A stretch of 45,170 nucleotides of DNA from Oscillospiraceae bacterium (GTDB lineage Bacteria; Bacillota; Clostridia; Oscillospirales; Acutalibacteraceae): positions 1 through 45,170 of the forward strand of contig SVPH01000022.1 in the NCBI GenBank assembly GCA_015065965.1, given 5' to 3'. A program made the position numbers and the translations under genes. Each line of letters starts with the position of its first letter. Positions within the stretch are counted from its first letter, which is position 1. Shown one piece after another: positions 1 through 45,170 of this stretch. The notes beneath the pieces were generated by a model, which did no database searches, had not been told where the DNA came from, and saw nothing but the letters and a program-made list of their open reading frames with translations.

Positions 1-2
1 CG

Positions 3-974
3 TCAGCAGCAGACAGATGCAAATATCTGCTTTGCGGTATTGCTTTTGTCCTCTATTTCTGCTGGGCACCCATTGTAACTTTCTTTTCAACAAAAGAAAA
101 AAGTTCACTGGATATGAAAAATCCGCCGCTTGACCTTAAATACTTTTTCAAAGAATATATTCAGGTGTTTAAAAACAAGGCTTTCAGGCAATATTTCTTC
201 ATCGGTATTTTCTACAGTTTTGCAAAGAACTTTTACGGCGATGCCGACCAGATTTTCTTACGAAGCGTTGCCGACCAGTACAGTCATTTTGCAATGCTTC
301 AAACAATTGCAGGTGTCGCAGAAATCGCAGGCGGACCGTTCAACTACTTCCTTTCACGCTATATGGATAAGCGTTTTTGCGGATTGTTGCTGACCCCGTT
401 TATGCTTGTTGGTCTTTTAATCAACGGTTTCGCAACACCCGCAACACCGGTATTCTTTATTTATCTTGCCTCAATTCTCTATAACTTCGGATTCTCCGGC
501 CCCGGCTTTGTTGTCAACAACATTCAACCCGACGTTACCGATGTTGATGAACTTATTACCGGCAGAAGGCGTGAAGGCGTTATTACAACCTTCAATTCAT
601 TCCTTAAAAAGACCAGCCTCAGCCTCTCTTCGGGCGCTCTCGGATATATGCTTTACTTTATGGGCTACGACACCAAGAACCCTGATTATTCAATGCTTTC
701 AGGCACTGCAGAACTCGGCATAAGGCTTGCGGTAAGTTGGCTTCCTGCAATCTTTACAGCCATTTCACTTATACTTATTTTCCGTTACAAAATGAAAAAA
801 CGCGACCATGAAATCATTCAGCGTGTTATCAAAGAAAAACACGAAACAGGCACATGCGAAATTTCATACAGCGACAAAAAACGTCTTGAAGAAATTGCAG
901 GTCAGAAATGGGAAGACATGTGGATTGGTCAAACAGGCGTTGACAGAAAACTTGAAGAAATCGCAAACATATAA
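3..974 (+). CDS. GPH-family sugar:cation symporter, C-terminal part (5' end outside window)
   Basis: This is the last 323 codons of a major-facilitator transporter of the glycoside-pentoside-hexuronide (GPH) type. The reading frame is open from base 3, so the true start lies outside the window; the ATG at 114 is internal. It aligns along its whole length with the next gene: both share FRQYF, the block FSGPGFVVNNIQPDVTDVDE ([15 protein letters not shown] in the neighbour), [12 protein letters not shown] and the charged tail [10 protein letters not shown] followed by [11 protein letters not shown]. Several hydrophobic membrane segments precede a soluble, charged tail of about 55 residues. The role would be import of a glycoside or sugar with a cation; the substrate cannot be told from sequence. 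The adjacent paralog points to a tandem duplication. Confidence in the family is high, in the substrate nil. Confidence 0.88.
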   Translation, partial: SAADRCKYLLCGIAFVLYFCWAPIVTFFSTKEKSSLDMKNPPLDLKYFFKEYIQVFKNKAFRQYFFIGIFYSFAKNFYGDADQIFLRSVADQYSHFAMLQTIAGVAEIAGGPFNYFLSRYMDKRFCGLLLTPFMLVGLLINGFATPATPVFFIYLASILYNFGFSGPGFVVNNIQPDVTDVDELITGRRREGVITTFNSFLKKTSLSLSSGALGYMLYFMGYDTKNPDYSMLSGTAELGIRLAVSWLPAIFTAISLILIFRYKMKKRDHEIIQRVIKEKHETGTCEISYSDKKRLEEIAGQKWEDMWIGQTGVDRKLEEIANI

Positions 975-978
975 CATG

Positions 979-1014
979 ATGCACCTTCGGCAAATGCTCC
1001 GAGGGTGCATTTTT
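979..1014 (+). terminator. Rho-independent terminator after first transporter
   Basis: A 12-bp stem with one G-T wobble (ATGCACCTTCGG at 979-990 with CCGAGGGTGCAT at 999-1010) and an 8-nt loop is followed by TTTTT. It lies 5 nt after the stop codon of the first transporter and separates it from the promoter of its paralog. Confidence 0.9.
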
Positions 1015-1025
1015 CAATATAATTC

Positions 1026-1054
1026 TTGACCTGTACCTTAATATTTGTTATTAT
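1026..1054 (+). promoter_or_regulatory. Sigma-A-type promoter for second transporter
   Basis: TTGACC at 1026-1031 and TATTAT at 1049-1054 are separated by exactly 17 nt. It lies 32 nt upstream of the ATG at 1086, which has the ribosome binding site AAGGAGG. The unit would read the second transporter and, having no terminator between them, lepA. Confidence 0.8.
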
Positions 1055-1085
1055 AAAGTGATACAAGAAATAAGGAGGCTGTGTT

Positions 1086-2681
1086 ATGGGTCTCGGTGCA
1101 AAAATTAAAGAGGTAACCGGCTTTGAAGGCAATGTTAAAGAAACACTGCGCCCGATGATCAACTTTACCTGTGCAAACATCACCATAGGCGGCGCAGGTT
1201 ATCCGATAAACCAATTCCATCAGCAGTTCCTTGCATATGTTGAAGGGATGAAAACCGGTGCTGCCGGCAAAATCTCCTTAATTTCAGGTCTTTGGGATGC
1301 AATAAGTGACCCGATAATGGGCATAATTACGGACAGGACCAAATCCAAACTCGGCAGACACCGTCCGTACATGATTATATCTGCTATTCCGTTTGCACTC
1401 GTTTACATATTCAAATGGACTTCATTCGGAATATCAGCAAGCGGCAATGACTCGGCAACCTGGTGGTGGTATCTTTTTTCCGCCATAATGTACAGCACAT
1501 TCATGACGATGATGAGCATTCCGCATACAGCAATGCTGCCTACGGTTGCTCCTACATACTTTGAGCGCTCGCAATACAGAATAGTTGAATACATGATGAA
1601 CTCCGTCGGCCAGGTTCTATCCTACGTTTTTGCAGGTCTTGTGCTCAGCGGATTTGATATAAAAACCGCTCTTGTCGGTCTGCCTGTACCCTCTCCCGAT
1701 GACCGTTCAAAATACACCCTCGTTGGCATTGTTCTTGCGGCATGGTTTTTATGGGCACCGATTATCAGTTTCTTCAAAACAAAAGAACCGTCATCCGCCG
1801 ACCAGATAAACGAAAAATTTGACTGGAATCATTTCATAAACGAATACAAACTTGTTTTCAAAAGCAGAGCGTTCAGGCAGTATTTCATAATGTCGCTCTT
1901 TTTCTCAATGAGCCGTTATTTCTGCAACTACGCAGACCAATATTTCATGACCAGCGTTACGGATACCTACAACCTTTTCATTTCAATGAACATTGTTGCA
2001 GGCACTTCCGAATTCATGGGTTCTCCCATAAACTACATTCTTTCAAGATACAAAGGCAAAACCGCCGGCGGCAAATTGCTCGGCCCTCTTATGGTTTTCG
2101 GCATTGCAATCAACTCGCTGATTAACTATACAACACCAAAAGCCATCCGTTATGCGGTTATTGTTATTTCATCAATCTGCTATAATATAGGATTTTCGGG
2201 TCCGGGTTTTGCAATTGATATTATCCAGCCCGATATCACTGACGTTGATGAATTGATAACAGGCAGAAGACGCGAAGGTGTTATCTCCACTTTCAGCACT
2301 TTCTGTAAAAAGACAGTCAGCAGCATTATGGGTTATTCTGTTGGCACGGCTCTTGAATGGTTCGGTTACAATCCGGATATCAAAGAACCTCATCTTCAGC
2401 CCAGACGCACAAATATCGGTCTGAGGGTTTGCTATTCGGTTATCCCCGCAATTCTCGCTCTCTTCTGCGTTATCTCGGTTTACAGATATTCAATGACCAA
2501 AACCGACCACGAAGAAATAAAAAGAGTTATCAAAGAAAAACACGAAACAGGCTCTTGCAGCATATCAGATACCGGCAAAAAGCGAATTGAAAAAATCGCA
2601 GGTCAGAAATGGGAAGATATGTGGATAGGCAAGAGTGATATTGACAGAAATCTCGAAATCGCTTTACAAGGAGAAAAATAA
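1086..2681 (+). CDS. GPH-family sugar:cation symporter (MFS)
   Basis: A 531-residue polytopic membrane protein, likely importing a sugar or glycoside with Na+ or H+. The family signature is clear near residues 70-95: [10 protein letters not shown], then [14 protein letters not shown], which matches the D-P-x-x-G / D-R-T-x-S-x-x-G-R-x-R-P loop of GPH transporters. About 12 hydrophobic segments are visible, then a soluble C-terminal tail of about 55 residues ([20 protein letters not shown]). The start is supported by AAGGAGG 7-8 nt upstream. It is a close paralog of the preceding gene, with its own promoter and the preceding terminator between them. lepA follows 1 nt after the stop, so the two are probably co-transcribed. 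The long conserved tail is larger than in typical GPH proteins such as MelB and may be regulatory. The substrate is unknown. Confidence 0.9.
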
Positions 2682-2682
2682 A

Positions 2683-4497
2683 TTGGCAGTATCAAAAGAT
2701 AAAATCAGGAATTTTTCCATTATCGCTCACATTGACCACGGCAAGTCAACCCTTGCAGACAGACTTCTTGAAAAAACAAAGTCTGTTGCTCAGCGTGATA
2801 TGACCGCTCAACTTCTGGATAAAATGGATCTTGAGCGTGAGCGAGGAATCACAATTAAAGCACATGCCGTTAAACTCAACTATGTTGCAGAAGACGGCGA
2901 GGAATATGTTCTCAACCTCATTGACACTCCGGGTCACGTTGACTTTAATTACGAGGTGTCTCGTTCACTTGCAGCCTGCGAAGGCGCAGTGCTTATAATC
3001 GACGCATCTCAAGGTGTTGAAGCGCAGACCCTTGCAAACACTTACCTTGCTCTTGACCATGATCTTGAACTTGTTCCCGTTATCAATAAAATCGACCTGC
3101 CCTCTGCAGACCCTGACAGGGTTGCCGCCGAAGTTGAAGATGTTATCGGGCTTGACTGCTCGGAAGCGCCCCGTGTATCGGCAAAAACAGGCGTTAACGT
3201 TGAGCAGGTTCTTGAACAGATTGTCAAATGCATTCCCGCCCCCGAAGCAAATGATGATTTGCCGCTCAGAGCGCTTATATTCGACTCTGTTTATGACAGT
3301 TACAAAGGCGTTATTGTTTATGTAAGAGTCAAAGAGGGCAAAATCAAACCCGGCGACACAATGAGAATGATGGCAACCGGTGCAGAATTTACTGTTGTGG
3401 AAACAGGATATATGAGAGCAACGCTTCCTGAACCCTGCAACGAACTTACAGCAGGTGAGGTTGGATATATCACGGCATCAATCAAAACAGTAGGCGATGC
3501 AAGAGTCGGTGACACTGTCACAACTGTTGAAAATCCTGCCGCTGAGCCGCTCCCCGGCTACAGAAAAGTTAACCCCATGGTTTACTGCGGTGTTTACCCT
3601 GCCGACGGCGCAGATTATGAAAATCTCCGTGACGCTCTTGAAAAACTTCAACTCAACGATGCCGCTCTTACCTATGAGCCTGAAACATCGGGTGCGCTCG
3701 GATTCGGCTTCCGCTGCGGTTTCCTGGGTCTGCTTCATCTTGAAATCATCCAGGAACGCCTTGAGAGAGAATATGATCTTGACCTTGTAACAACAATTCC
3801 GAGCGTTATTTATAAAATCAATCTTACAGACGGCTCAATGGTTGAGATTGACAACCCCACACATTACCCTGACCCTGCAACCATATCCTCATGCGAAGAA
3901 CCTTTCACCAACGCTCATATTTACGCACCCACAGAATATGTTGGCACTATTATGGACCTTTGTCAGGACAGACGCGGTATTTTTAAAAACATGGATTATA
4001 TTACACCTGACCGTGTTGATATCCACTACGAACTTCCGCTCAATGAAATCATCTATGACTTCTTTGACTCGCTCAAGTCAAGAACAAGAGGCTATGCTTC
4101 ATTTGACTATGAAATATCGGATTACAGAAAGTCAAATCTTGTTAAACTTGATGTTCTTCTCAACGGCGATATAGTTGATGCTCTTTCGTTTATCATTCAT
4201 TCCGAAAAAGCATATTCAAAAGCAAGAAAGATTGCCGAAAGGCTCAAGGAGCATATCCCCCGCCAGATGTTTGAAATCCCCATTCAGATTGGTATCGGCG
4301 GCAAAATCATTGCCCGTGAAACCGTTAAAGCAATGCGTAAAGATGTTCTTGCAAAGTGTTACGGCGGCGATATTACCCGTAAGAAAAAACTGCTTGAAAA
4401 GCAGAAGGAAGGCAAGAAAAGGATGCGTCACTTCGGCACGGTTGAAGTGCCTCAGGAAGCATTTATGGCAGTTCTTAAACTCGATGACAACGATTAA
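2683..4497 (+). CDS. lepA: Elongation factor 4 (LepA), back-translocating GTPase
   Basis: LepA is a ribosome-bound translational GTPase related to EF-G. All G motifs are present: AHIDHGKS (G1), RERGITIKA (G2), DTPGH (G3), NKIDLP (G4) and SAKTG (G5). The LepA-specific C-terminal region with basic residues ([20 protein letters not shown]) and the ending [14 protein letters not shown] are intact. I place the start at the TTG at 2683: it gives the usual N-terminus ([21 protein letters not shown]), the usual length of 604 residues, and has CAAGGAG about 9 nt upstream. An in-frame ATG at 2635 lies inside the preceding transporter gene and would add 16 atypical residues. Only 1 nt separates the transporter stop from this start, so translation may be coupled. 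hemW follows, as in many Firmicutes, but after an inserted repeat element. Confidence 0.97.
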
Positions 4498-4501
4498 CCA
4501 T

Positions 4502-4527
4502 AAAGGCGGCAAATTGCCGCCTTTTTT
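4502..4527 (+). terminator. Rho-independent terminator after lepA
   Basis: A nearly uninterrupted dyad, AAAGGCGGCAA / TTGCCGCCTTT, is followed by further T residues and begins 5 nt after the lepA stop. Its T-run (TTTTTTAGGG) overlaps the left end of the inverted-repeat element. Confidence 0.9.
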
Positions 4528-4804
4528 AGGGTAACGAATATAACCCGAACCTGCCCGAAAGCGAGCCTTTCCAGCGCTTTTCGGGGTTTCGGGTTAGAAA
4601 GGCGTCAGCCTGTCATCACCCTCAACCACCAAAAATCATCTGAAAATCCTTCTCTTTCGGGTCGAAGATTTTTTGTCGAGAGAATTTTAGATGATTCAAG
4701 GCAAAAACGGAGCAAATCCTTGACGGATTTGCGAGTATTTTAACGAAGAAACAGCGAAAATAATCCGACAAAAAACATAGTTCGGGTTATGCTCGTTGCC
4801 CTAA
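4526..4804. mobile_element. MITE-like inverted-repeat element, non-coding, about 279 bp
   Basis: The two ends form a 25-bp imperfect inverted repeat matching at 22 of 25 positions: left 4526-4550 (begins TTAGGGTAACGA, ends ATAACCCGAAC), right 4780-4804 (begins GTTCGGGTTAT, ends TCGTTGCCCTAA). The three differences are transitions. The inside has no convincing gene but holds further dyads, for example CCCGAAAGCG (near 4554) with CGCTTTTCGGG (near 4576), and GCCTTTC with GAAAGGC. It fills exactly the gap between the lepA terminator and the hemW ribosome binding site. It could be a MITE mobilised by a transposase elsewhere, or a large REP/BIME-like RNA-forming repeat. No target-site duplication is obvious beyond the TTA/TAA ends. 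No second full copy exists in the window. Confidence 0.7.
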
Positions 4805-4813
4805 GGTGATTTA

Positions 4814-5902
4814 ATGAAACCCATAGGATTATATCTGCACATCCCATTTTGTAACGGAAAATGCCCTTATTGCGATTTTTATTCCGTTATGCCCTTCGGT
4901 GAAACTGTTGATAAATATGTTGACACTCTCTGCAAAAAAATTGACAGTGCAGGCAGAATTTATGACACGGTTTATTTCGGCGGCGGTACACCGTCCTTAA
5001 TCGGGTCCGACAATATCGCAAGAATCATGTCACACATAAAAAGAACGGATAACTGCGAGGTAACTCTTGAATGTAATCCGTCGGATACGGGGCGCATTAA
5101 TTCGTCGTTTGATTTTGGCGTTGTTGCCGAAAGCGGAGTTAACCGCATTTCAATGGGGCTGCAAAGTTCAGATAATGCTGAGAGAAAAATTCTCGGCAGG
5201 CGCGGCAACTGCGAAGATGTTGAAAGAGCAATAGAAAGGGCAAGAAATTCAGGCATAGAAAATATCTCGCTTGATTTGATGCTCGGTATCCCCAATCAGA
5301 CTGAGGAAAGCCTCAAAAAATCAATAGAATTCTGTCAAAAATCAAATGCAAAACACATAAGTGCATATATTTTAAAGATTGAAGAAGGAACACCTTTTTT
5401 CAAGATAAAAAGCACTCTCGACTTGCCTGATGAAGACAAAACCTGTGATTTATACCTCTCTGCCGTAAACGAACTAAAAAAAGCAGGATATTATCAATAC
5501 GAAATATCCAACTTTTCTCAAAAAGGCTATGAAAGCCGCCATAATCTGAAATACTGGCACTGCGAAGAATACCTAGGCATAGGTGCATCAGCGCACTCTT
5601 TTGTTGACGGTAAAAGATTTTATTATGAACGAAGCATTGACGGTTTTATAAGCGGAGCAGCACCTATTGACGACGGCATCGGCGGAGATGAAGAAGAATA
5701 CATCATGCTTGCTCTGCGCCTTTCGGAAGGTTTAAATTTTCAAAAATACCAAGACCGTTTCGGACAAAACATTCCCCCAAAAGTGATAAGCAAAGCAAAA
5801 GAACTTGAAAAATTCGGTCTTGTAACAGTAAATAAAAAAAGCATTTCACTTACCGTTGACGGTTTTTTGGTCTCAAACTCCGTCATAAGCAGCCTGATTT
5901 AA
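4814..5902 (+). CDS. hemW: HemW-type radical SAM protein (heme chaperone / HemN-like)
   Basis: A 362-residue radical SAM enzyme of the HemW group, once annotated as oxygen-independent coproporphyrinogen III oxidase and now regarded as a heme-transfer protein. The [4Fe-4S] motif is C13-x3-C17-x2-C20 within HIPFCNGKCPYCDF. The Phe after the third Cys region, without the extra Cys of true HemN, places it with HemW. YFGGGTPS (the SAM-binding GGGTPS motif), LECNPSD, GVNRISMGLQS and ISLDLMLGIPNQT follow in the family order. The start ATG has AAGGTGA 6 nt upstream, just at the right end of the inverted-repeat element. Adjacency to lepA is common in Firmicutes; the usual downstream hrcA-grpE-dnaK genes are absent here. 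Confidence 0.93.
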   Translation: MKPIGLYLHIPFCNGKCPYCDFYSVMPFGETVDKYVDTLCKKIDSAGRIYDTVYFGGGTPSLIGSDNIARIMSHIKRTDNCEVTLECNPSDTGRINSSFDFGVVAESGVNRISMGLQSSDNAERKILGRRGNCEDVERAIERARNSGIENISLDLMLGIPNQTEESLKKSIEFCQKSNAKHISAYILKIEEGTPFFKIKSTLDLPDEDKTCDLYLSAVNELKKAGYYQYEISNFSQKGYESRHNLKYWHCEEYLGIGASAHSFVDGKRFYYERSIDGFISGAAPIDDGIGGDEEEYIMLALRLSEGLNFQKYQDRFGQNIPPKVISKAKELEKFGLVTVNKKSISLTVDGFLVSNSVISSLI

Positions 5903-5912
5903 CTATATTTTA

Positions 5913-5941
5913 TTGAAATTTTAACAAATCTATGGTATTAT
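5913..5941 (+). promoter_or_regulatory. Sigma-A-type promoter for first secreted protein
   Basis: TTGAAA at 5913-5918 and TATTAT at 5936-5941 are spaced by 17 nt. The ATG at 5965 follows 23 nt later behind AAAGGAGG. No clear terminator separates it from hemW. Confidence 0.75.
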
Positions 5942-5964
5942 AAATAAAAAAGGAGGACAAAATT

Positions 5965-6633
5965 ATGAAAAAAACTTTAAGCGTTATTCTCGCAACCATC
6001 ATCCTTGTTATGTCGGTTTTCTCGGTTAATGCTTTTGCGGCAGAAACAACAAAAACCGAAGCACTCCTCGCAAAACTCAATGATTCTCAAGAAGTTGCTG
6101 TTACCCTCGGAGCAGGCGACATCGCTATTTTCGGCAAAGATTCAGATTCAAAAGATATCATTTACATCAAAGACGATAAAGCAGCCTATGAATATAACGC
6201 AGGCTTTTTATCAGTCAGAGTTGTTCTTGATGATGATGAAATAATTGCTTTCTTCCCTGCATTTCCCTATATCCACGTTAAACTTGACACCGCATCTATC
6301 GGCTCAGTTGATATCTGGGAACTGATTGAGAAAGCAACCGATATTACCATGGGTATCCTTGCATATGTAGACACATATGAAGAAACTGTTGACGGTAAAA
6401 CATATACAGTTGAAGAATTTAACGACAGAGCACAAGTTACAAGCAAGTTCTATTATGAAGGTGACCAACTCAAAATTCTTAAAGTTGAAGACAAGCAATA
6501 CAAGTCAGTTCAGTATACATATTTTGACAACATAGAATTTTCTGTTGATGATTCAATCTTTGAACTTCCTCTCATCTCTTTTGATTTCACGCCCATTCTT
6601 AAAGGCATTTTCATGATGCTGATTACAGCATAA
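5965..6633 (+). CDS. Secreted protein of unknown function (paralog of 7994-8647)
   Basis: A 222-residue protein with a clear Sec signal peptide: MKK, a hydrophobic core to about residue 20, and a likely cleavage after NAFA near residue 25. There is no lipobox and no second strong membrane segment except a hydrophobic C-terminal stretch (GIFMMLITA). The mature part alternates short beta-like stretches, with the landmark FFPAFPYIHVKL and the ending DDSIFELP. The gene at 7994 shares the signal peptide, the landmark (LPSFPFFHLKF), VDDS-F near the end and total length, so the two are paralogs on either side of a sigma/anti-sigma pair. I do not recognise the family. The pattern is compatible with a LolA-like or other beta-rich extracytoplasmic domain, but that is a guess. 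Confidence 0.8.
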   Translation: MKKTLSVILATIILVMSVFSVNAFAAETTKTEALLAKLNDSQEVAVTLGAGDIAIFGKDSDSKDIIYIKDDKAAYEYNAGFLSVRVVLDDDEIIAFFPAFPYIHVKLDTASIGSVDIWELIEKATDITMGILAYVDTYEETVDGKTYTVEEFNDRAQVTSKFYYEGDQLKILKVEDKQYKSVQYTYFDNIEFSVDDSIFELPLISFDFTPILKGIFMMLITA

Positions 6634-6652
6634 TAAAATAAAACAATTTGCG

Positions 6653-6683
6653 GGGTCGGCATATGCTGACCCTTTAATTTTTT
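6653..6683 (+). terminator. Rho-independent terminator after first secreted protein
   Basis: A 10-bp stem (GGGTCGGCAT at 6653-6662 with ATGCTGACCC at 6663-6672, one wobble) is followed by TTTAATTTTTT. It separates the secreted-protein gene from the sigma-factor gene. Confidence 0.8.
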
Positions 6684-6693
6684 AAAAAATTTT

Positions 6694-6719
6694 GTAACAA
6701 AAAGCCGACTTGCAAGTCA
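6694..6719 (+). promoter_or_regulatory. Possible ECF-sigma-type promoter of the sigma/anti-sigma pair
   Basis: GTAAC at 6694-6698, with AGTCA around 6715-6719 about 17 nt later, resembles the AAC/CGTC layout recognised by ECF sigma factors and could give autoregulation. The match is short, and no equivalent motif is evident before either flanking secreted-protein gene. Tentative. Confidence 0.3.
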
Positions 6720-6754
6720 TATATATGAAAGCACGGCAGAAAGGAAGCGATTGC

Positions 6755-7228
6755 GTGGAAGATTTTGAAAAAATTTATAATCTCTATATGAAAGATGTTT
6801 ATAAATATATACTTGCGCTCTCACGCAATCCCGATATTGCTGAAGAGATTACTCAGGAAACTTTCTTTAAGGCTCTGAAGAAAATCGACAATTTCAAAGG
6901 TGAATGCAAAATCAGCGTATGGCTCTGCCAGATTGCAAAGAATACTTATTATTCTTACTGTGCAAAAGAGAAGCGCAGGTCAGAGCACGCAGCAGATATT
7001 CCTTCACCAAACACTGAAGACGATTTCATCAGCAGTGACACGGCATTTGAACTGCATAAACGGCTGCATAATCTGCCCGAGCCGTATAAAGAGGTGTTCT
7101 CACTGAGAGTTTTCGGCGAACTATCCTTTGCAAAAATCGCCGAACTTTTCGGCAAAACAGAAAACTGGGCAAGAGTAACATATTACCGTGCTAAAATAAA
7201 ATTGGAGGACAAGCAAGATGGAACTTAA
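6755..7228 (+). CDS. ECF-type RNA polymerase sigma factor
   Basis: A 157-residue group 4 (extracytoplasmic function) sigma factor. Region 2 is seen in ALSRNPDIAEEITQETFF and FKGECKISVWLCQIAKN; region 4 in LHNLPEPYKEVFSLRVFG, ELSFAKIAELFG and WARVTYYRAK. I choose the GTG at 6755, which has AAAGGAAG 7 nt upstream and gives the typical N-terminus MEDFEKIYNLY. An ATG at 6725 and a TTG at 6710 are also in frame but lack a good ribosome binding site. The stop overlaps the next gene by 11 nt, the usual arrangement for a sigma factor coupled to its anti-sigma factor. The pair lies between two paralogous secreted-protein genes, its most likely functional partners. The inducing signal is unknown. Confidence 0.93.
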   Translation: MEDFEKIYNLYMKDVYKYILALSRNPDIAEEITQETFFKALKKIDNFKGECKISVWLCQIAKNTYYSYCAKEKRRSEHAADIPSPNTEDDFISSDTAFELHKRLHNLPEPYKEVFSLRVFGELSFAKIAELFGKTENWARVTYYRAKIKLEDKQDGT

Positions 7229-7889
7229 CTGCGAAATTATCAGAGATTTACTCCCGCTTTACTGCGACGGAGTTTGCAGCCACGCAAGCAGCAAAGCAGT
7301 AGAAAATCACCTTAATGATTGCGAAATCTGCAAAAAAACTCACGAAGCATTGATAAAAGACAGTAATTTTTCTTCAGTGAATGTAAATGCAGAAAAAAAC
7401 GAAGCCAAATTCATTAGAGATGTAAAAAGCAAAATAAAACTCAGAAAAATTATAATTTCCGTTGTTTCCGCAGCAATATCCGCAGCCGTTATTTTTGGTA
7501 TATACACTCTTTGCACTGTGCCGAGCCGACCCATTGCATACAGCGAAGATGCATTTACGGTTAAAGATATCGGCGATATGATTGCAATAAGTTACAATGG
7601 CGATGATTATCAGCAAATTAAGGCGGTTAACAATATCACCGCAACCATTGACGGAGAAGAAAAAGTAATCACTTGTATAGTGTATAACGAAACCATATCT
7701 TCAAAATATTTCACATCGGGTGACAACCGCAGAAAAATTGAAGACGGCGGCGACATGGCTTTTTCAAAGGAAGACCGTGATTATATTTATTACCTCGAAG
7801 AAGGCTGGATACCCGACGAGGTTGTTGATAACGATGTCCTTGCTGAAAAAGTTATCAGCAAAGGTGACTTAATGTGGCAGGCGGAATAA
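7218..7889 (+). CDS. Membrane-bound zinc-type anti-sigma factor
   Basis: A 223-residue protein that probably holds the preceding ECF sigma factor inactive at the membrane. The N-terminal cytoplasmic part has the zinc-associated anti-sigma (ZAS) signature H31-x3-C35-x2-C38 (HLNDCEICKK), with further Cys at 5, 16 and 20. A single transmembrane segment spans about residues 78-101 (IIISVVSAAISAAVIFGIYT), followed by an extracytoplasmic domain of about 120 residues with no recognisable family. The ATG lies 11 nt inside the end of the sigma gene, with GGAGGA just upstream, so the two are translationally coupled. The exterior domain may sense a cell-envelope signal, perhaps with the neighbouring secreted proteins; this is inference from position only. 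Confidence 0.9.
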   Translation: MELNCEIIRDLLPLYCDGVCSHASSKAVENHLNDCEICKKTHEALIKDSNFSSVNVNAEKNEAKFIRDVKSKIKLRKIIISVVSAAISAAVIFGIYTLCTVPSRPIAYSEDAFTVKDIGDMIAISYNGDDYQQIKAVNNITATIDGEEKVITCIVYNETISSKYFTSGDNRRKIEDGGDMAFSKEDRDYIYYLEEGWIPDEVVDNDVLAEKVISKGDLMWQAE

Positions 7890-7896
7890 GATTAAA

Positions 7897-7934
7897 CGGC
7901 AGGAATCATTTTTGATGATTTCTGCCGCGTTTTT
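7897..7934 (+). terminator. Rho-independent terminator after anti-sigma gene
   Basis: A 13-bp stem with one wobble (CGGCAGGAATCAT / ATGATTTCTGCCG) and a 5-nt T-rich loop is followed by CGTTTTTGCTTTT, 7 nt after the anti-sigma stop. Confidence 0.9.
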
Positions 7935-7944
7935 GCTTTTACGG

Positions 7945-7972
7945 TTGACAAATCGGTGTGTTATATTAAAAT
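7945..7972 (+). promoter_or_regulatory. Sigma-A-type promoter for second secreted protein
   Basis: A perfect TTGACA at 7945-7950 is followed 16 nt later by TAAAAT at 7967-7972. The ATG at 7994 is preceded by AAAGGAGG. The gene therefore seems to have its own vegetative promoter rather than depending only on the ECF sigma factor. Confidence 0.7.
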
Positions 7973-7993
7973 AGCATTAAAGGAGGAATTATA

Positions 7994-8647
7994 ATGAAAA
8001 AGATAACAAGCATAATCTTAACCTCAATCATACTTATTACATCGTTATTCTCTGTCAATGCTTTTGCATCGGAACAAACAAAAGCAGAAAAATGGACAGA
8101 GGATTTGAAAAATCAGAAACTTGAATTTGAGGTTTCCAGTTATACTATATCATCTGACGGTAAATATGATTTGCATTTTTTCATCAAAGATAAAAATGTT
8201 TCTTTTATCTCTGAATTAGCCTTAACTGAAACTATAACAACTAAAGTAAAAATAATAATTGTCGATGACTATCTTTATATGTATCTTCCTTCTTTCCCCT
8301 TTTTCCATTTGAAATTTCAAGATGATTTTTGGTCTTATGTTGAAATCGCTCCGGACGATAAACTGACATTTATTAGCAGCCAAGAAATAACAGAAGGTCA
8401 GACAACATATTATATTGAAACATATACTGATGATACAAACGCAAAAATAGAAATATATTTCGTCGGTGATGAGTTAATAAAATGCCAATCTGAATACATT
8501 GATGAATACGGAGACTATACTTACATTTATCACGAAATAGTTTCCAACGAAGTTGATGACAGTGTTTTTAAAGTTCCGTGGTATTCGATAGATATATTAC
8601 CATTACTTAACTCAATTGAAAAAATGGATTTCATGCCTATCATATAA
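7994..8647 (+). CDS. Secreted protein of unknown function (paralog of 5965-6633)
   Basis: A 217-residue protein with a Sec signal peptide nearly identical in plan to that of the gene at 5965 (MKK start, isoleucine-rich core, FSVNAFA cleavage region). The mature part is rich in Tyr, Asp, Glu and Lys, carries the landmark YLPSFPFFHLKF, and ends VDDSVFKVPWYSIDILPLL. It shares length, both landmarks and the signal peptide with its paralog, but the middle has diverged. There is no lipobox or sorting signal, so it is likely released or loosely held outside the membrane. It follows the sigma/anti-sigma pair with its own promoter and terminator. Function unknown. Confidence 0.8.
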   Translation: MKKITSIILTSIILITSLFSVNAFASEQTKAEKWTEDLKNQKLEFEVSSYTISSDGKYDLHFFIKDKNVSFISELALTETITTKVKIIIVDDYLYMYLPSFPFFHLKFQDDFWSYVEIAPDDKLTFISSQEITEGQTTYYIETYTDDTNAKIEIYFVGDELIKCQSEYIDEYGDYTYIYHEIVSNEVDDSVFKVPWYSIDILPLLNSIEKMDFMPII

Positions 8648-8652
8648 CATAA

Positions 8653-8685
8653 ACGGCGGAGAGCATTGCTCCCCGCCGTCTTTTT
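8653..8685. terminator. Shared hairpin terminator between secreted-protein gene and spo0A
   Basis: A 12-bp stem with one wobble (ACGGCGGAGAGC / GCTCCCCGCCGT, loop ATT) lies between two convergent genes. A TCTTTTT tract follows on the + strand and overlaps the spo0A stop codon. On the - strand the hairpin is followed by TTTATGTTAT, so it may serve both directions, more strongly on +. Confidence 0.8.
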
Positions 8686-9445
8686 ATACCGTTTTCATTC
8701 GCAGTTTGAGATTATCGCTTATCATTGCTATAAACTCACTGTTTGTGGGTTTGCCTCTTTCGTTCTGAATCGTATAGCCGAAATACGAACTAAGAACATC
8801 AACATCGCCTCTGTCCCATGCAACTTCAATTGCGTGTCTGATTGCTCGCTCAACCCTTGACGGAGTTGTCTTAAAGGTTTTTGCAACCGTAGGATAAAGG
8901 ATCTTTGTTACCGAACTTATCATTTCACTGTTGTTAACTGAAAGGATTATCGCTTCCCTGAGATACTGATAACCCCTTATATGCGCAGGAACACCTATCT
9001 GGTGCATAATCTGCGAAACTACAACTTCCAAATCCTTTATGCCGCTATGACCTACATTTGAATTGTGGATATCAGTAAATTGAATAATGCGCTCTGCCAA
9101 CATTGAGGGATCATAAGGTTTAAGGAAATAATAATCTGCTCCGTTGCTGAGAACTTCACTTTCAAACCGCTGATTATCAGTGCTTGAAAGCACCATAACA
9201 ATAGGTCGTTTTTCCAAATGCATTTTGTCAATTTCTCTGAGAACACCGAGCGCATCGAGTCGCGGCATAAAGCCATCCATCAAAAGAACATCAGGCACAT
9301 CGCCGTCTTTTAATTTTTCAACAATTCTTCCGCCGTCTTTAATTACGGTTGAAACTTCAAACCCATTAGATCGCAGCACGCCTGCGAGTTCATGCGAAGT
9401 TTCACTTCCGTCCTCAGTTATCATTGCTTTCAACATTTTTCTCAT
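8684..9445 (-). CDS. spo0A: Sporulation master response regulator Spo0A
   Basis: A 253-residue response regulator that, once phosphorylated, switches on sporulation and represses growth-phase genes. The receiver domain (about residues 5-125) has the acidic pocket E11-D12, phosphoacceptor D57 (LLMDGFMP), S87/S88 and K109 (YFLKPYD). After a linker, the effector domain (about 140-253) carries the family hallmarks IGVPAHIRGYQYLREAI, YPTVAKTFKTTPSRVERAIR and HAIEVAW. The ATG has CGGAGGT upstream. The gene follows spoIVB, the standard Clostridia/Bacilli order, with a sigma-A-like promoter and a perfect 0A box in between, pointing to autoregulation. Nothing essential is missing. Confidence 0.98.
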   Translation of the reverse strand: MRKMLKAMITEDGSETSHELAGVLRSNGFEVSTVIKDGGRIVEKLKDGDVPDVLLMDGFMPRLDALGVLREIDKMHLEKRPIVMVLSSTDNQRFESEVLSNGADYYFLKPYDPSMLAERIIQFTDIHNSNVGHSGIKDLEVVVSQIMHQIGVPAHIRGYQYLREAIILSVNNSEMISSVTKILYPTVAKTFKTTPSRVERAIRHAIEVAWDRGDVDVLSSYFGYTIQNERGKPTNSEFIAMISDNLKLRMKTV

Positions 9446-9477
9446 GGTTTTACCTCCGCTTGATTTACTTCACGAAG

Positions 9478-9506
9478 ATATTACCATATTTTCCCAATTC
9501 TGTCAA
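9478..9506 (-). promoter_or_regulatory. Sigma-A-type promoter of spo0A
   Basis: On the - strand a perfect TTGACA (9506-9501) and TAATAT (9483-9478) are exactly 17 nt apart, about 33 nt before the spo0A ATG. TGTCAGAA and TGACAGAA just upstream and across the -35 resemble loose 0A boxes. Confidence 0.8.
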
Positions 9507-9546
9507 TGAGTTTCTGACATTTTTTGGTAATTTCTTTTCTCTCTAA

Positions 9547-9553
9547 TTCGACA
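9547..9553 (-). promoter_or_regulatory. Perfect Spo0A-binding site (0A box)
   Basis: The - strand reads TGTCGAA, the exact consensus 0A box, about 40 nt upstream of the spo0A -35 element and 4 nt past the spoIVB stop. Its placement fits feedback control of spo0A by its own product. Confidence 0.7.
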
Positions 9554-9557
9554 GATT

Positions 9558-10775
9558 TTAAGAGGCAAGCGGAATTTCGGCATTAGTCAGAGAATCCATG
9601 GTTTCAATCATCCGCTGTGCAAAAACCGCATACCCTTGCTGAGGTTCGGAGATGAACACATGGGTAACAGCACCTATCAGCATTGAATTCTGAATTATAG
9701 GGCTGCCGCTCATGCCCTGAACTATACCGCCTGTTTTTTCAAGCAACTCGGGATCGGTCACCTTTATTATCATATTTCTGGCAGATAAATCCGAGGAGGG
9801 ATAAATCTTTACAATTTCAATATCATAATATTGAGGGCCTCTGTCATCAATTGTTGTTATCATCTGAGCCGCTCCGAGTTTTATTTCGCTTTCAAGAGCG
9901 ACCGGAACCGTTTTTTTGCCCGAAGGCTGCAAGAGTTCACCGTAAACCCCCATATCGTGATTCACACGAAGGCTTCCGATGACCGATTCCGAAAACACTC
10001 CGCAAAGTTCACCCGGATTACCTGCGCTGCTTTTATAGAAGCCGTTAACTTTTGCTCTGACAGCCTCACCGTTATTAAGCGGCATTATCTTACCAGTATC
10101 AACATCACAAACGCCATGCCCAAGCCCTGCAAACATTCCGGCATTATCATCATAAAACGTGACCGTGCCTATGCCTGCCGAACTGTCTCTTACCCATATT
10201 CCTGCTTTGTATCCGCCATTAACGGAAAATGCAGGTTTAAGATTAAGAGCCAAAGTTTCACCGTTTCTCTCAACTTTCAAATTCAGTCCTTTACCTTCAG
10301 ATTGCTCCACCGCATCGGTTAACTGCTGAGAGTTTAGAACCGGTTTGTTGTTGATATGAGTAATTATATCGCCACATTTCAGCCCTGCCTCCAGAGCAGG
10401 GTCAACAGAGCCGTTCGGAGTTGTTACCGAATCAATGCTAACTACTATGACTCCTTTGGTATACAGTTTTATACCGAAAACATCTCCGCTCGGCACAACA
10501 TACCTGCGTTTTGTTTTGTTAACGGTTATATCCTTAACAGGAAATATTTTGAGCGCGGTTATCTGAGAATTATACTCCTTTTTCAATTTTCCCGACAAAG
10601 CAGGCTGCACTTTTTCATCTTCTTTAACAGAAAAAAACAAACCTAAATCAACACCGTCATTTTCAATTACACTTATTTCATCAGGCAAATTAGAAACACC
10701 AAACGCTACCGTTGAGTAAATCAAAACGCATAGAATACACGCCGTTGCTGCCATAACTTTAAAAAAACGCTTCAT
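9558..10775 (-). CDS. spoIVB: SpoIVB serine peptidase (sporulation checkpoint)
   Basis: SpoIVB is a secreted, self-cleaving serine peptidase made in the forespore; it signals to the mother cell to activate pro-sigma-K processing. The 405-residue product has an N-terminal membrane/signal segment (about residues 7-25), a PDZ domain (about 105-180, with DPALEAGLKCGDIITHINNK) and a C-terminal S55-family peptidase domain. Catalytic candidates are H220 (GLGHGVCD), D341 (KVTDPELL) and S356 in GMSGSPI. The ending SGSPIIQ...IGAVTHVF is characteristic of the family. GGAGGTG lies 5-6 nt before the ATG. It is followed by spo0A as in most endospore formers; the usual upstream recN is replaced here by a divergent copper operon. 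I could not identify a convincing sigma-F/G promoter. Confidence 0.95.
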   Translation of the reverse strand: MKRFFKVMAATACILCVLIYSTVAFGVSNLPDEISVIENDGVDLGLFFSVKEDEKVQPALSGKLKKEYNSQITALKIFPVKDITVNKTKRRYVVPSGDVFGIKLYTKGVIVVSIDSVTTPNGSVDPALEAGLKCGDIITHINNKPVLNSQQLTDAVEQSEGKGLNLKVERNGETLALNLKPAFSVNGGYKAGIWVRDSSAGIGTVTFYDDNAGMFAGLGHGVCDVDTGKIMPLNNGEAVRAKVNGFYKSSAGNPGELCGVFSESVIGSLRVNHDMGVYGELLQPSGKKTVPVALESEIKLGAAQMITTIDDRGPQYYDIEIVKIYPSSDLSARNMIIKVTDPELLEKTGGIVQGMSGSPIIQNSMLIGAVTHVFISEPQQGYAVFAQRMIETMDSLTNAEIPLAS

Positions 10776-10944
10776 TCTTCACCTCCGTGTTTATACTTGC
10801 TCCGCCGTTGCGAAGCACTAATAATTTGCTCAACATCAGCAGCATTAAACCGCGGATAATTCCGCCGTAATTATTTTTCTTCTTTTCAAATTTTTTGATT
10901 GCTTAAATTACCATAAAATCGGACAAAATGACGAAAAAAAATTA

Positions 10945-10973
10945 GTGACAAATTAGAAATAATATGATATAAT
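10945..10973 (+). promoter_or_regulatory. Promoter with perfect -10 and no gene behind it
   Basis: GTGACA at 10945-10950 and a perfect TATAAT at 10968-10973 are spaced by 17 nt. No start codon with a ribosome binding site follows before the strong hairpin at 11029-11072, so the promoter seems to serve a short non-coding transcript. Confidence 0.65.
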
Positions 10974-10979
10974 ACATTT

Positions 10980-11073
10980 ACAATTTATTATTTACTTTAA
11001 CAACCAGCATTAATTCGGATATAAAGCCAAAGACAAAGAACTCTTCTGCCAAATGAAGGGTTCTTTGTCTTTT
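10980..11073 (+). ncRNA. Candidate small RNA ending in an 18-bp terminator hairpin
   Basis: The segment runs from about 7 nt after a TATAAT box to a hairpin with an 18-bp stem (one wobble; 11029-11046 with 11055-11072, arms AAAGACAAAGAACTCTTC and GAAGGGTTCTTTGTCTTT) and an 8-nt loop. The predicted transcript is about 90-95 nt: an unstructured A/U-rich 5' half, then the hairpin. The 3' tail after the stem is weak in T (TTTAT), so termination efficiency is uncertain. It matches no riboswitch or small RNA I recognise. The spoIVB-csoR gap of 356 bases otherwise holds only the csoR promoter/operator. Confidence 0.45.
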
Positions 11074-11076
11074 ATA

Positions 11077-11105
11077 TTGACATATACCCCTAAGGGGTAT
11101 ATAAT
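11077..11105 (+). promoter_or_regulatory. csoR-copA promoter with embedded CsoR operator
   Basis: A perfect TTGACA (11077-11082) and a perfect TATAAT (11100-11105) are 17 nt apart. The spacer is almost wholly a palindrome, ATATACCCC-TAA-GGGGTATAT at 11082-11102, matching the G/C-tract dyad bound by CsoR-type repressors. Bound CsoR would block both promoter elements; Cu(I) would release it. Confidence 0.9.
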
Positions 11106-11131
11106 AAGTCTAAAGGAAGTGAGATTATATT

Positions 11132-11431
11132 ATGGAAAAGGAATGTGCATGCTGCAAAACAAAGAAGCGTTCCGAAGAAGAATATAAAAGCCTTATTCAC
11201 AGACTCAATAGAATTGAAGGTCAGATTCGCGGAATAAAAGGTATGCTGGAAAGAGACGCATACTGCCCTGATATTCTTATTCAGTCATCGGCAGTCACGA
11301 GCGCAATGAATGCGTTCAACAAGGAATTGCTTTCAAATCATATAAAAACCTGCGTTGCCAATGATATACGCGATGGCAAGGACGAAATAATCGACGAACT
11401 TCTCTTAACTTTACAAAAACTGATGAAGTAG
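11132..11431 (+). CDS. csoR: Copper-sensing transcriptional repressor CsoR
   Basis: A 99-residue all-helical repressor of the CsoR/RcnR family. The Cu(I) ligand set is C45 (AYCPDILIQ), H70 and C74 (SNHIKTCV), as in Mycobacterium and Bacillus CsoR (Cys-His-Cys). The N-terminal helix carries RLNRIEGQIRGIKGM, the conserved DNA-contact region. Three additional Cys occur in the extreme N-terminus (CACC at 5-8), a short extension seen in some family members that could bind metal. The ATG is preceded by a weak GGAAGTGAG. It lies behind a promoter containing its own operator and 8 nt before copA, so it autoregulates a two-gene copper efflux operon. Confidence 0.95.
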   Translation: MEKECACCKTKKRSEEEYKSLIHRLNRIEGQIRGIKGMLERDAYCPDILIQSSAVTSAMNAFNKELLSNHIKTCVANDIRDGKDEIIDELLLTLQKLMK

Positions 11432-11439
11432 GTGATTAA

Positions 11440-13938
11440 ATGGAACAATATAATGTTAGCGGAATGAGTTGTGCCGCCTGCAGTGCAAGGGTTGAAAAAG
11501 CAGTTTCAAAGGTTAACGGCGTAACCTCTTGCTCAGTCAGTCTGCTGACAAATTCAATGGGCGTTGAAGGCACCGCATCTGAGTCAGAAATAATTGCCGC
11601 TGTTGAAAGTGCAGGCTACGGCGCATCAAAAAAATCAGGCAAAACAGAAACTCAAAAATCTGAAACTCATGATGCTCTTAAAGATAAAGAAACTCCGGTT
11701 TTAAAGAAAAGGCTTTTTGCATCCCTCGGATTTTTGATAATATTAATGTATATTTCCATGGGACACAACATGTGGAACTTTCCGCTGCCGCAAATTTTGG
11801 CATCGAACCACATTGCAATCGGCATGCTGCAAATGATTCTTGCCGCAATCATAATGATAATAAATCAAAAATTTTTTATCAGCGGCTTTAAAAGCGTAAT
11901 TCACGGTGCACCGAATATGGATACACTGGTTGCACTCGGCTCCGGTGCATCTTTTCTGTGGAGCGTATACATTCTTTTTGAAATGACTGCTGCTCAGTCT
12001 GCAAACAACACCGAAGCCGTTATGCAATACATGCATCAATTCTATTTTGAATCGGCAGCCATGATTTTAACGCTTATCACGGTTGGTAAAATGCTGGAAG
12101 CACGCTCAAAAGGCAAAACCACGGACGCACTCAAAGGGCTGATGAAACTTGCTCCGAAAACCGCAACGGTAATTAAAGACGGCAAAGAAGTATCTGTATC
12201 CGTATCTCAAGTTACAAAAGGCAGCGTGTTTGTTGTAAGACCCGGCGAAAGCATTCCTGTTGACGGTGTTGTTATTGATGGCATCAGTGCTGTTGATGAA
12301 TCTGCACTTACGGGCGAAAGCATTCCTGTTGATAAGACTGTCGGGGATTCGGTTTCCGCCGCAACAATAAACCAATCAGGATTCATAAAATGCGAAGCAA
12401 CAAGAGTCGGTGAAGATACCGCTCTTTCGCAAATCATAAAAATGGTCAGCGATGCTGCAGCAACAAAAGCACCCATAGCAAAAGCAGCGGATAAAGTTGC
12501 AGGAGTTTTTGTGCCAACAGTTATTTCGATTGCAATTATAACGATAATCGGCTGGCTTATTGCAGATAAAACATTCGGATTTGCCCTTGCAAGAGGAATA
12601 TCGGTTCTTGTTATCAGTTGCCCTTGCGCGCTCGGACTAGCAACACCCGTAGCAATTATGGTAGGAAGCGGTATGGGTGCAAAAAACGGGATTCTTTTCA
12701 AAACCGCATCATCGCTTGAAACTGCAGGCAAAGTCAGCGTGGTTGCACTTGATAAAACAGGAACAATTACGAACGGCACACCGAAAGTCACGGATATAGT
12801 TGCAATTGATGTAACCGAAAGCGAACTTCTAAAAGCCGCATTTTCACTTGAAAAGAAAAGTGAACATCCGCTTGCAAAAGCCATCACAGAGAAAGCCGAA
12901 GAACTCAAAATTCCGTTTGATAATGTAGAAAATTTCAAAAGCCTTACGGGCAACGGACTTATTGCAAAACTCGGAGAAAGCACCCTGATCGGCGGAAGTC
13001 TTAAATATATTGACAGCAAATTGCATCTTTCGGAAACCGTAAAAGAAAAAGCAACCTCGCTTGCCGAAGAAGGTAAAACACCCTTGCTTTTTGCCAAAGA
13101 CGGCAAAGTACTCGGCATAATTGCAGTTGCTGATACAATAAAGAAAGAAAGTCCCGAAGCAATAAAGCAACTGAAAAACATGGGAATAAAAGTTGTAATG
13201 CTTACGGGTGACAATGAAAAAACAGCCAATGCAATCGGCAAAATCGCAGGAGTCGATGAAGTTATCGCCGGAGTCCTGCCTGACGGAAAAGAAACTGTTA
13301 TACGCAGACTGATGAAACAAGGCAAAGTTGCGATGGTCGGCGACGGAATCAACGATGCTCCCGCACTGACAAGAGCCGATATCGGCATAGCCATCGGAGC
13401 AGGAACGGATATTGCCATTGATGCGGCAGATATTGTTCTGATGAAAAGCCGCCTGAGCGATGTACCTGCCGCAATCCGCCTGAGCAGAGCAACTCTGCGC
13501 AACATTCATCAAAACCTGTTTTGGGCGTTTATGTATAATACTCTCGGCATTCCTCTTGCCGCAGGTTTATTTATACCTGTTCTGGGCTGGGAACTCAGCC
13601 CGATGTTCGGCGCAGCGGCAATGAGCCTTTCAAGTTTTTGCGTTGTATCAAATGCATTAAGACTTAATTTGTTTAAAATTCACAGCAGTAAAAAAGATAA
13701 GAAAATCAAAACAAAGGAGATAAAAACTATGGAAAAAACAATGAAAATTGAAGGCATGATGTGCGGTCACTGCGAAGCAAGGGTAAAGAAAACTCTTGAA
13801 GGAATAGACGGTGTTGATTTTGCTGATGTAAACCACGAAACCGATACTGCAGTAGTAACTCTCACTGCCGAAATCTCAAATGATGTTCTCAAAAACGCAG
13901 TTGAAGAACAGGGTTATACAGTTATTGAAATTAAATAA
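11440..13938 (+). CDS. copA: Cu(I)-exporting P1B-type ATPase fused to a C-terminal CopZ-like domain
   Basis: An 832-residue copper-exporting ATPase in the plasma membrane. In order: an N-terminal heavy-metal-associated (HMA) domain with C11-x2-C14 (GMSCAACS); membrane helices; actuator loop TGES at 291-294; the ion-binding CPC at 394-396; phosphorylation motif DKTGT at 438-442; HP (SEHPLAKA) at 476-477; GDGIND at 634-639; and the last two helices. A typical CopA would end near residue 745-755 (NALRLNLFK). Here the frame continues through a Lys-rich linker into a second HMA domain with C775-x2-C778 ([10 protein letters not shown]). That domain begins at an ATG preceded by an ideal ribosome binding site, so it looks like a once-separate copZ gene joined by loss of the copA stop. 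The start ATG has AGGTGA upstream, and csoR lies 8 nt before. Confidence 0.95.
13729..13938 (+). CDS. copZ: Probable internally initiated CopZ-like copper chaperone
   Basis: Within the copA frame an AAAGGAGA sequence (13713-13720) is followed after 8 nt by the ATG at 13729. Initiation here would give a 69-residue soluble HMA domain ([20 protein letters not shown]...) with C12-x2-C15, the size and pattern of CopZ/Atx1 chaperones that deliver Cu(I) to CopA and CsoR. The ribosome binding site sits in the linker codons Lys-Glu-Ile, as expected if copA and copZ were adjacent genes whose intervening stop was lost. Both a fused CopA-CopZ and a free CopZ could be made from one mRNA. Seen: the site, start and frame. 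Inferred: that it is used. Confidence 0.6.
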
Positions 13939-13940
13939 AA

Positions 13941-13976
13941 AGCAAAAAGCGGTGTCACACGACACCGCTTTTTGCT
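13941..13976. terminator. Bidirectional hairpin terminator shared by copA and glycerate kinase
   Basis: A perfect 16-bp stem (AGCAAAAAGCGGTGTC / GACACCGCTTTTTGCT, loop ACAC) starts 2 nt after the copA stop. The A- and T-runs inside the stem serve either direction. The last codons of the convergent glycerate kinase gene (...AASGVV-type tail, stop at 13955) are encoded within the hairpin itself. Confidence 0.9.
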
Positions 13977-15067
13977 GCTTTCAAGGCTATATTATATAAA
14001 TCTTCTTTGCATGTTCGCTTGACTTCTTCAAATGATTTTTCAATTTCACAAGCAAAATAAACTTCTGAAATGCACAGTTTTTTTATTTCTTCAGCACCAT
14101 TTCCTCTGCTGCCGCAAATTGTAATAACCTTTTTGTTAAGCCTTGCCGCTCTTTTAGCAACGCCTGAAATTACCTTACCGTTAACGCTCTGAAAATCAAG
14201 CCTGCCTTCACCTGTTATAATCAAATCGGCATCAGCGGCTTTTTTATCAAAATCAGCAGCGTCAAGAAGAATATCAATCCCCTTTTTCAGTTCGGCATTC
14301 AAAAATGCAACTGCGCCTGCACCCATTCCGCCTGCAGCACCTGCACCTTTAATACCGGCTGCTTCAATTGATAAATCATTCTTTATTATTTCTGCTGCGT
14401 GGCGAAGTCCGCTGTCAAGGCGTTCAACCATTGCCGTATCTGCACCTTTCTGCTGTGCAAAAATATATGCCGCTCCGTTTTTGCCGTAAAGCGGATTTTC
14501 AACATCGCAGGCAACCGTAACAGGAATATCAAATGTTTTTTCAGGTTTAACAATCTTTGCAACCTTTGTTAATGTCCCTCCGACCGGCACAAACGCATTG
14601 CAGTTTTCATCAAGGAACTTCCAACCGAGTGCAGCCGCCATTCCGAAACCGCAATCATTTGTTGCACTGCCGCCAAGACCAAGCAGGATTTTCTCCGCTC
14701 CGTTTGAAACAGCATCGTTTATAAGTTCTCCCACTCCGAATGTTGTTGACTTTTCGGGATTCTTATTTTTTCCTGCAAGCGGCAGACCTGCACAAGCCGC
14801 CATTTCAATAACTGCAGTTTTATCCGAAAGCATGAGGTATTCGGCAGATATCTTTTCCCCGAAAACTCCGCTTACAACAGCATTTTTGAGTTCACCGCCA
14901 AGGATTTCATGCATACAGGCACAAAGCCCCTCGCCGCCATCGGCAGCGGGGGACTTTACTATTTTTGCGTTGTTAATTGTTTCTGCAAATGCCTGCCCGA
15001 TAATATCGCAAACCTGCTGAGCAGTCAGCGTACCTTTAAAACTGTCGGGCGCAATGAGTATGTTCAT
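13955..15067 (-). CDS. Glycerate kinase (GlxK/GarK family)
   Basis: A 370-residue kinase phosphorylating D-glycerate, normally to 2-phosphoglycerate. The family start MNILIAPDSFKGTLTA is clear, followed by SPAADGGEG, LLGLGGSATNDCGFGMAAALG, GAGAAGGMGAG and LIITGEGRLDFQS. The frame extends upstream, but the ATG at 15067 gives the family N-terminus and lies 1 nt after the stop of the peptidase gene, so translation is probably by reinitiation; the ribosome binding site is poor. It is the last gene of the long - strand transcription unit. Its 3' end is folded into the shared terminator. The physiological substrate is inferred from the family only. Confidence 0.93.
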   Translation of the reverse strand: MNILIAPDSFKGTLTAQQVCDIIGQAFAETINNAKIVKSPAADGGEGLCACMHEILGGELKNAVVSGVFGEKISAEYLMLSDKTAVIEMAACAGLPLAGKNKNPEKSTTFGVGELINDAVSNGAEKILLGLGGSATNDCGFGMAAALGWKFLDENCNAFVPVGGTLTKVAKIVKPEKTFDIPVTVACDVENPLYGKNGAAYIFAQQKGADTAMVERLDSGLRHAAEIIKNDLSIEAAGIKGAGAAGGMGAGAVAFLNAELKKGIDILLDAADFDKKAADADLIITGEGRLDFQSVNGKVISGVAKRAARLNKKVITICGSRGNGAEEIKKLCISEVYFACEIEKSFEEVKRTCKEDLYNIALKAAKSGVV

Positions 15068-15068
15068 A

Positions 15069-16535
15069 TTATTCAGCCGAAGCCTTTCTGATATATCTTT
15101 TAAAGAATGCAACGCCCGAAGCCACGGTATCAACAGGAATTCTCTCATTTGTACCGTGAGTGCAGCGAAGAAGCGAAACACTTACCTTATAGGGTGCATA
15201 GCGATATATGTTTTCACAGATGGGTTCATAATAACATGCATCTGTGCCGCCCATAACAAGATACGGAGCAACTATGCTGTCCTTATTATCCTGCATACAG
15301 ATTTCTTCAATAATCTTGAAAGTTCTTGAATCTGTAGGCGAGAATTTTGATGCTTCTTTTGCCTTGAGCACCTTAACTTCAATATCCTTATTTCTGCAAA
15401 CTTTACGGATATGATTTTCAACATCTTTAACTGTTGTGCCGGGCATCTGCCTGAAATTAACCGTAACAGTTGATTTCTGAGGAAGAACATTTGCTGCAGG
15501 GCTGCCCTGAGCCATTGTAACAGCGGTTGTTGTTCTAATAAGACAAGCAGCAAAAGGAATTTTCTTCATAATAAACTTAAGCAGCGGGTGGAAAAGTTTA
15601 AGGTTGCACATAATAAGTCTTGCAGGATATGTGCAGTTTCTGCCGATATTTGAGAAAAGTTCCTTAACAAAAGGAAGAAGTTCTGCTTTGAACTGATTGT
15701 TTTCAAGATCCTTGATAACATTTGCAAGTTTTCCAAGACCTGAATGAACGGGAGGCTGCGAAGAATGGCCGCCCTTTGCATTAACTGTGATTTCAAAATC
15801 GGTATAACCTTTTTCTGCTACGCCGATACCGACAAGTTCTTTGTTATTAAGAATACCTTTAACATTAACCGGAATGATTGCACCGCCTTCATCAAGAACG
15901 CTGTCAAGATGAATTCCTCTTTCTTTGAGAGTAAGCATTATATTCTTTGCGCCGCCGCTTTCAGATGCAACAACTTCTTCATCCTGACCGAAGAGAAGAT
16001 AAACATCTCTTTCGGGCTGAAAACCTTCTTCAAGGAGAGTTTCAACTGCATCCATAACAGCAACAAGGTGGTTTTTCATATCAAGAGCGCCTCTGCCCCA
16101 AATGAACTCACCGTCATTATAACCGCTGAACGGCGCATAAGTCCAATCCTGCTCTGTTCCTTCCGAAATGGGAACAACATCTTGATGAGCAAGCAAAGCG
16201 ATAGGTTCAAGGTCATCCCTCGTACCTTTCCAACGGAAGATAAGGCTTGCTTCCTGAACAACCTCTTTTGTAAGATTTTTGTGAACAAGAGGATAGGCTT
16301 CTTCCAAAAATTTATGGAACTTTTCAAACTGGCCGAAATCAACCTTTGACTTGTCCGGATAACTGATTGTAGGGATTGAGATTGCTTTTGAAAGGTTTGC
16401 CTGCGCTTTCTTTGCGTCAACCTTTTCCTCAGTTGGTGTTCCGTAATCTTTTTTCTTCGGAACAAAAAATGCTGCTTTGATTGCCGTAATAACTATAGCC
16501 AGAGCAATAACGGCAAGAATAATATAAGGCCACAT
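15069..16535 (-). CDS. Membrane-anchored M20-family peptidase (PM20D1-like)
   Basis: A 488-residue metallohydrolase of the M20 family, closest in pattern to the long-form carboxypeptidase S / PM20D1 group that cleaves or forms N-acyl amino acids and dipeptides. An N-terminal hydrophobic segment (residues 3-25) would anchor it, with the catalytic domain most likely outside. Zinc-site motifs are present: LLAHQDVVP (His and Asp), GRGALDMKN (bridging Asp), GQDEEV (catalytic Glu and ligand), VLDEGGA, and a late His (LRCTHGTNE). The dimerisation lid region (KGGHSSQPP) is intact. AAAGGATG precedes the ATG. It sits 1 nt before glycerate kinase and 23 nt after the zinc-ribbon gene. Localisation and substrate are inference. 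Confidence 0.88.
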   Translation of the reverse strand: MWPYIILAVIALAIVITAIKAAFFVPKKKDYGTPTEEKVDAKKAQANLSKAISIPTISYPDKSKVDFGQFEKFHKFLEEAYPLVHKNLTKEVVQEASLIFRWKGTRDDLEPIALLAHQDVVPISEGTEQDWTYAPFSGYNDGEFIWGRGALDMKNHLVAVMDAVETLLEEGFQPERDVYLLFGQDEEVVASESGGAKNIMLTLKERGIHLDSVLDEGGAIIPVNVKGILNNKELVGIGVAEKGYTDFEITVNAKGGHSSQPPVHSGLGKLANVIKDLENNQFKAELLPFVKELFSNIGRNCTYPARLIMCNLKLFHPLLKFIMKKIPFAACLIRTTTAVTMAQGSPAANVLPQKSTVTVNFRQMPGTTVKDVENHIRKVCRNKDIEVKVLKAKEASKFSPTDSRTFKIIEEICMQDNKDSIVAPYLVMGGTDACYYEPICENIYRYAPYKVSVSLLRCTHGTNERIPVDTVASGVAFFKRYIRKASAE

Positions 16536-16558
16536 ATTTTTTCATCCTTTCTGTGTTA

Positions 16559-17257
16559 TTAAACAAAAAATTTTCGGCTTACCCATGCTTTGAGTCGCTT
16601 ACTTTTTTCAAGAACTGCAAAAAATATCATAAGCGAAACGCAGCAAGCAGTCATAACAAGTGAAACTGTTATTTGTAGTTTGTTGATGTAAAACATACTC
16701 ATACAAATTTCTATAACAAAACTCATAATATTTATTGCACCGAGCACTGCAATTGCTATCAGTGATTTTGTTCTCGGCTTTTTCAGCCAAAAAATAAACA
16801 TGTTGCATATTGCCCATAAAGCAATAACCACCGGCAAAACGAGTGAACTGAACCAACCGTTTTCATCGCCGTAGATTCTGAACATATTCAGATAAACCAA
16901 AAGCGCAATTGCATCAATGCCAAGCGAAACAACGGGTATCTGCTTTTTCCACAAAAGAGGAAAAACAAACCATATCCATGCAACGGCAAAACCGCCCACA
17001 ACGTATTTCATAACTCCGCTGTCAAAAACAAATATATTCAGAACAATCAGAACCAAATTCGGTATAAGCATTATAAGCGAGAAGATAAATCCCCAATACC
17101 GCTTGTTCACAGACTTCGGAATATCAACCGTTTCCGGATATGCAGGTTTTTGACTTTCCGTAATCTGTTCTCTGGGATTTATAACGGGTGTATCGCACAA
17201 AGGACACTCATGGCAGCCTTTTTCAAGTTCAACTCCGCAATTCACACAATATGACAT
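16559..17257 (-). CDS. Zinc-ribbon membrane protein of unknown function (DUF6320-like)
   Basis: A 232-residue protein that begins with a short zinc ribbon (C4-x2-C7 ... C18-x2-C21 in MSYCVNCGVELEKGCHECPL), then a Pro-rich linker, then about six hydrophobic helices from residue 50 onward ending in a basic tail. The pattern is that of a DUF6320-type protein, a name I attach with moderate confidence. Its ATG overlaps the stop of the preceding acyltransferase gene (TAATG), so the two are translationally coupled and probably act together, perhaps in making or modifying a lipid or acylated cell-envelope molecule. The function is not established. Confidence 0.75.
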   Translation of the reverse strand: MSYCVNCGVELEKGCHECPLCDTPVINPREQITESQKPAYPETVDIPKSVNKRYWGFIFSLIMLIPNLVLIVLNIFVFDSGVMKYVVGGFAVAWIWFVFPLLWKKQIPVVSLGIDAIALLVYLNMFRIYGDENGWFSSLVLPVVIALWAICNMFIFWLKKPRTKSLIAIAVLGAINIMSFVIEICMSMFYINKLQITVSLVMTACCVSLMIFFAVLEKSKRLKAWVSRKFFV

Positions 17258-18567
17258 TACCTGTCACCTCCCATAATTGCATGCCTGTTACTTTCAATTT
17301 TCACAGGAATTCCGAATTTAACAAGGGTTGTAAATATATCCCTTTGTATTTTGTTTTCTTCAAATATATTCGAAACTGTCAGTGCAAGAGTACCGTCAAA
17401 AGAAACGGCTCCGCACTTTGCACCCATAAGCATACCCGGTCCCGTAACAAGGGTCAGTTTTTCAATATAAGGTGTCATTTCCGCAGGTGTTTTTATGATT
17501 CCGACATTGGTTATAAGTGCGCTTGTTGCCTTTTCACCCGCTACCTTATAAACCATGCTTATGCCGAAATCCTTAAGAAAAGAGGGTAAAATACGCATGA
17601 TCGGATTTTTCTCTATACCTGCATTACCGTGCATCATCGCCTGAAGTTCTTTTTCATTATTGATATAACGAAGATAGAGTGAAAGTTGCTTTACTATTTC
17701 CGAGAAAGTGTACTCACCCATTTTAGGGTCAATCTGAAAAGAATAACAGAGCATAAAATTACGCAGAGTTTCGCTTTTATAAAAGTTCCTTACATTTACG
17801 GGAATCTGAACGCCCACATGTTTTTCTTTGTTGTTTTCTTCCTCTTCCTGCATGTTATACATAACCCAAAGAAGCACTGCCGCCAGATATTCGGTTATTG
17901 TTACTCCGTATTCATGCGCTTTTTCTTTTAACGCCGAAACAGGCATATAACCTGTTGTAACGCAAAGACGGTGCTTAGGCAGCCTTTTACCTTTATAGTG
18001 GTAAGTGAACTTATAAAATCTTTTTCCTTTTGCCTTTGAGTTGGAGTATTTAAGGTATGCGTCCTCACTCTCTTCCTCATGCGGCTTTTCATTTATATCA
18101 AAAACACTTTCTCCGTTCGGAATTTCTTTGCCCGTAAGGCGGAGATAAACCGCAAGCAGAGTCATAAAAAACCTTGATGCACCGTAACCGTCTGTTACAG
18201 CATGATAAAATTCTGCTGATATTCTGTTTTCATAATAGTAAATTTTGATAAGGTAGCCATTGTTTTCTTTCCATTTTACCCTTAAGCAAGGGTTGCCTAT
18301 ATCCGGCATAACAGGCGGCGCACCGTTAGGATTTTTCTCAAGATAGTGCCAGAAAAACCCGTTGCGCATCCGCACATCAAAGCAAGGAAAACGTGGCATA
18401 GTTTTCTCCAATGCTTCTTGAAGCAAATCAGGGTCAATTTTTTCCGTCAGCGTTGCTGAAAGCCTGAATACATTGGACCATGACGAACTGTTCTGACCCG
18501 GGAATGCCTTAGCCGCATTATCAAGTTTATACCACTGGCGCTGTTTCAAAGGTAATTTTGATTTCAT
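17257..18567 (-). CDS. Condensation-domain-like acyltransferase
   Basis: A 436-residue protein of the CoA-dependent acyltransferase / alcohol acetyltransferase fold, related to condensation and PapA-type domains. The catalytic HxxxDG motif is seen as FYHAVTDGYG near residue 130. An N-terminal strand-helix unit (QRQWYKLDNAAKAF) and a later VSNIFEEN-type segment fit the fold. I choose the ATG at 18567, which has AGGTGA 6 nt upstream; a GTG at 18576 is also in frame but has no ribosome binding site. It starts 12 nt after polC and overlaps the zinc-ribbon membrane protein by 1 nt. Acyl donor and acceptor cannot be told. No phosphopantetheine carrier gene is nearby, arguing against a classical peptide-synthesis role. 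Confidence 0.8.
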   Translation of the reverse strand: MKSKLPLKQRQWYKLDNAAKAFPGQNSSSWSNVFRLSATLTEKIDPDLLQEALEKTMPRFPCFDVRMRNGFFWHYLEKNPNGAPPVMPDIGNPCLRVKWKENNGYLIKIYYYENRISAEFYHAVTDGYGASRFFMTLLAVYLRLTGKEIPNGESVFDINEKPHEEESEDAYLKYSNSKAKGKRFYKFTYHYKGKRLPKHRLCVTTGYMPVSALKEKAHEYGVTITEYLAAVLLWVMYNMQEEEENNKEKHVGVQIPVNVRNFYKSETLRNFMLCYSFQIDPKMGEYTFSEIVKQLSLYLRYINNEKELQAMMHGNAGIEKNPIMRILPSFLKDFGISMVYKVAGEKATSALITNVGIIKTPAEMTPYIEKLTLVTGPGMLMGAKCGAVSFDGTLALTVSNIFEENKIQRDIFTTLVKFGIPVKIESNRHAIMGGDR

Positions 18568-18579
18568 AAGTTTCACCTG

Positions 18580-21500
18580 TCAGAAGAAACTGAGTTGTGT
18601 TGTTTTGGGAAGAGATTCAAATGCTCCGCCCTCTTCAAGAGCGGCAATAATTGTTTTTGATGCACCTGAACGGAGTTGGAAATCCTCAATCGAAAGAAAT
18701 TCTCCGCCGCCGTCATTGCGTGCCGCTTCAAGACCTTCAGCCGCTCTGCCGCCGCAACCTGCAATAGCCGAGAAAGGAAGCCTTATCTTTCCGTCCTCAA
18801 TGATATATCTGTTTGCAGTAGATTTATAAATATCTATCGGCAAAATTTCAACACCTCTTGCCATCATCTCATTGATAACCTGAAGAGAAGTGAAGGTGCC
18901 TTCCTCCTTGGCTGTGGCGGTTTTCATTTGCATTTTTTGCTTAATCTCGTCCATTTTCTTTTTAACCGCTCCCCTTCCTGCAAGAACGGCAGCGGTATCA
19001 ATATCTTCACCGCGCACGGTCATATAGGTTGCATAGTATTCAACAGGACGGTAAAGTTTATACCATGCAAGGCGCATTGCAGCGCTAACATATGCAGCGG
19101 CATGAGCCTTAGGGAACATATACTTGATTTTCATACAGGAATCCAGATACCACTGCGGAACATCGTGGTCAAGCATTTCTTTTTTATGCTCATCTGTCAG
19201 GAGCGAAGTTGCCTTACCTTTTCTGACAATTTCCATAATCTTAAATGCCATGCCCTTTTCAACGCCTTTGTTGATAAGGTAGACCATAATGTTATCACGC
19301 GTTCCGATAACTTCTGAAATTGTACAGGTGCCGTTTTTGATAAGATCCTGCGCATTGCCGATCCAAACATCGGTACCGTGTGAAAGACCTGAAATCTGGA
19401 GCATGTCCGAAAAATTCTTAGGCTGTGATTCGATAAGCATCTGGCGCACAAACGGTGTGCCGAGTTCAGGCAGCGAAAGTGTGCCCGTTTCACAGTCAAT
19501 ATCCTCTGCGGTTACTCCGAGAGGCTCGGGAGAAGTGAGAAGTTCGTAAAGTTTCGGGTCACAGATATCAATTTTCATAACATTTGTGCCTGTCATATCC
19601 TCAAGATGTTTATAGAGAGTCGGAACATCATGACCCAGATTATCAAGTTTGAGGATTGTATCGTGAAGCGAATGGAAATCAAAGTGAGTTGTTCTGTGGA
19701 TTGAATCCGCATCATCGGCAGGGTGCTGAATAGGAGTGAAATCCTCCGCATCCATATCGGCAGGCACAACAACCATGCCGCCGGGATGCTGACCGGTTGT
19801 TCTTTTAACACCTACACAGCCCTGAACAAGGCGTTCTTCCTCTGCTCTTGAAAGAAATACGCCTTTTTCCTCAGCCCACTTTTTGACGAACCCGAAAGCG
19901 GTTTTGTCCGCAAGGGTGCCTATTGTACCCGCCTTGAAAACATGCGTTTTACCGAAAAGTTCCTCGGTATATCTGTGTGCGTAGAACTGATATTCACCTG
20001 AAAAGTTAAGGTCAATATCAGGCTGCTTATCGCCGTAGAAACCAAGGAAAGTTTCAAACGGAATATCATGACCGTCGCGGTGCATGGGTTTATGGCAATT
20101 AGGGCAGTCTTTGGGCGGCATATCATAGCCTGAGCCGTATTCACCCTTATAGAAAAATTCACTGTGCTTGCAATCCTCACATATATAGTGCGGAACAAGC
20201 GGATTAACCTCAGAAATACCTGCAGCAAAAGCAACAAACGACGAACCAACAGAACCTCTCGAACCGACGTAGTAGCCGTTATCCATTGAGTTCCAAACAA
20301 GTTTCTGAGCGATAATATAAAGAACGGCGAAACCGTTTTTAATGATTGAATCGAGTTCTTTATCAAGCCTTTCCTTGATATATTCAGGCAGAGGATTGCC
20401 GTAGTAATCCTGCATCCTGTCATAACAAATCTGGCGGAGTTCTTCGTCCGCTCCCTCAATTTTGGGCGGATATGTTCCGTCGGGAATGGGCTTTATTTCC
20501 TCACACATATCGGCAATAAGATTAGGATTTTTAACAACAACTTCATATGCCGTTTCTTCGCCGAGATACTCAAATTCGGCAAGCATATCCTGAGTAGTGC
20601 GCAGATAGAGCGGTGCTTGCTCAGAAGCATCCTTGAAGCCCTGACCTGCCATAAGAATTTCTCTGAATATCTTATCGCTCTCCTCCATGAAGTGAACGTC
20701 ACCCGTTGCAACAACGGGAATGCTAAGTTCATCTGCAAGGTGAATAATGCGTCTGTTTATTTCACATAAATCATCTTCGGAATCAACCATACCTTCACGA
20801 ACCATGAAAGCGTTGTTGCCGTTCGGCTGAATTTCAAGGTAATTGTAAATGCTTGCGATTTCAAGCAACTTTTCTTTGGGCATGCCCATATAAATTGCCT
20901 GATATAGTTGACCTGCTTCACACGCGCTGCCGACAATAAGTCCTTCCTTATGAGCGATGAGTTCGCTTCTCGGTATTCTCGGATGGCGGTAATAGTATTC
21001 AAGATTTGATTTTGAAATAAGTTGATAAAGGTGCTTAAGACCTATCTTGTTTTTAGCAAGAAGGATTATATGGTAAGTCGGTAAACGTTTAACATTAACA
21101 GGGATTTTTTCATTTATCTGTGAAACATTTTCAACACCTTTTGCCTGACAGAGTTCGACGAGTTTTTCAAAAATTCTTGCAAGCGCACCTGCATCTTCAT
21201 CCGCTCTGTGGTGGTCAAATTTAGGCAGTTTGAAATAGTTAGATATGGAATCGAGTTTATAGTTCTTGATGCCCTCGATAAGGCTCTGCGCCATAACAAG
21301 GGTATCAATATGAGCATAGTTATATTCAATGCCGTTTCTTTTGCAGGTATGCTTTATAACATTGGTATCAAAGGTTGCGTTATGCGCTACAAGAACGCCG
21401 TCACCGCAGAACTCAAAGAATTTGCGTACAGCCTCGCCCTCTTTTGGCGCATTGGCAACCATTGAATTTGTAATGCCTGTAAGTTCGGTAATCTTTGCAG

Positions 21501-22863
21501 GAATCGGCATTTCAGGATTAACAAAAGTCTGGAATCTGCCTCTCTCCGCACCGTCAACATATTTTACGGCACCGATTTCGGTAAGGCGCACTTTATCCGT
21601 ACGCAGACCTGTTGTTTCTACGTCAAAAACAATAAAAGTACCGCTCATGGGCATATCAACATTACCCGTTACTATTTTAGCTGAGTCATCAACAAGATAA
21701 CCCTCCATGCCGTAAATAACCTTTATGCCGTTTTTCTTGGCTGCAGCAGCGGCTTCGGGAAACGCCTGAACAACACCGTGGTCAGTTATGGCAACAGCCT
21801 TATGACCCCATTTTGCCGCTCTGGCAACAAGTTTTGCTGCACTTGTCATACCGTCCATGGCGGACATATTGGTGTGCATATGAAGTTCAACGCGTTTTTC
21901 TTCCGCCGTGTCTTCAATACCGATTTCTTCAATCAGCATAATGGAATTTGCTTTTATACAGTAGGTCTTGATATAGTCATCATACTCTACATGACCTCTG
22001 AGCATAACAACTTTGCCATCAGCAAGCCCTGCAACCAGTTGCTCACAATTCTGAGATGCCTCAAAGATTTTAACGGTGTATGAGTTCGTTTTATCTGTTA
22101 TGTTAAAATTAATAATTTTGCGTTTACCGTCACGGGTATCACGCATATCAAGCGAAAAAACTCTGCCCCAAACAGTAACATTGCCGTCATCGAGCGAAAT
22201 ACCGCTGAGAGGAACAGGCTTTGACTTTATTTTACTGCCATAGATAACTTTTGCGTTGGTAAGTGAAATGGGAAGATCGTCATACTCCTGCTTGGGTGCT
22301 TTAGGTTTTTTTGCTTCCTCTGCAACCGGAACTTCAATCTTAATGTTATCCGCCTGCATCTGAACATACTCAGGCGAATCAAGTTTAGGCGCACCGCTTT
22401 CACCTTTTATGCTAACTTCGGCTTGTATGCCGAAAATTTCCTTGATATATCTGACAAGAAAATCTTTTGCGCCTGCCTCATTAAGAATATCCGCACCGTT
22501 AAAAACGCTTAATTCCAATGAATTTTCACCAAATGAAAACTTTGCATTCTCCAAAAAACCGTTTGCGGCAGCAACATTTTCTTTTAATGCCCTCACCAGT
22601 TGGGGTGCACATTTATCCGAAAACGCACTGTAATGGTAACGAGGCTCGATAACAACCTTGTTAATACCCAATGCGTTCTTTATTTCACTCTGAGCAGAGA
22701 TAATAAACTTATCCTCAACATAACAATCAAACCGAGCAGTTATGCTCAGTTTCATTGTTTCTTCATCAAGGAATATTTTTTCAACAACGCCGCCTGCGAA
22801 TATTTCACGCAAGCCTGCATTGATTAATTCTCCTATAAAATTTAAAATACTGTTTTCGTGCAT
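18580..22863 (-). CDS. polC: DNA polymerase III alpha subunit, Gram-positive type (PolC)
   Basis: The 1427-residue replicative DNA polymerase of low-GC Gram-positives. N-terminal domain to about residue 200, then an OB fold (VTVWGRVFSLDMRDTRDGKR), a PHP domain (VELHMHTNMSAMDG, AITDHGVVQAFPE) split by a DnaQ-like proofreading exonuclease beginning near residue 405 (FIVFDVETTGL, ending HRADEDAGALA). The polymerase core follows with a Cys4 zinc element (CEDCKHSEF ... CPNCHKPM), YVGSRGSVGSS near residue 865 and the metal-binding Asp motif DIDLNFSGE near 950. I place the start at the ATG at 22863, with GAGGA 5 nt upstream and 7 nt past the ispG stop; the frame extends 17 codons further upstream without a better site. 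The ispG-polC adjacency is standard in Clostridia. Confidence 0.97.
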   Translation of the reverse strand: MHENSILNFIGELINAGLREIFAGGVVEKIFLDEETMKLSITARFDCYVEDKFIISAQSEIKNALGINKVVIEPRYHYSAFSDKCAPQLVRALKENVAAANGFLENAKFSFGENSLELSVFNGADILNEAGAKDFLVRYIKEIFGIQAEVSIKGESGAPKLDSPEYVQMQADNIKIEVPVAEEAKKPKAPKQEYDDLPISLTNAKVIYGSKIKSKPVPLSGISLDDGNVTVWGRVFSLDMRDTRDGKRKIINFNITDKTNSYTVKIFEASQNCEQLVAGLADGKVVMLRGHVEYDDYIKTYCIKANSIMLIEEIGIEDTAEEKRVELHMHTNMSAMDGMTSAAKLVARAAKWGHKAVAITDHGVVQAFPEAAAAAKKNGIKVIYGMEGYLVDDSAKIVTGNVDMPMSGTFIVFDVETTGLRTDKVRLTEIGAVKYVDGAERGRFQTFVNPEMPIPAKITELTGITNSMVANAPKEGEAVRKFFEFCGDGVLVAHNATFDTNVIKHTCKRNGIEYNYAHIDTLVMAQSLIEGIKNYKLDSISNYFKLPKFDHHRADEDAGALARIFEKLVELCQAKGVENVSQINEKIPVNVKRLPTYHIILLAKNKIGLKHLYQLISKSNLEYYYRHPRIPRSELIAHKEGLIVGSACEAGQLYQAIYMGMPKEKLLEIASIYNYLEIQPNGNNAFMVREGMVDSEDDLCEINRRIIHLADELSIPVVATGDVHFMEESDKIFREILMAGQGFKDASEQAPLYLRTTQDMLAEFEYLGEETAYEVVVKNPNLIADMCEEIKPIPDGTYPPKIEGADEELRQICYDRMQDYYGNPLPEYIKERLDKELDSIIKNGFAVLYIIAQKLVWNSMDNGYYVGSRGSVGSSFVAFAAGISEVNPLVPHYICEDCKHSEFFYKGEYGSGYDMPPKDCPNCHKPMHRDGHDIPFETFLGFYGDKQPDIDLNFSGEYQFYAHRYTEELFGKTHVFKAGTIGTLADKTAFGFVKKWAEEKGVFLSRAEEERLVQGCVGVKRTTGQHPGGMVVVPADMDAEDFTPIQHPADDADSIHRTTHFDFHSLHDTILKLDNLGHDVPTLYKHLEDMTGTNVMKIDICDPKLYELLTSPEPLGVTAEDIDCETGTLSLPELGTPFVRQMLIESQPKNFSDMLQISGLSHGTDVWIGNAQDLIKNGTCTISEVIGTRDNIMVYLINKGVEKGMAFKIMEIVRKGKATSLLTDEHKKEMLDHDVPQWYLDSCMKIKYMFPKAHAAAYVSAAMRLAWYKLYRPVEYYATYMTVRGEDIDTAAVLAGRGAVKKKMDEIKQKMQMKTATAKEEGTFTSLQVINEMMARGVEILPIDIYKSTANRYIIEDGKIRLPFSAIAGCGGRAAEGLEAARNDGGGEFLSIEDFQLRSGASKTIIAALEEGGAFESLPKTTQLSFF

Positions 22864-22870
22864 TTTGTCC

Positions 22871-23920
22871 TCATATCTTATCAATTTCTGCCAAAAGCGT
22901 GTCAACCGCTTCATTTTCAGGCACTTTGCAAATTATTTCGCCTTTTTTGAATATCAAAGCACAGCCGTCGCCACCTGCGATGCCGATATCTGCTTCTCTT
23001 GCTTCACCGGGCCCGTTAACTGCGCAGCCCATAACAGCAACTTTTATGTTCTTTTTGCAACCCGAAAGGCGTGACTCAACCTCATTGGCAAGTCCGATGA
23101 GGTCTATTTTTGTTCTGCCGCAAGTCGGACATGAAACAATATCCGGGCAATCCGTTTTAAGACCGATTGCTTTGAGAATTCCGTTTGCCGCCGCAACCTC
23201 TTTAACGGGGTCATCGGTCATGGAAACTCTGATTGTATCGCCAATGCCGTCAAGCAGCAACGAGCCGATACCGATTGACGACTTTATCAGCGCCATGTTG
23301 TGTGTTCCTGCCTCGGTAACTCCAAGATGCAAAGGATAATCGCATTTTTCGGCAACGAGCCTGTATGCCGCCGCCATTATATTAACATTTGAAGATTTTA
23401 TTGAAATAATTATATCATTGAAATCGCACTGTTCCAGCAGTGAAACATGACCAAGCGCACTTTCCGCAAGCGCTTTGGCACAAGGTGAACCGTACTTTGA
23501 AAGCAGTTCTTTTTCAAGCGAACCCGAGTTAACGCCGATGCGGATAGGCACCTGCCTTTCTTTACAGGCATTTGCAACCGCTCTTACTCTGTCCATTGAG
23601 CCGATGTTGCCGGGGTTGATTCTTATTTTATCAACACCTGCTTCAAGGCTTGCAAGTGCAAGACGATAATCAAAATGAATATCGGCAACAACAGGCACCG
23701 AAAGATTTTCTTTCAGTTTTCTGATAAGTTCAACAGCCGCCATATCGGGCACTGCGGCACGGATAATCTCACAACCTGCTTTTTCAAGTTCAACAGCCTG
23801 TTTTACGCTGCCCTCAATATCAGAAGCAGGTTTGTTGAGCATTGATTGAACCGTGATTTTAGAATCGCCGCCTACATAGATATTGCCTACCTTAACTTTT
23901 CTGCTGTTTCGCCTTTCCAT
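22871..23920 (-). CDS. ispG: 4-hydroxy-3-methylbut-2-en-1-yl diphosphate synthase (IspG)
   Basis: A 349-residue [4Fe-4S] enzyme of the non-mevalonate (MEP) isoprenoid pathway, converting MEcPP to HMBPP. The N-terminal TIM barrel has VQSMLNKPASD and EIIRAAVPD; the C-terminal domain holds the cluster Cys in SCPTCGRTKIDL and GCAVNGPGEA. The product is the usual short bacterial form without the plant insert. It starts 4 nt after rseP, with AGAGG in the overlap region, and 7 nt before polC. With dxr in the same operon, two MEP steps are co-transcribed with uppS, the user of the isoprenoid product. Confidence 0.97.
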   Translation of the reverse strand: MERRNSRKVKVGNIYVGGDSKITVQSMLNKPASDIEGSVKQAVELEKAGCEIIRAAVPDMAAVELIRKLKENLSVPVVADIHFDYRLALASLEAGVDKIRINPGNIGSMDRVRAVANACKERQVPIRIGVNSGSLEKELLSKYGSPCAKALAESALGHVSLLEQCDFNDIIISIKSSNVNIMAAAYRLVAEKCDYPLHLGVTEAGTHNMALIKSSIGIGSLLLDGIGDTIRVSMTDDPVKEVAAANGILKAIGLKTDCPDIVSCPTCGRTKIDLIGLANEVESRLSGCKKNIKVAVMGCAVNGPGEAREADIGIAGGDGCALIFKKGEIICKVPENEAVDTLLAEIDKI

Positions 23921-23924
23921 AAAA

Positions 23925-25004
23925 CTAACCTCTTATCAATCTCATTATATCGCTGAATGAAATTACAACCATCAATAAAAGAAGAAGAACCATTCCTACC
24001 GCATGAACCCATCCTTCATATTTCTGCGGAACAGGCTTTCTGAATATAAACTCAATAGCAAGGAAGAAAAGTCTGCCGCCGTCAAGCGCGGGAAGCGGAA
24101 GAAGATTAAACAAACCGATATTAATCGCTATAAGCGCCATAAGCATGAGCAGATAGGTATAATCCGTCTGCTGATTTGCCGTCTGCGCAGCATCTGCAAT
24201 AAATGACACCGTACCTATCGGACCCGAAAGGTCGCTTAAGCCATACTGACCCGTTACAAGGTCAAGAAGACTTATCCACACAATTCGCCCTATTGATACT
24301 GATTCCAGCACGGCATTCTTTGCAACATTTGCAAAAGTCGGCTCAACGCCTCTGATTATAAAATCATAAATTATCGTAAGCGTGCCATTACGATCCATTG
24401 TTTGAAAAGGAACTTCGGGAAGTTCAACTTTTTCGCCGTTTCTGTCAACGGTAAAATCAATAATGCCGTCTTTATCCCTTGCCATAAGGAAACTTAAATC
24501 ATATTCGGAATAAACTTTCTTTCCGTTGATTTTTTCAATTTTATCGCCAGCCTGCAAATACTGACTGCTGACTGAATTTTCCTCAAAAGAATGAATTTCA
24601 GGCAAACCGATAAGATTTGACTGAGAAAGCATAACCGCAACTATTATAACACCCATTATGAGGTTAACAGTGCCGCCTGCTGCAATAATTATAAATCTCT
24701 GCCATGCAGGCTTTTTATAAAATGCCCTGTCACTCTCACTCTCGTCGTCTTCACCTTCCATGCTGACATAACCGCCGATGGGGAAAAGACGAAGTGCATA
24801 CTGAGTTTCGCCTTTCTTGAATTTAAAAAGAGCAGGACCCATGCCCATTGAAAACTCGTTTACCTGAACCTTAAAAAGTTTTGCAAAAAGGAAATGACCG
24901 AGTTCATGGAAGAATATAAGCAAACCGAAAAAAAGAATGGCAATTAGAACAGGCCATGCTTTACTCCATATTTCGCCTGCGGTGATAAGTGGAATTATTC
25001 TCAT
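23925..25004 (-). CDS. rseP: RseP/RasP-type site-2 intramembrane metalloprotease
   Basis: A 359-residue M50 zinc protease that cuts membrane proteins inside the bilayer, such as anti-sigma factors and signal-peptide remnants. The first membrane helix carries the zinc motif H33-E34-x2-H37 (FFHELGHFLF); a PDZ domain lies between (about 125-195: LQAGDKIEKINGKKV); a late helix carries the third ligand in NLLPLPALDGGRLFF. The start overlaps the dxr stop (ATGA). It could take part in degrading the membrane anti-sigma factor encoded at 7218, as RasP does for RsiW in Bacillus, but nothing in the sequence shows this link. Confidence 0.96.
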   Translation of the reverse strand: MRIIPLITAGEIWSKAWPVLIAILFFGLLIFFHELGHFLFAKLFKVQVNEFSMGMGPALFKFKKGETQYALRLFPIGGYVSMEGEDDESESDRAFYKKPAWQRFIIIAAGGTVNLIMGVIIVAVMLSQSNLIGLPEIHSFEENSVSSQYLQAGDKIEKINGKKVYSEYDLSFLMARDKDGIIDFTVDRNGEKVELPEVPFQTMDRNGTLTIIYDFIIRGVEPTFANVAKNAVLESVSIGRIVWISLLDLVTGQYGLSDLSGPIGTVSFIADAAQTANQQTDYTYLLMLMALIAINIGLFNLLPLPALDGGRLFFLAIEFIFRKPVPQKYEGWVHAVGMVLLLLLMVVISFSDIMRLIRG

Positions 25005-26146
25005 ATAAATAACCTTTCTGTTTCGGCTCTCACAAACATATCGGTTTCAAAAACCTGTTCAAGTGTGTAATCCGAAACCTGAGCAACGCTTTCAAAAGCG
25101 GCTTCAACCGCTTTAGGAATATCAAGAAAACCGATTTTGCCGTTTCTGAAAAGTTCGTTCGCTTTTTCATTTGCGGCATTTACTGCTGCAGGATAAAGAC
25201 CGCCCATTTCAATGGCTTTTCTGCACAGATTAATACACGCAAAGGTTTCATAATCGGGCTTTTCAAAAGTAAGCGTTGCCAACTGCGCCAAATCAAGTTG
25301 ACCTACAGGGCTGATACAGCGGTCAGGATATGTGAGCGCATACTGAATGGGAATTCTCATGTCGGGCAAACCGAGTTGAGCAATCACTGAATTATCAATA
25401 TATTCTACAAGAGAATGAACTATGCTCTGCCTGTGAACAACAATATCAATATCCGCCGCTTTCATGCCGAAAAGCCACGCTGCTTCAATAAGTTCAAGTC
25501 CTTTGTTCATCATAGTAGCAGAGTCGATGGTTATTTTTGCACCCATGCTCCAGTTGGGATGCTTAAGAGCCTGCTCAAGCGTAACTTTCTCAAGTTCCGC
25601 CTTGCTTTTGCCGAAGAACGGACCGCCGGAAGCGGTGAGAATAAGCCTTTTAACCTGATTTTTGCCCTGACATCCCTGAAGTGACTGAAAAATAGCCGAA
25701 TGCTCACTGTCAACGGGCAGAATGGCAACGCCCCTGTCCGCAGCGGCATCCATAACGATTTTTCCGCCCGCAACAAGGGTTTCTTTATTTGCAAGGGCAA
25801 TATTACTGCCCTCTTCAATTGCCGCAAGAGTGGGAGCAAGCCCCGCAATGCCTACAATGCTGTTGAGCACTGTATCGGCACCGCAACGCGCGCATTCTAT
25901 AATACCTTCCGTACCTGAAAGAACCTTTGTATCAGTATCCGCAACCCGTATTTTTAAATTCTCAGCCGCTTTTTCATCTGCAACAGCAACAATACGCGGA
26001 GAAAATTTTCTGATTTGCTCCTCAATTATATCCGTTCTTGAGTTTGCAGTAAGAGCAACCACATCAAAGCCCATAAGTTCTGCAACCTCAAGAGCCTGAA
26101 CCCCTATTGAACCCGTTGAACCGAGCACAGCAAGAGTTTTTGTCAT
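25001..26146 (-). CDS. dxr: 1-deoxy-D-xylulose 5-phosphate reductoisomerase
   Basis: A 381-residue NADPH-dependent enzyme making MEP from DXP, the first committed step of the MEP isoprenoid pathway and the target of fosmidomycin. The nucleotide-binding start LAVLGSTGSIGVQALEVA is perfect. Metal and substrate motifs follow: NKETLVAGG, PVDSEHSAIFQSLQG, LTASGGPF, HPNWSMGAKITIDSATMMNKGLELIEA. Length is normal. It starts 18 nt after cdsA and overlaps rseP by 4 nt. Confidence 0.97.
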   Translation of the reverse strand: MTKTLAVLGSTGSIGVQALEVAELMGFDVVALTANSRTDIIEEQIRKFSPRIVAVADEKAAENLKIRVADTDTKVLSGTEGIIECARCGADTVLNSIVGIAGLAPTLAAIEEGSNIALANKETLVAGGKIVMDAAADRGVAILPVDSEHSAIFQSLQGCQGKNQVKRLILTASGGPFFGKSKAELEKVTLEQALKHPNWSMGAKITIDSATMMNKGLELIEAAWLFGMKAADIDIVVHRQSIVHSLVEYIDNSVIAQLGLPDMRIPIQYALTYPDRCISPVGQLDLAQLATLTFEKPDYETFACINLCRKAIEMGGLYPAAVNAANEKANELFRNGKIGFLDIPKAVEAAFESVAQVSDYTLEQVFETDMFVRAETERLFI

Positions 26147-26164
26147 ATAATCAATCCTTAAAAA

Positions 26165-27034
26165 TTATTTGTTTGCAAATGCAAGACCAATCTGAATAAA
26201 CACATAAACCGAAGGCATTGTTACAAGAAAACTGTCAATTCTGTCAAGCACGCCGCCGTGACCGGGGAAAAGATTTCCAAAATCCTTTTCTCCAAAATTA
26301 CGTTTAATTACTGATGCGGAAAGGTCACCGCACATACCGAGAATTGAAATGATTACAGCGCCTGCTGCTACCATCCATAATTTAACCGTTTCAAGATGGA
26401 AATAAAACTTATCGCACACAAGGTATGTTGCTACGCAGAAAAGAACGGTTCCGACAACGCCGCCGATTGCACCTTCAACCGATTTTTTTGGGCTGATTTT
26501 AGGTGAAAGTTTATGTTTGCCGAATCTGCTGCCTATAAAATATGCCCATGTATCGCTCATCCATGCACAGTACATCGCACAAAGAATAAGAAATACGCAG
26601 TGTGAACGCTGAAAAAGTTCGGGATAATCAACGCAAAGATCTCTTACTTCAAAGAAAGTTCCGAGTGAACCCGGTATTGCAACTGAGCCGAAAAGTGCAA
26701 GTGCCACATGCTCAAATTTTGTTGTTTCATAATGCTTGAGCATTATTATCAGCATCACAATAACATAAGCGATAAGCAGCACTGAAAGAGGCACAGGAAT
26801 ATACTGTTGCAATCCGAAATCAACATACGCAGGGCCGATTGCCGCCACTATCATTGAAAAAACTGTCAGAACCTTATTTTTACATTTTGATACACGCATC
26901 ATCTCATAAGCCGCAATTGCCGCAATTGCTCCCATGGGGATACTCATTACGCCTTGATAGCCAAGACCCGTAAACACAAGGAGCATTATTACAATCGCTG
27001 CACAGATAAGACCTGTTATTATTCTAATTTTCAT
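26165..27034 (-). CDS. cdsA: Phosphatidate cytidylyltransferase (CDP-diglyceride synthase)
   Basis: A 289-residue membrane enzyme making CDP-diacylglycerol, precursor of anionic phospholipids. About eight hydrophobic segments are seen, and the family signature is near the C-terminus: SVIKRNFGEKDFGNLFPGHG followed by GVLDRIDS. I use the ATG at 27034 (GAGTGA upstream), giving MKIRIITGL; an in-frame TTG at 27049 is less likely. The 67-nt gap after uppS contains a strong AAAGGAGG that heads only a four-codon frame and may be a relic. Confidence 0.95.
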   Translation of the reverse strand: MKIRIITGLICAAIVIMLLVFTGLGYQGVMSIPMGAIAAIAAYEMMRVSKCKNKVLTVFSMIVAAIGPAYVDFGLQQYIPVPLSVLLIAYVIVMLIIMLKHYETTKFEHVALALFGSVAIPGSLGTFFEVRDLCVDYPELFQRSHCVFLILCAMYCAWMSDTWAYFIGSRFGKHKLSPKISPKKSVEGAIGGVVGTVLFCVATYLVCDKFYFHLETVKLWMVAAGAVIISILGMCGDLSASVIKRNFGEKDFGNLFPGHGGVLDRIDSFLVTMPSVYVFIQIGLAFANK

Positions 27035-27101
27035 TGTCTTCACTCTCAATTCAAATCTAAAATTTTAAAATCATTTTATTGCTTTTTCAATTCGCCTCCT
27101 T

Positions 27102-27833
27102 TTATATGCCGCCGAAGCGCCTGTTTCTCTTGTTGTAATCTATAATTGCCTTATCCAAATCATCGGCTGTAAAATCGGGCCAAAGTATATCGGAAAACCA
27201 AAATTCCGAATATGCCGCCTGCCAGATAAGGAAATTGGAAAGACGGTATTCACCGCTCGGCCTGATTATCAAATCAGGGTCAGGCTGACCTGCGGTAAAA
27301 AGATTGCCGTCTATATCATTCAAATTAATATTATCTGCTTTGAGTTCCCCTGCTTCAACCTTTTTTGCAATTGTTTTTACTGCATGGAGTATCTCATCCC
27401 TGCCGCCATAGTTTACGGCAAGGTTAACCGTTATTACATCTTTATCCGCCGAACGTTTTTCAAGTTCGGTTATCATCGTTACTATATCTTCGGGCAAGGC
27501 GCTTCTTTCGCCTATATAACGCACACGCATGCCCTTTGCCATATTTTCTTCTTCTCTTTCCTGTGCTTCAAAAAGATAATCTCTGAAAAGATCCATTATT
27601 GCCGAAACCTCTTCGGCAGGTCTTTTCCAATTCTCGGTTGAAAAAGCATAGAATGTAAGATATTTTACTCCGATTTCCTGCGCATAGTTGCAAATGGCAC
27701 GGAAAACTTTTGCGCCCTCTTTGTGACCTTCACTGCGCTTTAAGCCTCTCTGCTTCGCCCATCTGCCGTTGCCGTCCATAATAATACCTATGTGAGCAGG
27801 CATTGAAATATTTGCAAGTTCTTCTTTTGTCAT
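27102..27833 (-). CDS. uppS: Undecaprenyl diphosphate synthase
   Basis: A 243-residue cis-prenyltransferase making the C55 lipid carrier for peptidoglycan and other wall polymers. The catalytic P-loop Asp and surrounding residues are seen in HIGIIMDGNGRWAK (Asp about residue 23), followed by GHKEGAKVF, LTFYAFSTENWKRP, NLAVNYGGRDEI and IRPSGEYRLSNFLIWQ. The C-terminal RRFGGI is typical. The ATG at 27833 has GAGAGG upstream. It follows frr after 71 nt holding an 11-bp hairpin and precedes cdsA. Confidence 0.97.
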   Translation of the reverse strand: MTKEELANISMPAHIGIIMDGNGRWAKQRGLKRSEGHKEGAKVFRAICNYAQEIGVKYLTFYAFSTENWKRPAEEVSAIMDLFRDYLFEAQEREEENMAKGMRVRYIGERSALPEDIVTMITELEKRSADKDVITVNLAVNYGGRDEILHAVKTIAKKVEAGELKADNINLNDIDGNLFTAGQPDPDLIIRPSGEYRLSNFLIWQAAYSEFWFSDILWPDFTADDLDKAIIDYNKRNRRFGGI

Positions 27834-27861
27834 TTTCAACCTCTCCTAAAAAACTGCGAGA

Positions 27862-27891
27862 GCAGAAGGCGGAGTCTCTGCCGCCTTCTGC
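27862..27891 (-). other. Intra-operon hairpin between frr and uppS
   Basis: An 11-bp perfect stem (GCAGAAGGCGG / CCGCCTTCTGC) with an 8-nt loop lies 13 nt after the frr stop. On the - strand it is followed by TCTCGCAGTTTTTT, a T-run too far from the stem for a classical terminator. It may be a partial terminator, an mRNA processing or stabilising structure that lowers uppS-to-polC expression relative to pyrH-frr. Confidence 0.6.
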
Positions 27892-27904
27892 ATGGTAATT
27901 ATCA

Positions 27905-28459
27905 TCAGATTGCCATGATTTCCTTTTCTTTTTCTGCGGAAATTTTATCAATCTCTTTAATATACTTATCTGTTATATCCTGAAGTTTCTTTTCAGCGAT
28001 TTTAAGATCGTCTTCGGTAATTTCCGATGCCTTTTCCATCTTCTTTACCTTATCAATGCAATCGCGTCTGATTGAACGGATAGCAACTCTTGAATCCTCA
28101 GCAGTCTTTTTAACTTCCTTGCCGAGTTCCTTACGGCGTTCCTCTGTAAGTTGAGGGAAAGTAAGACGGATAACCTTACCGTCATTCTGAGGATTGATAC
28201 CGATATCTGATGTCTGAATAGCCTTTTCAATAGGTGAAAGAGTTGATGAATCCCAAGGCTGGATAATAAGAATTCTTGCCTCTGCTACCGAAATTGCTGC
28301 CATCTGATTAATGGGTGTGGGTGTTCCGTAATAATCAACTCTGATTTTATCAAGAACTGATGCGTTTGCTCTGCCCGCTCTGATAGCCGCATAGTCTGCG
28401 TTGAGAACGCTCACGGTTTTACTCATTTTTTCTTCTGCTACTGCAAAAACTGTCTGCAT
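27905..28459 (-). CDS. frr: Ribosome recycling factor
   Basis: A 184-residue protein that, with EF-G, splits post-termination ribosomes. The sequence matches throughout: [64 protein letters not shown], and a long helical C-terminus. AAGGAGG lies within the last codons of pyrH, and the gap is 4 nt, so pyrH and frr are coupled. The pyrH-frr pair is near-universal; the usual rpsB-tsf genes are not upstream here. Confidence 0.98.
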
Positions 28460-28463
28460 AGTT

Positions 28464-29174
28464 TTAGCCCTCCTTAACTATTGTTCCGATATTTTCACCG
28501 AGAACCGCTTTGATTATGTTTTCCGGATTTTCAAGGTTGAAAACAAGAATCGGAATATTATTGTCACGGCAAAGTGATGCTGCCGTTGAATCCATAACCT
28601 TAAGGTCTTTTTCAAGAACCTCACTGTGAGTTACAACATCATATTTAACAGCGTCGGGATACTTGTTGGGGTCCTTATCATAAACGCCGTCAACATTTGT
28701 TGCTTTGAAAATAATATCAGCCTTTATCTCAGCCGCTCTGAGCGCAGCACAGGTATCTGTTGAAAAAAACGGATTGCCTGTTCCGCTTGCAAAAATAACA
28801 ACCCTGCCTTTTTCAAGGTGACGAACTGCCTTATTTCTGATATAGGTTTCAGCAATCTGATGCATTTCAATTGCGCTCTGAACTCTGACGGTTACACCGT
28901 GCTGTTCAAGAGTATCGGCAAGAGCAAGAGAGTTCATTACAGTTGCAAGCATTCCGATATGGTCAGCACGGGTTCTGTCCATACTTCCGCCTGAACGGCC
29001 TCTCCAGAAATTTCCTCCGCCTACAACAAGCCCAACCTCAACGCCGAGTTTTGTAAGTTCGCTGACAGCCGAACAGATCGAATTGATTGTGTCAAAATCA
29101 AATCCGTGACCTTTTCCGCCCGCAAGAACCTCACCGCTGAGTTTAAGCAGAATTCTTTTATAAACCGGTTGCAT
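28464..29174 (-). CDS. pyrH: Uridylate kinase (UMP kinase)
   Basis: A 236-residue amino-acid-kinase-fold enzyme phosphorylating UMP to UDP. Motifs: [14 protein letters not shown] (ATP loop), [64 protein letters not shown] and [13 protein letters not shown]. The ATG has AAGGCGGTG upstream. It is the first gene after a convincing promoter at 29213-29241 and heads the 12-gene - strand unit. Confidence 0.97.
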
Positions 29175-29212
29175 TTTTAAACACCGCCTTTAATTATATA
29201 TAGTTATAATAT

Positions 29213-29241
29213 ATTTTACTTTATTTAATGCAAAGTGTAAA
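29213..29241 (-). promoter_or_regulatory. Promoter of the pyrH-to-glycerate-kinase operon
   Basis: On the - strand TTTACA (29241-29236) and TAAAAT (29218-29213) are 17 nt apart, about 39 nt before the pyrH ATG. The surrounding 230-base gap is very A/T-rich and holds the divergent GH89 promoter on the other strand. Confidence 0.75.
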
Positions 29242-29343
29242 GCATTATTTCGCATTTTATGAATTTTTTTCATACATGATACATTTATTTTAACTCAAAA
29301 CCTGTTTAAATGTTTAAATAAGATGTTAATTCTTTTAAAAAAC

Positions 29344-29372
29344 TTGCCTATACGGTTCTTTTAATGTATAAT
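29344..29372 (+). promoter_or_regulatory. Promoter of the GH89 gene
   Basis: TTGCCT (29344-29349) and a perfect TATAAT (29367-29372) are 17 nt apart, 34 nt before the ATG at 29407, which has AGGAGA upstream. No clear catabolite-repression site is visible. Confidence 0.8.
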
Positions 29373-29406
29373 ATAATGGTATATAATTTTACGATAGGAG
29401 ATTAAG

Positions 29407-31512
29407 ATGAAAAATCTTATTTTAAGAAACACTCCGGAAATATCCGATATGTTTGAACTGCGCAATATCGAAAGCGCAAACGGTCTTAATACATATGAAT
29501 TATTCTGCGAAAACGGAAAAATAGTTCTTTGCGGCGATTGCAAAATCAGCCAGGCAATGGCATACTACGCATATCTGAAAAAACATTGCGGAGTTAATCT
29601 TTCTCACTGCGGCAACAGAGAAATTTCTGTTTCTTCCGCTCCCCTGTTTGACGGAAAAATCACAAAAGTAATCAAGCAAAAAAGACGCGCATACATGAAT
29701 TACTGCACACTCGGCTATTCTTTCGCTTTTTGGAATTGGGAAAGATGGGAAAAAGAAATAGACTTCATGGCAATGAACGGCATAAATATGCCTCTTAGCG
29801 TTGTGGGCAGTGAAGCAGTATGGTATTACACAATGCGTGATTTTACCTACAGTGAAACAGGAGCGCTCTCTTTTATCTCCGGACCCGGTTTCTGGCCATG
29901 GCAACTCATGGGCAACTTAACCGGTTATTTCAGCCTGACCGATGTTAAATATATTGAAAGCCGCCTTGAACTCGGCAAAAGAATTATTGAACGCGAAGTT
30001 GAACTCGGAATGACACCGATTCAGCAAGGCTTTGCGGGCACAGTACCTGCAACAATTACAAAACTCTTTAACAAAGTGCGCCTGAGAATGGTTCCTTCAT
30101 GGTGCAATTTCCCCATTACTTATCAACTTGACCCGACAGACCCTATATTCAAAAAATTCGGCAAGGCTTTGCTTGAAAAGCAGCGTCAACTCTTTGGTAC
30201 ATATCACTATTATGCATGTGACCCATTCCATGAAAATGCGCCTTCAATCAAAACAAGGGATTACCTATGGAAAGTCGGCAGAGCAATAGACACAATGTAT
30301 CAGGAGTTTGATAAAGACTCCGTCTGGGTTATGCAAAGTTGGTCACTGCGCGAACAAATAGTCAAAGCCGTTCCGAAAGAAAGGCTGCTTATACTTGATT
30401 TAGACGGCAGCAAACATAAAGAATTTGACGATTTCTGGGGATATGAATTCGTTCTCGGAAACATACATAATTTTGGCGACAGGAACACTCTGCACGGAAG
30501 CATAAAAGCCCTTGCAGATAACCCATACTCTGCTCTCGACTGTGAAAACTGCAGCGGAACAGGTCTTTTTATGGAAGGAATATTCCAAAACCCTCTTTAT
30601 TATGACCTTGCTTTTCAGATGCTTACGGAAGATTCAGCGATAAACCTTGACGAATGGCTGAAAGACTATGCATACCGCCGTTACGGCAGCAAAGAAAAAT
30701 GCCTTGTTGACGCGCTTTATCTTCTTAAAGAATCTTGCTACAGCGAAAACTGCACAGGCAGAGAAACAGGCTCAATTATCTGTGCAAGACCCGCAACCGA
30801 GTTACGCCACACTGCGCCAAATGATTTTAAAGAACTCAGATATGATAATAAGACACTGTATAAGGCTGCAGAACTTCTTTTAAGCGCAGAAAACGCAACC
30901 AAAGACGGTTATGCATTTGATGCATGCGACCTTGTCCGTCAGGTGATGAGCAATTATGTTTCAAATCTATATGATAAAGTTATGTACGGATTCAATAACA
31001 GAGATGTAAATATTTTTGAACGCTCATCAAATGCATTTTTAAAAATTTGTCTTGAAGTTGACGAACTTTTGCAGACACGTCCCGAATTGACTCTCCACGA
31101 GCATCTTAAGGAAGCAAGAGAACTCGCATTAACCGAAAAAGACCAGCAGAATTTTGAACTTAATCTGCTCACTCAGATTACAGTATGGGGTCCGATAAAG
31201 GATTCGGTTAATTATGACTATGCATGGAAAGAATGGGGAGGCATGATAAAAACTTACTATGTTAAGCGCTGGCAAAGTTTCTTTGAAATGCTTGCATATG
31301 AATTCCCCAAACGCCGTAAATTCTCAACCACCACAAGAAAACAGCACTGTGAAAGAAATATTTACAGAGGCAATCAATTCTACAAAAACTATGCGGAGTT
31401 TGAGCGTAAGTGGCTTTCAACTGCTAACCCCGACGCACCAAGCGAAGAAAACACCGTTGAAACAGCTCGCAATCTGCTCGAAAAATACAGAAGAGCAATA
31501 CTTGAAGACTGA
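29407..31512 (+). CDS. GH89 alpha-N-acetylglucosaminidase (NAGLU-like), no signal peptide
   Basis: A 701-residue glycoside hydrolase of family 89, which releases terminal alpha-linked GlcNAc (from mucin O-glycan caps, heparan-type chains or similar). The family core is obvious: RRAYMNYCTLGYSFAFWNWE at 93-112, RWEKEIDFMAMNGINMPL, GPGFWPWQLMGNLTGY at 159-174 and LGMTPIQQGFAG. The likely catalytic pair is E276 (CDPFHENAP) and E390 (GLFMEGIFQN), matching E316 and E446 of human NAGLU. The usual secreted bacterial forms carry signal peptides and binding modules; this one starts directly with the N-terminal domain (MKNLILRNTPEIS), so it probably works in the cytoplasm on imported oligosaccharides. 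It is a single-gene unit with its own promoter and terminator. Confidence 0.93.
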   Translation: MKNLILRNTPEISDMFELRNIESANGLNTYELFCENGKIVLCGDCKISQAMAYYAYLKKHCGVNLSHCGNREISVSSAPLFDGKITKVIKQKRRAYMNYCTLGYSFAFWNWERWEKEIDFMAMNGINMPLSVVGSEAVWYYTMRDFTYSETGALSFISGPGFWPWQLMGNLTGYFSLTDVKYIESRLELGKRIIEREVELGMTPIQQGFAGTVPATITKLFNKVRLRMVPSWCNFPITYQLDPTDPIFKKFGKALLEKQRQLFGTYHYYACDPFHENAPSIKTRDYLWKVGRAIDTMYQEFDKDSVWVMQSWSLREQIVKAVPKERLLILDLDGSKHKEFDDFWGYEFVLGNIHNFGDRNTLHGSIKALADNPYSALDCENCSGTGLFMEGIFQNPLYYDLAFQMLTEDSAINLDEWLKDYAYRRYGSKEKCLVDALYLLKESCYSENCTGRETGSIICARPATELRHTAPNDFKELRYDNKTLYKAAELLLSAENATKDGYAFDACDLVRQVMSNYVSNLYDKVMYGFNNRDVNIFERSSNAFLKICLEVDELLQTRPELTLHEHLKEARELALTEKDQQNFELNLLTQITVWGPIKDSVNYDYAWKEWGGMIKTYYVKRWQSFFEMLAYEFPKRRKFSTTTRKQHCERNIYRGNQFYKNYAEFERKWLSTANPDAPSEENTVETARNLLEKYRRAILED

Positions 31513-31523
31513 TAAATAAAAGT

Positions 31524-31585
31524 AAACCGCTGTCTTTGTAAACCCTGACAATGTTAAGGTGTTACAGACAGCGGTTTATTATTTC
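31524..31585 (+). terminator. Rho-independent terminator after GH89 gene
   Basis: A 12-bp perfect stem (AAACCGCTGTCT / AGACAGCGGTTT), extended by imperfect pairing inside a 30-nt interior, is followed by ATTATTTCTTTT. It begins 11 nt after the stop codon. Confidence 0.75.
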
Positions 31586-31590
31586 TTTTA

Positions 31591-31612
31591 AATTCTTCGC
31601 TCAGAATAACAA
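31591..31612. repeat. Degenerate copy of a short interspersed repeat
   Basis: AATTCTTCGCTCAGAATAAC resembles the fuller copy at 37966-37993 (ATTCTTCGCTCCGCTCAGAATGACA) with an internal CCGCT deletion. It lies between two convergent transcription units. Confidence 0.5.
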
Positions 31613-31627
31613 AGAACAGATGACATG

Positions 31628-31660
31628 AAAAGCCCCGACCTTTTTCAAGGCCGGGGCTTT
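31628..31660 (-). terminator. Rho-independent terminator after the giant secreted-protein gene
   Basis: On the - strand the stem AAAGCCCCGGCC / GGTCGGGGCTTT, with one wobble and a short A-rich loop, is followed by TTTTC. It lies 11 nt past the stop codon. Confidence 0.85.
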
Positions 31661-31671
31661 ATTAATTTGAC

Positions 31672-34600
31672 TTATTCTGTGATTGCTACATATTCTGCTG
31701 TATATGTTACATCATTTGCTGTCATCTTTGTTGAAGTTGTGAGCATTACACCATTTTCATCAACCCAACCTGAGAAGGTGAAGCCGTCCTTTGAGGGAGC
31801 GGTGGGGATTGTTGAGAAGCATGAGCCAACATTTACTTCAATTGTGTCAACAGTTACACCGTCTGCAACAAATGTTGCAACTGATGTGGGAACATTACTA
31901 TGAGCATTCTGCTTAATCTTATCTTCGTCAGCAGAATTGTTAAGTGTATAATGCTTAACAATCATATCGTAGTCTTCATTATCAACAGCGGAGTCATGGT
32001 TAACGTCTGCTGCTTCAAACTTAGCATCGCCCATGATTGCGGCGTAGTTTTCGCCCTTAGCAATGTAAATGTTGAGAGCAGAAGCATCAGTACCGTCGAT
32101 ACGGGTATCACCGTTAAGATCACCGTAAAGAACTGCATAGTATCTGAATCTGAGGTTATATCTGTAACGACCGTCCAGTCTTGCATCAGTACCGTTACCG
32201 CGTGCAGCAGGTGTTCTCTCAATGGTGTTTGTTTCACCGTCAAGAGTCATACCCTTGACTTTAAGACCAAGAAGATCAAGAACATCTTCTACATCCATTG
32301 TACCGTCGCCGAAACCAACGCCTTCAGTAAGACCATAGATGTGAGCATACTGAATCTGGTTTTCGTACTTGGTATCCTGAATCTTAATGTCATCAACTGT
32401 TGATTCGGGGTCATCAAGGAGACCGGGAAGTTTGCGGTATACAAGAGCCTGAATAGCCTGGTTAAGAAGTGCAGCCGCACTGTCGATATCCAGCTGATAC
32501 TCTGAGTCATAGTTTATCTTGCTGTTGGGGTTAAGGTCATAGTCTGTATCGCCTATATAGTCTGTGTAAACATAAGCATCTTTAAGCGCTGCTTCAAGTT
32601 TATCAAGACCTGACTCAACACCGAAATCAGGATGGGTAAGGTAAGGATCGGCAAGAATTTCCTCAGCAACCTTTACATATGAGTCGATCTGTGTCCAATC
32701 AGCGAAACCGGTGAACTCAACAAGAGCCATCCATGTTTCAAGAATGCCGTAGTAAGCCGCTGATACCATTGACTGAGTAACGCCTAAGCCGAGAGCATCT
32801 GTATTACCGTTTGCCTGCAAGTAAAGTGAATTACCGAAGTCCCAAGCATCTCTGAACGCTGCATATGAGGAGGTTGTGAATGCCTTTGAGTCTTCCCACT
32901 TGCCTGTATCGGGATTCTTAACAGAAATTACGTTACGCTTTCTGGTTTCTGAGTCACGGTAATCCTTTTCTGTAAGGTCGAGGACCCACTTAAGAACTGT
33001 TGTATCAACAGTTGTCTTTCTGCCGGTTTCAGCGCTTTCACGTCTCCATGAAATTTCGTCGATTTCATCGATAAGTCTTACTCTGTATCTGTAAACCTGT
33101 TCGATGTAATCATAGTAACTGTCATGAAGAGCCAGTTCAATTTCATTACCGTAAGTTCTCTTTTCTTTAGTGATAGCCTTACGTCTCCAGTCCATAACAG
33201 TTCTGGCTTTAAGAGTGGGTGTGTTTGAAACATTGAATTCTGTTGTGCCTTCGTTAGCATAGAATGTCATATCACCTGCATAGATGAGTCTGAATGCGGG
33301 ACGAGCAAGTCTGTATGCTGTTGTTCCGTCTTCAAGAGTTTCAGTTGTAAGTGTAAAGCCATTCTGTGAAATCCATGTGTTGATTGTGTTCCACTGAGTT
33401 TCTGAAAGGTTAGTCCAGTTAGTTGAACCGCTGATTACACCCTTGCTGTTAAGAGTGATATCGAAATCAACTGTGCCGAGAATATATCTGATAATTGATT
33501 CAGCATCAGCATCTGAAAGAACAACGTTGTTCTCGGGGTTCTGGCCTAATTCATAAGCAATTCTGATCTGCTCAAAGTTTTCAGTTGTGAAGAATTCGGG
33601 ATCAACACCTGTGATAACAGTACCTGTTTCCGAATCAAGCCAACCCTGCTTGTTTCTTGCTGCATATGAATAGCCGCCGTCAACATCGTAATACTGGAAG
33701 GTCTGCTCAGTGTTGGGGAAGTTTGTACCGGTATCTGCAAAGAAGGGATAAACTGATGTGGGAATGCCGGGGTTGCCGTCAACGGGATAACCGGGATTTA
33801 TGATATCGTTTCCGTTTTCATCTTTCAGCGCATTTCCGTTTTCATCAGTTTCTGTATACGAAGCACGATAGTCTCCGTCCTGATCATTTTTAACGCTTTT
33901 GCCGTCACCGTTTTCATCGAAGAGGTCTCTTCTGCGGAGTTCTGATTCAATGTAGTACATATACCAATCGCCGTAAGCATCAACAAGGGTGCCCTTAGCA
34001 AATGAATTATATTCATCAATGAATTCATAACCGCCGTCATCAGCGTCATTCTGGTTGTTATAGAGATAACCTGCTTTACCAAAGTCTTCATACTCGAAGA
34101 AACGGTAATCGTCAACTTCCTTCTCGTAGTTTACGAAAGGATGACCGATCTTTGTAATGTTTTCTGCTCTGTAAGTGGGCATTGCGTATGAGAAGCCGCC
34201 GTACTCAGTGTATTCACCGAGGTTTGTGCCGTCTTTTTCATATTCTGTTGTAACATTCTTAGTTGTTGCAGCAATGAGATATGACTTGCGAGTATACAGT
34301 TTATATACATCAGTCTTTGTCTGCTCATTATATTCTGTAACAATATATGAATCCTTGAGTTGATTAATCATGTTAACTGCTTCGTCACGGGTATCATATG
34401 TTCCGAAGATGTAACCTGTACTCAACTGGATATCAGTTCTTACGCCGTCTGCATTCTTAACAGCCATCGCTTTGCCGTCAACTGCAGAGTTAGCAACTTC
34501 TTCTGCGGTGAATTTAACACCTGCATCATTAGTAAATTCTCCAAATGTAATACCTGTATCAATTGCGTTGAGGTTATCATTGAGCATTCCAAGATAGCCT

Positions 34601-37533
34601 TCAAGAGCGCCGATTGTATAGGTTTTAAGGTAGTTGCCGTCAGCAGATTTCCAAAGGTCTTCATCATGAGGCTGGATATATGTTGTTGACATGAGAAGAG
34701 GAAGTGCTGTTGAAAGAATGGGGAACTTATAAAGGTTGAGAAGTGTGAGCAGGTTGTAAACGAGCATGGGAAGAGATGCGCTTGTTGAACCTGCGTCAAG
34801 GAGACCGGCAAGAGTTGAAATTGTTGTTACCTTGTTGCCCATAACAACATTTGCTCTGTACTTATCGCCTGTTGAAGATGTGTTATATGCTGCATTAGAG
34901 TCACCGGTGATAAGAACACCGTTATCGTTGAAGAGAAGAGCAGTAACACGGTCAATGATATTAATGAGAACCTTTACAACAGAGTTGGAAAGTTCACCGG
35001 TCGGGTTAACCTGGAGAAGACCGAGGATACCCTGAAGGTCAAAGTTAATGAGATTGTTGAGAAGCCACTCGTTGATAAACTGAGCCGAACCGCCGATTCC
35101 GGGAAGCCATGATGCGGGAAGAAGTTTAAAGAGTGTTGAATCAACAAGTTCATAAACGATATCCCAGTTTGCTTCGGGGCTGATTACTTTGTTTGCGTAG
35201 TCAGTATAAACTGCTTTAACAACAGTTGTCATTGCGCCTGCGAAAATGGGGTCGTTGGTTGAAGTTGAAAGGTCCTTTACAAATGACTTGCTTGATGAAT
35301 TGTAAGAACCTACGAACGCGGGCATGTACTGGTTAACAGCCCACATAAGGAATTCGCAAAGGAACTGCTCAAATGTTGTATCGGTTGTAAACTTGTCTGC
35401 GTCACTGTCAAAGTGGAACACACCGTTAAGCATCTTTGCACCGTAAGATGAGATGATGCTCAGAGCAGCAGTGGGAACTCTTACCTGCTTTGTTCCTGTT
35501 TTATTACCATTCTGGTCTTTTATTGTGATAACCTTATCTGTGTAATAATAGAGAGGCTCAAGAGTTGTGCCGTCTGCGAGTACAGGAGCAACGCCTGACT
35601 GTGTAAGTTCATAGTAAGCATCAAGGCGTGCAAAGTAGTTGTTCTCGGGAAGGATAGGTGCTGCCATTGCTGCGAATGCATAAGCGAGAACTGAGGGAAT
35701 ATCAGTTGTCCACTCGGGGAAATAACAACCGTCGATGAAATCGTTAACAGCAAGTTTGATGATGTTAGCGAAAACCATATCGGTTGTAATTACATAGTTA
35801 GGTCTGATAAGTGAGGGATTTCTGTAAGTTGTTTCATTTGATGCATCAGATGTATTAACTGCTGCTTTAGTATCAAGATAGCAGTATGCCGAGGGATGCT
35901 GAGCACCGTTAGCATCTGTTATATACTCTGTGGGATAAATAATCTCGTTTGTTTCATATGTTACATAAGTCTGAGTAACTTTTGTTTCCTCAAGTGATGA
36001 TACAAGGTTGTAATCTGCATCAACAAACCATGAAACCGTAAGGTCATCAGGTGAGTATGCAAGGTGAGCCGAGTCTTCAAAAAGACCGAGGCTGGGAAGA
36101 AGGTTGATAAGAAGACGGGCAACGTCATTAAGGAGTGACATGAAGTTATCCTGAATCTTGAGGCCGTAGTAATCGATTGTGATAAATGTATCAAGAGCGG
36201 ATTTAACAACTTTGTTGCCGTTTTCATCAAGTTCGCCAACAAGGAGCCAGTCAAGAAGAGCGTTGATCTTGGGAACGGGATATGTATTCTCTTCATCTGT
36301 ATAGGTAGGAACAGGAGCACCGTTATCAACGAAAAGACCTTCAACGATACCAACGATCATTGAGAATGTCTGGTCTGTAAGTACAGCAGGATTGCCCTGA
36401 GGGAACTCTGCTGTGATTTCAACGCCGAGTAAATCAATGAGAAGATCATAGAGCAGATCTTTAAGTGTACCGTCAAAGAGAGCGGAAATAAGGTTTGCAA
36501 CAAGCTGATAGAAGTTCATTGTTGCGCCGCTGTCTGCTGTGCCGTCACCGTCACGGTCAACAGTGATTGCCGCTGAGCCAAGGCCGGCACCGCCGGGCTG
36601 CTTGCCGATAGCGGGGAAGAGAGGCTCATGATTTGCACCGAGAAGTGATGATGCACCGTCCGTACCCCAAGGTGAAAGTTTTTTCGCATCTTCATTCTTA
36701 CCGTCGCCTGTACCTGTGATAAGAGCCCAGTTAATCAACTGCTGAACCCATGCATCAATGTCACCGCCGGGAGCAGTGCCTGTATTTGAGTCAATAAGCA
36801 GGTTGTAAAGAAGATTCTTAAGCAATGTTGAAATATCAAGTTTGTTGCTGCTGAAAGTAATAGCAACGGGATCAAGCATATCACCAAGAAGGTTAGGAAG
36901 AAGACCTGCAAGAAGACCGCCCCAGTTGAAATCAAAAGCAAGAAGTGACTTCAAAAGTGCCTTCTGGTTTGAAATCCAAAGGATAAGCATTTCAAGAACC
37001 TGGCTGTCTTTAATAACTTCGTTGCTTCTCAGTTTTGTAGCATCAAGACCTGCTGCCTGAAGACCCTTATCTTCGTCAAGAAGGTCACCGAAAAGGCTGA
37101 GAACGTTACCTAAGCCAACGATGAAACTCTTATCAACAATAAGAACGTCAAGAACAGCGCTGAGAGTTCTGATAAGCATATCAACCGATCGAATGTCGAT
37201 AACACGGACTGATGGATCTTCGTCCATAGCACCTGCGTCTTCAAGGGGACCTTTAAGACCGATAAGGCTACAAACATCGAATCCTGCCAAATCATTCAAA
37301 TCGTCCGAAGTCAACATGATGCCCAAATCAGCAAGCATCATATCCAACTGGTCAAGTAACCAGGAAGCACCTTGGTCATAGTTGAACCAGTACTTTTCGT
37401 CCTGCGATTCCTGAGGCACATGCCAGTTATGGCTTGCTCTGTCAGCATACCATGCATAAGAAGGAACATATGCTGCTGAGAAAAGCATAACCGCTGCCAT
37501 AAGGACTGCAAGGAGTCTTTTTGCTTTTTTCAT
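31672..37533 (-). CDS. Giant secreted protein with C-terminal dockerin-like and InlB-like modules
   Basis: A 1953-residue exported protein. The start at 37533 has GGAGGTG 6-7 nt upstream and gives a classical signal peptide (MKKAKRLLAVLMAAVMLFSA, cleavage near AWYA). Residues about 30-450 are rich in Leu-rich helices with recurring LLYxLLID-like units (TLLKNLLYNLLID, TLKDLLYDLLIDLLG). The long middle (about 500-1780) is Asp/Asn/Tyr-rich and resembles no family I know. Near 1804-1864 come two Ca-binding loops typical of a type I dockerin: GDLNGDTRIDGTDASALN and ADVNHDSAVDNEDYDMIVKH. The last 70 residues form an InlB/Listeria-Bacteroides-type repeat (KDGFTFSGWVDENG, YTAEYV). There is no sortase signal. 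The dockerin suggests docking to a cohesin protein, but no scaffoldin is in the window. Single-gene unit with its own terminator. Function unknown. Confidence 0.85.
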   Translation of the reverse strand: MKKAKRLLAVLMAAVMLFSAAYVPSYAWYADRASHNWHVPQESQDEKYWFNYDQGASWLLDQLDMMLADLGIMLTSDDLNDLAGFDVCSLIGLKGPLEDAGAMDEDPSVRVIDIRSVDMLIRTLSAVLDVLIVDKSFIVGLGNVLSLFGDLLDEDKGLQAAGLDATKLRSNEVIKDSQVLEMLILWISNQKALLKSLLAFDFNWGGLLAGLLPNLLGDMLDPVAITFSSNKLDISTLLKNLLYNLLIDSNTGTAPGGDIDAWVQQLINWALITGTGDGKNEDAKKLSPWGTDGASSLLGANHEPLFPAIGKQPGGAGLGSAAITVDRDGDGTADSGATMNFYQLVANLISALFDGTLKDLLYDLLIDLLGVEITAEFPQGNPAVLTDQTFSMIVGIVEGLFVDNGAPVPTYTDEENTYPVPKINALLDWLLVGELDENGNKVVKSALDTFITIDYYGLKIQDNFMSLLNDVARLLINLLPSLGLFEDSAHLAYSPDDLTVSWFVDADYNLVSSLEETKVTQTYVTYETNEIIYPTEYITDANGAQHPSAYCYLDTKAAVNTSDASNETTYRNPSLIRPNYVITTDMVFANIIKLAVNDFIDGCYFPEWTTDIPSVLAYAFAAMAAPILPENNYFARLDAYYELTQSGVAPVLADGTTLEPLYYYTDKVITIKDQNGNKTGTKQVRVPTAALSIISSYGAKMLNGVFHFDSDADKFTTDTTFEQFLCEFLMWAVNQYMPAFVGSYNSSSKSFVKDLSTSTNDPIFAGAMTTVVKAVYTDYANKVISPEANWDIVYELVDSTLFKLLPASWLPGIGGSAQFINEWLLNNLINFDLQGILGLLQVNPTGELSNSVVKVLINIIDRVTALLFNDNGVLITGDSNAAYNTSSTGDKYRANVVMGNKVTTISTLAGLLDAGSTSASLPMLVYNLLTLLNLYKFPILSTALPLLMSTTYIQPHDEDLWKSADGNYLKTYTIGALEGYLGMLNDNLNAIDTGITFGEFTNDAGVKFTAEEVANSAVDGKAMAVKNADGVRTDIQLSTGYIFGTYDTRDEAVNMINQLKDSYIVTEYNEQTKTDVYKLYTRKSYLIAATTKNVTTEYEKDGTNLGEYTEYGGFSYAMPTYRAENITKIGHPFVNYEKEVDDYRFFEYEDFGKAGYLYNNQNDADDGGYEFIDEYNSFAKGTLVDAYGDWYMYYIESELRRRDLFDENGDGKSVKNDQDGDYRASYTETDENGNALKDENGNDIINPGYPVDGNPGIPTSVYPFFADTGTNFPNTEQTFQYYDVDGGYSYAARNKQGWLDSETGTVITGVDPEFFTTENFEQIRIAYELGQNPENNVVLSDADAESIIRYILGTVDFDITLNSKGVISGSTNWTNLSETQWNTINTWISQNGFTLTTETLEDGTTAYRLARPAFRLIYAGDMTFYANEGTTEFNVSNTPTLKARTVMDWRRKAITKEKRTYGNEIELALHDSYYDYIEQVYRYRVRLIDEIDEISWRRESAETGRKTTVDTTVLKWVLDLTEKDYRDSETRKRNVISVKNPDTGKWEDSKAFTTSSYAAFRDAWDFGNSLYLQANGNTDALGLGVTQSMVSAAYYGILETWMALVEFTGFADWTQIDSYVKVAEEILADPYLTHPDFGVESGLDKLEAALKDAYVYTDYIGDTDYDLNPNSKINYDSEYQLDIDSAAALLNQAIQALVYRKLPGLLDDPESTVDDIKIQDTKYENQIQYAHIYGLTEGVGFGDGTMDVEDVLDLLGLKVKGMTLDGETNTIERTPAARGNGTDARLDGRYRYNLRFRYYAVLYGDLNGDTRIDGTDASALNIYIAKGENYAAIMGDAKFEAADVNHDSAVDNEDYDMIVKHYTLNNSADEDKIKQNAHSNVPTSVATFVADGVTVDTIEVNVGSCFSTIPTAPSKDGFTFSGWVDENGVMLTTSTKMTANDVTYTAEYVAITE

Positions 37534-37548
37534 ATTTTGCACCTCCAT

Positions 37549-37618
37549 AAAAAATAAACGCTTTCGCGCCGAAGCCCCTGCAAAAAAGGCTTCTGGATAG
37601 GGTATTTGACCATACCCT
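37549..37618 (-). other. Structured 5' leader upstream of the giant gene (three hairpins)
   Basis: Read on the - strand, three dyads follow one another: AGGGTAT-GGTCAA-ATACCCT (37618-37599), GAAGCC-(11 nt)-GGCTTC (37593-37571), and CGC-GAAA-GCG (37568-37559), the last followed by TTTATTTTTT (37558-37549), then the ribosome binding site GGAGGTG. It could be an attenuator, a riboswitch of a class I do not recognise, or an mRNA-stabilising leader. The last stem is only 3 bp, so termination by it alone is unlikely. Confidence 0.5.
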
Positions 37619-37689
37619 TTGTTTACAGTAATTACTTTATAAAGGAGTTGTTACATTCTCCGTGTGAGAAATTTAATTTTTTGTAAATA

Positions 37690-37766
37690 AAATATGAACA
37701 AACTATTAACAAGCGCATTTTTTGTGCAATATTTATAAACGTTTTGTTTTTTGTTTGTTCATATTT
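37690..37766. repeat. Long-spaced inverted repeat in the upstream region of the giant gene
   Basis: A perfect 14-bp inverted repeat (AAATATGAACAAAC at 37690-37703 and GTTTGTTCATATTT at 37753-37766) with 49 nt between the arms. It may be a pair of binding sites for a regulator or a cruciform. The surrounding 37619-37893 stretch is A/T-rich and otherwise empty; I could not place a convincing promoter for the giant gene. Confidence 0.6.
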
Positions 37767-37893
37767 AACAACAGGTTTTGTGGCAATTTTTGGAAGTTTC
37801 AGTTAGACAAAAATAAATTTTTGAAAAATTTTGTTCTGTAAAGTTATTTATTTTTTAGGGTTTTTGTTCGGTTTTGTAAGAACATTTCAGCGC

Positions 37894-37944
37894 AAAAAAC
37901 GCCGTCTTTTTTTCCATCACTGTGTTCAGGATTAAAAAGACGGC
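37894..37944 (-). terminator. Rho-independent terminator after the HAD phosphatase gene
   Basis: On the - strand GCCGTCTTTTT / AAAAAGACGGC forms an 11-bp perfect stem around a loop of about 22 nt, followed by GTTTTTTGCG. It lies about 66 nt past the HAD stop codon. Confidence 0.75.
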
Positions 37945-37965
37945 TCTTATTTTTTTACTTTATCA

Positions 37966-37993
37966 AGGATTCTTCGCTCCGCTCAGAATGACA
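37966..37993. repeat. Short interspersed palindromic repeat (REP-like)
   Basis: AGGATTCTTCGCTCCGCTCAG followed by AATGACA, with ATTCT...AGAAT ends forming a partial palindrome. A shortened copy is at 31591-31612. From general familiarity, motifs of this type recur between genes in gut Clostridia genomes; that could not be verified here. Confidence 0.6.
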
Positions 37994-38010
37994 AAAAGCG
38001 CAGACAAGAC

Positions 38011-38643
38011 TTATTCACAAACCGAAACAAGTTCCCTTAAATCGCTTATGACCTTTGCTTTTGCTGCATACAATCTCTCTCTGTTTTCATGCCCGCTTGT
38101 AATCAGCACGCAATCCGCGCCCAACTGCGCTGCCATTTCGGCATCGTGTTCAAGGTCACCAATAACAAGCACACGGCGTTCACTACAGCCGCTGAGATAT
38201 TCCTCTGCTCTCTCAATTTTTGAACCAGCGTAGTAATCTGCTGCGCCGAGAACAGCCTCAAAGCGTTCAAATATACCGTATTTTTTAACATTTTTGCATA
38301 ATTGCTCGTTATTTGATGACGATACAATCGCCTGCTTTGCTCCGCACTCTGCAAAATAATCAAGCATCTCAACGGCACCATCGGTAAGTGAACACACTCC
38401 GAGATGGCGCAAATAACCCTCATTATATTGTTTGATTATAACAGAATAATCTTCTTGTTCCATATCAAAAACTTTTTCATAGAATTTGATTATGGGAACA
38501 CCTATACATTCCCTGTAAAAGTCAATATCAATAGGCGGCTTGCCCCTGAGCGCAAGCATATCGTTAACGCTCGCAAGAGATGCTGAGATATCATTAAGCA
38601 AAGTGCCGTTCCAATCCCAGATAATATGTGTGTATTTAATCAT
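38011..38643 (-). CDS. HAD-superfamily phosphatase (phosphoglycolate-phosphatase-like)
   Basis: A 210-residue soluble phosphatase of the haloacid dehalogenase fold. Motif I is IIWDWNGTLLND with nucleophile D10; motif II is AIVSSSNNE; the conserved Lys is in YAGSKIERAEEYL; motif III is VLVIGDLEHDAEMA. A helical cap lies between residues about 17 and 85. In motif I the second, general-acid Asp is Asn (DWN instead of DxD), a variant that I believe occurs in a subfamily of HAD proteins. The ATG at 38643 has AAGGAG 6 nt upstream; an in-frame GTG at 38649 is less likely. It is divergent from the MGMT-like gene. The substrate is unknown. Confidence 0.88.
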   Translation of the reverse strand: MIKYTHIIWDWNGTLLNDISASLASVNDMLALRGKPPIDIDFYRECIGVPIIKFYEKVFDMEQEDYSVIIKQYNEGYLRHLGVCSLTDGAVEMLDYFAECGAKQAIVSSSNNEQLCKNVKKYGIFERFEAVLGAADYYAGSKIERAEEYLSGCSERRVLVIGDLEHDAEMAAQLGADCVLITSGHENRERLYAAKAKVISDLRELVSVCE

Positions 38644-38697
38644 TTGCACTCCTTGAATATTATTAATGTTTTTGTTAATATAATAACAGGTGATATT

Positions 38698-39006
38698 GTG
38701 AATACATTTGACAAAATCTATAATGTTGTTAAAAAAATACCTAAAGGTAAAGTTGCAAGTTACGGCACCGTTGCTGCAATGGCAGGCAATCCGCGCTGGT
38801 CAAGAGTAGTTGGGTATGCACTGCATGTTAATCCTCAGCCCGGAACCATCCCCTGCCACAGAGTTGTAACACGCAACGGTGAAGTCTCCCGTGCATTCGC
38901 CTTCGGCGGTGAAAACATGCAGCGTCTTCTGCTCAGCGAGGAAGGCGTTGAATTCCTCCCTGACGGCAGAGTCGACATGAAAAAACATGCATGGTCAGGG
39001 TACTAA
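38698..39006 (+). CDS. Short MGMT-domain protein (6-O-methylguanine-DNA methyltransferase family)
   Basis: A 102-residue protein consisting only of the DNA-binding/active-site domain of O6-alkylguanine-DNA alkyltransferases. It has KIPKGKVASYGTVAAMAG (recognition region), NPRWSRVVGYALHVNP and the active-site motif IPCHRVV with C53. Because the Cys is present (alkyltransferase-like ATL proteins have Trp or Ala there), it may be a true single-turnover repair protein, although it lacks the N-terminal domain and the usual GGYAGG-type loop is altered (SRAFAFGG). I choose the GTG at 38698, with AGGTGAT upstream; earlier in-frame codons overlap the divergent gene. Its last 12 nt overlap the convergent CapA-type gene. 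Confidence 0.9.
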   Translation: MNTFDKIYNVVKKIPKGKVASYGTVAAMAGNPRWSRVVGYALHVNPQPGTIPCHRVVTRNGEVSRAFAFGGENMQRLLLSEEGVEFLPDGRVDMKKHAWSGY

Positions 39007-40314
39007 ATCCGATTTAGGCGATATAACACCGCTGTCTGAAATCGTTACACCCTGAGGTTCATAACTTTCAACACGATCAAAAAGCGCTCTGCGCTCAGCA
39101 TCTTCAGTCAGAAGTCTTGTTTCGCACTCCTTTTGTTCAAGGGGTACAATCAGGGCTTCTGTTTTCATTTGTCTGTCAATTTTTAAAGTAATAACACATG
39201 AATCGAGAGATTTGCTGTTAAACCAGAAATTGCCTACACTGTAAACAATAGGCTTTCCTTTGTAAAACTCCATGCCCTGCAGACAATGTGTATGACCGCC
39301 GACAACGGCATCTGCACCTGCATCAATATATTCGCGCGCCATAGTTTTCTGGCTTTCATCAAGTTTGGTTGTGTTTTCCGTTCCCCAATGCACATAGGCA
39401 ACGAGCACATCGCACTGCTCATCGGCGGCTTTTATTGCTTTAAGAAACTCTGCGCTGTCATACGTTCCCATTACTCCTGCAGATGCTTCACCTGCGACGG
39501 GAGTAAATCTGACTTTTTCCGCACTGCTTGCCGCAACAATACCAACTTTTATGCCGTTAACAACAAAATAGTATCCTTCAGCCGCTTCACCGAGATTCAT
39601 GCCGGCACCAACATGCGGAATTCCTGCATTGTCAAGGTAAGTGATGGTATCCTCAAACCCTTCCATACCGTAGTCATAGACATGGTTATTTGCAAGTGAG
39701 ACAATATCAACACCCATATCTCCATAGAGAGAAAGTTTATCGGGATGAACCTGAAAAGTCCATGTTTTTCCTCTTACAGGCTCACCTCTTACGCCAACAG
39801 AAAACTCATTGTTAATAAGGAAAACATCCGAAGCCTTGAGGTAGTCAACAACCGCTGTGTCAATACAGTTCATAACTCCGCCCATTGTGTTGGCATGCGC
39901 CATCGGTCTGTAATCAGGGTCAAAGAGAATATCGCCGACAAAGGAAACAGTAAAATTATCCTTGCCGTTAAAGCCACGGTTGCTGATATTATCAGCCTCA
40001 AGTTCACCGGAAATCATATCTTTGATTACATGGTATGAATAGCCCGTAAGTTCAAGCCATGAAAGTTCATTGAATGTGCCGCTGTCAAGTTCATCAATAA
40101 TCGACTGAGCCATCTCCTCACCCATTGATTCAAGGAAAACAGGGTTCATTTCAACGCCTGTTTCATCAGAAATGCGCTGAGATGCCTCGTCATAATTAAA
40201 CGCTTCTGCCTGCGCACGGATTTCAGTAAGCATGCTCTCACTGACATTAACCTTGCATGAGCACAGACCGCACAGCAATAAAGTTATTATAAATATATTT
40301 ATTATATTTTTCAT
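38995..40314 (-). CDS. CapA/PgsA-family metallophosphatase-like lipoprotein
   Basis: A 439-residue protein of the CapA fold (related to the poly-gamma-glutamate capsule protein PgsA/CapA and to calcineurin-like phosphatases). The N-terminus is a lipoprotein signal (hydrophobic core, then LCSC; Cys20 the likely lipidated residue). The catalytic-fold motifs are SFVGDILFDPD, INNEFSVG, VSLANNHVYDYGMEG, VAYVHWGTEN, VVGGHTHCLQG and YSVGNFWF. A 120-residue helical region lies before the fold. Its ATG overlaps the YkgJ-type gene stop (TAATG), and it is the last gene of a four-gene operon. No other capsule genes are nearby, so a general cell-surface phosphatase role is as likely as capsule synthesis. 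Confidence 0.9.
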   Translation of the reverse strand: MKNIINIFIITLLLCGLCSCKVNVSESMLTEIRAQAEAFNYDEASQRISDETGVEMNPVFLESMGEEMAQSIIDELDSGTFNELSWLELTGYSYHVIKDMISGELEADNISNRGFNGKDNFTVSFVGDILFDPDYRPMAHANTMGGVMNCIDTAVVDYLKASDVFLINNEFSVGVRGEPVRGKTWTFQVHPDKLSLYGDMGVDIVSLANNHVYDYGMEGFEDTITYLDNAGIPHVGAGMNLGEAAEGYYFVVNGIKVGIVAASSAEKVRFTPVAGEASAGVMGTYDSAEFLKAIKAADEQCDVLVAYVHWGTENTTKLDESQKTMAREYIDAGADAVVGGHTHCLQGMEFYKGKPIVYSVGNFWFNSKSLDSCVITLKIDRQMKTEALIVPLEQKECETRLLTEDAERRALFDRVESYEPQGVTISDSGVISPKSDLVP

Positions 40315-40829
40315 TATATCTCCCCTAACCTGCGCTGCAATTCTGCAATCTCCGTAAGTTCAGTGCTGACGGCTTTCATATACTCAAGAATTTTTTCGTC
40401 GCGGATAAGATATCTTGCCGCTTTATAAACCTCTTTGATAAATGATGAATCGAGTTCCTTGTTATTCCTTGCCAACGGGCACATGCCTGCTCTCGGGTCA
40501 TATACTACTTTAATTCTGATTTTACCGTCGTCTTCATAAACAAGAGGAAACAGAGGAAAAATACGACAAGCAAGCGGTCTTTCCGCTCTGTCGCATTCTC
40601 CGGAACAAATCAACATCGGATATCCGTAATTGCCTTCCGTTTCGCAAATCTCAAACCCATCTTTGCCCATAAAAAGTTCTTCCTCATAAGGAAAAAGCCA
40701 CATACCCTGACCGTCTCCGCGGCAGCAAAGACCGTCGCACAGCCTGCCGCAGTTATAAAATCCGAGCGGTGTTTTGTGATAAAGGCGTTCATATGCCTCG
40801 CGCAAAGCAGGATTTTTTATTTTATTCAC
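40314..40829 (-). CDS. YkgJ-type cysteine-cluster protein
   Basis: A 171-residue cytoplasmic protein with the zinc/iron-chelating cysteine-cluster pattern of the YkgJ family: C27, C31, C35, C36 (YNCGRLCDGLCCRG), then C-E-T, SGECDRAERPLACRIFPLFP and GMCPLA. The C-terminal 50 residues are helical. The start is a GTG that overlaps the stop of the GH84 gene (GTGA), with weak ribosome binding, so it is translated by coupling. Family members have been proposed to bind metal and act in maturation or modification of proteins; no defined role is known. Its place in a GlcNAc-related operon is unusual. Confidence 0.82.
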   Translation of the reverse strand: MNKIKNPALREAYERLYHKTPLGFYNCGRLCDGLCCRGDGQGMWLFPYEEELFMGKDGFEICETEGNYGYPMLICSGECDRAERPLACRIFPLFPLVYEDDGKIRIKVVYDPRAGMCPLARNNKELDSSFIKEVYKAARYLIRDEKILEYMKAVSTELTEIAELQRRLGEI

Positions 40830-42490
40830 AGTGTAAGCATCCTTTCAACAAAACTCTGAAGCGAAAAATCACAAAGAGTTTTTGGGTGATCGAGATATTT
40901 TTTCAATAAATCTTTTGTTTTTGATTTGTTTTCGGTTGAATTATCTTTAAGAATTGCCGATGCAAATTCAATCATTTCAAGAGCAATTTTTTGCTTTTCT
41001 GCCCATGGCAAAAGTTCCGCAAACATAGGGTTATCAACGGTTTCAATATATTTACAGCAAGCAGCAAGTTTTTCAATATATTCCGAAACCACAAAATGTG
41101 CACCGCCAATATCACCGTCAAAGAATTTTTGCTGAGCATCGTTCAGACATTCGTTAAGCATAGGTGAATTCTCAACCTTAAGGCAGGATGTGAGAAGATT
41201 ATCAAAGAATGGCATAACAACATTTTTATGTTCGCCAAAAATAATTTCACATGCTTTTTGCCATGATTCAAATCCTCTATATTTAACAGGATTCCAAAGA
41301 TAATCGCACACGGTAAGTAAAGGTATCCTGCTTGACAGGCACCATTCCATTGTGTTTGAAATAATTCCCTCTGAATAGCGGTATAAATCTTCTTCTCTGC
41401 CGTTAATATATCCGATATGCATTTCATTCTGCATTTCAGCATCATTGACAGGGAAGTTATCCCAATAAAGCGGTTTACGGTTTGTTGAATTTTCAAATAT
41501 AACGGCTTCACGCACAGTAAGTTCCTGAGAGCAAATATTCTTGCCTGTCCAGAAAATGCTGATACCGCCCGAAAGCCCTTTGCCGAGTTTTGAAATATAA
41601 TATTCATCGCCAAAGCCGTGATATTGCAACGGACAAACAGTAAGGTTACATTCATCATTCAATGATTTGATATAATCATAGAATTTATTGCAAAGAAAGA
41701 TATGTGCATTGACAGCCTCGCCGTCAAAAGCAATTTTATCCTGCTTATAATATAAATTTTCGGGGATATCGTCAACAAGAAGACCAAAGTTTCGTATTCC
41801 TATATTGTAAAGTTGTTCCGCTTTACAAATAAGTTTCTCAAAATCTTCTTCAGAAGAATATTTCATGCTAAGTCCCGGTGCCAGACAAAAATGAAAATCA
41901 ACAAAATTTTCATCACAGATTTTAACAATTTCCGAAAGTTTAAAAAGTTCTTTTTCAGGATAAAGTTCATCCCATTTATCTCTGTGATAAGGGTCATCTT
42001 TCGGGGCATAATAGTGTGTGTTCATACCGTAAAACGACAAAAGTTCAAGCATCATTTTTCGGTTTTCAAAACTCCACGGATTCCCGTAAAACCCTTCTAT
42101 ATAGCCCCTTTTGACAAACAGAGGGTAGTCCTCAACAAAGCCGATAAAGAATTTTTTATCCGCCGCCATCTGCTTTATTCTGTTCAATGCTCTGAACAGA
42201 CTTTTTCGGCAAGAAACAGTAAGTGTTGCACGCAGCCCGTCAGCGCATTTTTCTATCTCAACAAAGTATTTTTCATCGGTTATTCTGCGGCATTCTTCAA
42301 CGTATTCCGTACGGCGTGAATTTTCTTTTTCAATGTCTATGTAAAGCACATTACCTTTACAATCTTGCTTGTCATCTATGCCGTATAAAGCCTCAGCGTA
42401 ATCGCAGTCAAAGCCGCTGAACACCATTTTTTGAGGTATAAAATCAATCCATTCGGATATATTGGCTTTTTGAAAAGCAGGATATATCAT
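40826..42490 (-). CDS. GH84 beta-N-acetylglucosaminidase (O-GlcNAcase-like), no signal peptide
   Basis: A 554-residue glycoside hydrolase of family 84, which removes beta-linked GlcNAc by substrate-assisted catalysis. An N-terminal domain (residues 1-125) is followed by the catalytic barrel: VKRGYIEGFYGNPWS at 127-140, YYAPKDDPYHRDKW at 160-173, HFCLAPGLS, and the catalytic Asp pair D240-D241 (FGLLVDDIPE), equivalent to the DD of human OGA and Bacteroides GH84. A helical domain of about 150 residues closes the protein. There is no signal peptide or carbohydrate-binding module, so it is probably cytoplasmic. It overlaps the upstream SIS gene (ATGA) and the downstream YkgJ-type gene. With the SIS protein it suggests intracellular GlcNAc release and metabolism. 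Confidence 0.93.
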   Translation of the reverse strand: MIYPAFQKANISEWIDFIPQKMVFSGFDCDYAEALYGIDDKQDCKGNVLYIDIEKENSRRTEYVEECRRITDEKYFVEIEKCADGLRATLTVSCRKSLFRALNRIKQMAADKKFFIGFVEDYPLFVKRGYIEGFYGNPWSFENRKMMLELLSFYGMNTHYYAPKDDPYHRDKWDELYPEKELFKLSEIVKICDENFVDFHFCLAPGLSMKYSSEEDFEKLICKAEQLYNIGIRNFGLLVDDIPENLYYKQDKIAFDGEAVNAHIFLCNKFYDYIKSLNDECNLTVCPLQYHGFGDEYYISKLGKGLSGGISIFWTGKNICSQELTVREAVIFENSTNRKPLYWDNFPVNDAEMQNEMHIGYINGREEDLYRYSEGIISNTMEWCLSSRIPLLTVCDYLWNPVKYRGFESWQKACEIIFGEHKNVVMPFFDNLLTSCLKVENSPMLNECLNDAQQKFFDGDIGGAHFVVSEYIEKLAACCKYIETVDNPMFAELLPWAEKQKIALEMIEFASAILKDNSTENKSKTKDLLKKYLDHPKTLCDFSLQSFVERMLTL

Positions 42491-43224
42491 AACGACTTTA
42501 TCTCCTTGATATATTTTTTAACAAATGCCGTATTTATCTCATCGCCACCGTCAACATTGCTGCTTGAAAATACTTCGGGGATAAAGCCTTCCGAAACCAT
42601 CATTTCAACTGCTCTCGCTTCAACAGCATTAAGGATAGCCGCTCCTGCTGCCGTTGAAGTCGGCGCAACATTTCTGCCGATTTCTTTTATTTCCATAGAT
42701 GCATCACCGATGCAGCCGCAGTTATCAATAACAATACTGCCGAGTTCGTAGAGTTTTTTGCCGCTTGAATGCCTCGATTTGCCCTGAACAGTGTGTTCCA
42801 TATTAGTTATAACAACCGTTTTTACTCCCCTGTTCTGAGCAATAAGCGCCATATCAATCGCAACACCGTTTCTGCCTGAGTTTGAAAAAAGGAACAGTAT
42901 ATCGTTATTTTTTATTGAGTGCAAATCAAAAAGTATTTCCGCATATCCTTCAAGGCGTTCAAGTTCTGTGCTTTTCGAAGCGCTCTCATGGAGCATAAGC
43001 CCTGTTTCAAGAATAGGGTTAACATTAACAAGTCCGCCTGCACGGTAAAAAATCTCCTCTGCAAGCATGTGTGAATGCCCTGTACCGAAAGTATGGATTC
43101 TGCCGCCGTTTTTTAAAGTGTCAGCAACTGCTCTTGCGGCATTTTCTATATTATCTGCCTGCTCTGATGCAATACGCGTAATTATCCTTTGAAGATTTTC
43201 AAAATACTCAGTTGCCTTTGACAT
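42487..43224 (-). CDS. SIS-domain sugar isomerase-like protein (UPF0309 type)
   Basis: A 245-residue protein with one SIS (sugar isomerase) domain that binds phosphosugars. The phosphosugar-binding segments are RIHTFGTGHSHMLAEEIFYRAGG and ILFLFSNSGRNGVAIDMAL; a late PTSTAAGAAILNAVEARAVEM contributes the base region. The pattern fits the UPF0309 group rather than MurQ or NagB, though it resembles MurQ in size. The ATG has CGGAGGT 6 nt upstream and a good promoter before it. It overlaps the GH84 gene by 4 nt, so it probably acts on the sugar that GH84 releases (GlcNAc or its phosphate). The exact reaction is unknown. Confidence 0.85.
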   Translation of the reverse strand: MSKATEYFENLQRIITRIASEQADNIENAARAVADTLKNGGRIHTFGTGHSHMLAEEIFYRAGGLVNVNPILETGLMLHESASKSTELERLEGYAEILFDLHSIKNNDILFLFSNSGRNGVAIDMALIAQNRGVKTVVITNMEHTVQGKSRHSSGKKLYELGSIVIDNCGCIGDASMEIKEIGRNVAPTSTAAGAAILNAVEARAVEMMVSEGFIPEVFSSSNVDGGDEINTAFVKKYIKEIKSL

Positions 43225-43253
43225 AACCGTACCTCCGAAATTTCTTTTATTTA

Positions 43254-43282
43254 ATTCTACTCGGTATTAACCAAAATATCAA
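43254..43282 (-). promoter_or_regulatory. Promoter of the SIS-GH84-YkgJ-CapA operon
   Basis: On the - strand TTGATA (43282-43277) and TAGAAT (43259-43254) are exactly 17 nt apart, about 30 nt before the SIS ATG. No terminator is seen within the four overlapping genes that follow. Confidence 0.75.
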
Positions 43283-43319
43283 GTTTTTTGCAAAATAACT
43301 TTATTTTTATTACCTTGTA

Positions 43320-43328
43320 TGATATAAT
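43320..43328 (+). promoter_or_regulatory. Extended -10 promoter of malQ
   Basis: TGATATAAT at 43320-43328 is a perfect -10 with an upstream TGn extension. The -35 region 17 nt upstream is weak (TTTATT). It is divergent from the SIS operon promoter, within a shared gap of about 135 bases. Confidence 0.6.
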
Positions 43329-43360
43329 TTATCAAAATAATATGGAAGGTGTTTCCTTAT

Positions 43361-44794
43361 ATGAAGCGACAAAGCGGAATTTTAATGCATATTTCCTCAC
43401 TCTACGGCGATTATTCTATCGGCACATTCGGAAAAAGTGCATTTGAATTTATAGATTTTCTTGTTGATTCGGGTTTCTCTGTATGGCAGGTTCTTCCTTT
43501 CACAGTAACCGATGAATACAACTCCCCTTACAAATCATTCTCTGCATTTGCAGGCAATCCTTATTTCATTGATCCCGAAACACTCTGCAGTGAAGGATTA
43601 ATCACAAAAGATGACCTTAATGCTTGCAAGCAAAACACACCTTATGCCTGCGAATTTGAAAGGCTTGGCAAAGAGCGCATGCCTCTGCTGAAAAAAGCAT
43701 ATTCAAATTTTAAAAATCAGGATGCTGTTGATGAATTTATGAAAAAACATCCAAGACTCGAAGCATTCTGCAGATTTATGACACTCCGAGAACAAAACAT
43801 CAACAAACCCTGGCAAGAATGGGAAAGTAATGAAATAACAGATACAGAGACTCTCGGCACTTGGAAATTCATTCAGTATGAATTTTTCAAACAGTGGGCA
43901 AAAATAAAAGAATATGCCAATTCAAAAGGCGTAAGCATTATCGGCGATATTCCCATATATGTTTCTGATGACAGTTGCGATGTCTGGGAGAATAAAAATC
44001 TTTTTCAGGTCAATGAAAAAGGCTATCCTTCAAGAGTCGCAGGCGTACCGCCCGATTATTTTGCAGAGGACGGTCAACTATGGGGCAATCCCCTCTATGA
44101 TTGGGATGAACTGAAAAAGACAGGCTATGCATGGTGGAAAGAAAGAATTGACCATGCTCTGGATATGTTTGACGGCGTAAGAATTGACCATTTCAGAGCA
44201 ATAGAGGCATACTGGTCTGTTGATGCAACCGAAAAAACCGCAAAAAACGGCGTTTGGGTCAAAGGACCCGGAATTGAACTGATTGAAACAATTAAAGAAG
44301 GTCATGAGGATAAACTGATTATCGCTGAGGATTTGGGCGATATAACAGATGAAGTGCGCGATCTTGTTGAGAAAAGCGGTTTCCCCGGAATGAGAGTTTT
44401 CCAGTTCGGTTTCCTTGACGGCAGCGACAGCATACACATGCCGCATAACTATATCCGCAACTCGGTTGCTTATTCGGGCACGCACGACAACAACACTCTT
44501 TTTGGGTTTCTTTGGGAAAGCAGCGACGATGTAAGAAAAAGAGCGCTTGACTACTGCGGTTTTGCCGGCGGTGATTGGGGCGGTGCAACGCCCTTGCTGC
44601 TGCGTGCCGTATTTGCAAGTGTCAGCAACCTTGCTATAATTCCGATTCAGGATTTTCTTATGTATGGCTCAGATACAAGAATAAATACACCCGGCGTTGC
44701 AAGCGGCAACTGGAGTTACAGAGTTACAAAAGAGCAACTAACGAACGCAGATAAAGAATTTTTTAAATCACTTAACAGAATATACAGAAGGTAA
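43361..44794 (+). CDS. malQ: 4-alpha-glucanotransferase (amylomaltase, GH77)
   Basis: A 477-residue disproportionating enzyme that transfers alpha-1,4-glucan chains during maltodextrin or glycogen metabolism. Family motifs in order: RQSGILMHISSLYGDYSIG, WQVLPF, SPYKSFSAFAGNP, FVS-type loop GDIPIYVSDDSCDVW, GVPPDYFAEDGQLWGNPLYD, the nucleophile D276 in GVRIDHFRAI, acid/base E323 in IAEDLGDI, and D376 in YSGTHDNNT. I choose the ATG at 43361 with GGAAGGTG upstream; a GTG at 43349 overlaps that site. The stop is followed after 3 nt by the next gene, so the two are probably co-transcribed. Confidence 0.97.
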   Translation: MKRQSGILMHISSLYGDYSIGTFGKSAFEFIDFLVDSGFSVWQVLPFTVTDEYNSPYKSFSAFAGNPYFIDPETLCSEGLITKDDLNACKQNTPYACEFERLGKERMPLLKKAYSNFKNQDAVDEFMKKHPRLEAFCRFMTLREQNINKPWQEWESNEITDTETLGTWKFIQYEFFKQWAKIKEYANSKGVSIIGDIPIYVSDDSCDVWENKNLFQVNEKGYPSRVAGVPPDYFAEDGQLWGNPLYDWDELKKTGYAWWKERIDHALDMFDGVRIDHFRAIEAYWSVDATEKTAKNGVWVKGPGIELIETIKEGHEDKLIIAEDLGDITDEVRDLVEKSGFPGMRVFQFGFLDGSDSIHMPHNYIRNSVAYSGTHDNNTLFGFLWESSDDVRKRALDYCGFAGGDWGGATPLLLRAVFASVSNLAIIPIQDFLMYGSDTRINTPGVASGNWSYRVTKEQLTNADKEFFKSLNRIYRR

Positions 44795-44797
44795 AAT

Positions 44798-45170
44798 ATG
44801 AAAAGTTTTTTTAATTTCAGCGATAAAATAAAAGCGGCAAGCGATGCTGCACTTGTAAAGGCAAAAACAAAATTTGACGAAATTGATGATATAGCCGAAT
44901 ATAATCAGCAAAAGGTGCTTTCCGCATTCATCAATAACAGAGTAAGCGAAGCAGATTTTGCAGGCTCTACCGGCTACGGTTACGGCGACACGGGCAGAGA
45001 AAAACTTGACAGAATCTATGCCGATATTTTCGGCGCAGAAGATGCAATTGTGCGCCACAGTTTCACCTGCGGCACACACACCCTTGCCGTTGCCCTTTTC
45101 GGTATTCTCAGACCTAACGACACCATGCTCTGCGTTACGGGCACTCCCTATGATACAAAAAAGGGCAACG
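44798..45170 (+). CDS. Methionine gamma-lyase-family protein / aluminium-resistance type (5' part; cut by window end)
   Basis: The first 124 codons of a PLP-dependent enzyme; the gene continues beyond the window. The ATG at 44798 has AGAAGGT upstream and lies 3 nt after malQ. The visible sequence includes VLSAFINNRVSEADF, GSTGYGYGDTGREKLDRIYA, FGAEDAIVRHSFTCGTHTLA and LCVTGTPYDTKKG, the N-terminal landmarks of the group annotated as aluminium resistance protein or methionine gamma-lyase family (YnbB-like). These are Cys/Met-metabolism-type aminotransferase folds of uncertain reaction. The Lys that binds PLP would lie outside the window, so activity cannot be judged. Confidence 0.85.
   Translation, partial: MKSFFNFSDKIKAASDAALVKAKTKFDEIDDIAEYNQQKVLSAFINNRVSEADFAGSTGYGYGDTGREKLDRIYADIFGAEDAIVRHSFTCGTHTLAVALFGILRPNDTMLCVTGTPYDTKKGN

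Follow-up and report, generated by a model that had tools for sequence, protein, structure and literature searches.

A conserved ribosome binding site and start codon inside a Clostridia copper pump gene very probably also yield a free copper carrier

Introduction

Some genes contain a second translation start within the coding sequence, as in the SctQ/HrcQ genes, where the internal start yields the free C-terminal part of the protein. Two proteins are also obtained from the copper ATPase gene copA of E. coli, where a -1 frameshift yields a putative copper chaperone of 70 aa besides the transporter and where the short product comes from the 5' part of the gene (PMC5009743, accessible portion). 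Work on E. coli copA by Drees (2017) and Meydan (2017) is cited in the accessible portion of PMC7558416, which also gives the motif MxCxHC as the mark of CopZ2-like chaperones. Unlike the E. coli frameshift product, the copper chaperone is typically encoded by a separate gene (PMC10187127, accessible portion).

In this work, a third arrangement is described from a 45,170-nucleotide stretch of DNA from an Oscillospiraceae bacterium (contig SVPH01000022.1, assembly GCA_015065965.1), referred to as the window. A sequence-only reading of the window had proposed that copA runs on in frame into copZ as a fusion, that the ribosome binding site and start codon of copZ are retained inside the fusion, and that the stop codon between the two genes was lost recently. 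We will examine the locus, the occurrence of the same arrangement in relatives, and the explanations that can be offered for the internal start.

The copA-copZ locus

The features of the locus are as follows.

11077..11105, + strand: promoter-like TTGACA-17-TATAAT upstream of csoR, matching the sigma-70 consensus at 12 of 12 positions
11083..11101, + strand: inverted repeat TATACCCC-TAA-GGGGTATA in the promoter spacer, candidate CsoR operator
11132..11431, + strand: csoR-family repressor gene, 99 aa (PF02583, 101.2 bits, cut-off 22.8)
11440..13938, + strand: copA-copZ fusion gene, 832 aa, 88.0 kDa (TIGR01511, 587.2 bits, cut-off 397)
11449..11619, + strand: N-terminal HMA domain with a CAAC motif (profile search)
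13669..13728, + strand: Lys-rich linker from the end of the ATPase (LRLN) to the internal Met
13714..13719, + strand: internal Shine-Dalgarno (SD) sequence AAGGAG (letters checked; conserved in relatives)
13729..13938, + strand: internal ATG and nested 69-aa CopZ-like frame, CGHC motif, 7.6 kDa
13941..13976, no strand assigned: terminator-like hairpin of 16 pairs, 3' of the copA-copZ stop

The frame from 11440 to 13938 has no internal stops and begins 8 nt after the stop of csoR. In the 832-aa ORF, Pfam recognizes an E1-E2 ATPase, a HAD hydrolase and two stretches of HMA, so that an HMA domain lies at either end of the copper ATPase, and the proposed fusion of copA and copZ in one frame is borne out by the in-frame second HMA. 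The protein passes the curated cut-off of the copper-translocating P-type ATPase model TIGR01511 and has the CopA hallmarks, namely a CPC metal site, DKTGT and an N-terminal CxxC HMA. The CPC, the DKTGT and both HMA cysteines are invariant in 31 aligned sequences, that of the window included. By these marks the ORF is a CopA copper ATPase and a putative copper exporter. It scores below the cut-off of the E. coli-type equivalog model PRK10671 (668.1 vs 1316 bits) and thus is not of the E. coli subtype.

The repeat TATACCCC-TAA-GGGGTATA resembles what we take to be typical CsoR operators, and copper would probably switch the operon on through CsoR. The hairpin at 13941..13976 was called on the - strand; on the + strand its T run falls inside the stem. 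It is overlapped by an ORF on the - strand (13955-15181) that is convergent on copA and resembles a glycerate kinase gene. Two further ORFs, adjacent to each other on the - strand (8684-9445 and 9558-10775), look to us like spo0A and spoIVB, and the host organism may be a spore former.

The internal start and the nested CopZ-like domain

The linker contains AAAGGAGA at 13713-13720, which covers AAGGAG, and 9 nt separate AAGGAG from the in-frame ATG at 13729-13731, residue 764 of the ORF. The ATG of copA itself is preceded by AGGTGA, and on visual inspection the internal site appears no weaker. The 69-aa piece opened by the internal ATG spans positions 1-61 of the 62 in the PF00403 HMA profile (61.7 bits, cut-off 24.8). 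It is a complete HMA with the MxCxxC motif, in the form MMCGHC, and it matches the solved CopZ structures 6ff2, 1k0v and 2qif across nearly its full length. Since it scores under the cut-offs of all three NCBIfam CopZ models (62.3/85, 56.4/91 and 48.3/95 bits), it is named CopZ-like here.

Occurrence of the fusion in relatives

The arrangement was followed through 319 loci: that of the window, 80 from named relatives, 129 from the family and 109 from the class. The named loci are the best 80 of a longer list from a whole-protein scan and are biased to full-length matches. The family search (200 genomes) and the class search (196 genomes) gave their loci among the matches listed, one per genome, and the reading of both excluded fragments and the weakest matches. 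All loci except L135 were classified by script (318/319); L135, inspected individually, is a fusion as well and has GGAG and an ATG. Four loci that the script pattern missed (L039, L129, L219 and L279) were counted as fused after reading.

All of the best 80 named relatives (80/80) are single-frame fusions with SD and Met. Among the matches listed, 96 of the 128 script-classified family loci are fused with Met and SD, five are fused without Met and one is fused with Met and without SD; of the unfused loci, 13 have a separate downstream copZ-like ORF and 12 have none that was found, and one locus at a contig end (L114) is unclassified. The corresponding numbers for the 109 class loci, again among the matches listed, are 63 fused with Met and SD, three fused without Met, one fused with Met and without SD, 27 unfused with a separate copZ-like ORF and 15 unfused with none found. 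In total, 250 of the 318 loci are fused, and in 242 of the 250 a Met lies 5-16 residues ahead of the HMA motif. Evtepia gabavorous (L068) and Fusibacillus kribbianus (L060) are among the organisms that carry the fusion.

These counts bear on the age of the fusion. A recent loss of the copA stop, or a sequencing error, could have joined two genes and left the ribosome binding site as a relic, and a separate copZ-like ORF at most 200 nt after copA, preceded by an SD of at least 4 nt, occurs in 38 of the 318 loci as a possible fusion precursor. A recent origin is ruled out by the fused relatives in all three samples, including two same-genus genomes (G145 and G015), and is given almost no probability; an assembly error hiding a stop codon is very unlikely, as relatives share the fusion. 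The proposed recent stop-codon loss is thus abandoned: the widespread occurrence of the fusion with SD and Met indicates that it is old in the lineage and under selection. At one relative, L054, the copA match at 2001-5060 holds seven stops in the given frame and is interrupted.

A phylum search of 149 genomes gave 27 new loci read among the best matches, two of which repeated earlier genomes; the remaining 25 were excluded from the main counts. Among these best matches 15 are unfused and 10 are fused. All 10 fusions have the Met, with an SD of at least 5 nt in eight (the GGTGA of L328 being doubtful), of 4 nt in one and none in one. Within one genus (g318), the best copA ORF is unfused in one locus (L327) and fused in the other (L328).

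On a FastTree tree of the 318 ATPase cores, the fused and unfused states require 16 or more changes, and those of the start codon number 6 or more; these counts give no direction. In a smaller tree, the sister groups L147/L148 and L171/L172 differ, one being fused with SD and Met and the other having a separate downstream copZ ORF, which indicates a switch between the fused and separate states. The linkers are open in the copA frame, as the definition of a fused locus demands, and 85% of the other two frames have a stop.

Conservation of the SD and the start codon

An SD of at least 4 nt precedes the internal Met in 240 of the 242 fused genes that have one, and an SD of at least 5 nt in 233. 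This count allows a spacing of up to 12 nt; at up to 10 nt the number in a smaller set was 175/178, and it is the 12-nt limit that puts L052, L174 and L258 in the SD class. The spacing to the start is identical to that of the window in 159 of the 233. By comparison, the ATPase-coding region of these 242 genes has 5634 further in-frame ATGs, and only 227 of them follow an SD of at least 5 nt. The retention of a ribosome binding site and start, as first proposed for the window, therefore extends to the relatives. The linker varies from 12 to 70 aa over the 242 genes while the SD-ATG unit is constant, and the domain that the ATG opens is a whole HMA, of 63-76 aa.

The linker is rich in Lys and Glu, and both the linker and the Met could be kept for the sake of the protein, with the SD a by-product of AAG-GAG codons. 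A synonymous null was used in which the amino acids are fixed and the codons are drawn by the usage of each gene in 1000 shuffles. Such shuffles alone produce an SD of at least 5 nt in about a third of the genes (21.4/61), which is what this explanation has to offer. Among representatives below 65% identity, however, 58 of 61 genes have the SD, compared to 21.4 +/- 3.4 in the shuffles and a maximum of 31 in 1000; below 80% identity the numbers are 145 of 151 and 60.5 +/- 5.3. Additionally, the SD core occurs in three codon registers (174, 54 and 5 of the 233), over Lys-Glu and similar pairs, mostly Gly-X, and Arg-X, respectively, and thus the nucleotide sequence is conserved over differing amino acids. 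As a full account the codon by-product is rejected on the null and the registers, and we give it hardly any credence. The internal SD and start exceed chance expectation.

Two fusions that lack the Met are informative about what is kept. In L226 a GTG stands at the Met position behind a perfect SD, AAGGAGG. L274 (genome G374) encodes three HMA domains in a single frame, one at the N-terminus and two at the C-terminus; no Met lies ahead of the first C-terminal HMA, and AAAGGAG with an ATG lies ahead of the last only. The other six fusions without an internal Met are L099, L100, L118, L133, L201 and L255. L201 has an SD-like match of 5 nt, AAGGA, that is displaced by 20 nt, and the other five have a match of at most 4 nt; in L133 and L255 a GTG or TTG lies nearby in frame, with no 5-nt SD before it. 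With L226 and L274 left out, the co-loss of SD and Met has a Fisher p of 1.6e-6, in a sample whose relatives are not independent. A tree-based paired test, in which L274 was coded as start-less, found five pairs (median p 0.125), of which four agree, none oppose and one shows no difference. Loss of the SD tends to accompany loss of the Met.

The internal SD might instead serve as a translational pause site that aids the folding of CopA, with no free CopZ made. SD-like stretches between domains could hold ribosomes back. A pause site, however, needs no ATG at a fixed distance, and the Met is found in 242 of the 250 fusions and is replaced by GTG once. The tendency towards joint loss and the whole HMA opened by the ATG also argue against pausing, which we regard as very improbable.

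The stretch from SD to ATG has a mean unpaired probability of 0.71 at 240 sites vs 0.46 at 720 random sites in the same genes. Compared with synonymous shuffles, the stretch is only slightly more accessible (mean z 0.42, 60 loci). Since the difference is strong relative to random sites but weak relative to the shuffles, it was put down mostly to composition, and the idea that the start region is specially unfolded was set aside.

A further possibility is that translation of free CopZ does begin at the internal start, but mainly on a short transcript from a promoter in the 3' part of copA. Differential transcripts of E. coli copA appear in the title of Drees 2017, as cited in the accessible portion of PMC7558416. 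In a 165-base stretch whose end lies 15 nt ahead of the start, promoter-like matches of at least 9/12 were found at 53 of 240 loci, compared to 37.0 +/- 3.8 in synonymous shuffles, and the window has one at 13679-13706 (9/12). Matches of at least 10/12, however, occur at six loci against 4.5 expected and none reaches 11, and the excess at 9/12 may reflect the A-rich Lys codons. The window region has nine matches, close to the 7.0 expected. Such a promoter would require the same SD and ATG; we consider this route unlikely, though the most plausible of the alternatives to internal initiation on the full-length mRNA.

Type of chaperone and sources of free CopZ

The motif CxHC is found in 235 of 240 C-terminal domains, in none of 239 N-terminal domains and in 36 of 40 separate CopZ-like proteins; two of these 40 are encoded 700 and 879 nt away from copA and are possibly unrelated. 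An HMA search covered 70 chosen genomes: 54 with the start (G374 with L274 among them), eight without the start or SD, seven in which copA is unfused, and G264, the genome with the GTG. A stand-alone HMA ORF was taken as one no longer than 160 aa that scores above the Pfam cut-off, counted by hand. No such ORF was found in 26 of the 54 with-start genomes and at least one was found in 28, and in the 26 the internal start would thus be the sole source of free CopZ. In the window genome, which is 86% complete so that a copZ may have been missed, the search found no further HMA domain. If start-less fusions are compensated by a separate copZ, stand-alone HMA ORFs should be more frequent among them. 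They are present in seven of the eight genomes without the start (six with no Met, two with Met and no SD), which is the expected direction; at p 0.12 this was not counted as support.

Proposed mechanism and significance

We regard it as highly likely that the gene is a long-conserved dual-coding copA, which specifies both a CopA-CopZ fusion of 88.0 kDa and a free CopZ of 7.6 kDa, the latter through internal initiation. Ribosomes that start at 11440 would make the CopA exporter with the CopZ-like chaperone tethered to its C-terminus by the charged linker; the open frame, conserved in relatives, indicates this product. Other ribosomes, guided by AAGGAG, would start at the ATG at 13729 and make the same chaperone as a free protein of 69 aa; this we infer from conservation. 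The kept, working-looking site fits the earlier suggestion that one mRNA could give both products. From the known roles of CopZ and CopA, the free chaperone would pick up Cu(I) in the cytosol and hand it to CopA, and the tethered copy would provide each pump with a donor of its own. With somewhat less confidence, we favor the broader view that Clostridia fused copZ onto copA more than once, retaining the ribosome binding site and start of copZ, such that tethered and free chaperone are made in a ratio set within one mRNA as a convergent counterpart of E. coli copA(Z).

A copA-copZ gene reads as one long ORF and its nested start is easily overlooked: of the 318 loci sampled, 240 have a copA that encloses a CopZ-like chaperone and its start, which a one-ORF annotation would hide. 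If free CopZ is made, two unrelated routes, frameshifting in E. coli and internal initiation here, would have evolved towards a pump and a chaperone from one gene, which would suggest selection for coupling the dose of the two. The few lineages with a fusion that lacks the start offer a natural test of tethered vs free chaperone.

Comparison with known systems

Internal initiation is known in kind; its use for CopA and CopZ and its breadth in Clostridia appear to be new, and the accessible portions of the open-licence full texts on copA gave no description of an internal start or initiation in the gene. The SctQ/HrcQ genes, as described in the accessible literature, share with copA-copZ a translation start inside the gene, but belong to an unrelated protein family with an unrelated function. 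CopZ2-like chaperones are alike in their motif (MxCxHC in the accessible portion of PMC7558416, MMCGHC in the C-terminal domain here) and differ in being encoded alone and not within copA. Separate copA-copZ pairs specify the same two proteins, as at the 38 of 318 loci with an SD of at least 4 nt before the copZ-like ORF, but here no stop lies between the genes and the full-length CopA carries CopZ. The closest parallel is E. coli copA with CopA(Z), where one copper ATPase gene also yields a transporter and a putative chaperone. The same end, as the sequence-only reading had suggested, would be reached here by another mechanism: the chaperone is the C-terminal domain, encoded at the 3' end of the gene, and its free form is proposed to arise by in-frame internal initiation.
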